Assembly: GCA_002205965.3 (NCBI GenBank)
Contig: NADL03000501.1
Span: forward strand, 620,001-684,000
Source: Kappaphycus alvarezii
Taxonomy: Eukaryota; Rhodophyta; Florideophyceae; Gigartinales; Solieriaceae
DNA length: 64,000 bases
Direction: 5' to 3'
This document shows, piece by piece, positions 1-64,000 of this stretch. Numbering within the stretch: the first letter of the stretch is position 1; every line of letters starts with the position of its first letter. The notes below the pieces were generated by a model. It had not been told where the DNA came from and searched no databases. It saw nothing but the letters and a program-made list of their open reading frames with translations. The translations under genes and the position numbers were made by a program.

Positions 1-1220
1 CTGAGAATTTTCAAAGCCCTTCACCGCCAGCACCAAGTTATAACCCTTATTCACCGAATGCCCATCCGTCACCCTCTGGTTCTGTAGACAAACATGCTGC
101 AGAGATGTCGCCCGAGCGGTTAGAACCTCCAGAGAGGACAAAAGGCATTCGAACTAGGAGCTCCTTACTAGAGGAGCCCCACCTGCAGAGATCAATATCC
201 TCCATGAATAGCACCACCGGGAAACGGGCCTCAGAAAGCAGCCAAAATCTTGCGAGGAGCGGGGCATTAACTGCTGAGAATAGTCCAAGGTTGCTTGATA
301 CTCCATCTTATGCAATGAGCCCTCGGCCCGGGGTGCAGGTGGATCCAAATCTAGTTCCAGCCGAGAGTCCCATCCGACAAACGGCACGCACGAGCAGCTC
401 TGGATTTTTTAGCGCAAACAAATCTCCCTGGGGAAGAGATGCCAAGCCGGGTTGGCTCGGGGATGAGACCCTCTCCTTCGAAATTGCGACTATGCCGAAG
501 GGTTTCACCGTGAACGTCATGGATGATCGCGTGATGGCTGGCTTGCGCTTATTCCCGTGCAAGGCGAGATCAGATCATAGCGCAAGCTTACGTGGTCGCA
601 CGAACGAATTTAGGAGGCGTTATGTTGGTGTCTCTGCGAATTATTTTCTTTTGTTCAGTCCACATAGCAACCGAAGTCACTTGCTTGAAGTGAAACTTAT
701 AAGGTACCTTCAAGATATTTCGAGAATAACGTTCAAGAGAAGCAGACCAGAGCTTGTTACCTTTGAAATTTTGGCAGGAGATGGGAATACCGTAACTCCA
801 GAATCGGTTGTGTGCATTATGCCGGATGGTCTCAAGGAATGCGTTGCGTTGATAAAGGAGTACCTAGCCGACGTCGGGGTCAGCAATGAGGCGGAAACGC
901 CAGTGAGGAGCGAGAGGAAGGATAGTTCTGGTGGTAATGCCAACGAATCGCAACGTATGGTCTCCACCGCGAGGGTAGATGACATGGGAAGCGATGTAAC
1001 TGAAGGAAAGAGCAAGAACTCTGCTGAAAGTAAGCTGAGAGGAGCTATAGCAGTGGGAGGAGGCGACGTAGCTAAGTCGAGTAGACAATTAGAGCAGTCT
1101 TCAGATGTACGGGTAAGCTGTGACCCATCGCTAACTGATTCACCAAAACCTGAACGAGCGGATCTGGATGCTGAATACTTGGAGTTCGGAGAATTTCAAG
1201 AAGCTCCGAAGAGGTTGTAA
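1..1220 (+). CDS. PH-like domain protein, 5' partial
   Basis: The reading frame is open from base 3 to the stop at 1218-1220, giving 405 visible residues, so the first in-frame Met at 105 is probably internal and the true start lies outside the window. The N-terminal ~150 residues are Ser/Pro/Arg-rich and look disordered. Residues ~154-292 look folded: a basic stretch (GRTNEFRRRYVGVSANYFLL) is followed by a hydrophobic strand pattern, then LVTFEI and a closing amphipathic helix (DGLKECVALIKEYL). This resembles the strand-rich core and C-terminal helix of pleckstrin-homology-type domains, which bind lipids or proteins. The C-terminal ~110 residues are again polar and disordered, ending in an acidic stretch (EYLEFGEFQEA). 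There is no intron sign in the visible part. The PH assignment is inference from pattern only; the protein's cellular role is unknown to me. Confidence 0.72.
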   Translation, partial: ENFQSPSPPAPSYNPYSPNAHPSPSGSVDKHAAEMSPERLEPPERTKGIRTRSSLLEEPHLQRSISSMNSTTGKRASESSQNLARSGALTAENSPRLLDTPSYAMSPRPGVQVDPNLVPAESPIRQTARTSSSGFFSANKSPWGRDAKPGWLGDETLSFEIATMPKGFTVNVMDDRVMAGLRLFPCKARSDHSASLRGRTNEFRRRYVGVSANYFLLFSPHSNRSHLLEVKLIRYLQDISRITFKRSRPELVTFEILAGDGNTVTPESVVCIMPDGLKECVALIKEYLADVGVSNEAETPVRSERKDSSGGNANESQRMVSTARVDDMGSDVTEGKSKNSAESKLRGAIAVGGGDVAKSSRQLEQSSDVRVSCDPSLTDSPKPERADLDAEYLEFGEFQEAPKRL

Positions 1221-2206
1221 ACGAGGTTTGTCAGGAGAACTGCAATCGTCACACATCGTTTTCTGCGAGCTTTGTCCGTTGCATGTTGATGGTGGCACAT
1301 GACCTCCACGGTTATGATTTACTGGGGGTACTTCAGAAAGTTATTTGTGTTTATCACAGACACACTGTTCACAGCACGGTAGTCGTGCATTATTACCTGC
1401 AAGTCGCCATCGAACTAGACATTTTTTGGGTAACAGCTACAGTACAATGCTTATTACAATCACACTTTACATTTGATCTTGTCAAGCTCTCCCATAGAAT
1501 TGCGTAATTCGTTGAAATGCTATTGAAGACACCAAACTAGGATGACCTGAGTTGTTTCCGTTTTCCGGATAATCTCCACGCATTAATTACACACTCCGTC
1601 TCTCCGTGTACCTGCTTGCCGTTTCAAGTATCATAGTAAACAGCCGGGGCCTGTTTACCATGATAATTCATATGCATAACGTAGGTCACAGATCATGTTA
1701 ATTGCATGAACGGAATATTGTTACCCCAACGCTGAATATCAGTAGGGTTAGTTCGTAACGCCCGTTAACTTTATTCCGAGGGGTGCGGGAGAGTGCATCT
1801 GGGGAAAGGGAACCTTTTCATATGTTTAAAACCCTGAACTATGGAGGAAGTGAGTTACTCTAGACTAAAAGACATCTTCAGGCGACGGCTGCTCATGAGA
1901 GTATTAAAGCAAACTGCCCAACCAGTTGGGGTTTCTGTCTTCCTGATTTGATGCTCAAGAATCTTGTGCTGAGGGGCCAATTCTCGCTATCGAAAGGTTG
2001 GGATTCGGGGTGACGAGTGAATCCAAAGAGAGTAGATCGAAAAGCTTAGAACTTCGAACTTCGAACTTCGAACAAAGATCGTGTATTGCAAAGCTGTAAA
2101 ACGGTAGAACGTAAAACCGATATCAATAGAACAGAGAACTGGGGGCCTTTGTTGAGCCGGGTGACCAGGTTATGAGCAGAGTCAACGGCTTATATACGTA
2201 GCGATA
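1221..2206. other. Intergenic stretch, no gene seen
   Basis: No convincing coding sequence on either strand between the PH-like gene and the LINE copy. It holds a strong inverted repeat (1629-1665) and three tandem copies of AACTTCG at 2051-2071. The short frame from 1283 has no recognisable protein features. Confidence 0.6.
1629..1665. repeat. Inverted repeat, 15-bp arms
   Basis: Arms 1629-1643 (TATCATAGTAAACAG) and 1651-1665 (CTGTTTACCATGATA) pair with one mismatch around a 7-base GC-rich loop. It lies about 410 bp past the stop of the PH-like gene. It could be a small hairpin RNA, the core of a decayed transposon or chance. Confidence 0.7.
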
Positions 2207-3610
2207 AGCACGAAAGCCGCAAGAATAGCCGAGTCCGCCGCAGAAAAATTTGATGATCTACAACGGTCACCATATGAAAAGTTACACGGCATAGCTCTCA
2301 CGGACCGAGCCTGGGACCAAGTCTGCCTCCCTATGCACCTTGGAGGTCAGGGCTTCGAAAGCATCGCCTCGTGCCTCCACGGCGCTGCCGCCGCCATCAT
2401 CTTTGATGCTGCGCCCGCATGGCAGCAAACTTCCGCATACGCCACGCCGCGGGCTTGTGCACTTGCTTCTGGCCGCTACCGCGGCGACCGGTCCTTCCTC
2501 CTCCGTCAGGCTGGGCCTTCTCTCCGCCGTTTTGCCCTCTCCATCCCCGGGATAGTCGACCTTTCCACCCTTGACCCTCCAACTCTAGCTGCTTCACCCA
2601 CCAACACTCTAACCCTTCTCAAACAGGTGCAGCAAGAGGCGCGGGCAAGAGTACATTGGCACGACGACTCCTGGGCGAATGCCCCAAACCCGACCGCCCA
2701 TAGCGATGCCGACATTCGACATCGTATCCGTGGCTTAGCGTTCCGCCGCAGCCCCGCTGCGGCGTTTCTCTTCTCTCACCCCACGGCAGCTACGAAGGTG
2801 CACACTACACATTGGCAGACCATGCTCCGCCGTCACCTCGGCCTGCCAGTGTATGATGACTCCATGGCCCTCAACTGCCACCACTGTGACCACCCCTTGG
2901 ACACCCTCGGGGATCACGCCGCCGACCTCTGCTGCCCTGGTTTCGGCCGTCGTCACCGTCATAACTCGCTATGTAATGCGATTGCGACGCACGTCACCCG
3001 CGCCGCGGGTCTGGATACTCGGCAAGAGGTTCCGTTCCTCGTCCCGGGCACTGAGCTCCGGCCCGCCGATATCCTTGTACAACCACCCCCAACGCCGGAA
3101 GGCACAACGTTGCGTCCCATTGCCTGTGACATCACTGTCGTCTCACCGTTCAAGGCCGCAGTTCGCACCAAGGCGACCCAGGTTGCCGGAGGCGCTGCTG
3201 AACTGGCGGCCCGCGTCAAGGTTACAACCCTGGAACGCAACATCGCCCGACGCCTCCCCGCTCCATCGACTGGCCCATCTTCTGCGCCTTACACGCCGAA
3301 CTTCACGTTTCGACCTCTGGCGATTGATTCCCTAGGTGCCCCTTCCCCTGGAACTATTGCATTTATCGAGGAGTTAGTTCCACGGATCGCGTCCAAGTGT
3401 CACTCGACAGTTGGCGTTATCCGCTGCTGTACATATCTACCAGCGACTGAGTTGCACCCTCTGGTCATCCATTGCTGAAGCTATCCTGTCGCGAGCCCCG
3501 ATGCGCATGGACGACGAAGTATATTCGGTTAGATCTTAACCGTATAGTTAGGACGTGCGCAGTCCCCAGTAGATACTGAACGCGTTAAACTTTTTCTACG
3601 AAGAATCATA
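2207..3610 (+). mobile_element. LINE family 1, copy E, 5'-truncated 3' half
   Basis: Translation from about 2207 matches the copy at 29331-31780 throughout its C-terminal half: FDDLQRSPYEKLHGIALTD, the conserved RGDRSFLLRQ, then a CHHC...H zinc-knuckle-like stretch with GDHAADLC, and RPADILVQ followed 20-odd residues later by ACDITVVSPF. That last pair resembles the P-D...D signature of restriction-like endonucleases carried by R2/CRE-type LINEs. The copy lacks the reverse transcriptase domain. A +1 frameshift near 3425-3430 separates the main frame (stop at 3478) from the terminal ~35 residues, which continue in another frame to a stop near 3537. The 3' untranslated segment (CCGTATAGT... to ATCAT at 3608) aligns with that of the 29-kb copy, which fixes the 3' end. 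Confidence 0.88.
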
Positions 3611-3655
3611 GGTGACTAGAGTACCTATTGTAGCGCACAGCGCTATTCTTCACAC

Positions 3656-3691
3656 CATACAGGATGCCGTACAGGATGCCATACAGGATGC
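3656..3691. repeat. 12-bp tandem repeat, three units
   Basis: Three near-identical units of CATACAGGATGC (3656-3667, 3668-3679, 3680-3691), with one substituted pair in the middle unit. It lies just past the LINE 3' end. No function is evident. Confidence 0.85.
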
Positions 3692-3799
3692 CCATAGGTA
3701 CAGTAACTGTGTTTCAGTACAGTACGTGCCATGGCCACATGTAGGCTACCAACACTATGCCCACGGAGTCAGGCTTACAGTATATCACGTATGACGTTG

Positions 3800-3960
3800 C
3801 TTACTGCGTAAGTCACGTTCCAGCTTCCACGTTCACCTGGCCAGCACAGCACCGGCGGCAGCGGCGGCCGCCGAACTGGTCGCGGGCGGCAGCATGCCTC
3901 CCAGAATAATATAAATAGCCCACAGGGTCTCTCATCCCAATAAACATAAGGTATCGATCA
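3800..3960 (+). promoter_or_regulatory. Promoter-like block, possible solo LTR piece
   Basis: A GC-rich stretch (3850-3895) is followed by TATAAATAG at 3910-3918 and AATAAA at 3939-3944. A TATA box this close to a poly(A) signal is the usual compact layout of LTR R/U5 regions, but no matching second repeat or TG...CA border was found in the window. It may instead be an ordinary promoter for the hairpin-rich transcript region that follows. The LTR reading is weak. Confidence 0.3.
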
Positions 3961-4124
3961 TAGCTGGTGGATCGACCAAAACGCTCTTTGGCCTCACCCC
4001 ATTTCCTGACGTCCTCATCAGAGGCACGCCATAGTGATCACTGGTCGCCTTCGCGATCAGGTTTTCAGTCAACCCCAGCATTCAGCTCGGCCCGTCGGTC
4101 GGCTATGTAGATAAGAACACGATT

Positions 4125-4569
4125 TACCCAAATTGTGCAACCTACAATTTGGGTATCACTTGGCTGAACACCTAGCCGAGATAACTTGGTAGAACCACCC
4201 AGCGAAGGTAAGATCTTAAAACGGGCAATTAGTTGGCAACCGATTATTTCTCATATTCCTCTCTCTTTTTAGACAGTATTCTAACCCAGAGGCTTGTCTT
4301 GCGAACTCGACGCTACGAGTTCTGGGAAAACGAATCGGAGCTCTCCAGAGAATATCAATAATTGGAGAGCTTAGGTGAGCGGACTGTCGGGTTTGGTTCC
4401 GGGATCAGCGTGGCACTCTGGCTCCTGATCGACTACGTGTCACTCTACATCGTATATCATAATGTTGCATTATTTCATTTTAGAAAATATTATGTTTTTA
4501 TTTCCTATTGTGCCACTTGGCAAATTTACCCGACTTTCCAGCCGGGAGACTCCCGGCTGGAGAGTCGGG
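4125..4569. repeat. Cluster of four inverted repeats
   Basis: Four hairpin-forming repeats lie within 445 bp. The first has perfect 12-bp arms 4125-4136/4144-4155 with a 7-base loop. The second has 7-bp arms 4159-4165/4174-4180 with one G-U pair. The third has perfect 8-bp arms AGCTCTCC/GGAGAGCT at 4339-4346/4364-4371. The fourth is a 41-bp near-perfect palindrome, 4529-4569, centred at 4549 with one mismatched pair. The density suggests a structured transcript leader or a noncoding RNA, but only the pairing itself is observed. Confidence 0.7.
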
Positions 4570-5077
4570 CAGACACTTCGATTGTTTACGCACACCGACT
4601 CACGTCGTCAATCTAAGCTCCCTTTCCTCCTTAGCTCCGTCTCGGCGAAGAAGAAGATCAGCGCCGACGCACTCCACGTCGGGACCCTCTCGTTTCTGTT
4701 GGAAACTCTCGTTTTTTCCGATCAGTACTTGTGTACTTGTGCGACTACTCCCGACATCGAACCTCGCGAAGCGCAACCCTTGTTTCACCGCACCACGGAC
4801 CTTTACTCGTGAAACTTCAAGAGTACTTTCGACTCCAACCTTCGCGAAGCACAACCCCTGTTGTTTTTCATTTCCTACTTGTACTCGTGCATCTGCACGA
4901 TTAATTCTGATTCAAATCGTTCAGGCTCGCCTACTCGAGCACCTGCACGAGTCCGACTTAAGCACCGACAGTGCATTGCAAGGTGTGGCTGACCACATCA
5001 GCAAGATTGAAACGACCAAGAAACTAACAAACTCGATTAACATTTCCAACCTCAAACTGGTAATGTATGTGGTTTAA
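4508..5077 (+). other. Open frame of 189 codons, unknown, doubtful
   Basis: An open frame starts in the palindrome region and ends at 5077. The first ~150 residues are low-complexity, rich in Ser, Arg, Pro and Thr, with two similar segments (LAKRNPCF... and FAKHNPCC...), so the DNA holds a degenerate internal repeat. The last ~50 residues (ending in HISKIETTKKLTNSINISN...) look more protein-like and hydrophilic. A second frame is also open through 4462-4812, which weakens the coding case. I recognise no family. It could be the leader or start of a decayed retroelement, since it follows the promoter-like block at 3.8-3.96 kb. Confidence 0.2.
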
Positions 5078-6560
5078 AATCATATCAAACAGATCGGCCA
5101 ACTGATTGGAGCTGGGTAAAGAGAGAAGTGTACAAATGCGAAGAGGGAGCTTGGATGTGTGCGAGGACAATAAAAAAGTTTGGTAAAAGGATCCTTATTC
5201 AATAGAAACAATAAGCAAACCGACAGAATTAGAAAGATGAGCACTTTCTTAGGGGTTTTCAACATCTGAAAAAAGCAGAACTGAAATACGGTATTCCTTT
5301 CCATCATTTGTTCGTCCATACTTGATGCTCATACCAAGTCTGTGAAGCTCGTAAAAAGCGTATTTATGCTAAATCTGATCAGATACAAGAAAATTGAGTA
5401 GAGGCTGTTGGAGAAGACTGAAACAAGAACAAAAAATTAGTAAACAGTAGTGTCAAGCCAACCAAGAGCTGTTGATTGGGCAAAACGCGTGTCTGTCGAG
5501 TTCATTCATAGATTTTCTGAGAGTTTTGCGACGAATTCGCGTTAGCGGCGCAGTTTCAAGCCTATCGGGATTATAATCTCCGTTAATAGCACAAGTTAGG
5601 TCAAAGATCGGAGTAAGTTTAAAAACAAAGAACTGAAATTTCTGAGGACCATGCTTAACTGTGCCAAACTTGACCTTTTAATTAAAATCGTTTATAAACT
5701 TTCTAAATTCAGATTTTCGCAGGTTGCTCGAATTTCATTCACAACTTTAGCAACAAGAACGCATATATTGCTGTTTATCGTGCGGTAGAACAGCTATAGA
5801 AAATCTATGAGAAGTTTCAAAACGGAATAGAAGAGTAAATTGTCTACTTGAGTTTGGTACATAATGTTAGCATTCACTAAGCCATAGGATGGGGCGTGCA
5901 GAAGGCACGGAAACTGGAATCGATCATCTGACTGGCGAAACGAGATAACCTAGCACATCAGTGCGTAAGAAGCGCCAACTTCTAATGGAATCTATAGAGA
6001 TCAATATCCGTACACTAATGAGAGCACACATGGAACACTCAGATCTGAGCTGAGCTCACTTCAAATACAATCATTATTTCCGTGAGGATCAATGTGTGAT
6101 TTGAGCTTAAGCGCTTTGTCATCATCAACTTTGAGCTTGTAGATCAATAATTGGCTACAAATTTACCTGCACAGAGCTTTCAATTAAAAAAGCCATAGAG
6201 GAATAGATTTTGCCTGGATCCTAGGAAAATTTAGAAAAGCGCCACATTTCCGTAGAAATTTTTAGGAGTTCCGGTGTCACTATAAACACGATATTAATTA
6301 TAATCGGATTTAAAAAATAAAAACGGAATGGAGACCGTTCTTCTAGAATGGGTATTTTAATGCATACCGTTGGAAAGCTCTTGTGGATCTGATTCTATCG
6401 ACGTGAATTACGTTTTAGTGCACATATTTGCTAGGAGCTATGAAAGAGTGCTTGAGATGGTGCCAGTGCCAATGGGCTACATTGATTTTGAATTACAAAA
6501 TGTTTTAATTAAAATAGGAGTTTTTGTTATTATTATAATTTTATTCTTTCTCACATCGAT
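5078..6560. other. AT-rich stretch, no gene seen
   Basis: AT-rich sequence with short, unconvincing frames on both strands. No repeat, RNA gene or coding homology was recognised. Confidence 0.6.
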
Positions 6561-6641
6561 TAACAACGCTATCAGGTGGGGAAGGGCCTTATTAAGGCGG
6601 GGCGACAAGGACACTTTGCTAGGCATGAGCAGGGACTTCGC

Positions 6642-7230
6642 TTACGGAGTAGAAAGGGTAAATTTTCTACGAAAAACGGCGTCAGCCGTGCGTTGCAGGG
6701 TAAGCGGTGAAAGTGTGGTCAGAACTTGTGCATATTCGTTGGAGTAGCGAGGATTAAGTTTCATGGGCCTGCCCAAGGTGCCCTGGCCTTCCTCGCTTCT
6801 CACTTCAAAAGTGAAAGCGGGGGAGACCAGGACATCTTGAGCAGGCTTTCTGAGGTCTCCATGGGTATCAAGGCCAAGAATACAGAACTGCGCATTGATT
6901 TTAGAGTAGACATCAAACACTTTACCATCGGAAATTATACTAACTGAAGTGATCCATGAAGCAGTATAGGAAGGGATTCCCCCAGGGATTGACAACGCTT
7001 CCATAGCTCTCCCTGGCGACAAGAATTTTGTGTATTGTGGACTGTTCCCAGCCCATAAGAGTAATATTGACTCTTGGAAATTCTCCGTTTGGCTTCAGTT
7101 CTACCTCTAAATCCAGCTCTTCCATCCAAGCACAATATGTCCGAGGAGAAACTGCTCTGAATCCCTGGATTGTTTCGGCGACTATCTCATGCTCGTTTTC
7201 AACCCAATAGATGTTCTTGGTGAGTGGCAT
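6642..7230 (-). pseudogene. Decayed coding island, unknown protein
   Basis: An isolated island of clearly higher GC sits in AT-rich DNA. On the minus strand two overlapping frames read well: 7230-6940 (includes EIVAETIQGFRAVSPRTY, LDLEVELKPNGEFPRVNITL) and 7022-6642 (includes GGIPSYTASWITSVSIISDG, KVFDVYSKINAQFCILGLD). Both have balanced amino-acid composition unlike the flanks. The overlap suggests a single frameshift near 6,990-7,020. The upstream frame is closed by a stop just before 7230. I do not recognise the family; it could be a gene fragment captured or left by a mobile element, or a dead host gene. Confidence 0.4.
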
Positions 7231-7239
7231 CCTGAAGCA

Positions 7240-10200
7240 TATGTCGTGCTAACTGGGGAGAAAATTTGGGTAGTTTACCATTTGCCTGCTTTTTGAGGGA
7301 CTGATAGTTTCTTCAACAGATGTGTAGAACGATAGCCGTCTTATGCAAGGGTAAACGAAAACGTAAACGAGTAATCCATTAAAGAAAAAAAACACCTATT
7401 GGTGCCCAGTTATATCCGTTTTGAATGTTTGGCTGCATCTAATCTCAGAATGGGAAACCTCAACCCACTCGCGAGTTTTTAGACTCTCCTTAGGCCTATA
7501 GATATGAAAGTAACAAAGTTCCATAGCCATAGCACCTGTAAGGACCAGGCTAATCCCTTTCCCAATGATGATACGGAAGAACTAGGCTAAAGAATCATTA
7601 TGTTTGTCATTTTAATTTTCCAAGGTAATAACAATTTAAGCTCGTTGGAATTTGAAAAACTGTAAGCTTTGACAGCTGTACCCCTAATTACATTACATAA
7701 AGCTCAATTTATTGATCAAAACGATTAAGAGAGACTTAGTTCTGCACTGGGGGATGTTTCATAAAACAGAGTTCATAGAAAAATAAAGATCTCTTCTTCA
7801 ATACTCCGGATTAATTTTGGTTGCATGCAATGCTATACCAGCCTCGTAGCAAACCTTAATTTCCCATCGCCCGGCACTTTTTTGAAACTCCAAAAGGGCA
7901 TAAGGATCACTGTAGTGATCAAACGAGCAAAATATGGACTACTTCAATTCTGATGATGCATTTTGTCACCAGTGCCCTAGAACAACTAACTTCTCCTGAA
8001 ACATAATTAAATTGCTTCATTTTAGCCTCCATTTCTGATGATATCTAGTATCTCCAGATATAGTAGGTCTTGCATCGTCAAGTGATTCACAATGTTGTGT
8101 CAATATTTGTAACATTCTCTTCAAAGCGCGTCTTGTAGTCGCAGGCTCGACTACACATACCGTCTACACACGTTCAGACATGTTCGGCTAAGTGGACTTT
8201 GTTATCCTTTTTAATTAGTGTCATTAGAACTTTTATCAATAGAAACGAAGACAGGAAACCTTCAATGTTATGTTCGTATTAAGTTCTGGTAAGAGCGCTA
8301 TGCACTCCGGCAACTTTTCCACAGCCCAGGATAGATTCTCATGCACAAGTGATTACCGCAAATAGTTCACAAGTACGGAGAACAATGGCATCTCCATTCT
8401 ATCTTGTACTGCTATCACAATGCGTAATAAAAAAAAGCCGCATTTTTTTAGGTAAAAGATCAGACATGGTTAGACAAACATTGACTATATCGGAACTAAT
8501 AAAGAAACTCATTGTGTTTATTTTTCGCGATTGTGATATGGAGATGAGCCTTTCCGATTATCTTCTTTGGAAGAGCTTAATGTTACTCCAAGTCTTCTTA
8601 TCATCCCTTCAGCACTAATTTATCTGCAACGCTCAGAGATTCCGTTGAAACATAGAAACTAAAGTCGAAAGCAGCTTGTAATTTGTTTAAAAATATTTAT
8701 AAATTTATAAAACAGCTTACAGGTCTCCAAAGTTTGGAACCGACTTCGCCGATCAAAAATGAGCCACGCATAAAGCGTTTACTGCAACCTTTTCTGGTCT
8801 AACTTGAAATGAAAAGTGAAGCTGGGCAGAATTGCTCTTTTCTGAGTCTTCTGCTCCAGACCCGCCTCGTTCCTCGAATAGCAAAAATAGCGAATATGTT
8901 TAAAAAGGTTGAGAGATGTTGAAACCAATTTTTTCCTTCATGCTCTTATTAAAAGTTCGCCAAAGATTAAATCGTGTACAAATTCTAAAGCTGTAAGTGT
9001 GGGTTTCTTTAATATTTGAAATATATCGTCGACTGTGTCCCGAATAATCTCACAGGGTTGAAATTATGCGAATAAAAATGGAAGAATAATTTCTCTTTTC
9101 GCCTTGGGCCCTGGTGACAGAAGTGTGACAAGAGAGATAATAATTTCGTAATAAGAGGTTTTAACTGCGCAAGAAAGTTTTTACCAGACTCGTGCATAAA
9201 ATTATTGTCTCTTCAATTGTGGCCAAAATGAAATATTTGAACACAATTACCGAGATCTAGTGCAAATTTTGAGCCTAAAGCTCCACAGGAACCTAATTTT
9301 GAAACCCTGTATCTCTTTTTTGCATTGTATGAGTTCCGCAATCAATAAAACGATTCTATCATTAAGCGAGGATGCTATCCTACTCTTCTTGACTTCGACG
9401 ATGGCCATAATGTATACATTCTACTACTCTCACACCACAGTACCGCCAGTATCCGAGATGTAATTGAGAGCTGACTATAACGAATTTTTGAGCAGAGCAG
9501 AGCTATCTGGAGAGAAATCTAGATATAATGTTTATATTCGGGACAAGAGTGAAATCTGGAAGACATTATACAGGAACGGGACCGCACAGGAGTCTAGTTT
9601 GTTGTACCGCGTATCATAGATTCATTAACCTCTTGGATCAAAATTATCGGCCATGCAAAATCTTGAATTTCTCTAAGGATCTCATATAATATGGTCTGTG
9701 CTTTGCATTTGACACGACCCGGAAATGCAAAGCTCAGACCATGGGGTTTCCCTGGTAAGCATCATTAACCCTATGCTAGAACACAAAAATATCAAAAATA
9801 CCAACTGGATACCATGAAACGATCTGCGTATATAATTTAGAGCAGTCCTGGAAAAAAGGTTGTGGACTACAATTCCTCGAATAATATTTAATTTCACTGT
9901 GACAAAATTACTTAAAACTCGTTTGCAAGACCAAATTACCCCGAAATGCTTCCAAGCCTTCCACCAAGCAAAGTAAACAGAAAGATAGCGTGGAATTGGA
10001 TTTTTGCGTATTCATTGCGGTTGAAGTACCGTTTCAAGAACAAGAACGCATAGAAAATTTCTTTTGTATATATATATTTATGCGAAACTTTAAATCGTAA
10101 GACACACCGAATCGTCCAAATCATCATTCCAGAAGCGAAAGCGGCGCATAAAAGAAGACCCTCGGTACGCAAAGCTTTTTCAACGGCAAAATATGATACC

Positions 10201-11560
10201 TGTATGATAATCAGCCGTTTACCCGATTAATATTCGCAGCAAACATGCATTTAACCGATTGAGCAATTGTGTTTAGAAAAGATTTTCTGTCGGTTATGGG
10301 TGAGACAACCATTCTAGTAACCGTTTGTAGTACCGAAAGTCCTGTTAACTGAAATATAGGAACACTTAGATGAAATACATTAGGGAAGCACTGAAACGAA
10401 GAAAGACCACGAAAATTCGAGGATCAGGATAAATGACTGCGCAAATGTATTAAGGTACTCACCTTTGAGGACTGAAAGTGGAAAGTTTTACATTAATAGA
10501 TCTAAAAGTATATAAGTGTCCAGCTGAACATACAGTTTCTCATCTATCCACATATTGGACTGAAAAAGAACCTTTAAAAAAGGAATCCGTAAGGAACACA
10601 AACATTACCTGAAAGAAATCTGGACTTATGAACCCATGGATAAACTCAAACATTTTGTAGGTCCTCCTCAAAAGATTCGTCTCAATCGGCCACCGGATTC
10701 CTTTCTGCCATAGGATGCACTGTGACAAATTCGCCTTGCTCTATCTGCGATTCAAACAGTACAATTTTCATTTTTCGTCATCTTTCTGCGATAAAACTAC
10801 TTCAGTCTCACTCAAAATTAACATATAATATCGTAAAAGTATAAATGAATTTGCATTTAGTTTAATATATTCCTTTCTGGAATTTTGATTTCAGGTCATT
10901 TCACAAAGCGGCTTTTCCTGGTTTACGTTGGTAAGTACTGAAGTCTAAATTTAGAAAACCTACTTCTCCACGAGCCGTAGCTCTTTAAGAAAATTCTAGA
11001 GTTCTCTGCTCTACAGAAAATAATCAGAGCAATTACTTAAATTTTGATGATTAGGATAGAAAAAAATGCAGATTAGATAGTTAGGGTTAAACTAGTAGTA
11101 AATAAAAAAAGCATTTAATTGCTGCGTTTGTAGTTTTAAGAATAGAGCTCTAGAAGGGCTTCCATCAGTGAATTGTAAAGTTTTCTTCCAGGTACAGCGC
11201 AAAATAAAACATCTGGCACCTAAAAGTCACAGTCAATGCAATAAGTAAAAGCATCAAAACTAAATGTTACTGACATGAAGTTAAGTATAGTGCCCGCACT
11301 TGTTTCGAAATTAATATAAAGCATGGTCTTGAACGGCAAGAGAACAGTGTATCATTTCAATCGATTTTAAGTGAGATCTATACCTAATATTCTACAAACT
11401 GTTCCTTGAGACGTACATATTATATTTAAAAGTCGGTTGAAGTATATAAGGCAAACATTGGGTGCATTCAGAAAACTCTAAATCGCCAAAATTTGAAGTA
11501 TGAGAAAGCTTCAGGAATTGCGCCCCTCATTTTAGAACTAGATCGCCACATCCCATATTA
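7240..11560. other. AT-rich stretch, no gene seen
   Basis: About 4.3 kb of AT-rich sequence. Frames of 60-90 codons occur (for example 8349-8618 and 9936-10172), but all are AT-driven with no recognisable motif. I see no repeat family or RNA gene in it. Confidence 0.6.
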
Positions 11561-11959
11561 AACTTCGATACACACTGTAGGGTTTGACTCGCGGGGAAAA
11601 AGAGACAGGTTGAAGTCTCCTTTCTCAAAGACAACCCCCTCCATCGTCTTTTTGCTTCATGCCACGCCCCACAGAAACATGAAAAAGCCATCAAGCTCTC
11701 GTACTGACACCTCTAAACCCACCGCCTCGACGTCTCACCCCACTGCCATGTAACCCCAATACATCGCTTCGCCGACCTACCACGCTCATTCTAGCACCCG
11801 TAGAGTAATATGGTACACCAGGTGCATCAAAAACGGCGATAACAGGACCGGGATCATCCTACGGCGCTGTTCTTGTCTCGGAACATGACAAGAGAAATAG
11901 GAAAGCGACCAGGGCTGAAGCTCTGAGCTATAGAATAGACGATATATCTCCTATTCTCT

Positions 11960-12346
11960 ATATAATCGAACAAAAAGAACCATGGAGTGCAAATCATTGG
12001 GCTCTCATTGCACACAAGTAGGCAGTTTAGGCGACAGAAAACTTTCGGCCGCAGCGCGATAAAGACTCTCTCAAGAGAAAGTTTGATAAATTGGCGAATG
12101 CCAAGAAGAAAACTGGTTATCTTCGCGCCCTGTTCCTGTGCGACGAGCGAAACACATAGCCCGTTCTATTCGCAACAAGTGTGCTGCAATAACGGTAGTC
12201 GACTTTAGTGAACAGGAAAATGAATCTCATTTCCTGATAGAGCGATCTTCGAGAGGCAGTCACGGAGCAGCAACTGCTTTGGAAAGCGACTCAATCGGTG
12301 CTCGAAGGAAGAAGGGTAAGACTGCTGCCACAGGCACCGCTTCGTA
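11960..12346 (+). pseudogene. SANT/Myb-like DUF6818-type protein fragment
   Basis: In one plus frame from about 11970 the peptide PWSANHWALIAHK continues to QRDKDSLKRKFDKLANAKKK, followed in another frame (ATG at 12138) by MRRAKHIARSIRNKC. The order 'W...IA.....R....LK.KFD.L...KK.TG....VRRAKHIAR.I' is the pattern of the SANT/Myb-like DUF6818-type domain found in algal and oomycete transposon-linked proteins. At least two in-frame stops (after IAHK and nearby) and one frameshift near 12,110-12,140 mark it as dead. The tail is basic and ends at 12346. It probably belongs with the DDE transposase remnant on the opposite strand downstream, since PIF/Harbinger elements encode a Myb/SANT-like partner beside the transposase. 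Confidence 0.5.
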
Positions 12347-12690
12347 AGATAAAATTGATTCGTTGCTGTTATATCATATCTGCTACATGACTGACCATGT
12401 TGGAGAGATATCCCAATCGAGTAGGGGTAGATGTCGTCGTTCAAAAAAGATTATGCTGTCAATATTGTGCGGGAAAAGGTGTAAGAAAACATGAAACCAA
12501 CGATAGAACTTTTACTGCAGATCAGCTCGAAATTGGATGATTTTAACGCGGACAAGGGAAATCGAGAAAGTTCAACTTCGCGAAAGCCCTCGGGTAGGAG
12601 CAGTTCGCAAAACTCCTGGTACCGAGCTTAAAAGCCCTTTTGTAGCTAGCGTGGACGCAAAATGGGCGCCTATTCCATCGTTTCTTGTTA

Positions 12691-13356
12691 CTTCCTGGCA
12701 TATGTAGTTCGAATATGTTTTAACCCAATAAATCGCGTTCGGAAGTTCTGTACAAGGCAGCAGATTCTTGGTAGTCTTAAGTGCTTTCTCGCGTCTGCTA
12801 TTAACGGCGTCTTAAGTCGCTGAAATGGCTTTTTTAAAGACCTGACACCTCACTCCGCGGATTTTCGCTCACTGGGCATTACTAGTTGGAGAATTGTTTC
12901 TACTGCAGCAAGTTCAGCGGACTCCGGAATATACCACCTCTCATTGATTTTTCTTCCACGTAGGAGTTTCCCGTTTGTGGTGGAGGTGTTTTTAACGAAC
13001 GTGCTATCGCCGAGAATAGCATAACCAGGTGGGGTCATCTCATCAGAGAGCTTCTGGTAATAAAGTTCAGACGGTCCGGCAAGTTTCGTGTCTTGCCAGC
13101 GCCCTTCGAAAGTTGAAGGCGGCATGAATTTTTTCGCCGTAGAAGTTCCAAAAAAAGAGATTACGACCTCAACGGTAAAGCCTTCGAAGAAAGCATTTTG
13201 AACGTCTTTATCCGTGTAATCGTCGCATGTAATTCGCCCTCCCGCCGTTACTGCAAATACTCCTTTCAAATGTGGTCCAAACACTTGTTTATTCTGAAAA
13301 AGGAGAGACGGAGCCAGCATCTCACCCTCAGATGGCCACTTAATTTCAAAGTCTGT
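12691..13356 (-). pseudogene. PIF/Harbinger-like DDE transposase remnant
   Basis: Minus-strand peptides follow the DDE_Tnp_4 (HARBI1-like) order: KWPSEGEM, GVFAVTAGGRITCDD, DVQNAFFEGF, FEGRWQDTKLA, SELYYQKL, TPPGYAILGDSTF, then LVMPSERKSAE. The frame beginning at 13320 stops at 12850. The same frame continues past that single TGA, where family members have Trp, with GVRSLKKPFQRLKTPL and NFRTRFIGLKHIRTTYARK to a second stop near 12691. The usual 'DG' of the first catalytic motif reads AGG here and so appears lost; GDSTF retains the second Asp. The N-terminal part before 13356 is broken. The enzyme would have cut and joined transposon ends; this copy is inactive. Confidence 0.65.
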
Positions 13357-13359
13357 CCT

Positions 13360-16300
13360 TTAACTTCTTTTAACCAAGTTCAACAACATCTCTAGACCGT
13401 AGTCTAATCAATAAGAAATAGATGCAGGAACGATGCCAAATATATGGCAAAGAGTGTATGCATAGACTCTTGTTCTCAAGTACCATAGTGCTACACCTAA
13501 CAAATACACACTTCAAGGCTGCGAATGACGTCCTCTTGATTTCGGGTTCGTTCGATAAGGGCTCCCGTAGTTGAGTCTTTCTCTCTATGTTTCAAAATAT
13601 GGGAGGATTCTTTGTAATGTCAGATAATGCGTAAAGTTAATAGAAACAATGAAATCACCATCGCTTCCGGAGGAAAGAACTACAATTCAAGGTGGCTCTA
13701 GAGGTGATTTGACGGAACGAATAAGGGCGGGCCTCCTATACTGATAGGTTTTGTTTGCGGCGAGACTTTATCGGTCTATCAACGAACTTAAAAGTCGCTA
13801 CTGTTGGTTCAAAAGAGGCACAAGCAACCGCTAATGTTGTACGGGCGAGGGTGGCTTGATCCATGATTTTGTTTAGCGAAGTGTAGCGACTCCGAGGTAG
13901 CAGCCCCACTTACGTTGAGTGGCCAAATTTTGCCAGTTTTTCCACTTATTATATTTGCTGATATCTGCTGAGATAGTATCTGGCATTTGCTGAATGCACC
14001 CACTATTGAGGTCACAAAAAATGATGCATTGTCTATTATGCTGTCCTCGTACACTGTCAGTTACTCTTTCCATAAGAAATCAAAATTATCGTTACTATTT
14101 CCGAATATCAAACAATCTGTTGTTAGTGACGTGTTAATGAGGTCCAAGCCTAAATCTAAACTCCGAATAACCCAAAATGGTAGTCAATCCCATGAAAAAT
14201 ACTGGCATAATTCAATGGTTTCTGTAAAAGCGAACAAAAAACTTCGAACATGAAATGTAAGATCTTACTATAGAATGGGCTTAAAATTGAAAATTTTGAT
14301 GCGAATTTTCCCGTAAAAGTACCTAGTTAAATTAAAGGCCTTATAAACATCACATAGAAATTATTGAAGTATTTTACAAATATTTTTCCGGCTTTCTCGA
14401 ATACTAACACTGTTCAGGCCAAGCAGCCATAAGAAAGCATTGAACAGCACAAAATGATAAGTAATCGATAACTAGAGGTTACGATTAATACCTGGTATTC
14501 TGAAAAATCCTCAAAAAAGTACATTAAATAGTTCGGGATGGATAAGGAGAAAAAATCTTTGGGTCTATTAACCTCACGATCAGGTAAAGTGATTGTTCTA
14601 CCTATACTTGAGGGTTCATGGGAACTTTGTAGCAGTAAGTTGTATTAAATCACAATAATATGGATTAGACTTCATATAGGGTCAAAGTTTTGCCCTCCCC
14701 CCGCCGAAAACTTTCCTCTAAAGCTAAAAATCAAAAATTACAGGACATACTAATATGTTTAGAAATTTATTGTATATATAATTTGGAGTACAGGAACACA
14801 CGGCATGAATTCTGAGAAAGATTTCATAATACAGAATGGAACAGCATTAATGCGCCTTAGATGACCAGTAAAATGCTGATGACATTGTTATAACTGAGAG
14901 TAGAATAAGGTTGCCTTTGGAAATAGTACAAATGACACTCAAAAGAGTTACCGGGATTGTTGAATTTGAGAAAATAGTTGTTTACGTAAATTTTTGGCTC
15001 GGTGATAACTACATTAACAAATATTAACATTACTTACCATACTTAAATATGCAGGGTGGGCTCCACTATATTGCGCTACTTTGATTAGTGCTACGCTCTT
15101 ATTAGTGCCTATAGAAAAGCCATGTATCACTACCATCCTTGGGGAGGCGTAAAAATCATCCAGGAACGGAGAAGCACTAGCTCAAGCTAAGCAAGAGCGG
15201 AAAAAATCAAACATAAGCTCCAGAACTGACTGTAGGACAAGGACTATCTCACACTTTAAGAATCCCGCGAAGAAAGCACTAGAAGAGGAGGATCTGCTCA
15301 GATTTAAAGGCCTGTTTTTTCCTACTGGGTTTATTGGGCCTACCCGTGGTCCCCAAGAAATAAATTTGAACTCCGCACCGAAAACTCCACGGTTTCTATT
15401 TTATTTTTTCCGACAGCGTAGCCTTAGACGGGTCTCCGTCGGTAGTAAATAAAATTTTCATCAAGCCATCAGCATCTCAAGTTTAAGCGCTTTTTCAACC
15501 GCCTCAGATAGCACACTACTGCAAAGTTCTAGAGGCAAGTGACGGCCTACGTCGCACACTAGACGGCTTCTTTAGCGCCATTCAACAAACTAACACGAAG
15601 AAACGCGTCAATTTATGATTCCTGAGATGCTCTCGAGGGCTTTCCCGAATATTCCTGATTCCCATTAGTGCCTGTAAAATCCCTATGTATGGGGGCAGCA
15701 TTATATCGTACGGGTTACTGCATTTGATGTAATTAATTTATGCAACTGCATAGTTTAATTTAATTTTGATGGACTATCAATTTAATTAATCCGCAACTTC
15801 TACTCGACACATGTTATCAAGTGCAATAAATGAATCAGTTTAATTCATTTTTAACTGCCCCAGATAGCCCTTCAAATGTTTTACCTGATAAGTAATAGAA
15901 AAAACTTCCAATCAAGCGCAGTTGCAGGTTCGGGGAATAGGAATTCTTTAGATTGCTAGAACGATCATATGTACTTCACATATACTATTATTTATACGTT
16001 TATATACAACATAAATAGTTTTCTATATTAAGTAACCCATATTTTTAAATTCCAAATTTAGTTTTTAAAATACTTGTCATCTCGTACATCTTTACACTCC
16101 TGCATTTTTTCTCTTTGCTCGGATTGAAGAGCATGGTTAAGAATCTGCTTGACGTTTAATAGTATAAGACGTTATCATGAGATCTAAATAGAGAAATTTC
16201 GAGTACTTACGGACTTTGCAACAGGTAAATGATTTCTAGATTTTGTTATAAATCTCGAGGTGGGAATTTGTTACACTTTTTCGGATGAAATCAGAAAGAA

Positions 16301-19300
16301 ATGAGTATATGAGGATGATATGGCGGAGGGTCTGATTAATACCCTGTATATTCCTTATAAATCAAACTAGAAAGAAATTTGTAGCAATTTCGAAGTAGAC
16401 ATGGTTGAAATGCCAACTCAAAACTACTCCATTAAGGATACTTTACGGAAAAGTAAAGCTGACAAATATCTTGGGTTGAGGGGTAACCTACCTAAAAGAC
16501 CTCCTGAATTCCTCAATTTCGTTGAAATTTTATGGTATCCAAGCATAGGGAAGGAATTTATAGAATGAGAGAAGTAATAGGCTCTGTTCTACGTTTTGTG
16601 ATAGTTTATTAAGATAAGGTACTAAAAACGCTTATACTGGATTGAATACAATTCTTTCTAAATTTATTTCCCCAATAATAAATATAAATACAAACAGTAC
16701 AAAAAAAGTGGAACGCATTTTAATAGTGTTAATAGGAGTGATGTTAAAAGATTGGATGTTGTACATTAGTAGGTTTTACCTGAAAGATATTTAAATGGAT
16801 TTTCTCCTTTTTGGCAGAAATTGATGTATGCACTCAAAAAGCAACTTTAGAATAGGCTTATGAAACGCTGTTCTGGTGTTTAAAGTCGACGAATACAAAA
16901 ATTACAGCCTTAATGACATATGAGTTGGAAGCTGATGCAAGGTTGCTTTTGTATTAATTACGTTACGTTGCGATCAAAGGAAAACTCCTCATCGCATCCT
17001 TTCGAGAAGTAGTTATCATTAAGTGGTTAATAAAGTCAGGAACCTAACCTAATCATATTTTAACAATTTATGACGGTATTTAGGGTAGCAGCTAGAAAAT
17101 TTTAGTCATTTTACATTTATATATAACAAAAATCACAGCTAAATGTAAATAAAATAGCGGAAACTTAAAGTGATGTACAGGAAAGCTTTTATATGGTCCT
17201 TCAAAAAGCTGGGAAGCTGAAAAAAGAGGTAAGAACCATTTTACTTTATGTTATTTAGGTCAAATGTTGACGATTGTTGAGTTAAATTCCTTTGTGTTCA
17301 TTTTGGAACTTGTTCAAGGAATTTCTAATGTACTAAAGAAACTCTGATTCGCAAGTATTTTAAAAAAAGGGGTTGAAGATAAAAAAGACGACATAAATAT
17401 TTCTTTGATGTAAAAATATTTGCAGAAAACCGTCGCAATTATTACTTTGGCTCCATTTATTTCTCTTAAATATATCAGAGATATTTGGACGTTGTTTAAG
17501 CAGTTTCTGAATATATTTACATGCCGAAAGTACTGTCGCAGTAATTTCCTAAACAATGAAAATTGATTAGCGATTAATTAAAGGAGTACACAAAGAAGAG
17601 CATTTTGGCACAAATAATTCTCAGAAATACTCCACATAATACTCATTTACAAGCAAGTTGAAATAAGGAAAGTGCCAGCTCGCTTGTAACATAAAAATAC
17701 AAGCCTAATTAGGAATATGTAACAAAGAAAAACTCTCTTGCTGATAGGAAGATAATGAAATGCACAGTCATCAGTTTTTAGAGTTTAATCTTTGGGATTT
17801 ATTTCTTAAAATTCATAAATATGAATAAAAAGGCTTAGGAATTACATAAATTCCTGCATGTTATCGATCTCTTACTCTGGCCCTCAACGCAACTATTTTA
17901 TTCAGAAGAATTCCTTCACGGAAACATCTCCGTTGGACGCGCATGACCTTTTTTAAACTCGTTTCTTTTGATTTTTTCGACTGATGTTTCATATTTAACA
18001 AGAATATTGTTATTCATTAAAATTTGTAGACGGTTTAATTATTGCGAGACATATAATTTCATTGAAATTAATGGTATTATTTCCAGAATTAGTTTCTTTT
18101 ATCTTTCATATTCAAAATGAGCAACGCATTCATTCAACGGATGGTTACTGAAATCTGCTGCTGTAATGGAAGTTCAAGAAAAACATAAGAGTTAGAGACA
18201 TTATTCAAGACGTTTTTCATAGAACAGAACTGAAAATCGCTCCCGCTAACAAATAATTAATCGGTTTTAGGGCACCTAGTAAGAAAACATTTTACGCTTC
18301 GAAATAAACCATAATATCACTTTTGGGTGATTATCCTGCAGGAATTTAATAAGGAAAAAACATACATTATTGGAAATAATCCACAGAGTGTACAAAGAAT
18401 CTGAAAATGACGCTTATAAGAAATCATGAAATACTTCGCATAGGCAGAACATATCACGTAGACATTGAATAATTTAATTTTTCCAAGAAAGTTCTTGAGA
18501 TTACGAAAACGCTTTGCAGATTTCAAAAAAGTTCAAAAAGTGCCATTAAAGGTGAGAAAAAAAGGTTTAATCAATATACGCAAAGTAATTATTGAGGATG
18601 AACATTGATTGGGCTACATACGTAGAACAAAGAATCTTTGAATGAATTTGAAATGAATATTTAAGAAGAAATTCGGAGAAGTTAACAATATCTATATATC
18701 ATCACTTCCAGTAGTTTTCGCGGTTTTTATAAGGTTCTTCAAAAATTCAAAACTTTTATAGTCTTAATATTTCCAAAATAGGGTTTGAAGAAAAATGAGC
18801 CTTCAATGAGTCCTAAATACTATAAAAGTGAAAATTTTAAACCTCTGTATGGCCAAATACATGACATCTGGCCTAGTCGTCTTTAACTTCCACAAGTTTT
18901 GAGGAAACTAGGAAATTAAGGAACAATAAAAATAAAAAAGAAATAGATGTAATTTTAAGGTGTTTCATCAGTCAATTTAATTCAATTGAAGATGATCTTG
19001 AGAGCGCCAGAATTTTCGCAGTGTATACATCCAGCAAAATAACTCATAATTTTTCTCCATAATAATTGTGAGGAAGATGAAAGTAAATTAACATGCTATC
19101 TTACGCTTATCCTCCTGTTCCAGCGAGGAAAGTCAAGAGACGCAAGCAAAGTCGAGGGATAATTTAAGTACATAGTTGCGCAAAAACTCAGAAAGTCTCA
19201 GGCGTAAGTAAGAAGGATCTTTACTCATTTCTTATCCAAAGGATTAACTCTGGTGAATTATTCAAAGATGATAATATTAGAAAATTCCGTAATAACAATT

Positions 19301-22300
19301 TTTTCACATGAATACTCATCCGGTCTCCATTCAACTGTGAATTTCATCATATTATTCTTCACTCAAGTCCAAACTGAACACTAAGAAGTTGACTTTCTAT
19401 GGGATGCATTCCCCAGTAGCGCAGCTTCCTCAGGTATTCAGACTTATTTATCTTTCTATTTCATGTTTTTACTGCGCATCACAAGTGCTTCAAATAAATA
19501 AAGAGAACTTGCCAGCTTTTTACAACCAATGCATTGCACGCACTTTCAAGTGCACCGCATTCCAACTTCCTGGTCTTGGTCGGCCTCCTATGCTTCGGAA
19601 AATTTGTTGAAAAATTGTACGTATTCATCACGTTCAAGTAAAGACGACCGCATATCATTATTATATCCCATCATGCAGTACGCAAAGTGACGGTGAAACA
19701 TTAAAACCCATTCTAATCATCTTGAACTTCTCAACCTACCCTAACTTCTACATGAACTTCCGTACCACTGCACATATGTTTTAGTTTCAAATAGCTGGCC
19801 CTCAGATCTGCAATTTTGAGACGGTAGTTCCAGAGCAATCAGTAAAAATGTGCACATCTTAATATACACATGCGATGGTGTCGTATTTAATAATATGCAG
19901 AGCAAGGACCTACAGTAGGGGGGTTAATGAAAGCAACAATGCTCTACTACTTACATTACACGCTACTAAGAAATTCTCTACTTAAAGAGTATGATTAAGA
20001 GCTATTCGGGCCCTCACGTGCGGCAAAGAGAATTGAACAAGTTAATGAAAGAATAAGGTTGAGGAGTGTATTACAGTTATTCTGAAGAGGAAAGGGGGGT
20101 TTCTTACAATTTCTGAGAGTAATAATATTCATAATATAAATTGCTCGAATTGAGGAAGACCGGAATTTTCGCAGTAATAGTACAAAAGATTCAGCTAGAA
20201 ATCTTCATATAGAAAAATCTTCGCTAAGCGAAGTTCTTTTGCTTTTTATCTAGATATTTCATCTTCTTTATAGGTCTAAAACTCACCTTCGCGAAATACA
20301 TAGAAGGCTCCATGGCCATATCAGCCAATAGGCTGCCAGATGACCTTGTAATGTACTTGATCTGGTTTTTGTTTTGCGTAGAAATGTTCACATGATATCT
20401 TCAGGCACTGAGAATGTGTAAATTAGAATCAAGAAGGTCTTTTTTTCAGCTGTGATGGTAAAGTAAAGGTGGAAACTAATGAATCGAAATTATATTTTTA
20501 CTTTTCCTGAACATAATGTGAAGAGTATTTCTAAAACTTTGCTTTCTTGGGGTTTCTATTCGATTACATCACGTGAAATGAGAGGAAAAAGTACTGCTGA
20601 ATACAACATTTGAGCATTAGCTAGTTTTAATGTATCGAGTCTGAACCGAATGGTGCCGGAGGTCACACCATTTGCAAGTAAGATGCATTTACTAGAAATC
20701 ATTGAGAAAGCTGATCATTCCTTGAGAGTTTAATTCCTAAAGTCCGGCTAAAATGAGAATAAAATTTTTAAAATAGTTTCCTCATGTAAATTGTACGTAA
20801 AGAGAGGGTAGAACAGAGTGCAACTGATCTTATCACATCAAAAATAGTCACCAGATAACTGCAGAGCAAGTTTGTTGTACCCCCGGATTTTAAGATGAAG
20901 TTTGAGCAAACTAAGTTTCATAAGAAGAATACTGGCTTTTGATGAACGCGTTATCTATTGCTTTGTATGGTGCCGTTTTACTCGAAGAAAAAGTACGAAA
21001 AAATTGTGTGAAAATGACCACGGCCATCCCACTGTAGCTCTCTATGATCACACAGTCCATAGAATTTCAAAGAAGGCCTTTATTGCTATCGATTAATTTC
21101 TCCATGCAGGCTTTGCCCGGCTGAGGAAATAACTGCAATCGTCCCAGTAATTTTTATTAGTGACAGATATCACGTATCATTATAAATTTACAATATTGTC
21201 TAATGCAAAAACTTTTATTATTAATGATATTGGTGTTTCAATAGTTAGTTTCATATATTCTGAGACTGAAGCTGGCAAATCGCTTGTGGATTCTCACTTT
21301 TTAATTTTTATAATATATTCATTTATTATCACATCAGCCCTTTGAGATTTCACCTCATGACTCTGCCTCATTTTCAGACTCTCTGATTCACAGACCTGTC
21401 CCCTCAGTCTTTGAGAAAAAGCCATATTAAACCTGTTGAAATTGTGCAAATCGAACAAATCTGATGATAATGGTATTCAATACGTTCATTGCAATAATTA
21501 GAAAATTGACAAAACCTGTTAATCTTCATGTATAGAAATTTTGGTAGCATGCCATAAGTACTTTGAAATTAGGGCGCTATGTATATATCAGTTAAGCCAC
21601 AATTTTTTTCAGAATAAAAAGCAAATGAAGAAAAATAATCATATGCTGCGGATGAAGTGATCAAAATTTAATAGATCCTCGAGCTTCAATTGGATCATGT
21701 AACCTTGAAGCAATTTACGGCCTCTATAACTCTCTTTTGTTGAGATTTTTTGCTACAGATTGAGCTGAGAGTCAATCGATGTTGAAAATTTACTGAACAT
21801 CTTGCTCCCTATCCAGAATATGCTTTAACCGCAGCAGCAGAGATTAATATTAGTCATTACCACCAGCAGATCATTGTTGGGGGCTCATAAGTGCCAATAA
21901 AAGAGAAATCTATGTTTACTTATCAATACGAAGCAAGTTAGGACACAATCACTTTAGCCAAAATTTTCTTTAAATGCAGAGCTGTGGCAACTGAAAAAAC
22001 TTGGTGGTTTCCTAATTTGGCTCATCAAGATCCAAAGCTTCCCCAACTGGAAACAAACGGCGAGTGTATATTACTGGCTCCTTTTGTTCCTTTTACGCTC
22101 CATCAAAAAAAAATGCTCAGACATTAAGTGCACAAAGATTTTTCAATCCCTCCAAAGTTCTCGATCCATTGCGATGAGAGGGTATTAGGTAGTAGTTTTA
22201 AATTCTCATCAATGCTTCAATATCCTCTGTGCCTGCTCGATGGACTGTAAAGCAACCATACCACGTAGTAAATTGGAATGCTGCTGTTCCAGGTCAAACA

Positions 22301-22340
22301 GAAAGATCCAAATGACTTCGCCCACTGCTTTACAGGACTA
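13360..22340. other. Long AT-rich desert, no gene seen
   Basis: Nearly 9 kb without a convincing gene. Composition is strongly AT-rich with homopolymer runs. A slightly more GC-balanced patch at 15,050-15,700 contains two similar short segments beginning ATTAGTGCCT (15,104 and 15,666), perhaps ends of a decayed small element. Frames at 13809-14073 (-), 19389-19610 (+) and 20902-21096 (+) show no family features. Confidence 0.55.
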
Positions 22341-22349
22341 ATGTGATTC

Positions 22350-25300
22350 ACATCCTCTGGGCAGTCCGGACCGTCCACAGATCAACTGACAGCTCAAGAA
22401 ACCATGACAGCTGCATTACATGAAATCCTGACCCAACTGAAAGCAATCCGCGCCACCAGCAATGCCAAGCTCACCAACTCCCAGCTATGCCAACACCACA
22501 TACAGCTAGACATCCCTAACCCACGACAGACAAATGCCAAATGCAGGGACGACAACCACCCGAGAAACAAGAAAAAATGCCAATGCCAAGCAGGCCAATA
22601 ACGAATACCCCGAGCTCATGAAGTAAATCCAATCCATGATCACGCAAAGCAACACCAAGAACTTGGAAACGTCCGACTAAGAAACGGGTATATTCACTGT
22701 AGACTTTGCTGCTGACCCAACACTTATGTTCACCCACACACCCAACGCAACACAACTCATCTCACCAATACCCACAAATACGGCCACGGACGACTCTGCT
22801 GTATGCACCCATGCCGGAAATTCGAACATCCAGACGAGCAAGAGTAAGCACATACGTCTCCCAGCGCTGATCAACCCGTCACTCAACGCAAACCTTCTTT
22901 CTGTGCACGCCTTCTCGTCCAGCTACGGAACGGATCTGAGGGGAACGGATCTCTTCCCAAGCCAAGCTGCGTTCTTGTTCTACACGAGAAAAACCAAACC
23001 AATCCTTACCGCCATGGATCCTTGGCGCAAATCAAAGCATGCGTACATACTCAAGTTCACCCACAACCGTGGCAACAGCCATGCCCGCATAGCAGGCACT
23101 ACTTCATGAAGTGGATTTAAAAGGAAAACACGCACTACGAACACTCAAATGATCCCACTCCCCACCTTCAATGAACAACAACATCACCTAAGACCAAATT
23201 CATGACAACAAACAGGCCGACATCGCCAATCACACCAAACTCCAAACCCGTTGTACGAACATACCCCATCACACATCCCAAACCACGCACATAGACACCA
23301 GTCCCTGCCAAACCATTCACTCAACACACAGAAGTTCTTCACGAATGCCACCTCACCCTTAACTACGCATCGTCAATCAACATCCAACGCAATGCAAAAC
23401 AAGGCCCCCTACCCATCCTCCCCAGAACTCTGCAACAAAAACCACCACCCATTACCTGCATGCCGTGCAGATACCCTAAATGCACCAACAAGCGCATAAA
23501 CGCAATCACAAAACATACACCGTAGGCGCCTATGTCAGCACAGACACATGCGGACCACTAAAACTTCCACCCAAACATGGAAACTCCCATTTACTCACGT
23601 TCATCGACGCTCAGAGCCGCCACCCAACGACATACATGCTAAAGGCCCGACAAAAAGTGCAATGGTACACCCCCATCCACATGGCCCTCACCAAAACACT
23701 GCACGGAGCATACACGCACACAATTAGGGTTGACAAAGCCAAACAGTCCCTCGCCGACAACTTCCAAAAACAATCCATGCATATTGGCACGAAGTTATAA
23801 ACCAAGACATTCTATCAACCTCAAGAAAAATCAAGAGCAGAAAAAATCAACCACAACCTCATGAACGTCGTCCGAGCAGCGCTCCCATTCTGGGAAGACG
23901 CACTCTAATACGTCGCATTAAAATACAACATAATGCAGCACTCAGCCATAGGCAGCTCGTCAACAGAACTATGGCACCAAACTAAACCGAACACCACTGC
24001 CTTACACATCTTCGGGCAATATGGCCATTTTCCTATCCACAAACCTAAAGCTAAACTCGAGCGACCCTTGTGGACTACATGCCCCCCGTAGATGACTCAA
24101 TGATCCGCTTCTGAAACCCAAGCACAGATGAATACTTACAGGTACGAGCAAAAGACTTCCCTCCATACGAATCACGATGGGACCCGTCACGTTCAACAAC
24201 CAACGCGTTCTACAAAATCCCTCCAAGACTCCCTGCATCCTCGCAAACCACGAACCAAGTCAGAATCTTCACAGGCGCCCAGCAATATGCAGAGGCACAT
24301 AACAAAGAGCTCGACACATTAGAAAAAATAAAATCAATTGGATGCACAACAACAAAATAACCAAGTCAGCCAAGGTCATCCCACTCAAGATGAAATACCG
24401 CTACAAGCACTCACCGGACCTGCAAATCGACATAAAGCGATATGCTCAGCATAGGGAGACAAAATGCATCCCTATTGGCATTATGATTCCAACCAAACAA
24501 CGACATATATGTCAGAAAAAACTACGGAACTCATTCTACTCGCAACCACCTCATACCACGGATGTCACATTGGACACATGACAAACCAGTCTATGTCAAA
24601 GAGCAAGCCAGATTCAATGGCGAGATCAGACATCTTCGGCACCAAGGCATCCTCATAAGGAACCTCTATGGCACCCTTCCCCGAGGTAGCTAAAACGTAC
24701 CACCAAGGCCTGTTCGAACACCTCAGTACTCATGACTACATCCAAAGCCACGCAGACCCCTGCCTATTCTACAAACACCACAACAATGCACCCACACTTG
24801 TAGCAATAGGCATGGTCGACTTCTTATCAATCTCTTCACTGCAGCAGAACATCGACGAACTCTTCGCCATACTACAAAAAAATACAAGATATCTAACATA
24901 GGCTATCCCACAACGTACCTAAAATGGAACATCAACACAACCCCAGAAGGCCACATACACATATTACAACCCTATTTCATACAGGCCCTTCTACATAGGA
25001 CACGAATGGTGCAATGAAAACCAAGATCCACACCCGTACCAGAAAGCACAGACTGGATCCAGGAACTCGAAGCACAACCACTCAGCAAGGCTCAGACCAA
25101 GCGATTCCAGTCAGTACTGGGCGACCTAAGATACCTGACAGGCAGCACTCGCCCTGATATTCAATTCGGAACCAACAAACTAGAGGAATACATCCACAAA
25201 ACAACCACGCAACACTATTGCATACTAAAATGGTTGCAGCAATACCTCAAAGCCACTCCACAGAATGGTATACTGTACCAGAGGAAAAACCAACAACTAC

Positions 25301-26080
25301 CCCAGTCCCACCCCATAGTTACCTACAAATATGCTGAATTCGCGAACTATACGAATATGAGATCCCTCACAGGCATCATACACACAGCCTACGGATCCCC
25401 AGTATCTTTGCGCAGCTCCAAACAACACACAATGGTCAAGTCAACATGCGAATCCGAATACCTGGCCCCATTCGTCGCAGTACAAGAAAACCAATTGCTA
25501 CGGCGAATACTAACAGACTGCCACACCGCATCAGCCAACCCATCCAAGGTACTAATCGACAACACCGAGACAATCCAAATGGCCCACAACGTCGCACCCA
25601 TAAATCTCATAATGCTCATCGACATACCGCACCACCACATCGTCGACCACATCCGTCGCAAGAACATCACCACACGCTACGTAACGATACAGCACAAAGC
25701 TTCGGACGTATTCACAAAGGTACTCGGCAAAACGAAAATCGCGACCCACTGTGCGCAACTCAGCATAGGGCCCCTCCCTAGCACAGAGAATACAACGCCT
25801 ACCTCTCCAAACCAACAAAACGCACCTCAGTCTTCGCGTGAATTAGACCCATCATTTTCCCTCTGGACTGTCAAAGGAACCAAGAAAGCACACAAAACGA
25901 GAGTCAAATTCACGCGCCTCAAAGGAATCAGGATAGCCTGTCTCACAGAGCAAAACAGTATAAATGCCCGTCGCTGTAACAGACAATAGATTGAAGCATT
26001 AAACTTCTTGAAGAACCCTTGAGAGTAAAGGGCATCGGTCTATCTTCCTACCCGCTCCTCGAGAAAAATTATTGGGCGGT
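22350..26080 (+). mobile_element. Ty1/copia retrotransposon fossil
   Basis: Plus-strand peptides appear in Ty1/copia order: gag-like (from ~22404), protease region (~22730-23000), integrase (~23510-23800), reverse transcriptase (~24668-24900) and RNase H with the copia-type C-terminus (~25320-25770, including SEYLAPFVAVQE). The tail carries TATAAAT at 25959-25965 and resembles LTR promoter sequence, but no clear paired LTR was found. The element is broken in many places, of the order of ten or more, and looks old. It stops directly beside the TA flank of the DNA transposon at 26091, so that transposon probably landed in or beside its 3' end. Confidence 0.8.
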
Positions 26081-26090
26081 ATGTGCTGTA

Positions 26091-28163
26091 TACCCGGCCA
26101 CCGTTATTAGTTTGTGTAAAACTAATTCTAAACAAAAGTCTTTGGGGTCCATTCAGTAAATAGTTTGTGTGATATTAATTTTGAACTGAAACTAAATATG
26201 GTAATGTTCATAATTGGTTTCACGTGAAACTAAATTTTGATCCAAACGTGTTTTTATTTCGATTAAATGTTCTAAAGAAGCCGGCTTACACATTTTTATA
26301 GTTCTTTTGACATATTTGACTGTTGACACCTCAATTATTGTCTGAAAATTCAACACCATTGAAATGGTTTCGATACTTTGCGATCATAATCTGTAGATCT
26401 GTTGTTAATTGAGATTCCTCCCAATATCCTGATAAATTCAATGACATTCCAGTCATAATCATTGCACGTCGGGCGTATGCTAGCCCATCACCAGTCCTTT
26501 GTGAATAAACATCTCGAACAGCCGCCGTTGCCAGCTGTAAGTAGAACTTCTTTCCGTTTTTTGGCACTTTTCCACTGCCAAGCCTCCATAAGTCTTGCCC
26601 AGTACACTCTTCTTGTAATAATCCCACCTTTTGCGCCTTGCACATTTGCTATTCTGAATAACAAATGAATCTGCCGTTTTAATCAAATTCGTTGAGTTAG
26701 GAGGGAACTTTTCCACTGTCACGCGAATGTTTCTGAGCTTCTCTCTTCCTTCGTCATCAATAGTGTGCCCGGAACAGTATTCCAGAAACAAAATGGGCTG
26801 ATGATCTCCTGCTAAGGCCTTTATTGCCCGCGGATTTGACAACCATTCCTTGAAAACTTTTCTATCTATCCATTCTTTTGGGCCATTGCGATACTTGACA
26901 CCCGGTGTATTGTCAGGAACTCCTTTTATCGGATATGACCTTTTGCCATTTTTAAAGATTAACATGGTAATTTCCGCAATAGCATTTACACCACCAGTGA
27001 TTCTTACTATCATTGTTATGGGGTCACCACCGGAAACTACGTCCGCATGTTTCACATGAGCCTCTCCAGTGAATCCTAATATTTTCCCATTGTCCATGTA
27101 AAAAACAAGATGCGTCTGTTCAGCGTTCTCAATGTGATTTTCATGCAGCAGACCCGACTCAAATCTCCTTTTCAGAACTCCTAAATGAAATGAGACACTC
27201 TTTTCGATAATACCTGCTTTTTCTGGAGTCGTTAATAGTGATCCAGTTTAAGCTCTTACTACGATATGATGAATGCGCATAAATTGCTGAATCCAACGGA
27301 TCTTGAGCTTTTCAATAATGCGGACGCCATCAATAATTCTGTCAAAATAAAAGCAATCACCATCTGCTGCATTTTCAGCCAAAGATATTGCAAATGATAG
27401 TAATATGTGACATGAAAATTTCACTCCAAGGGTCCTTAGTCTCTCAAACTCCAAGAGAAGAACAATGCATAGACTTTCAACCCACAATGATCTCTTTCTT
27501 CTAAGTCTTGAGAGAACTTTTTAGTGCCTCCGAGATTTATTTTTTCCTGCTTCTCCGGAAAATGGTGAAAGTCTTCTTGCTAGATCCTTTAAGCAGAGAA
27601 TTTGAGCTCGTTTTTTCCAACAAACTTCTGCTTTGCTCAGGTTTGCGTTGGGGGTTCCTTTAAAGAATTCTGGAAATTGCCTAACTGTTTTGCTGAAAAG
27701 GTTTTTTTTTCTATTCGTTTGAAATTCTTGTTCCATCTATTTTGCACCTTAATAACGATCGAAGAGCTTGATTACTTGACGTTTGCGACTTGAACCTTCT
27801 GATATTGATGATATTTCATTGTTGTATGTTTCTGAAGGTGTTATTGAAGGCGTTGTGGGTCTGTTTTGACGAGGGGAGATTGCGTTCTGCATATGTCGGT
27901 CAATTGGGCCTCCTGAAATTTTTGATGAGTCACAATGTCACCGCCTCCGGAAACTGTCGTGGTTCTAGCGAGGTCTATGAATAAGGTAATATTTGTTTAA
28001 TATGTTTTTTTGTAATTTTTGTGGTCTACTCAGTCAAAAGTAAGTTCTCACGCTGTAATTAATTTTTGGTGAAACTAATTTCAAACCGATTTTTTTCGGT
28101 GCTTTGAAGAAATAGTTTGTGTGAAACTAATTTCGAACTGAAACTAATAACGGTGGTCGGGTG
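26091..28163 (-). mobile_element. Pogo/Tc1-like DNA transposon with both ends
   Basis: Terminal inverted repeats of 23 bp (26091-26113 and 28141-28163) match at 21 positions; the shared core is CCACCGTTATTAGTTT. Each end is bordered by TA (26089-26090 and 28164-28165), the target duplication of the Tc1/mariner/pogo superfamily. Subterminal copies of AAACTAATTT and AACTGAAACT occur near both ends. The 2,073-bp interior carries one degenerate transposase on the minus strand (26331-27736). Both ends are nearly intact, but the transposase is dead, so any movement would need an enzyme supplied elsewhere. Confidence 0.85.
26331..27736 (-). pseudogene. Pogo/jerky-type DDE transposase, dead
   Basis: Minus-strand peptides in order: FKGTPNANLSKAEVCWKKR (N-terminal signature), GVKFSCHILL, RWIQQFMRIHHIVVR (DNA-binding helix), FHLGVLKRRFESGLLHENHI, NAEQTHLVFYMDNGK, ADVVSGGDPITMIVRITGG, RSYPIKGVPDNTPGVKYR, LFLEYCSGH and ADSFVIQNSK. 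From 27736 to 26480 the frame is constant but crossed by two stops (27521-27523 and 27248-27250). Near 26,600-26,640 a frameshift moves the remainder into the frame ending at 26331 (DGLAYARRAMIMTGMSLNL). Relatives read ADETHF and DNCSGH at the catalytic sites; here they read AEQTHL and EYCSGH, so catalytic acids also appear altered. Confidence 0.82.
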
Positions 28164-28189
28164 TACAGTACAGTACTTAGTGGTCGAGC

Positions 28190-29275
28190 TTACAGATCGG
28201 ATCAATGTACGTTAATTTCGTGATGATTGGGAGTTGCATGCGATGAGTACGCAAGCAAATGTACAGTAATCTTGGCAGCAGCCAATCACGTGACAGCGCT
28301 GGGACGACGTCGCAGCAGTACACGCAACTGTCATCTTCGTCGAGGATTGATGGCGGCGGGCAATTGACGGCAAAACTCGCTGAGAGGACGGGCTGTCTCG
28401 GCAGAGGAGGCACCGAGGGAATTGAAATCAAGAGGTTGGAATTGGAAAGGCAGATCGCACTGAAGGCCGCCCGAGAGGTTGAGTTCGCGACTTGCCAGCT
28501 TGCGGTCGAGGTCAAGAATCTTGCCCCGATAGGCGTAGTCCCCTGCCCCACTTGCTATCTGTGGGGCATTTGCGCGAGTGGCCGACTTGAAGGGTGATGG
28601 TGATGTCGCAGGCGAGTGGGCGCGGGTTGCAGCGGTTTGGCGTTAGCCAAGGGAAGGACCAAATGTCTGTGGGGCGGCGGTAGGTCCCCGGAAATGTAGA
28701 TCGGGCCTCAGGTTCACAATCGTGACCGGCGTCTCGCTTGACGTGCGTTACCAAGATGTTTGGGACGGAGTTTTGTCGGTGGATTCGAACGAAACCGGGA
28801 GGATAGAGTTCTACTGCATGGTCGCCAGTGGTGTACCCGGGCTCATTGTAATGGAGGAGGACGGGCGGGAGGTCGGGGTGCAGGTATTCCAAGATTCCTT
28901 TGTAGCATTACAGACCGCTGCCTGTGGTGGATACGATAGGAGGAAGGAGGGGCATCTAGGAGAAGGCAGTGGGGTTTTGGCGGAAGGCGTGGCCCCGAAT
29001 GTGGATCCGGATGTCCCCATCGCAATGTTGGGAAGGGGAAGGCTTGGCTCTCGGTCTGTGCCACGCCAATGAAGATGAGCCCGCGCGTCTTGCCGCACCC
29101 TTGTTAGTTTGGCTTGGGTGTTTTGAGGGGATGGTGCAAGGACAGTTGGGCCAAGGTCTCCCATGACGGCGGGATCGCGGTGGCCGGTGATACGACCTAG
29201 GAAGGCATAAAGGAGCGAGCGGGCTTGATCGAGGAGGGAACGCCGGTCACCTGAGCACGGCGATTGTAGGAGGTC
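28190..29275 (-). mobile_element. LINE family 1, copy B, old fragment
   Basis: Minus-strand peptides match the C-terminal half of the 29-kb copy, scattered over several frames: GDRRSLLDQARSLL (29,240 region), VRQDARAHLHWRG, TTGDHAVELYPPGF with HRQNSV, RRPTDIW...ACDITI, and FQFQPLDFNSLGA. It lacks the reverse transcriptase part. Frameshifts and stops are frequent, so it is older than its neighbour. Long plus-strand open frames across 28259-29166 are shadows of this GC-rich copy. Confidence 0.75.
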
Positions 29276-29330
29276 CGAAGTCTGGGGGGGGGGTATCGGG
29301 CTGTGCGTTTGCGAGCAGCAGCAGAGTCAA

Positions 29331-31780
29331 TGATACTGAAACTTTACTTCATGGAGTATCTATCGTGTACACTGCAGGACTGACTATACGGCTAAGAACT
29401 AACCGGATGTTCCACGTCAGGCACGTGCAGTGGGGCTCGCGATAGAATAGCCATTGCAACAGAAGACCATAGTGTGCAACTAATGCGCTGATAAATACGT
29501 CTGCGGATCACTGCTGTGGTTGTGTTGAACTTCTCTGCGATGCGCGGGATGAAGTCTTCGTTGAGCAGAATAGAGGCGGGGGATGGGGCACCCAAGGAGT
29601 CGAAAGCCAGGGGCTGAAACTTGAAGTTCGGTTCCTGGAGGTTGTTGTGCGAAGGGGGCGGGATGCGGCGTACCAGTTTGCGCTCCAGGTCTGTGACTTT
29701 GTCTCGAAGGGCAATGTCGGCGGCGCCGCCTGCCATTTGGGTGGCCTTTGTACGCACACCTTGTTTGAACGGCGAGACAATGGTTAGGTCGCAGGCTATG
29801 GGGCGGACCTGTTGGCCAGTGGGCAGGGGGGGGGTTTGTATGAGAATGTCCGCAGGGCGGATATTCGTTCCCGGGACAAGGAGCGGGACTTCGTATTGGC
29901 AGTCCAGGCCCGCGGCGCGAGCAACGTGGTAGGCGAAAACGTTGCGCAGCGAGTTGTGGCGGTGCGGGCGGCCGAAGCCGGCAGGGCAGAGGTCAGCCGC
30001 GTTGTCCCCGAGTGCGTCCAAAGTTTGATTGCAGTGGGCACAGGTGAGCGGGCGGGAGTCGTCGTATACGGGGAGGCCTAGGTGCCGGCGGATCATGGTC
30101 TGCCAGTGGGCCGAGGACACCACCGTAGCGGTCGTGGGGTGAGCGATGAGAAAAGCGGCGGCGGGGCTGTTTCGGAACGCCAGGCCGCGAATCCGATGTC
30201 GGACTTCTTGAGTGGTGTGCTGAGCCGGGTTGGTGTGTGTCAACCATGAGTCGTCGCGCCAGTGGACCTTTGCCTGTGCCTCCTGCTGCACACCATTTAA
30301 GAAGGTTTGGAGGTTGGATGGTTTGGCAGCAAGCAGGCATGGGTCAAAGGGGCCGAGGTCGACGGAGTACGGGCGCCCAGGGATACATTGCAGGAAGTCA
30401 CGGATTCGCGGCAAGGCTTGTCGGACCAGGAATGACCTGTCACCCCGGTATCGGTGACCAGAGACGTCGGCAGAAGGTTGCGTGGTGTACGATGCCGATC
30501 TCTCACGTGCCGGAACCGCGTCGATGATACTAGCTGCGACCGAGCCGTGTAGGAACGGAGAGATGAGGGTAAATCCCTGACCTCCCTGGCGGATGGGTAG
30601 CGTGACTTGGTCCCATGCAGTGTCTGTGAGGGCGATCCCGTGTAGCTCCGAGTAAGACGACCTCTGCAGGGCGTCAAAGGCTTGTGCAGCGGGGGCCGAG
30701 TGTTGTGGGTCGGCGAGCCGGAACGCGTGGGTGACGAGGCATGTCGACGCGCACAGCCGGTGCATGTGGAAACGAGCGCGGGGGTCACGAACGTGGGTCA
30801 GCAGTCGGAGGGTGCGGCGGCACCCATCGACCTTGTCCCGTAGGTATGCATCGGTAAAGGCCCGGTTGCCCATCGGCGCTCCTAGGAGCTCGAAGCCGTC
30901 GCGCGAGCACTCGGACAGATGAAATTCCCGGAGGAATTCCGTGCGGTCCGGCAGGAGCGTGTTCGGCCAGTAAATGCGCGTCTTCCTCGCGTTGACATAG
31001 AGGCAAACAGCCGGACCCTCAGCCTGCAGGAGGTGGAGGGCGCGGCGCAGACCCTGAAGTGTCCCTATGAGAGTCCCGTCATCCGCGTACCATTGATTAA
31101 GCACGATGTCGCTGTCCTCAGCAATTTTCCGAATTAGTGGTTGGATCGTGAGGGAAAACAGCAACATACTGGCCGGGTCGCCCTGCTGGGTGCCCTGAGC
31201 ACTCGGGACCAGGTGACCGTGTTCTGGCGATTCGGTATAAGCAACGGTGGCTGAATACGACCGTATATCATATTCACGAAGCGGGCCAGAGAAGGAGCGA
31301 GTGCAGGAAGTTGAGACAGCATTGACTGGCGATCAACGCGGTTGAAAGCGTTGTGCGCGTCAATGAGGACCGTGGCAACATGCGGAGCACCAGTGAAACG
31401 GCGAAGCAGGGTGCGGGTGTCATGGATGACCGCGTCCATCCCGGCCTTGATACCGTTGGCCGTTTGGAATGGCGCGAGGAACTCTCGAGAGTCATCGATG
31501 GCGCTCGGCAGCAGCGTCTTGGTGACGATGCGGCGGAGGACCGACCCCACAGCGATGGGACGAATTTTGTCCGGTCTCGGCCGTAGCGGGAGTAATGTTG
31601 CGGCAGCGAGCAGGGGCAGGACCGAGTCCGGCAGTTCCCCACGCGCGATCCGCGTCACCAACTTCGTAAGCACACTTTTCCCTGTCACCCCGGCGGCCGG
31701 GCTGACCGATGTTTCGACTAGCAAGTGGAACCAGCGTGCCGGCGTGCGGTCCGGTCCCGCGGTCGTACCACGAGAAATAA
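29331..31780 (-). mobile_element. LINE family 1, copy A, best-preserved
   Basis: The most complete copy. The reverse transcriptase starts near 31780 with ISRGTTAGPDRTPARWFHLL and includes ATVLIDAHNAFNRVDR (motif A Asp). A frameshift near 31,205 then leads to a 591-residue frame (31167-29392) with NQWYADDGTLIG (catalytic YADD at residues 27-30). The C-terminal half has C376-x2-C379 with following His residues, RPADI at 437-441 and CDLTI with Asp 460, resembling the zinc knuckle and P-D...D core of restriction-like endonuclease LINEs. The 3' untranslated part runs to about 29331 and aligns with that of copy E. The N-terminal region before the reverse transcriptase is missing: the sequence passes directly into copy C at 31780. 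Confidence 0.88.
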
Positions 31781-32345
31781 CTCGTAGCGGCGATTCCGGC
31801 GAGGAGGGGGCCGATTTCAGAAAAGCCATGTCCACGAAGTCAAATCGGGAGGCAGGCTTAGGTCCAAGCTGGGCCGGTGAGCGGAACGTCGTTGAGCTTT
31901 TTATAGAACTCCCGTTGCAGAGAGGCAAGAACGGTCGCAGGATCGGACGCATGGTTGGGATCCGAGGGGAGGAACGCGTGTAGCATCAGGCACGCAGATG
32001 CCCAGCGGCGATGCATATGGAAGCTGGCTTGAGGGCTGGGTATGATGTGGACCTACACGAGGGTCCAACGGCAGGACGCGATCTTCGTGCAGAGGAACTC
32101 GTGCGTGTGTTCGCGGGTCATTCGGGGCACTGAGGAGCTGGAAACCATGGTAGGGGCACTGCTGGGAAGTCGGAGAAAAGTTCTTCGTATGCTGCGAAGA
32201 GTATGCGGGGCCAATATATTCGAGTCTTTCTCATGCTGAGGTGGGGCCTAAGGGGAGGGCCGTGTTGAAGGAATATAGTCCAGGCTCGGCGGAGGGTGAG
32301 GGTGTGCCTACGAGTGTGCCATCGTCTGGACTCTCGAGAAGCTCC
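31781..32345 (-). mobile_element. LINE family 1, copy C, internal fragment
   Basis: A second minus-strand LINE piece abuts copy A at its upstream edge. It covers the reverse transcriptase active-site region (DDGTLVGT near 32310, Tyr-Ala of YADD changed), RKTRIYWPRIL, a FHMHRRWASACLMLHAF segment (~32,000) and LQREFYKKLNDVPLTGPAW (~31,890), ending in the region corresponding to copy A residues ~195-215. Several frameshifts and at least one stop place it among the older copies. Copy A repeats upstream protein regions after copy C has passed them, so the two are separate insertions. Confidence 0.72.
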
Positions 32346-32430
32346 ACGTCATTCCAGACCCATGAGTCCGCTTCCACATCACCTCTGCTTCCGCGTACCT
32401 GATGCATTGAACCTGAAAAGCGTGAAATAA

Positions 32431-32957
32431 ATGAGTACTGTAAGATGCTACACGCTTCCCGCCCTTCGCATCCCCGCCACGCCGGATCCTGCGACCCTTT
32501 TTGACTCTGCCACGGAAAGTCCATGGGTAATGTGTGAAATACACTTTAGAACAATTAGCAAGGGAACTGCAATCCTGAATGCGCCCGTAGGCTCGAGTGA
32601 ATTCATGAGGCGCTACTTCAACAATCACGTACACTCTCTGGAAACTTTTATTCAGACTGTCACGGAACCACAGGATGCACAGGCCTCCTTCCAGATTCTG
32701 CACAACTGCTTCAGGGTATGCAAATTCGGCTACCTCCTTCGGCTTGTGCCGCCATCGTGCACTATACAAGGAGCCACATACTTCGACGAGCTAATGGAAC
32801 AGTCAATGAGGGCACTAGCAGGAGGCGTGCTCTACGCTGCAGTCTTTAGCTCACGCTCAAACCAATTTGGGACTAAACACCAACTCTCAGGATCGGCCTT
32901 ACCTCAGCTAAAGACATCTCCGCAGCCGCCTTGCTCGCTTCGAGCTCCCAAACAAAT
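32431..32957 (+). mobile_element. LINE family 2 fragment, thumb/linker region
   Basis: The frame from 32431 has the typical LINE pattern after the reverse transcriptase palm: ILNAPVGSSEFMRRYF (compare 'LGAPIGS.EF'), EPQDAQASFQILHNCFRVCK, FGYLLRLVPPS and MEQSMRALAGGVL. It lacks the YxDD and the C-terminus. It differs from family 1 in sequence and probably belongs with the copies at 52.8 and 40.2 kb, though no overlap exists to prove it. After residue ~175 the frame enters the terminal motif at 32958, so the fragment is interrupted or truncated there. Confidence 0.65.
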
Positions 32958-33010
32958 CAGGGGGGAAATTTGGAGTGATTTAATATTTGAAAGATATGGT
33001 CGGTTGTGGC
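32958..33010 (+). repeat. Dispersed terminal motif, copy 1
   Basis: GGGGGGAAATTTGGAGTGAT followed by TTAATATTTGAAAGAT and GGTCGGTTGT. The same order of blocks recurs at 36911 and 60796 on this strand and, inverted, at 34570, 37541 and 37760. It interrupts the family 2 LINE fragment. Confidence 0.7.
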
Positions 33011-33699
33011 CCGGAATATCCTAGCTATGTGTGTAAGAGTAAAGGGATGGAGGTGAAAGGAATAGCTTTTGCCAGTAGACGAGACATGGCGGAGTCGTCG
33101 TGCAGCCGTATCGCTGCAGCGGGTTAGCGCAGAGCAGGTTCTTCTTTGCGCTTACCTTCGCTCCTTACAATTTGGTAGCCAAAGAGAGCCTATGTAGCAA
33201 TATTGAAAGTAGGGAAACATGAGTAAGGTCAATCACATCATAGGGCAAAGTGAATAATGATTCACTCAGATGCGACAGCATCAAGGTGCATCGACCCATA
33301 ATCCGGGTGCTTGAAGCAAGGCATCGCACCAAATAGGGAAGTGCTTGAATCCCTTCAAAGCAGGCGGACAGGTGACCTTTTAACCCAATTATGTGAAGTA
33401 AAAGGAAACCTATCCAAATCTGCAGAGGAAAGCTGACCGGACCAAGTCAACTTACGCAACGTATACTACTTATGGCCAGCTAGACGAGCACAACTTATGC
33501 AATGTAAGCGATGACTGCCGTCTGAAGTGACCGACTTGGCACTTACGATGAGGACAAGACGGTATTCTCCCAGCCTCGTGCTCGGGTCTAGCTCCACGCC
33601 CCGGGCGCGCCGTGCTGAAGTGTTGTGCAAGGATTCGTTGTATGGCTAGGCAACGTGGTCGCTTCACAATGCCCCGCTGGCGGATGTGAATGACACGCA
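33011..33699. other. Intergenic stretch with possible zinc-finger scrap
   Basis: No complete gene. On the minus strand, 33667-33470 reads CPHRKCQVGHFRRQSSLTLH, which has the spacing of a C2H2 finger of the kind found at the N-terminus of R2-type LINEs. It is on the strand opposite to the LINE copy that follows, so it may be a scrap of another copy. Confidence 0.3.
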
Positions 33700-35075
33700 G
33701 ACCATCAAAGCGCTTCGCACACTACACCCACAGCCACCATGTCCGATCACACCGCTCCGGTGACAGCCTCCCACCGCCCCCCACAGTTACAACAGATGCA
33801 GCTGAGTGTGCAGTTTGCCGCATCTCCCGAGAGACGTCCGCTGGGACCGACCACGCGCCGGGGCGCTGGGTCCATCTCCTCGTGCGTACTCCAGTAAGCC
33901 CTGAAGCTGGAGTGACGGGCAAGGGGGTGCTCGCCAAACTCGTCGCGCGTATTGCGAGCGGTGATCTACCGAGCTCTGTCCTCCCGCTCATGGCTGCCGC
34001 AACTTTGCTGCCTTTACGGCCCAAGCCTAACAAGATCCGGCCTATCGCTATCGGGTCGATCCTCGGCTGCCTCGTGACGAAGACGCTCCTACCCGCCTCA
34101 ATTGATGATTATCGTGCCTTCCTCGCACCATTCCAAATCGCAAATGGGATCAGGGCCGGAATGGACGCAGTTGTCCATGACACGCGTATACTGCTTCGAC
34201 GTTTCTCTCTCCGCGTCGCCACCGCCACAGTCCTCATTGACGTGCAGAACGCTTTCAACCGCTTCGATCGCCACTCCAGGCTAGCTCGGCTGCCGTCACT
34301 TGCCCCAGGCCTCGCCCGGTTCGTGAGCATGGTGAACGGGAGTACGCAACCTCAGTTGATCGTTCCAAATCGTGACCATACGACCATCGTCTATGCTCTA
34401 GGCACTCAGCAAGGCCTGCTTGATGGCTGGCCTGAAGGTAGCATTTTAGGGAGCGTAGTTCCTTCCCCATTACGGTGTCAGTATACCCTTTTTGAGTCGA
34501 TTGTGGTTGTCTGGAAAACCATGAGATAGATCGGATATATCTTCCAAGAGTAAAACACCCAAACGTTTCCTTCAGCAAGGCGACCCGGCCAGCATGCTCT
34601 TGTTCTTTCTCACGATCCAGCCACTCATCCTGCGAATCGCGGGCGAAACAGGTATTATCCTGAACCAATGGTATGCTGACGACGGCACCCTCATAGGGTC
34701 CCTGATCGACTTTCGGCGTGCACCTCGGATCCTTCGGGACGAGGGACCTGCCTGCGGCCTGCACGTTAACACGGACAAAATTCGCATCTTCTGGCCAACG
34801 GTGCGGCAACCAGAGCGCGAAGCCTTTCTCCGAGAGTTCTTCCTCGAGGAATGCGCCTCGGACGGGTTTAAACTTTTGGGGCCTCCGCTCGGGCAATCGA
34901 GTGTTCACCGACTCTTTCCTCCGCGCAAAAATTGAAAGATGCTGCCGCACCCTCCAGCTGCTACACAAGGTGGCCGAACCCTGCGCACGCTATCACATGC
35001 ATCGCGTCTGCGTTTCTAGTAGATCATGCTTTCATCAAACTTGCCGACCTGTCACACGCCCGTACCGCTGTATGT
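33700..35075 (+). mobile_element. LINE family 1, copy D, reverse transcriptase half
   Basis: Plus-strand copy beginning near 33700 (ALRTLHPQPPCP), then RETSAGTDHAPGRWVHLLV, ATVLIDVQNAFNRFDR (motif A), and after a 156-bp insertion, NQWYADDGTLIGS (YADD, ~34665-34710). A 1-base deletion near 34,890 shifts the frame at LLGPPLG/NRVFTDSFLRAK. Homology ends near 35075 in the segment VDHAFIKLADLSHA, far short of the zinc-knuckle and endonuclease-like region. The insertion at 34416-34571 and the inverted 3' fragment directly downstream make this copy a composite. Confidence 0.82.
34416..34571. mobile_element. 156-bp insertion in LINE D with 10-bp duplications
   Basis: The insert is bordered on both sides by TCAGCAAGGC (34406-34415 and 34572-34581), a target-site duplication within the conserved GTQQGDPAS stretch of the LINE. 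Its last 90 bases (34481-34570) match 37447-37536 inside the gypsy fossil at 88 of 90 positions. The first 65 bases match nothing else in the window. The right end carries the dispersed terminal motif in inverted orientation (TAAAACACCCAAACGTTTCC). Confidence 0.82.
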
Positions 35076-35081
35076 TGCTAG

Positions 35082-35262
35082 CTAAGTGCTAACCGGGTGG
35101 TCCACGTCGGCCACGCACAGGTGTGCGGGACACGATAGCGTTCGCCAGAGACGACCAGATCGTGTAACTAACGCGTCGATATATTGTACTGTAGTTCGAA
35201 TAACTCCAACAGATGTATGCAACTTTTCCGCGATGCGTGGGAGATGATCCTCTATGAAATCG
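35082..35262 (-). mobile_element. LINE family 1, copy F, inverted 3' end
   Basis: On the minus strand the sequence reads FIEDHLPRIAEKLH, SVGVIR and finally DVDHPVST-stop, matching the last ~55 residues of copy A (FIPRIAEKFN ... DVEHPVSS-stop). It directly adjoins the plus-strand copy D at about 35076-35082 with no 3' untranslated sequence between them, forming a tail-to-tail junction. Confidence 0.75.
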
Positions 35263-35756
35263 CGTACAGTACTTGTTTTAAAGGGGGGTTAATGGGTTTT
35301 TACTGAGCAAACTACGGTAAGTTTAGGTCTAATGAGGTTAAAGACTGTCCCGGATGGATATGTGTCGCTGGGCAGGAGGAGCGCGTCACGCCCCATCCGG
35401 ACATGTGATCGAAGTTTGGGCACCTTCAGCTAGTAGATGGCAGCGCCAGCGCACTTTTTTGTTTTTTTTAATTTTGCTAACCTTGCTTTTTCCACCGAGA
35501 AATGCATAGGCGATAACTGCTCCGACCTAAAACGCGCACTTGGTCAGCGACTACTAAGACTTCAACCTCACTACAAGCGCCGCAGCAATGCGTTGCTTAT
35601 TCCAGCGAAATCTTTCTGGTTCCCGGAAAGGTGGAGTCTCCTCGCAAACTTGAACAGTGTTCCCCGCCTTGATAGCCTTCATCAAGCAATCCTCCGTGTC
35701 GTCCCCTCGCTCGCATAGTACATTGCGAAGCGTACATCTGTGCCGAAGTGAAAAAT
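35263..35756. other. Spacer before the cytidine deaminase 3' end
   Basis: Contains GTACAGTAC at 35273 and a GGGGGGTTAAT string at 35284 like that at the 3' end of family 2 LINEs. No gene was recognised; the plus frame 35437-35718 has no supporting features. Confidence 0.5.
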
Positions 35757-36368
35757 TTACGAGCCCTCGCCCTCGCCTCTTTCTTGGGGCTTGTCGAGAT
35801 CCTTCGGCGAGAACGCAAACGGGAGAAGATCTGCGAGGGTTGTTCGCGACACCTCTCCATTTGGCCGGAGGCAGTACACATGAAAATTGCCGAATTCGGA
35901 CATGACTTGGCGACATGCGCCGCAAGGGTATATAAAGGAATCCGTGACGTCGGTGGTCAAGACGATGGCTTTAAAGTTTCGAACGCCTCTTGTCACGGCA
36001 TTAAACACGGCTGTTCTTTCCGCGCATACAGTTAAACCGTAAGAGCTGTTTTCAATGTTGCAGCCAGAGTAGACGGTGCCATTGTCCCCGAGGAGCGCGG
36101 CACCGACTCTAAACTTGGAGTATGGTGAGTATGCTCTAAGTTTTGCCTTTTCAGCCTGCTCGACGAGCTTGTCGAGCTCCTCCTCAGTAATCGAGGGGGT
36201 GGCGGCGGTCTCGCTTACTACGTGATTCATGACGACGAGGCCTTGGATAAGAGAAGTGAAAGGGTGAGTTTGAGACGTGGTTGTACTGGATTTGGTGTGG
36301 TTAAGGCTGTGTGAGATATTGGAAGTGGTTACTCTCGAAGCTCGATGTCCAGCTTTGATCCTGATCAT
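35757..36368 (-). CDS. CDA: Cytidine deaminase
   Basis: Hydrolyses cytidine and deoxycytidine to uridine and deoxyuridine in pyrimidine salvage. The 203-residue intronless frame has the homotetrameric CDA signature: SPYSKFRVGAALLG (78-94 region), CNIENSSYGLTVCAERTA with C115 and catalytic E117, and PCGACRQVMSEFG with C149 and C152 completing the zinc site. LADLLPFAFSP near the C-terminus is also typical. Residues 1-46 are an extension beyond the usual length. They contain no Asp or Glu, several Arg/Lys and many Ser/Thr, like a mitochondrial presequence. M47 begins the segment where known enzymes start. A TATA-like TATTAAAGG lies only three bases before the first ATG, which favours M47 if that box is real. 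No functional neighbour: LINE debris lies on one side and a Tc1/gypsy patch on the other. Confidence 0.93.
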   Translation of the reverse strand: MIRIKAGHRASRVTTSNISHSLNHTKSSTTTSQTHPFTSLIQGLVVMNHVVSETAATPSITEEELDKLVEQAEKAKLRAYSPYSKFRVGAALLGDNGTVYSGCNIENSSYGLTVCAERTAVFNAVTRGVRNFKAIVLTTDVTDSFIYPCGACRQVMSEFGNFHVYCLRPNGEVSRTTLADLLPFAFSPKDLDKPQERGEGEGS

Positions 36369-36370
36369 AC

Positions 36371-36379
36371 CCTTTAATA
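36371..36379 (-). promoter_or_regulatory. TATA-like box of cytidine deaminase
   Basis: The minus strand reads TATTAAAGG, ending three bases before the upstream ATG (36368). If used, transcription would start inside the first ~15 codons, so translation would begin at M47 (codon at 36230). It may also be fortuitous. Confidence 0.35.
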
Positions 36380-36443
36380 CAGTAAATGTCGCAGCAGTAG
36401 TGCTGGATCAAGCAGCCGATAGCTTGTGTGATGCGTGTCGTCG

Positions 36444-36487
36444 GGATGGCGCCAAGTGTGATTCCGGATGGCGCCAAGTGTGATTCC
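36444..36487 (-). promoter_or_regulatory. 22-bp tandem duplication with E2F-like core
   Basis: Two perfect 22-bp units (36444-36465, 36466-36487) each contain the palindrome TGGCGCCA. Read on the strand of the cytidine deaminase gene, each includes CTTGGCGCC, which fits the E2F consensus TTSSCGC. They lie 76-119 bp upstream of the first ATG. E2F control would suit a nucleotide-salvage gene needed in S phase; this is inferred from motif match only. Confidence 0.45.
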
Positions 36488-36906
36488 CGTGCAATGGCCT
36501 GCAGAATACTTCGGGTGTGAACCTTTCAGTGTGATGACCATCCCAACCACTCCGATGATCGCGTTGCCCGAGAACTTGCCCTCCGCTACAGGTCAGCTTG
36601 CATTTGAATAAAGGGTCACCTCTTTAGTCAGGAGTTTAAATAAATGTTCACCACACCTCTTCCCCCGTGAACTCTATGAAATAAAATCGCTTTTTTTCCG
36701 CTGCAAATTAAGAATCACAGAAATAAAAATAAATCCAGGAAAAACTGTACAAAAATTCACTTTGCAAATTTTCGTGTACCAAACTCGGTTCAAAGCTATT
36801 ATTGACATTATTGAATCCAGTGAGCTCTCTTGCCAAGTGTACTGTAAACCATTAGAAAGCTGTGGGGCTCGACAGTTGCCTGTATAAAGCACAACTGATC
36901 CAACAA
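36488..36906. other. Spacer, no gene seen
   Basis: Upstream region of the cytidine deaminase gene and AT-rich filler before the terminal motif at 36911. No coding or RNA signal was recognised. Confidence 0.5.
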
Positions 36907-36910
36907 AAGC

Positions 36911-37156
36911 GGGGGAATTTTTGGGTTATTTTAATGCATGGAAGATGCGGTCGGTTATATCCACGAGGCTAATACGTTATCCAACAAAATGCCTCGAGAT
37001 AAGTTTCTTTCAAACTTTGAGAAAGGCCAGATAGTTGCCCTCAGTTCTGATTTTGCCTCTGTCAAAGAAATTGAGTTTCAACTGCAACGATCTCCAGGGG
37101 CTGGGCAACGGTTGATATGGCGCCCTGAGAAAGTTGATGCAAGCAAAATCAACTGA
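36911..37156 (+). pseudogene. Tc1/mariner-like transposase N-terminus with terminal motif
   Basis: The dispersed terminal motif (36911-36955: GGGGGAATTTTTGGGTTATT, then GGAAGATGCGGTCGG) is followed by a 73-codon frame (ATG 36938, with a better second start at MPRDKF). The peptide LSNFEKGQIVALSSDF...KEIEFQLQRSPGAGQRL matches the first helix-turn-helix of Tc1/mariner transposases ('LS.fE.GqI..L...g.s..eIa..l.RS'). It ends at 37156, well before the DDE domain, so it is a truncated copy. The motif would then be the terminal inverted repeat of this family. Confidence 0.6.
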
Positions 37157-37444
37157 TACACCAAATAACACGACAAAATTCGGAAGGTGCGCGGGAAGTC
37201 ATCTGAAGGAGAGAAGGCAACTTCCGTGCCTGAGACTGCACTGGATTTGTGCCTTGCATACCGTCGATCCGAACAAGCTTCTGCACTTTGACTTGCGCTA
37301 CATGTCACAGGATGTAGATGGTTTCGTAAACTTACTTATCTTTACAGACGACCACTGCGGTTACATCTGGTTACTACCGACAAAGACGTGTACAGTAGAA
37401 AAGGTGGCTAAATGTCTGATTCGATTGTTCTCTATTTTCGGAGT

Positions 37445-37541
37445 CGGTATACCCTTCTTGAGTCGATTGTGGTTGTCTGGAAAACCATGGGATAGATCGG
37501 ATATATCTTCCAAGAGTAAAACACCCAAACGTTTCCCCCCC
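37445..37541. mobile_element. 97-bp insertion in gypsy fossil with 10-bp duplications
   Basis: The insert is flanked by TTTTCGGAGT at 37435-37444 and 37542-37551. Bases 37447-37536 match the insertion in LINE D (34481-34570) at 88 of 90 positions. The right end carries the terminal motif in inverted orientation and a C-run. Compared with the LINE D insertion it lacks 65 bases on the left, so one end is common and the other variable. Confidence 0.8.
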
Positions 37542-37697
37542 TTTTCGGAGTTGTCGCTGATTGGGTATTTGATAGGAAAAGCCATTTCAAGAATGAACTG
37601 GCTCTCCTACTGCGTGAGAAGTAAGACCCTCTCTACATACCATTTCACCCTAGCATGCGCGCAGGTTGTGACATTGCAAGACCGTACTTTAACATAC

Positions 37698-37760
37698 CAA
37701 TGTATCCGGGATTACAGCCGACCTTATTTTTCAATCATTAAAACACCCAAAGTTTTCCCC
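37698..37760. repeat. Dispersed terminal motif, divergent inverted copy
   Basis: Reading the minus strand from 37760: GGGGAAAACTTTGGGTGTTT, then TAATGATTGAAAAATAAGGT and CGGCTGTAATCCCGGAT. This is the same block order as at 32958 and 36911. Imperfect similarity between ACTTTAACATAC (left) and ACTTAGCATAC (right) may be a decayed target duplication. Confidence 0.5.
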
Positions 37761-38520
37761 ACTTAGCATACTGTCTGTCGTCTAACGAGACTGTTCAAGT
37801 CGTCTTCAGGGAGCCACTACAGCCTACACGAGCTCTACTATCTGAATATAATCTACCGGAGAGTGGGTGGCCATCTACCCTTCCTGTTACGGTATGGAAG
37901 CTGTACTCAACAATACTGTACTCGGCCGACTCGGTAACCGATTCCCACTCACGGCATTCACAGTCCTACCTCGACACACACCCCTCATCACAATCAAGTT
38001 TGGAAAGGATCAAACCACCATCCACAGCATAGAATAAGTACGAGCGAAGTACTGCATAACCATCGACTGTCTCCGAGGCAAAAGGATGCACAAGGATGTA
38101 TAGCCGCCAAGCGTAAGGAGAACCGACAACACGCCGTTGCCTCACACAACCGCGAGACAAACGTCCAGCCTATCAATTTTACAGAAAGCGACTCAGTCTT
38201 GCTGGGCTTCTACCATTCCGAGCAAGGCCGTATGCCATCTCTTAAATGGCGTGGGACGTTCCGTGTAGTCCAGTTTTTATCTGATTAATTCTGGTAACTT
38301 GGAAAAGCGAAGAAGCACTCGGCCGTTGCCTCACGTTCTTCAGGAATTAGGACTGTCAGGACATGGAAGCAAGCTGATCGAATACCTTTCCTATCAAGAA
38401 GGTGAGCTCCTCGTGGTGAATCGTTTCAATTTCACACGCTGCCGTAATGGTTGGGATGACCTTTCTGTCAATTGGGACAGCAGAAGAACAGTACAATCAG
38501 ACAAAGTGTTAAGGTAAATG

Positions 38521-38830
38521 CACGAGCTCTGCCGGATAGAGAGTCGTTGCACACGAAGAAAGTGTGGGTAGGTTGAATAGAAGGAGTAGAAGGGGAATGG
38601 GTAAAGGGAAAATTACAGGGGGGGACAACTGAGGCACGAAGGGAGAAACAGAAAAGTGAAAGGGTGTCACCCAGTTCTGATTCACTCTCAACCCAATTCG
38701 GCAAAAGGAAACCTCCCCCTAGAGGCGCAACTTTACTCACTTAAATAGTATTTTCGCAAGCGCTACTCATCTACCGATCCCTTAGATCTATGATTCTTAT
38801 GATGGAAGTACTATCAATTACTCAGTAACT
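38521..38830. other. Spacer with purine-rich tract
   Basis: 38,575-38,665 is strongly purine-rich on the plus strand. No gene was recognised. It may be the terminal part of the gypsy fossil. Confidence 0.4.
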
Positions 38831-38839
38831 ACTACTTAC

Positions 38840-39391
38840 TTGCATTACCCGTATCTCCAAGGTGTTTTTTACTTACAACTGCGACATGTAAAGCCCTCAT
38901 CACGAGGATTTGCCGGAGTGCACGGTCGCTCTGACAAATCAGAATTTTCACTGGCCTCTTCGCTTGTGAACATTTCTTCCCCAGCAACAAACTCCTCAAA
39001 TGACAACAATGCATCTAGATCCTCCTTATCCTCATCATCAGTTGGTTCTATTGCCTCTAATTCAACCAAATTAGTGAAAAAGGGCCCAAAGTCCAAATCA
39101 AGATCCTTCTTTTCTTCATCAGCTTTCTATTGTACTTTGGCTACGGTTTTTCTCAATGTATTTGCTGCCATGAATGTGGAAACCATTCCTAACCTTGGTT
39201 TGACACTGACTTGTGACGGCCTGAAAGGGGGTGCGCACACAGGATTTGTACAGGTGAAGGAATGTCCATGGGCGCGACATCGTTGGTGGGGGAACCGTCT
39301 AATGGGAATCGGAAAGGTTGAGGTACTTTGCTGGACGGGTGAATTTGTGGGCTTGGCTACCCAGAATTTACTCGATACTCTAAAATTCTGA
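38840..39391. other. Possible gene fragment, unrecognised
   Basis: The plus frame 38840-39391 encodes 183 residues with a Ser/Asn-rich segment. The opposite strand encodes a strongly acidic peptide (39108-38877: LVELEAIEPTDDEDKEDLDA, EEFVAGEEMFTSEEASENSD, ending GFTCRSC). On the minus strand that segment is bounded by ACAATAG on the upstream side and TTGTAAGTA on the downstream side, resembling splice acceptor and donor sites, so it could be an internal exon. Which strand is coding, if either, cannot be decided from the sequence alone. Confidence 0.25.
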
Positions 39392-39644
39392 CCTTAAGTA
39401 CAACCTACAACTACTCTCTAGCCCACTGCGTCCATTAACAAAATCCCCCAAACTGAGTCATTTAAGCGGATTCAAGAATATTGGTCCGGTAATAACATTC
39501 AGTACGGGCATTTTGAAACTGCTTCCAAAGTTCTCAAGTTTTTGTAAACAGTTTGGCACAATACACACATCAATACAGCACCTCATTTTGCAACTCATCG
39601 AAACCGATTTCCGTTATGCCAAATAACGGACTCAAGCCGCACAC

Positions 39645-40074
39645 AACTGATTTTTGGATGCAGTCGGACAAAGCAATATCATAACTAGAAATCTTATATG
39701 CATTATAAAATCGTGTAACGGATTTTGGATGCAGAGGGACAATCCTTAATCATAACTAGAAAACTTCATACGCATTATAAAATCGTGTAACGGATTTTGA
39801 ATGCAGTCGAACAAAGCAATATCATAACTAGAAACCTCATACGCATTATAGAATCATATAACTGATCTTTGGATGCAGTCGGATAATCCCTAATCATAGC
39901 TAGAATCCTCATACATATCATAAAATCATGTAACTGATTTTTGGATGCAGTCGGACAATCCTTAATCATAACTAGAACCCTCATACGCATTATAAAATCA
40001 TGTAACGGATTCTGGATGCAGTCTGACAATCCTGAATCATAACTAGAAACCTCATACACAATATAAAATCAAAT
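39645..40074. repeat. 72-bp minisatellite, six units
   Basis: Units begin at 39645, 39717, 39789, 39860, 39932 and 40004, and are 72 bp except one of 71. Each contains a GGATGCAGTC-like block, AATCATAACTAGAA and GCATTATAAAATC. Two alternating sub-types (GACAAAGCAATAT versus GACAATCCTTAAT) suggest a higher-order unit in the left half. Because 72 is divisible by three, one minus-strand frame stays open across several units (40059-39775), but its composition gives no sign of a real protein. Confidence 0.95.
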
Positions 40075-40099
40075 ACCTCTTTCTAGGAGTCATGACAGT

Positions 40100-40395
40100 A
40101 TTGCCATAACAGACTCCTGTACGAACTCAAGTACAGTAAGTAGTACAGTACTAGGTACAGTACAGGCTGGCCTCCCTTCCACCTTCTGGTAGATTGGAGT
40201 GCCATCCACAGCTTTCGACGCATCGTGCGGTTTCGCAATTGGCTTGACAATGATACGATATCTACGCTTCGGTACAAATTTACTGGATACCAACCCACAT
40301 ATCCACCACAGTAAATTAACCCCCCATTTACACAGGTACAGTACAATGTACAGTACGAAGTACAGTTCCTCATGTGGCAGTAGTACAGTATGTGT
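40100..40395. repeat. GTACAGTAC palindrome tract
   Basis: Multiple overlapping GTACAGTAC/TACAGTACA strings at 40123-40164 and 40334-40395. The tract is split by the 169-bp LINE family 2 insertion at 40165-40333. Confidence 0.8.
40165..40333 (+). mobile_element. LINE family 2, 169-bp 3'-end copy
   Basis: It matches the 3' part of the 52.8-kb copy: the last codons (AGLPSTFW-stop in this frame), then about 150 bp of untranslated sequence ending in CACAGTAAATTAACCCCCCA and TTTACAC. AGGTACAGTACA flanks it on both sides (40153-40164 and 40334-40345), a perfect 12-bp target duplication. It is an extreme 5' truncation. Confidence 0.88.
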
Positions 40396-43300
40396 ACACC
40401 ACTGCATTAAAGGTTTCTACTCTTAGCTGTACCACGTGTACATCACATACCCAACTGCCATCATATACACGTGTACATATCATACTTCAGCATATCTCTC
40501 GTACAGTACAGTACAGTAGACTCCTCACCCACTTGCAGTACCGTATCATACGTGTAATCACCCCAAAAACAACAGGCACCAATGTGAGGCTCATGTGATT
40601 GTCTCGCCAAATCAACAACACCGTCGGGTGGCGGGATATTGCACAGTGGGAGTAAAGGGATGGGAATTGCACGGGTGGAATGATGTGGAGGGGGTTCGTT
40701 CGCAGTGGGACAGCTAAGCAAAAGCCCGTGACGGGATGAGTATATATGCTGTTTAGCATAAAAAGAACTTAGGTTATGGTATTGTAACATAGAATATGGT
40801 AGGGGTGGGCCATTGTAGGTAGAAACTGAAAAGAGGGACAATCAGGGGAAAAAGAGGAGAAGTAGAAGCGCGAGTAGGCAAAAGAGGGGGGGCGTGAAAT
40901 GCGATAGCGAAGAATACGAACGCATTTGCGCAAGAATGTGCATGCGCTGCACGTGATTCAAAATTGTATTTTGTGATTTTTCCACATACGACAAATTAGA
41001 AAGGATTCCAGAAGGAGGATAACTATTGTTTTTTTGTAATTCCTCGAGGAGTACGTTCCTGTTCTAGACTAGGACTACCTAGCGAACATCCGAACACAAG
41101 GTAAAAGGCAACAGCAACTCACTTCTTCAGCTCTCCAACACACTAAATCCGTCGATGTATATGGGGCGCTATTGATACGCAATGATGGTGAGAACAAAAT
41201 CCTGTTAGGCGGAGTTCGGATCCAAAGTCTGCAAGATTTTGGGATCTGAAAGATCAACCGTTTACCTAATTTCTTCATTGCCCTGCGACACAGAGGGCTG
41301 CTTATAAACAGTACTGGCTATCGTTTCATGTTGGCGAGCAACCCACAACAGGGAAGTGTTACTACCGTTTCTGCGCTGCCTTCCACCTTCCAATTTTCGG
41401 CTCCGCCTTCCATCTTACAATTTTCGGATCTGCTTCCTTTTTTAAGTTTCCCCTTCGTTTCCTGCTTTCATATGATTCACCTCTACCCTGTTTGACCTCG
41501 GCCCGTAATGTGCTGCGAACGTGCAGACAGGGAATAAGATAATCTCTCAATTCAATCAACTAGGCCTACCAGTGCTTTACTCAATACCAGATGGTGTACT
41601 TCATGATATGGTTTTGTTATTATCACTTACACATAAGCTTTTTATACCTTTCCCTTGAATAGTAAGAGAACATACCTTCACGTTGTCCTTGAGAAGACTT
41701 CGTTCTTCTAAGTATTCTTTTCCCCTCACCTTCAAGTACTTATAGTCAAGTACTGTCACTAGCAGCTTCAATGTCATCAGTATTTATCACGAGGATGGAG
41801 GATGGAAAAACTGAGAAGCGCTTTGAAACGAACTCCCATGCTTGTACTCATTTTCTGTTTCAGTATGTGGTCGAGATAAGCAAAAGGGGCAAGATTCTTC
41901 CCCCGTTCTTTTCTCATCTCTTGAATCCGATGCGGAGAATTGTTATACATTTAATTCAACAAGTTTCTCCTCTCCGCTCTTGTAAGGTATCGATTCCTCA
42001 TCTCCTCATGCCTTTCAAGGAACATTTTATGGTCTACATCTTTTTCATCAAATAAATCGACAACAAAACAATACTGCATATGGATGAATACTCCACAGCG
42101 TTCTCAGTTTTAAGCTTCTTCACTCCACGGTAATAGATTCTGCTGCAAGTTGTTTTTAAATGTACTTGAGTTTCGCTCATAGTTCGGCAAAACTTGTCTC
42201 AGGTGACTCTAAGTTGAGCAAAAGCCATTTTCTCTGCGTCCTCGGCTGTCTGGGGATCTAATTCGCACCGAGATAGGTCTCCGCTTTAATTCAAAATAGA
42301 TTAGTGGCGGCTGAACAAAAAAAAAGATGTCTTCCGGTAGCTCTAAAAACCACTGCCTAAAGATGACGATCATTTCCGGGCCCCGAGGGTTTTTTCCCCC
42401 TGTCAATGAATAATTTTTCTAGGCCGAACATGTCGGATTGAAGAAATGTCCTGTTTCCTGGATATGAAAGAAGCCCATTCTAAAAAAAGTTGCAAAGAGG
42501 GAGCTTCAGCTTCCACCAAATGGATCTCATCCGCATGCAAAGACTACCTGTAATCTAACCAGAAGTAATTCTCTATATTTCTTCCCCGAGGAGGTAAATA
42601 TGGGAAAAAGGAACAGGCTGGTGTTTGATCGGCCGGGAAGTATGCTGTACTGTTGTCGCCTGGTACCATGCACAGAGTTGCGCCTATTTGTGCAAAACGC
42701 ATCTTTAAATTTTCTCATCACTACTATGATATATTGGCGAAGATATTTTGCTTTTCGCAATATTATTATTCTTGAATTAAAAATAAAGAGATTGGATTAA
42801 AAAAAGTGATATATGGTCCCAGGAGAGAACGTCTTCATTGATTTTGTTTCTTGTATGGTTCATAAAGAATATTTAGTTGAGAAATTATCATTGAATAGAC
42901 GAAAACCGGGTATCTAAATCTGCTGCAAACGGAATAAGTTATTTTCTAAACTTCAAAAACTGGCACTGTTACATTCACATGCTTTTAAATATAGCTTACC
43001 AGATACTTCCACTTGTTTAATACACACGCCTGCGCTGATTCATCAAATGAGCTTCTGTGTATAATTTCTAAATCTACTATGAGGAATTTTTATCTTGGAA
43101 ACCCATCTTGGATCTAAATCGGAGGTCATTTAGGTATTTTGTAGGGCTAGGTAACTACATTCTCATGAAAAGATTTTTTTCACTACTGTTTCCAGCTAAA
43201 ACTATTTTGATGGCATCTTTTATAATTTTTATCAAAATAAATATTATTTCGAATAAGTTTGTCAGTAGTCGACAACTGTCTATCCGCGATAGCACTGTCG

Positions 43301-46300
43301 TCATATAAGGCACACTTTTTCCTCATATGAGGTCAAAACTCTTTATCATGAAGCAAGTAAAATATATTTTTGGGGGCCAGTAAATATTTACTAAGAAATA
43401 TACTCTAAAACATATAATTGGAGTTAATAGGTGCTCAGTGGCTTCAAACCTACAAATATTCGGTTAAAGCATTCAAAAGCAAGATGAAATGTGGAAAATC
43501 GGTGCAAAAATGAAATTTTATCAAGTGTAATAAAGTAGTTGGTCCGCTGACTAGCGCTAAAATTACTGAAACGTTTGTTTTAATCGAGCTTCACTCCCGT
43601 TGAAACAATAAGTTAACAGAACAACGACGAAAAAACAATATTTTTACTTAAAATGTTCGTCCTAAGCTGTGCACTCATAGGAGAAAATGGTCCTACAGAC
43701 ACCAGGGCCAAAAAATCAATTACATTATCAAGTATGCATAATTCAAATTTTCATTGATACAGCTTTTTTTGGCTAAATAAGCCATTATTTACCAAAATAA
43801 ATCGTCGATAACGAACTATAGACTTTTCTTTGCGATAAATAAATTCAATCTTCCCCTCCATTGAGGTTTTTTAATTTTTCAGAAAAGATTTGTTTGAATA
43901 TTTCGTACGGTTTGGTAGGCTGTAAGAGGTGCTAAATGTATAAAAATCGAAGATTTCTACGGAATTCTGTTCCTGTTAGGGACCCTACTTCACGCGAACA
44001 TCTACGACGCTCTATGCTTCTCACTGCTATTTTGGAAAGCAATGTCGAGAAAAAATGAGTCTTGGGAATACTTGGAGCGGTAGTTAATCCCAAGGTTTCA
44101 GTAAGCAGAGCAGTAGAGGTAATTTTTTGACTGCAACGGCAGAAGCAGCGTTAACGAATAAAATGCTAGGGTGGCTATACGTATTTTTGGCATGGAAAGA
44201 AACCTCTGTTGTGATGTAATACATGTCTAGTACATTTTCATAGAAGCGCTGTCTTTATGTGATACATCTACGTAACGATGCTTGCTACCCGTCTGTAATG
44301 GCGCGCAAAAAGAAGTGTGGTCGATGCACATGTATGCAAAGTAAGAATTATCACGGATTGGTTATAGACATGTACACTGCTGTGCTTTCCAAACACCACA
44401 TATCTTCATTCAAATTCTTTGGGCTTTAAATCCTTAGTTTTATATATTTACATATTTCTTCTTGCTACACTTGTACCACCTCCACACAAGCAATATTTAA
44501 AAACACTGCTACCAAGATCTACCTTTGCTCTGCAAAAATTTGACTCAAATCTGGGTTCTAATGATCTAATTTTATACGGTCTATCGTTTGAATCTCTACT
44601 AATCAATGTTTTATATATCTGTCGAATTTCTCCTCACCTCTTCTAGCGCAGAAGTTTTGACAAAGTTCTAGAGATCTCTGTTCGACTGCTCTATAAATAC
44701 CGTTTTTGGTTCCAACTATCTTTTCTCACGACTTTGATTAAATTTCTTTTGGTTTGATTCCTTGGTAACCCTAAATCTGAACCTTTTGGTAGTTGGTGGA
44801 TATTGCTTGTTTTGATACTACTTTCTCTATGTTTTCCTTTAAGGATTTTTGTTTCAGTTGCAGTCTGGATGGAGGGGTGCTGAGAGCATTGGTTGTGCAG
44901 TAGATGAAAACACTCTTGACCTAGATGCATCCATTCATTTATTCACTTCACAGACATAATTTACGTTTTTGTAGTTGCACTATTGCATACTTTTGAAGCC
45001 ACCCGGTGCGGCCTTTGGGGATTTTAATTTTCAGAACAAATCAGGAAATCTTCGCAGTGCTGTCCCCTTTTATCATTAATCTCTTTTTCCAGTGTTGCGA
45101 CCGAGCTGTTAAAAATAGAATTGAGGAATCACTACAACGGTATCTCAGTGTATGTTTATTTCAAGATTCTTATGACTATAGAAAATTCCGTCTTATCGCG
45201 CATGTGGGTTACAATTTCATGAACAGGTGACCTGTTTGGACATCGTATCCAGTCTTTTGGAGACATTACTATTCACATTCCATGCAAAATTCGGCAAACA
45301 ATTACGCAGCACTGTCATACACAGTAAAAAAGATGGTCTGTAGCGCTAGAGCGATGCAAAAATCCCCAAAATATACCATCTACATTTTCTCTTAGGGCTT
45401 TACCATCAACTGTGCGGCATGGGATGAAGACAGTTTTGGATTCCAGACCGATCCCTTCCATATATCCTCTGATTCTCTCGTCCCTAATCCATCTCTATGT
45501 TCCCCTTTTCAAAGGAACTAATCCTCCATTCTATTTCTTGTGCACAATCGTAAAGATTTTTTCCATTACTAACCCAAGCCCAGTGTCCATTTCCATTTAT
45601 ATTTTATATTTGAACGACTTGGTCCTTCTTTTCGAAGAATAACCTTTTTAATATTTGCTTTCGTCCTTAACACTCAGTTTCGATGGTTTATCAATCATAT
45701 TTTTTATCTTGCTGTCAAATTAGAGCAACTTTACGGAACGAAGTATGGCCATATATTTCATGCGATCAAGGCCACGAAAGATACATAATGATTGCCTGTA
45801 TGTAAAGGGCTGCAGTAAGTTCACTGAGGAATCACCCCTACCATCAGCAAGTCATAAGCTCCTTCCCCTTCCTCTCGAAAACATACTCAATCCCCGCTGC
45901 TATTCAGTCTTCAAAAAGCAAATCAAAGGCCAGGATACATCAAATTCCATTTCTTTCAGCAAAAAATGCCCACGGAATACGAAGAATGCATACGGAGAAT
46001 GGAAAAAATGAAACGTGAATGTGGAAGGTAGGTAGTGGGCTAGTCTTAAAATTTTAAAAGAAGCAGAAGAGAATGAAGAGGGTGAAAAGGAAGAAAATGT
46101 GGAGGTTCGGAGGAAGAACATGACTTGTCGAACCTTAGCAGACGTTACGTGACAATCGGCTTGAGATTCCAGTAGGTGTTCAGGCGCCATATGTGGTAGA
46201 CAAGAAGGATGCAATAGTAATTATGGATTCCGCGGAGGGAGAATTATTCTTAGTTGAGGGTTAAAAAGGGATATTAGAGAATCTAGATACGTCCAAGGAG

Positions 46301-46900
46301 AATATACACCATCCAGAGCAATTCGAGAGGATTTGTAGTTTTTTTATTCTAGTCTCGAAGGTAGTGATACCGCGAATTACAAATAGATGCTGTCTTAAAA
46401 ACGTCTTCTCTTAGTCGTTCTCGTCTGCAAGATTCCCATGAATGCATTTTGATACTTAAGTTTTATCCCAAAAGTGTTTGGAAGTTGCATAAGCGGCTTT
46501 CGCGTTGAGAGATCAAAAAAGCTGGTTGACAACTTAAAGTGCAAATATAAACGGTTGCGAAGTTGAAAGTCAACTTCTGACCTGTAAAGCGTTTCATATA
46601 GACATTCATTGAGAGTAGGTTGCAGACTCTATCCCTTCTGAACTCACTTGACGGTACTTTCCCCTTGTTCTTAACCACCTCTTTGTACTCCCCCAAATAC
46701 ACTACGGTAGCACTTTTGTTGCTTGCAACACCTCTGCCCTGGGATTGTTGGTTCTGGGAATCTTAATTCCGCCGATTTGTCTCTAGCAACAGTTTTTCGA
46801 AAAGTTAGAAACGTTCGGGTCGCTTAATATTTGGAAGGTAGTGTCATTTCCTGAATGTTTGCTTTCTGACCTTCCCTCTACTCATACCATCAGCGCCTGC
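40396..46900. other. Gene-poor stretch, nothing recognised
   Basis: About 6.5 kb without a supported gene. GTACAGTACAGTACAGTA occurs at 40501. 41,370-41,435 holds a ~27-bp near-duplicate (TTCCA...CAATTTTCGG twice). A plus-strand reading near 46,145-46,260 (EIPVGVQAPYVVDKKDAIVI) looks protein-like but is short and unplaced. From 42.8 kb on the DNA is AT-rich. Confidence 0.5.
43267..43334. repeat. Relative of the palindrome-built repeat
   Basis: Aligns with 52596-52660: AACTGTCTAT, GCACTGTCGTCATATAAGGC and TTCCTCATATGAGG in the same order and spacing. The palindromes are partly eroded, so this copy is older. Confidence 0.65.
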
Positions 46901-46908
46901 CGGAACAG

Positions 46909-46994
46909 TTCACGTACATGCACACCACCATACAAGTTGACTGGCTGTCAGCCAGCTTATCTGTCTCAGTTATGAGCCCCCCGTGTTCCCTCAC
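46909..46994 (+). repeat. Direct repeat, left copy
   Basis: Begins TTCACGTACATGCACACCAC and runs to GTTCCCTCAC. Resembles 47475-47560 over about 86 bp with scattered substitutions and small gaps. Confidence 0.6.
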
Positions 46995-47474
46995 TTACTT
47001 AATCTAGGCCAGATGTCCCTACTGTCTTGTGCGAAGGCAATGCGACCCCAGAATCTAGTGCACCCACCAGAACAAGTAATTCACCGTTACAAACACTCTT
47101 TATGAACAAACAGACGGCACCCGCTGCGAACTCGACGCTTTATGAAACCATAGTGAGGAAGCGACACGGGCTCGCATCTAGATATCAGAATGGGGTTGCC
47201 GTGAACGTCCAATTTCTCCAGGGCAAACTCCTAACCTAGGGAGGTTTCTCATCTGAATTGGGGACATGAGGGGTCGGCGGAAGTTGACGGGCTTGAGTCC
47301 TTATCTTATCGTCTTCGACGAGGCAAGCGGCAGTTGAAGGGGCTACGCCGCGCGACAGTGGAAGGACGTTGTGCGTAGACTGTGCACGAAGACATCATTG
47401 ATTTTCGGGGTGGAGGGAAGGGTTCGGCCTCCAGTTTTCCCTCCGGAAACTGAACCAGGAGGTTGCCGCCATAT

Positions 47475-47560
47475 TTCACGTACGTGCACACTACCATACA
47501 TGTTGACTATGTATCAGCTAGCTCATCTGTTACAGAAAGTGAACCCCCAAGTTCCCCCGG
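47475..47560 (+). repeat. Direct repeat, right copy
   Basis: Begins TTCACGTACGTGCACACTAC and runs to GTTCCCCCGG; partner of 46909-46994. The 566-bp spacing is the size of a small element or a local duplication. The intervening sequence has no recognised coding content. Confidence 0.6.
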
Positions 47561-49690
47561 AGGTCATCAAGGCAGAGGGGACTACGGCGGATTAGAAAAT
47601 GGCTCCATCGCTGCGTAGTGAAGCTGGAATCCCAGAAAAGGTAGCGGGAACAAGCTTACTAGATGTCGCTGCGTTGTTTGGTAAGAACATAGCCAGAGCA
47701 GCAGATTGCAGTAAGATCTCTGTGGTTGTCAAAGGCATAATTCAGTTGCGCGCACGGGAGATGGCCATCATCATCAGAGATAGGGAGATCGACATTGGCG
47801 TAGATTGAAAATCCGTAACGATGTAGAGACGCGGAAGGAAAGAGAGGGAGGTGCAGCAAGGAATGTAGATGCGCAAGGTGAAACAGGAGAATTGCAACGA
47901 ACACCTTGACGGATGAAGGCTAATTAGCGGGGAGGACGTACAGTACAGTACTGCGCACTGATTACTTAGGCACACTTTGTAGTTAAAGGCTAATCGGAAG
48001 GAATTCGGGCTTAGGCGCAGATTTTCTCTACATAGTGCGATTAGTATATCGGTCTCATACGCATCCACGGCAAATTTAACGCTACTAAGAGCCATAATCT
48101 GCATTCATATCCAAAGTCTGAGCAGACTCCACGTCGATGGATTCCCCAAATGCCGTGGAATCCGTCAAAGTTTGCCTCCTTGGCCAGATGTGCTGTCTAC
48201 GAAAATAAAGGAAGCAGAAAGTCTGATGAGTTTCACGACTTCTTCCGAGTCCCGGGAGGAAAGTATCAATGAATGATCTAACTGTGTGTGGGAGGAAATT
48301 TTTTGAATATGTCATTGAGGAAGGTTGCAAACTAAGTACAAGACCATGAACCTGTGTCCGGCATCCCCCTGTTTGAGGGATGCGAGCAAAGCTAGGAGCA
48401 GCAAAACTGAGCAATATGACAAAATTAAGGGTCTGACGGGCACTGAACGGGGTAACTGGAGTTGGTTCACTACAAGTGGTGGGAAGGGTGGGAGTCCTTT
48501 GAATTTGCGTTCAAGCTATGGTTCAGGATCTGCAGTACGAGTAACGGATGCCTAAGGAGTGGTTGTCGCGGAGGGTCTAGAGCAACTTGACAGGAGCCCA
48601 AAATGATTCAATCAGCACTGCTGTGATGCGTGTGAACGAAGTACCGAGGCAGCCAGACGAAAAAGAGATAGAAATACAGACAAAGACGGAAAGGTGAGCA
48701 AAGCTGGGGATATTTAGTGCCTTGCGGAGTTCACAGGCTTTGGTGTACTACTCATGAGCACCGGCGAGGTCAGCGGTGCGATGTAAGGCTGAAGCTATCA
48801 CGACAGATTACGGATTGCATTTATGGGCTCTCAACGGTGACACCGTGGGTGGTGAGGCCTGAGGGCAGGGGTGCAAAGGTAGCTACCAGGGGCAGAAAAG
48901 GACTTAAAATGGTCGGAGGGGAGGGCTGGAAATGGCGAGGTGAACTTCAAACCTAAGCAGAAACCAGTAGGCTTGAAGACGTAGTGGCGAAGCGCATTTC
49001 GGTCATTACTGTGTTGGTATATGGTGTCACATATACAAGGGCCCATGGTTCTACTATCACGGTTGAACTTTTTCGCTGGGCTTTACAGCCGTATGGGCCC
49101 AATGCTACTCGGCGATGCACGCAGTTGAAAGTAGCGCGGTCGTCGTGAACGGGAAGGTATAGGTGGCGGTAGAACATGATAGAATACAAAGAGGTTGGGA
49201 CGATGAAGGGGGTGACTGGGGGAACTGTAAGGAACGGCTATAATAGCTCGACTACGAATAGGGGCCTGGTTGCAGTATGATTGTTCTACAGGTGACCCTT
49301 TGTATACAAACGGCGCGTCATCTCAAATCTAATTCAGCTCCATTTACCTAGGCTCGAGACCATTATATCCTTGAGCATTGTTTAAATGAATCAAACCAAG
49401 GGCTGTTTCTTTGCTGTTAGTAGTAGCCGCACTCGAGAATGAAGTCTGATCAGTCTTCGGTGATAGGAACAATACAAGGAGCTGTCACAGTGGTACAATT
49501 AGCGAGTAGTATATTTCGCGAAAGGGAGGCGGGTTGTGGTCGGGGACTACCCTGCTATCACTTGGATCCTGCATAAAATGTGTGAAGGAAAATGCTAATA
49601 ACTGAGTGCTGTCTACACAACTAAATCCGATGCAGGGTATTGAGTGGGTAGATGCGCAATACCTTGAGTGCTATACAAATGTTTCCCAGT
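47561..49690. other. Mid-GC stretch, no gene recognised
   Basis: More balanced composition than the flanking DNA, with frames of 70-120 codons on both strands, none with recognisable family features. GTACAGTACAGTAC occurs at 47939. Confidence 0.5.
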
Positions 49691-49692
49691 TC

Positions 49693-50811
49693 CTAATCAT
49701 CTGTACTTAGCGTGAGCTTCTCAGCACCACATGCCGGAACCATCCACGGATGCGTTGCCGAGGAGGTCTGAATCTCCAAGAGCTTTTCGCGGAACAAAAG
49801 GGACAAATCTCCGTCTTGTTCCTGCGGCTTGACTGAGACGACGTCGTCTCCAGCCGTGATGCTGTGCACCGGAGAGATGACAGCCGCAGTGCCGCTTCCA
49901 AAAATCTCTGTGATATTTCCTGCCTTCACTTCCTGGAAAACTTCATCGAGAGGAATATCTCTCTCCTCTGCGGGTATGTCCATTTCCTTGGCCAGTTCAA
50001 GAATAGAGCGTCGGGTGACCCCGTCTAGAATAGTTCCATCTAATCTTGGGGTAATTAACTTTCTAGTTCCTTGATGCTTTGTTACAAAGAATACGTTCAT
50101 CATACCGACTTCAGTGACCAATTTCCTCTCTTCATCGCTCAACCATAAAATCTGATCGAAGCCCATTTGTTTTGCTTCCTCCGCTGGTCCAATACTACTC
50201 GCATAATTCCCGCCTGTCTTGCAGTTCCCCACTCCGCCTTTCCATGCACGTACGTAATGGGGATTTGCCAACAACTTGATACCCGCAAGAAATCGTCCGG
50301 ATGCTGCAGTGCCAAAGAACGAGCCCACTGGGGATGCTATTACAAACAACATGGCGGCATCACTTCTCCTGACACCAATTCGATCCTCAGTTGCGATAAT
50401 ACAGGGCCTTAAATAAAGAGCACCCTCCGTTGCGATCGGAGCCCAATCTCGCTGGCAGTCAACAAAACTTTGCAATATCTCGAGCATTTGGTTCTCATCG
50501 ATAGTGGGAAGTGCTATGCGTTTCGCGGAGTTGTTGAGCCTCGCTATGTTGAGTTGTGGACGGAAGAGTCTAACTTGGGAATGATCCGGCGCCTTGTAGG
50601 CCTTGAGGCCTTCGAACACCTCCATGCCGTAGTGAAAGATGGATGCTGAAGGAGGCAATTGAATTGGTCCATATGGTTTCAGTATGGGAGGTGACCAACC
50701 ATTTTTCCTTGTCCAGTTCATAACAACCATCTTATTAGAGAAGACAGAACCCCAGGGAAGATTATTTTCCTTGATACTAGCCAGAATTGAGGAGATTTCC
50801 GAACGAGTCAT
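49693..50811 (-). CDS. BCAT: Branched-chain amino acid aminotransferase
   Basis: PLP enzyme (fold type IV, class IV aminotransferase) exchanging the amino group between Leu/Ile/Val and 2-oxoglutarate/glutamate, the last step of their synthesis and the first of their breakdown. The 372-residue frame is intronless and complete. Signatures: HYGMEVFEGLKAY (60-72), RLFRP, LYLRP (132-136), GGVGNCKTGGNYA with Schiff-base Lys198, QILWLSDEE, EVGMMNVFF (E234), DGTILDGVTRRSIL (258-271), TEIFGSGTAAVISP (301-314, phosphate cup) and HPWMVP near the C-terminus. The length fits eukaryotic BCATs. The Met at 50811 is the only start: an in-frame stop lies 12 codons upstream with no Met between. No long transit peptide is visible, so a cytosolic location is more likely than plastid. 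A TATATA lies 83 bp upstream, followed farther out by GTAC-palindrome clusters. Confidence 0.96.
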   Translation of the reverse strand: MTRSEISSILASIKENNLPWGSVFSNKMVVMNWTRKNGWSPPILKPYGPIQLPPSASIFHYGMEVFEGLKAYKAPDHSQVRLFRPQLNIARLNNSAKRIALPTIDENQMLEILQSFVDCQRDWAPIATEGALYLRPCIIATEDRIGVRRSDAAMLFVIASPVGSFFGTAASGRFLAGIKLLANPHYVRAWKGGVGNCKTGGNYASSIGPAEEAKQMGFDQILWLSDEERKLVTEVGMMNVFFVTKHQGTRKLITPRLDGTILDGVTRRSILELAKEMDIPAEERDIPLDEVFQEVKAGNITEIFGSGTAAVISPVHSITAGDDVVSVKPQEQDGDLSLLFREKLLEIQTSSATHPWMVPACGAEKLTLSTDD

Positions 50812-50893
50812 TGCGAATGTTTCCCGTCGTTTGAGTTGAATGTCTTACGCCGCGGATGGGTTTGAGATGTGCTGATACTGGCACTGGCACGAA

Positions 50894-50899
50894 TATATA
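50894..50899 (-). promoter_or_regulatory. TATA box candidate of BCAT
   Basis: TATATA on the coding strand, 83 bp before the ATG. The distance suits a short 5' leader. There is no direct evidence of use. Confidence 0.45.
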
Positions 50900-50959
50900 C
50901 AGCGCAGGATAGAGTTTTTCTGCAGAGTCTGCAGTGCAGACACGTGCTGTATTGAACAC

Positions 50960-51130
50960 TGTGGCAGTGCACTGTACTGTACACGTGATTATCGCAAATG
51001 TACAGTACTGTACAGTATAGTCAGTACAGTACAGTGCAGTATGAGATTGGTGTTAACACTGCTGGGCGGGCAGTTTACCGTACTGTACTGTACAATACAG
51101 TAGTACTGTACTGTACTGTACTGTACAACT
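50960..51130. repeat. GTAC-palindrome cluster upstream of BCAT
   Basis: Dense overlapping TACTGTAC/GTACAGTAC strings (50,972-51,042 and 51,078-51,126), including runs such as TACTGTACTGTACTGTACTG. Further single copies occur at 51,322 and 51,398. Each string is self-complementary, so the tract can fold or bind symmetric dimers. Confidence 0.85.
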
Positions 51131-52523
51131 CGATACCGTACCGTTTCTACCACAAACTGCGGGTCAACTGCGCGGACTATTGGATCTCCAATGCACCCGA
51201 CTGCCCCCTACAATACAGTGCAGTCAATACGGTATGTGTATACAAAAGGACAGCTTGTCGATTGGCGCACTTCCGGGCTTAGGTTGGTTGGGGGCTTGAA
51301 TGCTAAATCAGTTTACGGTACTGTAAACGTGTAGCAGATGATTCCAGAAAATTAAGCACGGTACCGTGGAAAAGTATGAGTTTTGGGAATGCTTCATGTA
51401 CTGTACAGTACACTTTATAGTAGTGTTTGGTTTGTCGTCGAATTGGATTCTTAACGACAACGGGAAGGCGACTCTGCTTTTGTAATTAAAGAAGCTGCTT
51501 GTTGAAGACTGGGGGAAGGTTTTGATATTGTCGACCCAGAACGGTAGCCCTTAAATAAGTTTACTCAACTTCCCCAAAAGAAGGTAAAGTGTGTCAGCGC
51601 CACGATAACGAGAACAGTGAATAAAATTATGTCAGATTAGGCAAAAAATAACTGCCGTATTATCTGATGATGAAGCCCCGAGAGTAAAAAGTCACAGATG
51701 ACCAAAAGGTTAGCAAGGCATGCATTTCTGATTCCATGGAGAATTGAAGTCACTTCACTCAAGTGATGCTGGAAGGTACCTGCACGGCAAAGGCTTGGTT
51801 TTTATACTACACATGGGTACACTACAACTACCTTGGCTCAATCATCGGACAGTCGCATCAATAGGATTGCCCTTGTTGGCTATTCGGAAAAAGCTACACG
51901 GCAATGTTACGGTGCTACCTTGTTCAGGTGCTTCAAGACAACTCTTGACTGGTAATAGTTGGATATGGTAGTGGAAAGCAAGTACAGCTTAGTTTAAGCG
52001 ACAACAGTCCATACCTGTCGTGGAACTAGTCTCTGTTTGAAATGCAATTCAGCGCTGAACTTTGAAATATTTCCCCGTCAAGTTGCCCATTCTTGAAAGG
52101 TGCTACTTTCTATCACGGTTGTCAAAACGCTAACTAGTGTCTATTGGACCGTTATCCTCTTATGAGGACTACTTTTAGCACTTTTTTTCAATACAATTTT
52201 GTTTTACCTCAGCGCATTTCTTGTCCCTCCGAATTAGTTCATGAGTGCAGATGGCCGATCAAAACAAACTTTTCAAGATTGTTCACCTCGGTGAAGGCTG
52301 GAGCAGTTTTCCCTCACCAGCTTCCGCTCTTCGCAAGAAGTTGTGCGCAAGAAGTTGTGAAAACGGCTTCATTTTGGAAGGAAATATAGTTCGTATTATG
52401 GTGGGGGGTTTTAGAAACGAGGACGTATGTACAGTAAGAATTACTGTACTGTAACTTATCAAAAAAAAACCTTTTTAGCAGTAAAAATTTCGGGCTTCCA
52501 AAATATTTACCTTTCCAAAATGG
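51131..52523. other. Spacer with one decayed palindrome repeat
   Basis: No gene was recognised. 52,131-52,180 (ACTAGTGTCTATTGGACCGT then TCCTCTTATGAGGAC) is a shortened relative of the palindrome-built repeat at 52524-52670. 52,428-52,452 has TACAGTA and TACTGTACTG strings. Confidence 0.5.
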
Positions 52524-52670
52524 AACGGAAACTGTCCTCATATGAGGACACATGTGCCTGGTCGGATAGACACTAGTGTCTATACGAACGTCCTCACACT
52601 AGTGTCTATACGAGCATGCACTGTCCTCATATGAGGCACACTTTGTCCTCATATGAGGACAGTTTCCGTT
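52524..52670. repeat. 147-bp palindrome-built repeat (MITE-like)
   Basis: The outer 27 bp on each side (52524-52550, 52644-52670) are perfect inverted repeats beginning AACGGAAACTG. Inside are three TCCTCATATGAGG(A) palindromes, two (GA)CACTAGTGTC palindromes each followed by TATACGA, and CACATGTG. Almost the entire element is self-complementary. Two decayed relatives occur in the window (43267-43334 and 52131-52180). There is no coding capacity, so if mobile it is non-autonomous. Confidence 0.85.
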
Positions 52671-52779
52671 GTAAGTCAAGCGAACTACTTGCTACATGTA
52701 GTTGATGAAGTATTTGGATCGGCCACCCTGCAATTAAGGAGCTCCAGATATATAATTCTTAATCGGATAGAGCACTTTA

Positions 52780-52791
52780 TAGTGCCTTAAT
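52780..52791. repeat. Target-site duplication, left
   Basis: TAGTGCCTTAAT, identical to 53307-53318 on the other side of the LINE insertion. Confidence 0.85.
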
Positions 52792-53306
52792 TTTTTTTAA
52801 ATGGGGGGTTAATTTACTGTGGTAGATATGTGGGTTGGTATCCAGTAAATTTGTACCGGAGCGTAGATATCGCATCATTTTCAAGCCAATTGTGAAACCG
52901 TACAATGCGACGAAAGCTGTGGATGGCACTCCAATCTACCAGAAGGTGGAAGGGAGGCCAGCCAGCAAACAAACGGCATTGGAGGTTACTGTCAAAGCGG
53001 AGTGCCGCTGTAAAAGAATGCCTCTAACCTTCGAAAACCGTTCCATTGCGCGGGTGGCAACGGTTCTCGCGAGTTCCTTGACGACGGAGAACGCCGTCGG
53101 ATGCCATCCTCCAAGCGTTGAGATGGGAACAGGAACCAGACTGTTTCTCCCAGGCAGCTCATCAAGGAACCCTTGGTATTTCCGCTGCTTCTCTGCGTGA
53201 GCTGCGTTGAGGTTTATGAGTGGGTTGAAAGCCCTGGCTCTTGCGTGGGAGGGAGCGAGCGGGTTGACCAAGGTTACGTCGAAATAATCCGTGCCACCGA
53301 AACCTT
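52792..53306 (-). mobile_element. LINE family 2, fresh 5'-truncated copy
   Basis: Minus-strand insertion of 515 bp. Its 5' end reads straight into an uninterrupted frame: GGTDYFDVTLVNPLAPSHAR, LNAAHAEKQRKYQGFLDELP, VPVPISTLGGWHPTAF, LLQRHSALTVTSNAVCLLAG, ending LPSTFW-stop. This is the typical end of LINE ORF2-type proteins whose Asp ('YFDVTLV') belongs to a restriction-like endonuclease core. About 140 bp of 3' untranslated sequence follow, ending in seven A residues (T-run 52792-52798 on the plus strand). Perfect 12-bp duplications flank it. The open frame, tail and perfect duplications indicate a recent insertion. Confidence 0.9.
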
Positions 53307-53318
53307 TAGTGCCTTAAT
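53307..53318. repeat. Target-site duplication, right
   Basis: TAGTGCCTTAAT, partner of 52780-52791. Confidence 0.85.
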
Positions 53319-54040
53319 CGATTGCATGTTCTTTCTTGGATACATCAACGAGGCCATGAATCCACAGCATGAACAAAATAGAATTATTTTCTATTCCTTT
53401 AATCCTTTGAAAGCATATTTTGTACGCTTGAAGAATTTTTTGCTGCCGCGGATTATACCTAGAAACCCATTATTTAGGGGTTTATGATGAATTCGAGTAC
53501 ACACAGCAAAGAATCTATTTCGAGGCTTTACCAGATGTAAATTACACCACAGTGATTTTTACGGCGTGCAAGGAGCTTGTTCCCCGTAAATTTTTAATCC
53601 TCAAACGCATAAATCTGTTATCCACAACATTTTACATATCCATTCAAAGAGATAAAGAGATACTGTATATTGTACAGTAAACGGCCGAAACACTGGAATA
53701 GTAAATGTACAGGCTTGAATAAAAAGAAAGTTATTTGCAATAATGTATCCGTAAATGACAGCTAGTTTTAATGAACAAGAAAAAAGAGTGGTGTTACTGC
53801 ACTTTTCCCACTGCACTACAGACAGAAACAACAACCAGCAGAAACTACTAACGCATAGAGGTAAACTGACCGAAAATACCCGCGAGAACACCGTAATGGC
53901 CCCCCTCACATAAGGCGCCAGAGAAGCGCTTGAAAGGACGCACCTTTAGCCGTCCCCTGCTTCAACTGCGGGCGAAAAAACATTCCTGAATTCATATTTT
54001 GCCTTCTCTCCTCGTGATTTCTTGACTTTCAATTGTCATG
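53319..54040. other. AT-rich spacer, no gene seen
   Basis: No coding or RNA signal recognised. TACAGTA-type strings occur near 53,660-53,680. Confidence 0.5.
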
Positions 54041-54044
54041 CCTC

Positions 54045-54480
54045 TCTGTGCTGGTCAGTGTCTTGATCGCTGGTCTTGGTCGGTATCGGTCGGTCTCTGG
54101 CTGCTTTCTCTCTGCCTTGTTGTCTGTGGTCTCCTTGTTCTTCGTCTTTGGTTTCTTCCTCTCTGACTCTTGGTCTTTAGTCTGGATCTGTGCTCTTCTT
54201 CTTGTTCTGTGGCTATCCTTGTACTTCTTTGTGTCTGGTGGTGGTCTGGTCCAGTGGATGTTTTATCGTGGCTTATTTTTTGGTCTGCTGCTGGGGATTC
54301 TCTAAGCTGGTCTTTTTTTGCGGCTCTCTTCGTGGTAGTTCTCTGTTTCGCTGGGTTCTGGCTAGTCTGTAACTACTGTCGACTTTATTTTGTTGTGTTG
54401 GTACTGTTCATACTGGAATCTCGGACTTGATTACTCTGTTGTTTAACGTTTGCTACTTTTCTTTGCTCTTTTGTGCCTTT
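54045..54480. other. A-depleted tract
   Basis: Over about 300 bp (54,061-54,360) the plus strand has only about 15 A residues, roughly 5 percent, while T is very abundant and G and C are ordinary. It therefore yields overlapping open frames of hydrophobic residues (54033-54305, 54170-54430), since all stop codons need A. These frames are best read as by-products of the composition. The flanks return abruptly to normal AT-rich sequence. Confidence 0.75.
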
Positions 54481-57400
54481 TTAGTTTAAACTCTGGCTTC
54501 CTTTGGTCACCTAGCATTTCTGGGTATCACTTCCGGGTATCCGATAACTATTATTTTAGCCTATAGTTTTATTGCAGGTAAACAAAAGGCATCCAACATA
54601 CTGACTGGTGAGTTCTTAGTGTCTAAGCGGCGTGAAAATTTGGACAAATTCTTCGGTTCATAGGTTGACTCTAACGACGAATAGTACCCGGGCTCTGCTA
54701 TTATCTATCACGAGGCGGTGGGCGCCGCAGAAGAAGTACCAGGAGAGATTCCTTCTTCTCCCGCAGCCACGTCCGCTGACAACTGCCCCTCCACCCCAGC
54801 AGCATCGGTAGTAAACTGTAATTAGTGCTTAGACCTTATCATGTTTCTCTATGACCCTAATATTCACATTTAGGAGTACGTTTTTTTAAACGATTTATGG
54901 GCATCTAGATCCTAATATATACAGTGTCCAAACTTTAGAGACATTTTTGTCTATTTTCATATCAGAAAACTGCTGAGACATTCCGTTTTTACAGTGAGAC
55001 AGCCAGAGCTAAGAATCTTGAGATTCGAAGGACACCAGTGCTATTTTTTTTATGTAACTTAAGCCTGAAAATGGATGCGAAATTAAGACTGCATGCTGCA
55101 CTGTCAGTGACATTGTATTGAATTTGGAGACTATCTTGTAAATATTTGACAGCATCAATCGGCGTTACAAATAGAATTTCCCTCATCGTATTTCTATTTT
55201 TCTCCGCCTTATAGAGCCTTTGTTTCATTCAAATAGACTCTTTGTGCATACTCTGCATTCTCATCTGTAAATATACTTTCCGTATGGACTGAGTTTTAAA
55301 GGTGTCGTCAAGAATACAGAAAGACAGAATCCTATGTAATTTTTGTCGGGGGTGTGTTCTTTAGGCGCGGAGATCATATTATATTTGTGGCAAGTAAAAG
55401 AATGGAAACTCATCCCTTTATGGTGGCTGTACTACAGATGAGTTGATAAATATGACATTTTCAGTACTTTTAGTAAAAAACTTTCTTGATAGCCTATCAC
55501 AACATCCCGTTGAAGGTCCTTTGGAAATAAAACGGTGCTTGCAGAAATTTGAATTCCAGTTACAGACGTTGTCATTCCTTTTTTTTTGCATTTCCTACCA
55601 GATTAAGAGGCGCAGAATATGCAGAAGGAATTATCTCGGTATGAAGGAGAAAATCAAAGTCAACGATTGGTGGTTACGGGTTAATACATCTTTGCTTGCA
55701 TTTTGTATTGTTGAGTCATGGCTGCAATGAAAACGCTTTAAGGTTACAAGGAAAAGCTTTACGGGTGCAAGTAATTGCGTGTCTGAAAAATATTTTAATG
55801 CAAAACATGCAGAGACACTCATCGAAAACTAATTTCATAATATTAAGCTCCACATATTTAACATTGAAATTGCGGGGCACTCTATTCCTCATTATCGTAC
55901 GGCACTGGAATCCACTTGGTGCTCTCAGGCAAAAATGATCAAAGGGGCCGATGGGCTCCGACTGAAGCGGCGGTGCAAAGAAGGTGAAATTTTTGCGAAT
56001 CTGACAAGAAGCCCAAAGTTCTTTTCTCTTAGTTCTTAAAGCTGAAAAAAGATGTTCGTGTATGTCCTTCAGAGACAGTGTATGTCCTTCAGAGACAGTG
56101 TATGTACTTCAGGTACAGAACTCAACTGTAGCTGATCTTTCAAAATCACTTACTCCATGTCCACTACTGTTATAATTATATTATGCTTTATACTACTCTA
56201 CAGTTACGCTTACTTTTACACGCTTACAATCTTTGTAGGCCGAATGAGTGAAAATGAAAGAAATTCATTCTTTGACTTTATCCGCTTATATTTCTGATTC
56301 TTTTCGTTCTACTTGTGAACGTATCAAACGCATCTATTGCATCATTCGCCTTTATGAGTGATCATTGAAATAAACCCTCTGCTCATTTTCATATGCACCT
56401 TGTAAAACAAGCTGGGGTGGCATTTTTCGCAGAGAAGTCTATCTTCCCGAAGGAGGTCGGACTCACGGTCTCTTTTTCCATTGTATACTTCAGACAAATT
56501 AGGTCACAGCGATTACTGTGAAAGAGGGTGAAACAAGTTCTTTTAAAGTTAGAGGATTTCAGTGTTTAAGTATTGCACACTTTAGTTAGATACGTAATGA
56601 GAAAATATCTCTCTATCATTCAACGTACAATTGACTAATTGTAATTAAAAGTATATGAGCATTTTGAAAAAAATTATTGGTACTCACTTGAGTGCGTTTC
56701 TGAACTCATATCCCTAGTTCCTGGTTTTAGTAACCGATTTATTGCATAATATCTTTACAATACCGCGGTTTCTCTCTCAAATCAGCCTGAATATAGTGTA
56801 TGCTGGTGTTCAGAGAGACTACTCTCTTGCCTCCCTTTATTTCAATTATGAACGGATGGAAATTGGCAGAGGAAAGAATTTCTGAACTTGAGGCTCTCGT
56901 GGTGATTGATGGCATGGGAAAAAAAGTTCTTGTATCCAAACTTTTGAATATAACCTATGTCCTTTACTGCTGTTCGGAGCTTATTGTATGCAATACTTTT
57001 GCTAGTCAACCCTCCTCCGCTTTGACATCGGCACTGAATTGTCATTAGTGCCTGAATGTCGCCGGGATTATTATATAGATACACCATTAGGCCTTTTCAC
57101 CGGCCTTTTTGCTGACTCAGCCGCAACTACTTCCTTCTGCCCACCATCCATTGTAAATAAGCTTTCATTGCCATTAACACCACTCCCTCCATCCCTGTGG
57201 TAAATTTCATCCTCCGATTCGCAGTTGTCAAAACACCTGTCAATCTAGAAGGAGTTCCTTGGGGAGTTGGACGATCTTCCAAAACCTTAGCACTCTGCCA
57301 GATTTGGGAACAGCCTTTTCTGTATCCCGGTGGTACCTCTAAGTATAGATGATTTTGACAAACTGTGCACTTGAATATCTTGTGGTACCTCTATACCTTT

Positions 57401-58105
57401 GAATATTTTGACCGCGTAATACTTTGTGATTTGCCGCCCTCTGTCCAATGTGATGTCCTCGCACAGATGTTCGTAGAGCTAGCCCCTCAGTTGAGTTAAA
57501 GAACATCAACCTACTGCGCTTCTTAGAATTTGCAAGAACTATCAAACGCCTTGCTTCGGGGTCAGATGTTTAGTTACAAACAGTACCATTCTAACCGCTG
57601 CTTTGTAGCTTGATATTTAAAGCATTATAAAGCAGTCCTTGCGCCACATAAAACGTAAATGCAGCAGTTGATTGAACGCTGTTTAGCGCATTTATATGGG
57701 ATTTAATCGAGCGAAAACGCTGCTTGGATTCCAATAGCGCCTGTCTCTCTAGCATTCGTCGAACCAATAAAACTATTTATGGCAAGTGTATTGAGGATTT
57801 GAAACATCAGCTTCTGCTCTCACTTTAAGTAAAATATTAAGCCCCGCAAACAGCCCGCTGCTGTGCAAAAAATCCAAATATTCCTTCTTCCTAGTCTGAA
57901 TCACCTAGACCGCATGTTTAAAAAAGCTGTCATTGAATTTAGGAGTGCCGCGCTCATAAATATGCTCAAAAGAATCACCAATCCCCTTTGCGAATATTTT
58001 AGGCTAAACATATAAAACGGGTCAATTCTACCCTATTAGTAAGCGCTGATGGTAGCGCGCAGTTTCACTATAATACAATTCGACACATGTAAGTTCAAGT
58101 GAGCC
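54481..58105. other. AT-rich stretch, no gene supported
   Basis: Short frames only. A 20-bp tandem repeat lies at 56058-56117. A plus-strand reading at 56,820-57,050 vaguely recalls a retrotransposon protease region but is too weak to call. 57,100-57,620 is more GC-balanced with an unrecognised minus frame. Confidence 0.5.
56058..56117. repeat. 20-bp tandem repeat, three units
   Basis: GTGTATGTCCTTCAGAGACA occurs twice in perfect tandem (56058-56077, 56078-56097), followed by a diverged third unit ending in AGGTACA. Confidence 0.9.
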
Positions 58106-58131
58106 ACCAAGGGTCTCCGCCAATTGCGGGT

Positions 58132-58424
58132 AGAAAGAATGCAGCCAAGACAGGCTTCTGGCAATGTGGGTGTATTATAGGCTGATATTGAGTAGCTCCG
58201 ACGTGTGTGAGCTCTGATACAATTAGTCAACTAATGGCATCCGTGGAACCGGGAATAGAATATGCAGCCGTTATCTGCCCTCGTCAGTGTGGGTGAAATG
58301 CAAATACAATCCACGAACGTCTCCGACAATGCGGGCACGATATATTCTTAATCAAACAGCAAAAGCGCTTCCGCCATGTGCGGGTACAATTTCAAGAATC
58401 AGAAGCCCCTTGGAATATGCGGGC
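58132..58424. repeat. Degenerate ~41-bp periodic repeat
   Basis: Seven units of 40, 42, 41, 40, 42, 49 and 39 bp, plus one partial unit before 58132. Each ends in a block like CTCCGNCAATGYGGGT preceded by an A/T-rich half. Units starting at 58132 and 58255 share GAATGCAGCC/ATATGCAGCC. Divergence is high, so the array is old. Units near 14 codons raise the possibility of a repeat-protein fossil, but no frame is open throughout. Confidence 0.5.
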
Positions 58425-61400
58425 AAATCCTGACCGACCACTGGGGGCGTCCTGACAAGATAGTCATCGGGTGGGTAGCCAGTGAGGGTTTCTTCAGAAC
58501 GTATTTCAGCGAGTCACCTGGACTGCGACTCTTGCAACACTACAGTATGTATTTACAGGAAATCTCTGCACCTACTCTATGTATTACATTATTCACTACC
58601 GTACTTTTGTTGGTTTACTGTATAGTGCTGTAATTTGACAGCTGTGCTTTTATAATAAAGTTTGCTCCACCAGAAGTCTGCGGCACAGTGCTTGTATTCA
58701 TAAATGACGTTGCCCTAGCATCTCACTCACAGCATTACCCACCAGTCGATACCATAACATACCGTTCAGTCCCAGAAACCAGGAGTCCATGGTCTAACGC
58801 AGATGTAAGGTAGCATACACGAGCCGTGCACCTTGGCGTGCGTTACTTCCCACTCGTTGATCTTATAACTACAGAACTTTGCGCTGTTTAAAGATACATT
58901 GGCAGATGTGGCTCGAGGCTTAACGATAATCCTTCTTCTCCGTGTGCGAGAGGCCAAGGCTACCTCCACCTGAGTCAGCGGAAACGCCCTTCCCCTGTAC
59001 TCATCCCACTCAAATAAGTTGCTGCGGCAAGCAGTTCAGATTCTGCACCAACTCGCAAGAGAATATCATGGTATTCCGTTGACCGAACTTTGGCACTTGT
59101 AGACTTGAAGCGCCCGTAGTACACAGCGGCGTTCTGCTTTTCCAATTCCCACGACCCCTCCACGCAGTCCTCCGAACATCCCTGGTCAAGCAAGATCCTT
59201 CAACTGACGGCCATCTCTAGCCCATTATCATGTATACCTCATGCACTGACAGCCAGTCCTTGCCAGGCGCGGTGAAACGAGACACATTCGCTCGAGCAGA
59301 CTGGAATAAAAACCAGTAAGTTTCCGCGCTCACCCTCAACCCCTATTTGCTGACAATTCAGACCCAGGCCTCCACAGCCATTGACAGGCGTCCCAACCTA
59401 GACCCATCTGGGCATTCTCCCTTGCATGGTCCGCAAGCGCCTGAAATCCGGCCGAAAATTACCGCTTACTGGGAATGACGCGTAATCCGAACGTGTATTC
59501 GGGCTGCAACTACCAATAAGCAGTTAACTTCAACTGAAAAATCCTTGACTGCAAGTAATCTACATTATACATATTGAACTATATAGAAAATTCCTTTTCC
59601 TAATTTAAAATTTGCTTCTTTCAAATATCTTGATACTGATCAATGATAAAAAGAATGAAGCTTACAAATTTTTAAGAACGTAAAAGTTGTTTTATTCCTT
59701 GCCTGTGAGTTTTCGGGACCTTTTCTCTCTTTTTTGCGATAAATGTGAAAATTTCAACAATTGAAGCAGCAAAAATAGAAGGCCTTGATAAGTATGACTT
59801 ATCCTTGTGGCTACATATGATAAACCATTCTATAGTAAGAAAATACATAGACTGAAATTCTTTGCTTCTTAAAGAAAGATCCAAGTATAACGTGGTGATA
59901 TACTTCAGATATTTTTTTTCAACCATTATTATTAGTCATCACTTTTCTGTGTCATATCTGGATCAATAGACAATGGACAATAGTCGGGGAAATATGTATT
60001 GCATATAATTCTACAAAGTATTGAAGCACACTTACTCATCCCAGAAGTATTTACGAAATTTTTGTATATCCGGCTTTGATAAATAACTTGCTACTATTGA
60101 TAAATTAATTTTGATTCGCTATGCAACTTGGATTCGATATCCTCAGTAATGCGCTTTTACACGAATTGCGGCTTGTAAAATTGACCGTATGCAGTACTCA
60201 GAGGATTTTGGAAATTGGAATCCATTGAAAATTAAGGAAATAATTATAATGAGGGGTCATAATTAATGTGAAAAGGTGGTATCCAGTCCTCCGGAACCAG
60301 TTGAACACAGAATTATTAGATAAATTCGGTTAAACTTATTGTTAAAGATTCCTAAATCCAAATATCTTTGCTTTTGTTGTAATTATTTCTTTAGATATTA
60401 ATACTAAGTCAAGAAGTGCTATCACTTGAACTGTCCTTGTCAGACAAAAAAATCAAGCGGTGCTGCAAGTTTAAAGTAAACTTTGTGGCCCAACTTGAAT
60501 ATTTGATGGTATTCCGTACAATATCGTAATGAAAAAATTTAAATCTTAGCGAAAGTATAATTTCACAGGATTACAAGGATTGCAGAGAGTCTAGTGGTAA
60601 ATATCATGTAAAGTTGAGATTTTCGAATCAAGAATTGTAATTTTCGCTTTTTTTTGGAGCACATCAAAACCTTTGTTTTTTAAACCCTTTTTCTTATATA
60701 TTGTTTAAAACTGGATTAATTTTAGCTGATAAGGCGTGGATATAGAGTTTTATTCAAAAATGATGCATTTTTTCTGAACAATATTTTTCATGGAGGAAAA
60801 CGTGGGGTGATTTAATATTTGAAAGATGTGGTAGGTTGTATTTTTCATTTTTTACCGCATTAGACGTAATAACTGAAAACTAATTCGTAAATTGCTTTAG
60901 AATACCTATATGAGTGCAAAGAAATGCAGTTGGCCAATATAGTCCGTAATATAGGGTTTTCGAAAACATATTACATATTTGGATAGTAGCTTGAAAAGAA
61001 TATAATCAGAAATTAAACTTAGTAATTATAGTATTCTGGACTACCTTCAAAATCTATTCAATAACTAGGATTTTTCCGAGATTTTGTGAAGTGTTTGTCC
61101 TGGTTTCAATTAAGAATTAGGCTTTGCATAAAATAGCCTTTTCACTTATGAAGTAGCTCCGTCATGTTATTTATAGAAATAGTACCCTTTTTTCTTCTTA
61201 CTCATTTTGAGAACATTAAGAAGACTATATCTATTTTGATACGTTTTTGTTCGCCTGTAAGACATTTCTACATTGCGGTAACCTGATATCTCCAGATTTA
61301 CTCAGAATTTGACTATACTAAATCTCATGATATTTTTGAGTTTTTCAACGGAAACTACTCCGTGAATGGACATGAGGAGAACATACAATATCAATCCGTG

Positions 61401-62437
61401 GATAAAAGTTAGGCTGAATTTAATTGAAACTAAAATAGCATACATTACATGCAAACAGAAGCCAGGGAAAAAGAGAGAAAAAGTTTACTTTAGATAAAAA
61501 AATATCATACTGGGGAAATATTTCTTATCAAATCGGAACCCAAGCCAATTGTAAAGTTATCCAATTACCGCATAAAATAAAACTCGACATTGTTTCAGAA
61601 TCCGAAAGATTCGAGTTTCAAGGCTTCTTAGCAATGAACGGATTAATTAGTTTAAAAATTTACCGTTAAATTGGGGGACGCTTTTGAAATGACTTTTCGT
61701 CTATTTTCGGTTATTTTTGTCATGAAAATATTCGGAAATAATCCCAATGTATTAAAACCTATAAATCAGTACAATAAGTAGTAGTTTTAGTGTAATGGCC
61801 ATATTCTCGTAAAAAATAGAAGCAAACCGCTGAAATTAGTACCTATGTAACCTATTTTTCAATACTTTTTGTTAAATTATTTTCCACATATCTAATGTAA
61901 AGATATTTGAAGTACAGAAAATATGGGTCTAAAAACATTCATATCAAGAAATGTAGTTAAACAAAGCTTTCAATTTCTCTTTTCTCACTGAGTTTCACAT
62001 GAGTACCTTAGGACAAAACCTTACAGGGAAAGATTACTTGCCGAATTAAAAGAAAGCTTATTTATTTTATAGACTATTCTAGGTAGAACTACACGATAAA
62101 TTTTTGTAGCGAAAGTATTCATTTTTCTTATAGAATCATCTTTTAAAATTCAAATCAAAGACTTTCAGGCATTTTTCACGTAGACAAGGGACAGAAATAA
62201 AATAGCACCAAAAAACACCTCTTCATTCCTCAAGAAAAGTTTTGTAGTTGCTGAAGCCAGTAGTGAAAAGCCGAGTTGCTTGAATCGTTTCATCTTTTCC
62301 TTTCAAATTTATTTCATTATGGAAGGCTGTGGTCAGGGCTAAGCTGAGCCTGTTTTTGTGATACTGGCTAACAATACATAAGAAAACTAAGATATGGAAA
62401 ACTTCGGTAGAATATACATGACATAAAATAGTGTCTC
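58425..62437. other. Gene-poor stretch, no gene supported
   Basis: 58.7-59.5 kb is more GC-balanced, with minus frames 58975-59193 and 58766-58969 that I cannot assign. The remainder is AT-rich. It contains the terminal-motif copy at 60796. Confidence 0.5.
60796..60846 (+). repeat. Dispersed terminal motif, copy 3
   Basis: GTGATTTAATATTTGAAAGA followed by TGTGGTAGGTTGT. It matches 32958-33010 at nearly every position over 33 bp (purine and A/C differences only). Isolated in AT-rich DNA, with no transposase nearby. Confidence 0.65.
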
Positions 62438-62788
62438 TTATTTTTTTCGAGAAGTACTTCTCGAGCTGCTTCCTGCGACAGGTTCTTCTGAAAATGTGAC
62501 ATTAAATCCCACAAACTCGTACGTCACCTTTCTGTCCACCACAAATTCTTGGAAATGATCTTCCATAGATTCAATATTATATCCGTTCTTATTATATTGT
62601 TTTGTGATCCAAGCTTTCACTTGGTTTTTAATTTGTTTTCTCCTTTCCGAATAACTGTTATCATCTTTAAAAAAACGTATTGCATGCGATTTACCATCTT
62701 CTCTTAGTCCTGCGTAGTATAAATAGCGCCTAAGGAATCCATTGCCGTGTAAGATTTTTCTGTGTTTTTTTGCAGATAGCTGAGACAT
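62438..62788 (-). CDS. Hypothetical 116-residue basic protein
   Basis: Complete frame from ATG (62788) to stop (62438), more protein-like than its AT-rich surroundings: balanced hydrophobics, many Lys/Arg/Tyr, and a Ser/Arg/Lys tail (SSSRSTSRKK). The start MSQLSAKKHRKILHGNGFLR resembles the histone H4 segment GAKRHRKVLRDN, and KVTYEF near the end recalls H4 KTVTAMD, but the spacing is longer than in H4 and the helices between are not recognisable. Lys/Glu-rich central helices (ERRKQIKNQVKAWITKQY) are likely. No family is assigned; it could be a small nucleic-acid-binding protein or a chance frame. Confidence 0.4.
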   Translation of the reverse strand: MSQLSAKKHRKILHGNGFLRRYLYYAGLREDGKSHAIRFFKDDNSYSERRKQIKNQVKAWITKQYNKNGYNIESMEDHFQEFVVDRKVTYEFVGFNVTFSEEPVAGSSSRSTSRKK

Positions 62789-64000
62789 AACTTAAAAAAA
62801 TTATTTTAGTTTTGTCCCTTCCAAGATATTTTTGAATTTCACCTCTACTGAATAAAATTGCCTTATGAAATGTGTTGAGTACTTTTTTAACAAGCACTGT
62901 ACCCTGAATAATTTAGATTCATATAATACAGAGTACATTTATACAGATTAAAATAATATTTTTACGCTTTAATTTGAATGTTAATTGTAGAGAGTAATGA
63001 AACTATAATGGTTTCCAGCTAAAATAGGAAAAACTAAAACGAAAAAAGCATTTTCTTAGACTGGAGTACGTTTTATGCAGAAAAATAATTCCCTCAGGAC
63101 GTCAAGACATTCATGGTGAGCGTTTTCGAAAAAAAGATTACTTTGTAGACAAAAGCTTCTTTACACTACGTTCCGATTATTATTAATCATATATAAAAAA
63201 GCCAGTTTCTACTAACTTGAGCCAGTCTGCATATTTGAGATTTGCTACAGACCTACATGTAATGACCATACTTTTACTTCAAATAAATTTGCAACTGAAA
63301 AGTGATTCTTTCTTTTCGTTACTAACACTTAACTTGATAAAACTATATCTTACTATTATTGAAAAAAATCTCATACAAAACAACTATTCTATTGTCGATT
63401 CACATTTTCCTTCAATTCGAACTGTCTCGACCTACGCCTTAGTGTCTGCTAGAATTTGAAAATTACCGATATATTTTCTTATATGAAAAATAAAATTAAT
63501 AATCTAAAAGTTATTGTTTTTTCTCATAATTAGTGCAAATATTTAAATTTTTGGTAGCATAGACGTGTAGGAGATAAGCCCATCTTGGATAAAGTAACCG
63601 AAATGTATTCATAAATGATCTCTGAGCAGTTTTTCTGGAGGTGAAAAACTCTTTATATTTAAATCCGCTTGATGATAGACAATATTGATATTTCTAACTC
63701 CATAAGGTTACATGATCATTGCAATTTAGCAGCTATGTCTAGTACAATTGCGATGAAACTCGTAGAATATGTTGAATAAGATCATAATACAGAAACAAAT
63801 CCTACCCTTTTAAATTTTATTTGATGGTGTAAAACAGTCGATGAATAAAATAGTAATGAAGGAATGCTGTATCTACATCAGAGTGATGAGTTGCAGTAAA
63901 AGCCGACTTATCTGGAAGATTAAAAAAGAAAGTAAAATACATTTATGGACCTGCTAATATATACTCCAGTATTGCGCTGTAAATTTACCTACGCTGCTAC
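62789..64000. other. AT-rich end of window, no gene seen
   Basis: AT-rich to the window edge. The plus frame 63217-63459 shows no features beyond AT-driven Leu/Ile/Ser content. Confidence 0.5.

Follow-up and report, generated by a model that had tools for sequence, protein, structure and literature searches.

Target-primed reverse transcription is established for R2. Copies of R2 are often 5′-truncated where first-strand synthesis is incomplete, according to a study (PMC7650587) that also describes R2-like LINEs in cockroach as carrying a restriction-like endonuclease (RLE) and as being largely not target-specific. HERO is portrayed in a second source (PMC4640811) as a group of RLE LINEs that are largely not target-specific, and Utopia, of the NeSL clade, is described there as encoding one ORF with a central reverse transcriptase (RT) and a C-terminal zinc finger and RLE.

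Here we analyse a 64,000-nucleotide stretch of the genome of Kappaphycus alvarezii (hereinafter the window), which contains two short inserts with a nearly identical segment. We are highly confident that these inserts (copies 1 and 2) are independent insertions of LINE 3′ ends by target-primed reverse transcription, a confidence that concerns their origin and not the clade of the LINE.

RESULTS

Two clean insertions with a common right end

At a 14-base seed and a 60-base minimum, two families of direct repeats are found in the window, and copies 1 and 2 make up one of them. As the preliminary description had reported, the inserts of 156 bp and 97 bp match at 88 of 90 positions, have a common right end and are each surrounded by 10-bp direct repeats (Table 1). 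The two mismatches fall at 34491 and 34524. The terminal 21-mer of the LINE described below has three matches in the window versus 0.02 expected from shuffling.

Table 1 Inserts, target-site duplications and a possible remnant in the window
Feature	Positions	Strand	Sequence
Left target-site duplication, copy 1	34406..34415	.	TCAGCAAGGC
Copy 1, 5′-truncated LINE 3′ end (final ORF codons and 3′ UTR), 156 bp	34416..34571	+	
Right target-site duplication, copy 1	34572..34581	.	TCAGCAAGGC
Left target-site duplication, copy 2	37435..37444	.	TTTTCGGAGT
Copy 2, shorter 5′-truncated 3′ end of the same LINE as copy 1, 97 bp	37445..37541	+	
Right target-site duplication, copy 2	37542..37551	.	TTTTCGGAGT
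Remnant, possibly of a third insertion: last 21 bp of the LINE, two mismatches, no evident target-site duplication	37740..37760	+	

Joining the short flanks of site 1 leaves a reverse-transcriptase frame open across the junction (...VYALGTQQGDPASMLLFFLTIQPLI...WYADDG; in another rendering, the RT block around copy 1 reads GTQQGDPASMLLFFLTIQPLI...WYADDG), in line with the earlier placement of copy 1 inside a LINE reverse transcriptase. At site 2, an integrase-like frame is open across the corresponding junction (...LFSIFGVVADWVFDRKSHFKNE), and the block around copy 2 reads FSIFGVVADWVFDRKSHFKNE, a motif that marks it as a putative gypsy integrase. Since both host frames re-open when the short flanks are joined, each insert represents a clean insertion.

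The window contains other repeats and genes. A related LINE on the minus strand (29392-31952) lies in two open frames, of 272 and 591 aa, that overlap. It has an RT, its C-terminus is of the same type as in the insert family, and a comparison of its ORF with the PDB returned nothing meaningful. In inverted orientation, the segment 31228-31376 matches 34224-34372, inside the LINE that hosts copy 1, at 73%. On the plus strand, an ORF at 32431-33024 resembles by eye what follows the RT in the insert family (…GTAILNAPVGSSEF…PPSCTIQGA…) and is likely an older relative, judging from this resemblance. A spaced repeat of ~72 bp occurs five times in tandem at 39645-40052, its copies being 62-87% alike, and a 166-bp inverted repeat, 95% complementary, lies at 40165-40330 and 52798-52963, 12.5 kb apart. 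Intact-looking genes without introns for a cytidine deaminase (35757-36368) and a branched-chain aminotransferase (49693-50811) are both on the minus strand. In homology searches, the aminotransferase and an actin each matched proteins from a wide variety of eukaryotes.

The inserts are tails of a long LINE

Copy 1 is collinear with longer copies elsewhere in the genome (L004, L010 and L023), and copy 2 matches one of these, L010, at 97% over 98 bp. Identity among the longer copies extends upstream of the shared segment, unbroken, into a long coding region ending ...AAVMSNAACLMAGLKVAF-stop. Because the longer copies run into coding sequence, the shared 90 bp are 3′ UTR, and copy 1 also contains the last codons. 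Folding of the L010 3′ UTR is no better than that of its shuffles (z +1.33).

The RT is present in the long copies (L070 and L072-L082), one of which (L078) has an open frame of 824 codons that is cut off where the locus ends. It matches R2 proteins (9nl3, E 6.2e-8; R2Tg 9dou, E 8.2e-8; 9nl2, E 0.0051), and with single pieces of the LINE as queries the Pfam RVT_1 match (E 0.00047) is below the curated cut-off. TMEM206 and poxvirus inclusion repeat were rejected as Pfam identities of LINE pieces, both being chance-level matches. Behind the RT, a CCHC-like motif occurs in 3/3 copies and a PD...D motif in 2/3, as detected by loose patterns chosen after the alignment had been seen. An AlphaFold2 prediction of the 274-residue C-terminus from 7 sequences (mean pLDDT 37.9) was too poor to use.

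A 5′ tag is located ~3245 bp upstream of the 3′ pattern end, and beyond it ~450-480 bp more are common to five loci (262 bp in one further locus), which together give a LINE of ~3.7 kb, although this additional stretch might, in principle, belong to a target repeat instead of the LINE. The inserts, previously proposed to be a short retroelement, are thus the tail of a much longer one. A narrow literature search of open-licence papers did not find the LINE family.

Thousands of copies, truncated from the 5′ side

The genome-wide search that the preliminary description had proposed covered 336 Mb in 884 contigs, the window included, and returned thousands of copies. With the 156-bp copy 1 as query, at least 41 matches were obtained from the 40 of 1480 candidates that were scored, and the matches listed include 40 places (copy 1 itself possibly among them) with 97-100% identity over 152-156 bp. 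Matches to 25-mers with up to 2 mismatches drop monotonically away from the 3′ end, from 7047 for the terminal 25-mer and 3911 for an internal one ~66 bp from the end to 2544, 594, 284 and 132 (distances to the 3′ pattern end ~25, 66, 161, 522, 1497 and 3245 bp, respectively; reversed-pattern controls 0 each); as these 25-mers differ from one another and are slightly unequal in conservation, the ratios are approximate.

We measured individual copies in a sample of 70 loci with an exact terminal 25-mer, taken from the first contigs listed, of which 9 were removed as duplicates before counting (mostly a tandem array on contig C3) to leave 61 independent copies. The 70 loci came in sets of 30 and 40, and 30 further listed places were left out. 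The alignment was forced through the 3′ end and reached 700 bp. Median length is 108 bp (n=61), with 19/61 copies at ≤60 bp, 36/61 at ≤120 bp, 4/61 at ≥522 bp and 3/61 reaching the measurement limit, and the 5′ ends are spread from 27 bp to >690 bp. The fraction longer than 161 bp (19/61) agrees broadly with the pattern counts (2544/7047).

Some copies lie in complex arrangements. The array on contig C3 (29743-100163; L045-L054) is long and consists mostly of ~12.8-kb units with two truncated LINE copies per unit. Elsewhere, copies are directly followed by part of the same tail in inverted form, the two tails abutting (L064 and contig C693:31344-31549), and at ~1000 (reverse orientation) in L077 a long copy has inserted into a second copy of this LINE, within the 3′ UTR.

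That the majority of copies are short, and that a few 5′ ends recur (4/61 start at AGTTCC, at a distance of 106-108 bp from the end of the terminal pattern), would suit a separate short non-autonomous element (SINE) with a LINE 3′ tail behind most of them. A SINE would have a fixed 5′ end, whereas the ends here are scattered from 27 to >690 bp, and the copies are collinear with the LINE, its coding end included. Nor did a window scan find a tRNA or any Rfam match at gathering score that would indicate a tRNA-, 7SL- or 5S-derived head. We consider a SINE origin very improbable.

Target-site duplications and insertion preference

Flank repeats of ≥8 bp accompany 25/61 copies versus 0.18 per 61 expected when flanks are swapped between loci, and those of ≥7 bp accompany 32/61 versus 1.53. 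Repeats of ≥8 bp occur at 8/20 copies of ≤66 bp, 9/22 of 67-160 bp and 8/19 longer ones; this equal frequency shows that the smallest stubs, too, are genuine insertions. A well-placed target-site duplication (TSD) of ≥7 bp is absent from 31/61 sampled copies, 3 of which have their 5′ end beyond the 700 bp examined. The constant 3′ end, scattered 5′ ends and TSDs of 7-12 bp at 30/61 sampled copies bear out the 5′ truncation suggested earlier, and the family is neither limited to two copies nor composed of TSD-less copies with arbitrary ends.

The 30 copies with a well-placed TSD reveal, by majority or plurality, an insertion preference for CA|CTTT (positions -2,-1|1-4: C 19, A 18 | C 16, T 20, T 15, T 15; n=30; background ~0.25 per base). 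The target at site 1 (GGCA|CTCAGC) is near this preference, and site 2 reads CTA|TTTTCG. The sampled flanks are diverse, with no single sequence common to the insertion sites of the 61 copies.

Filler DNA copied into double-strand breaks, the other origin offered by the preliminary description, fits inserts that are short and partial. It predicts neither TSDs nor a fixed end, yet the 3′ end is constant across thousands of copies, a target-site preference exists and TSDs are far above the swapped-flank control, leaving filler scarcely any probability. Equally remote is a local duplication of one window copy from the other, as the 3-kb distance and 2/90 differences might suggest, since the TSDs and 5′ ends differ and each copy is 1 ungapped mismatch over 84 bp from several copies elsewhere but 2 from its partner (118 copies compared, some being the same place counted twice). 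No flanking sequence common to both inserts was seen in the sequence inspected outside them. These comparisons indicate that copies 1 and 2 are separate insertions from a homogeneous family, neither copied from the other. Such closeness is what a homogeneous family would produce among separate insertions, and the earlier claim that at least one move was recent is weak.

DISCUSSION

Target-primed reverse transcription is the best explanation for what we observe directly (the family and its copy number, the gradient of truncation away from a constant 3′ end, the TSDs and target preference, and the re-formed frames at both sites) and accounts for all of these features. The LINE protein, with an endonuclease that we infer to be of the restriction-like type, would cut the target, preferably at CA|CTTT, and prime cDNA synthesis at the 3′ terminus of the RNA. 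Because reverse transcription would usually halt early, an insertion would comprise no more than the final tens to hundreds of bases, and a staggered second cut would give rise to the 7-12 bp duplication.

The window pair is ordinary in kind, and what sets the stubs apart is their unusual shortness. Candidate causes are low processivity, RNA templates that are short and loss of long copies. A doubtful idea is that short copies are the main product of the family and not chance aborts, through habitual stopping of the RT within ~100 bases or a 3′ RNA template processed to that length; if so, the LINE would generate insertions of 30-150 bp, complete with proper TSDs, that standard repeat annotation would largely miss.

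An origin from LINE tails explains a puzzling repeat pair, and such short stubs may pass for orphan repeats or for indels that lack an explanation. With thousands of 3′ ends in 336 Mb, the family offers a large collection of very short, datable LINE insertions that carry duplications. It could help to establish how soon target-primed reverse transcription can break off and the insertion nevertheless be finished.

The RT, the constant 3′ end with variable 5′ truncation and the TSDs identify the family as a non-LTR retrotransposon. It resembles R2 and R2-like LINEs in RT sequence, in the order of RT followed by putative CCHC-like and PD...D motifs (by loose patterns here) and in its 5′-truncated copies, which PMC7650587 describes for R2. 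R2 targets a fixed 28S rDNA site, whereas the present family has diverse sampled flanks and only the CA|CTTT preference; the window sites are LINE RT and integrase-like sequence instead of the 28S rDNA that characterizes the R2 clade. In layout it is comparable to Utopia, with a single ORF, the RT at its centre and, putatively here, a zinc finger and an RLE at the C-terminus, but Utopia targets U2 snRNA genes and the sampled sites of the present LINE lack one common sequence. In its little target specificity and putative restriction-like endonuclease, the family is like HERO and the non-site-specific R2-like elements.
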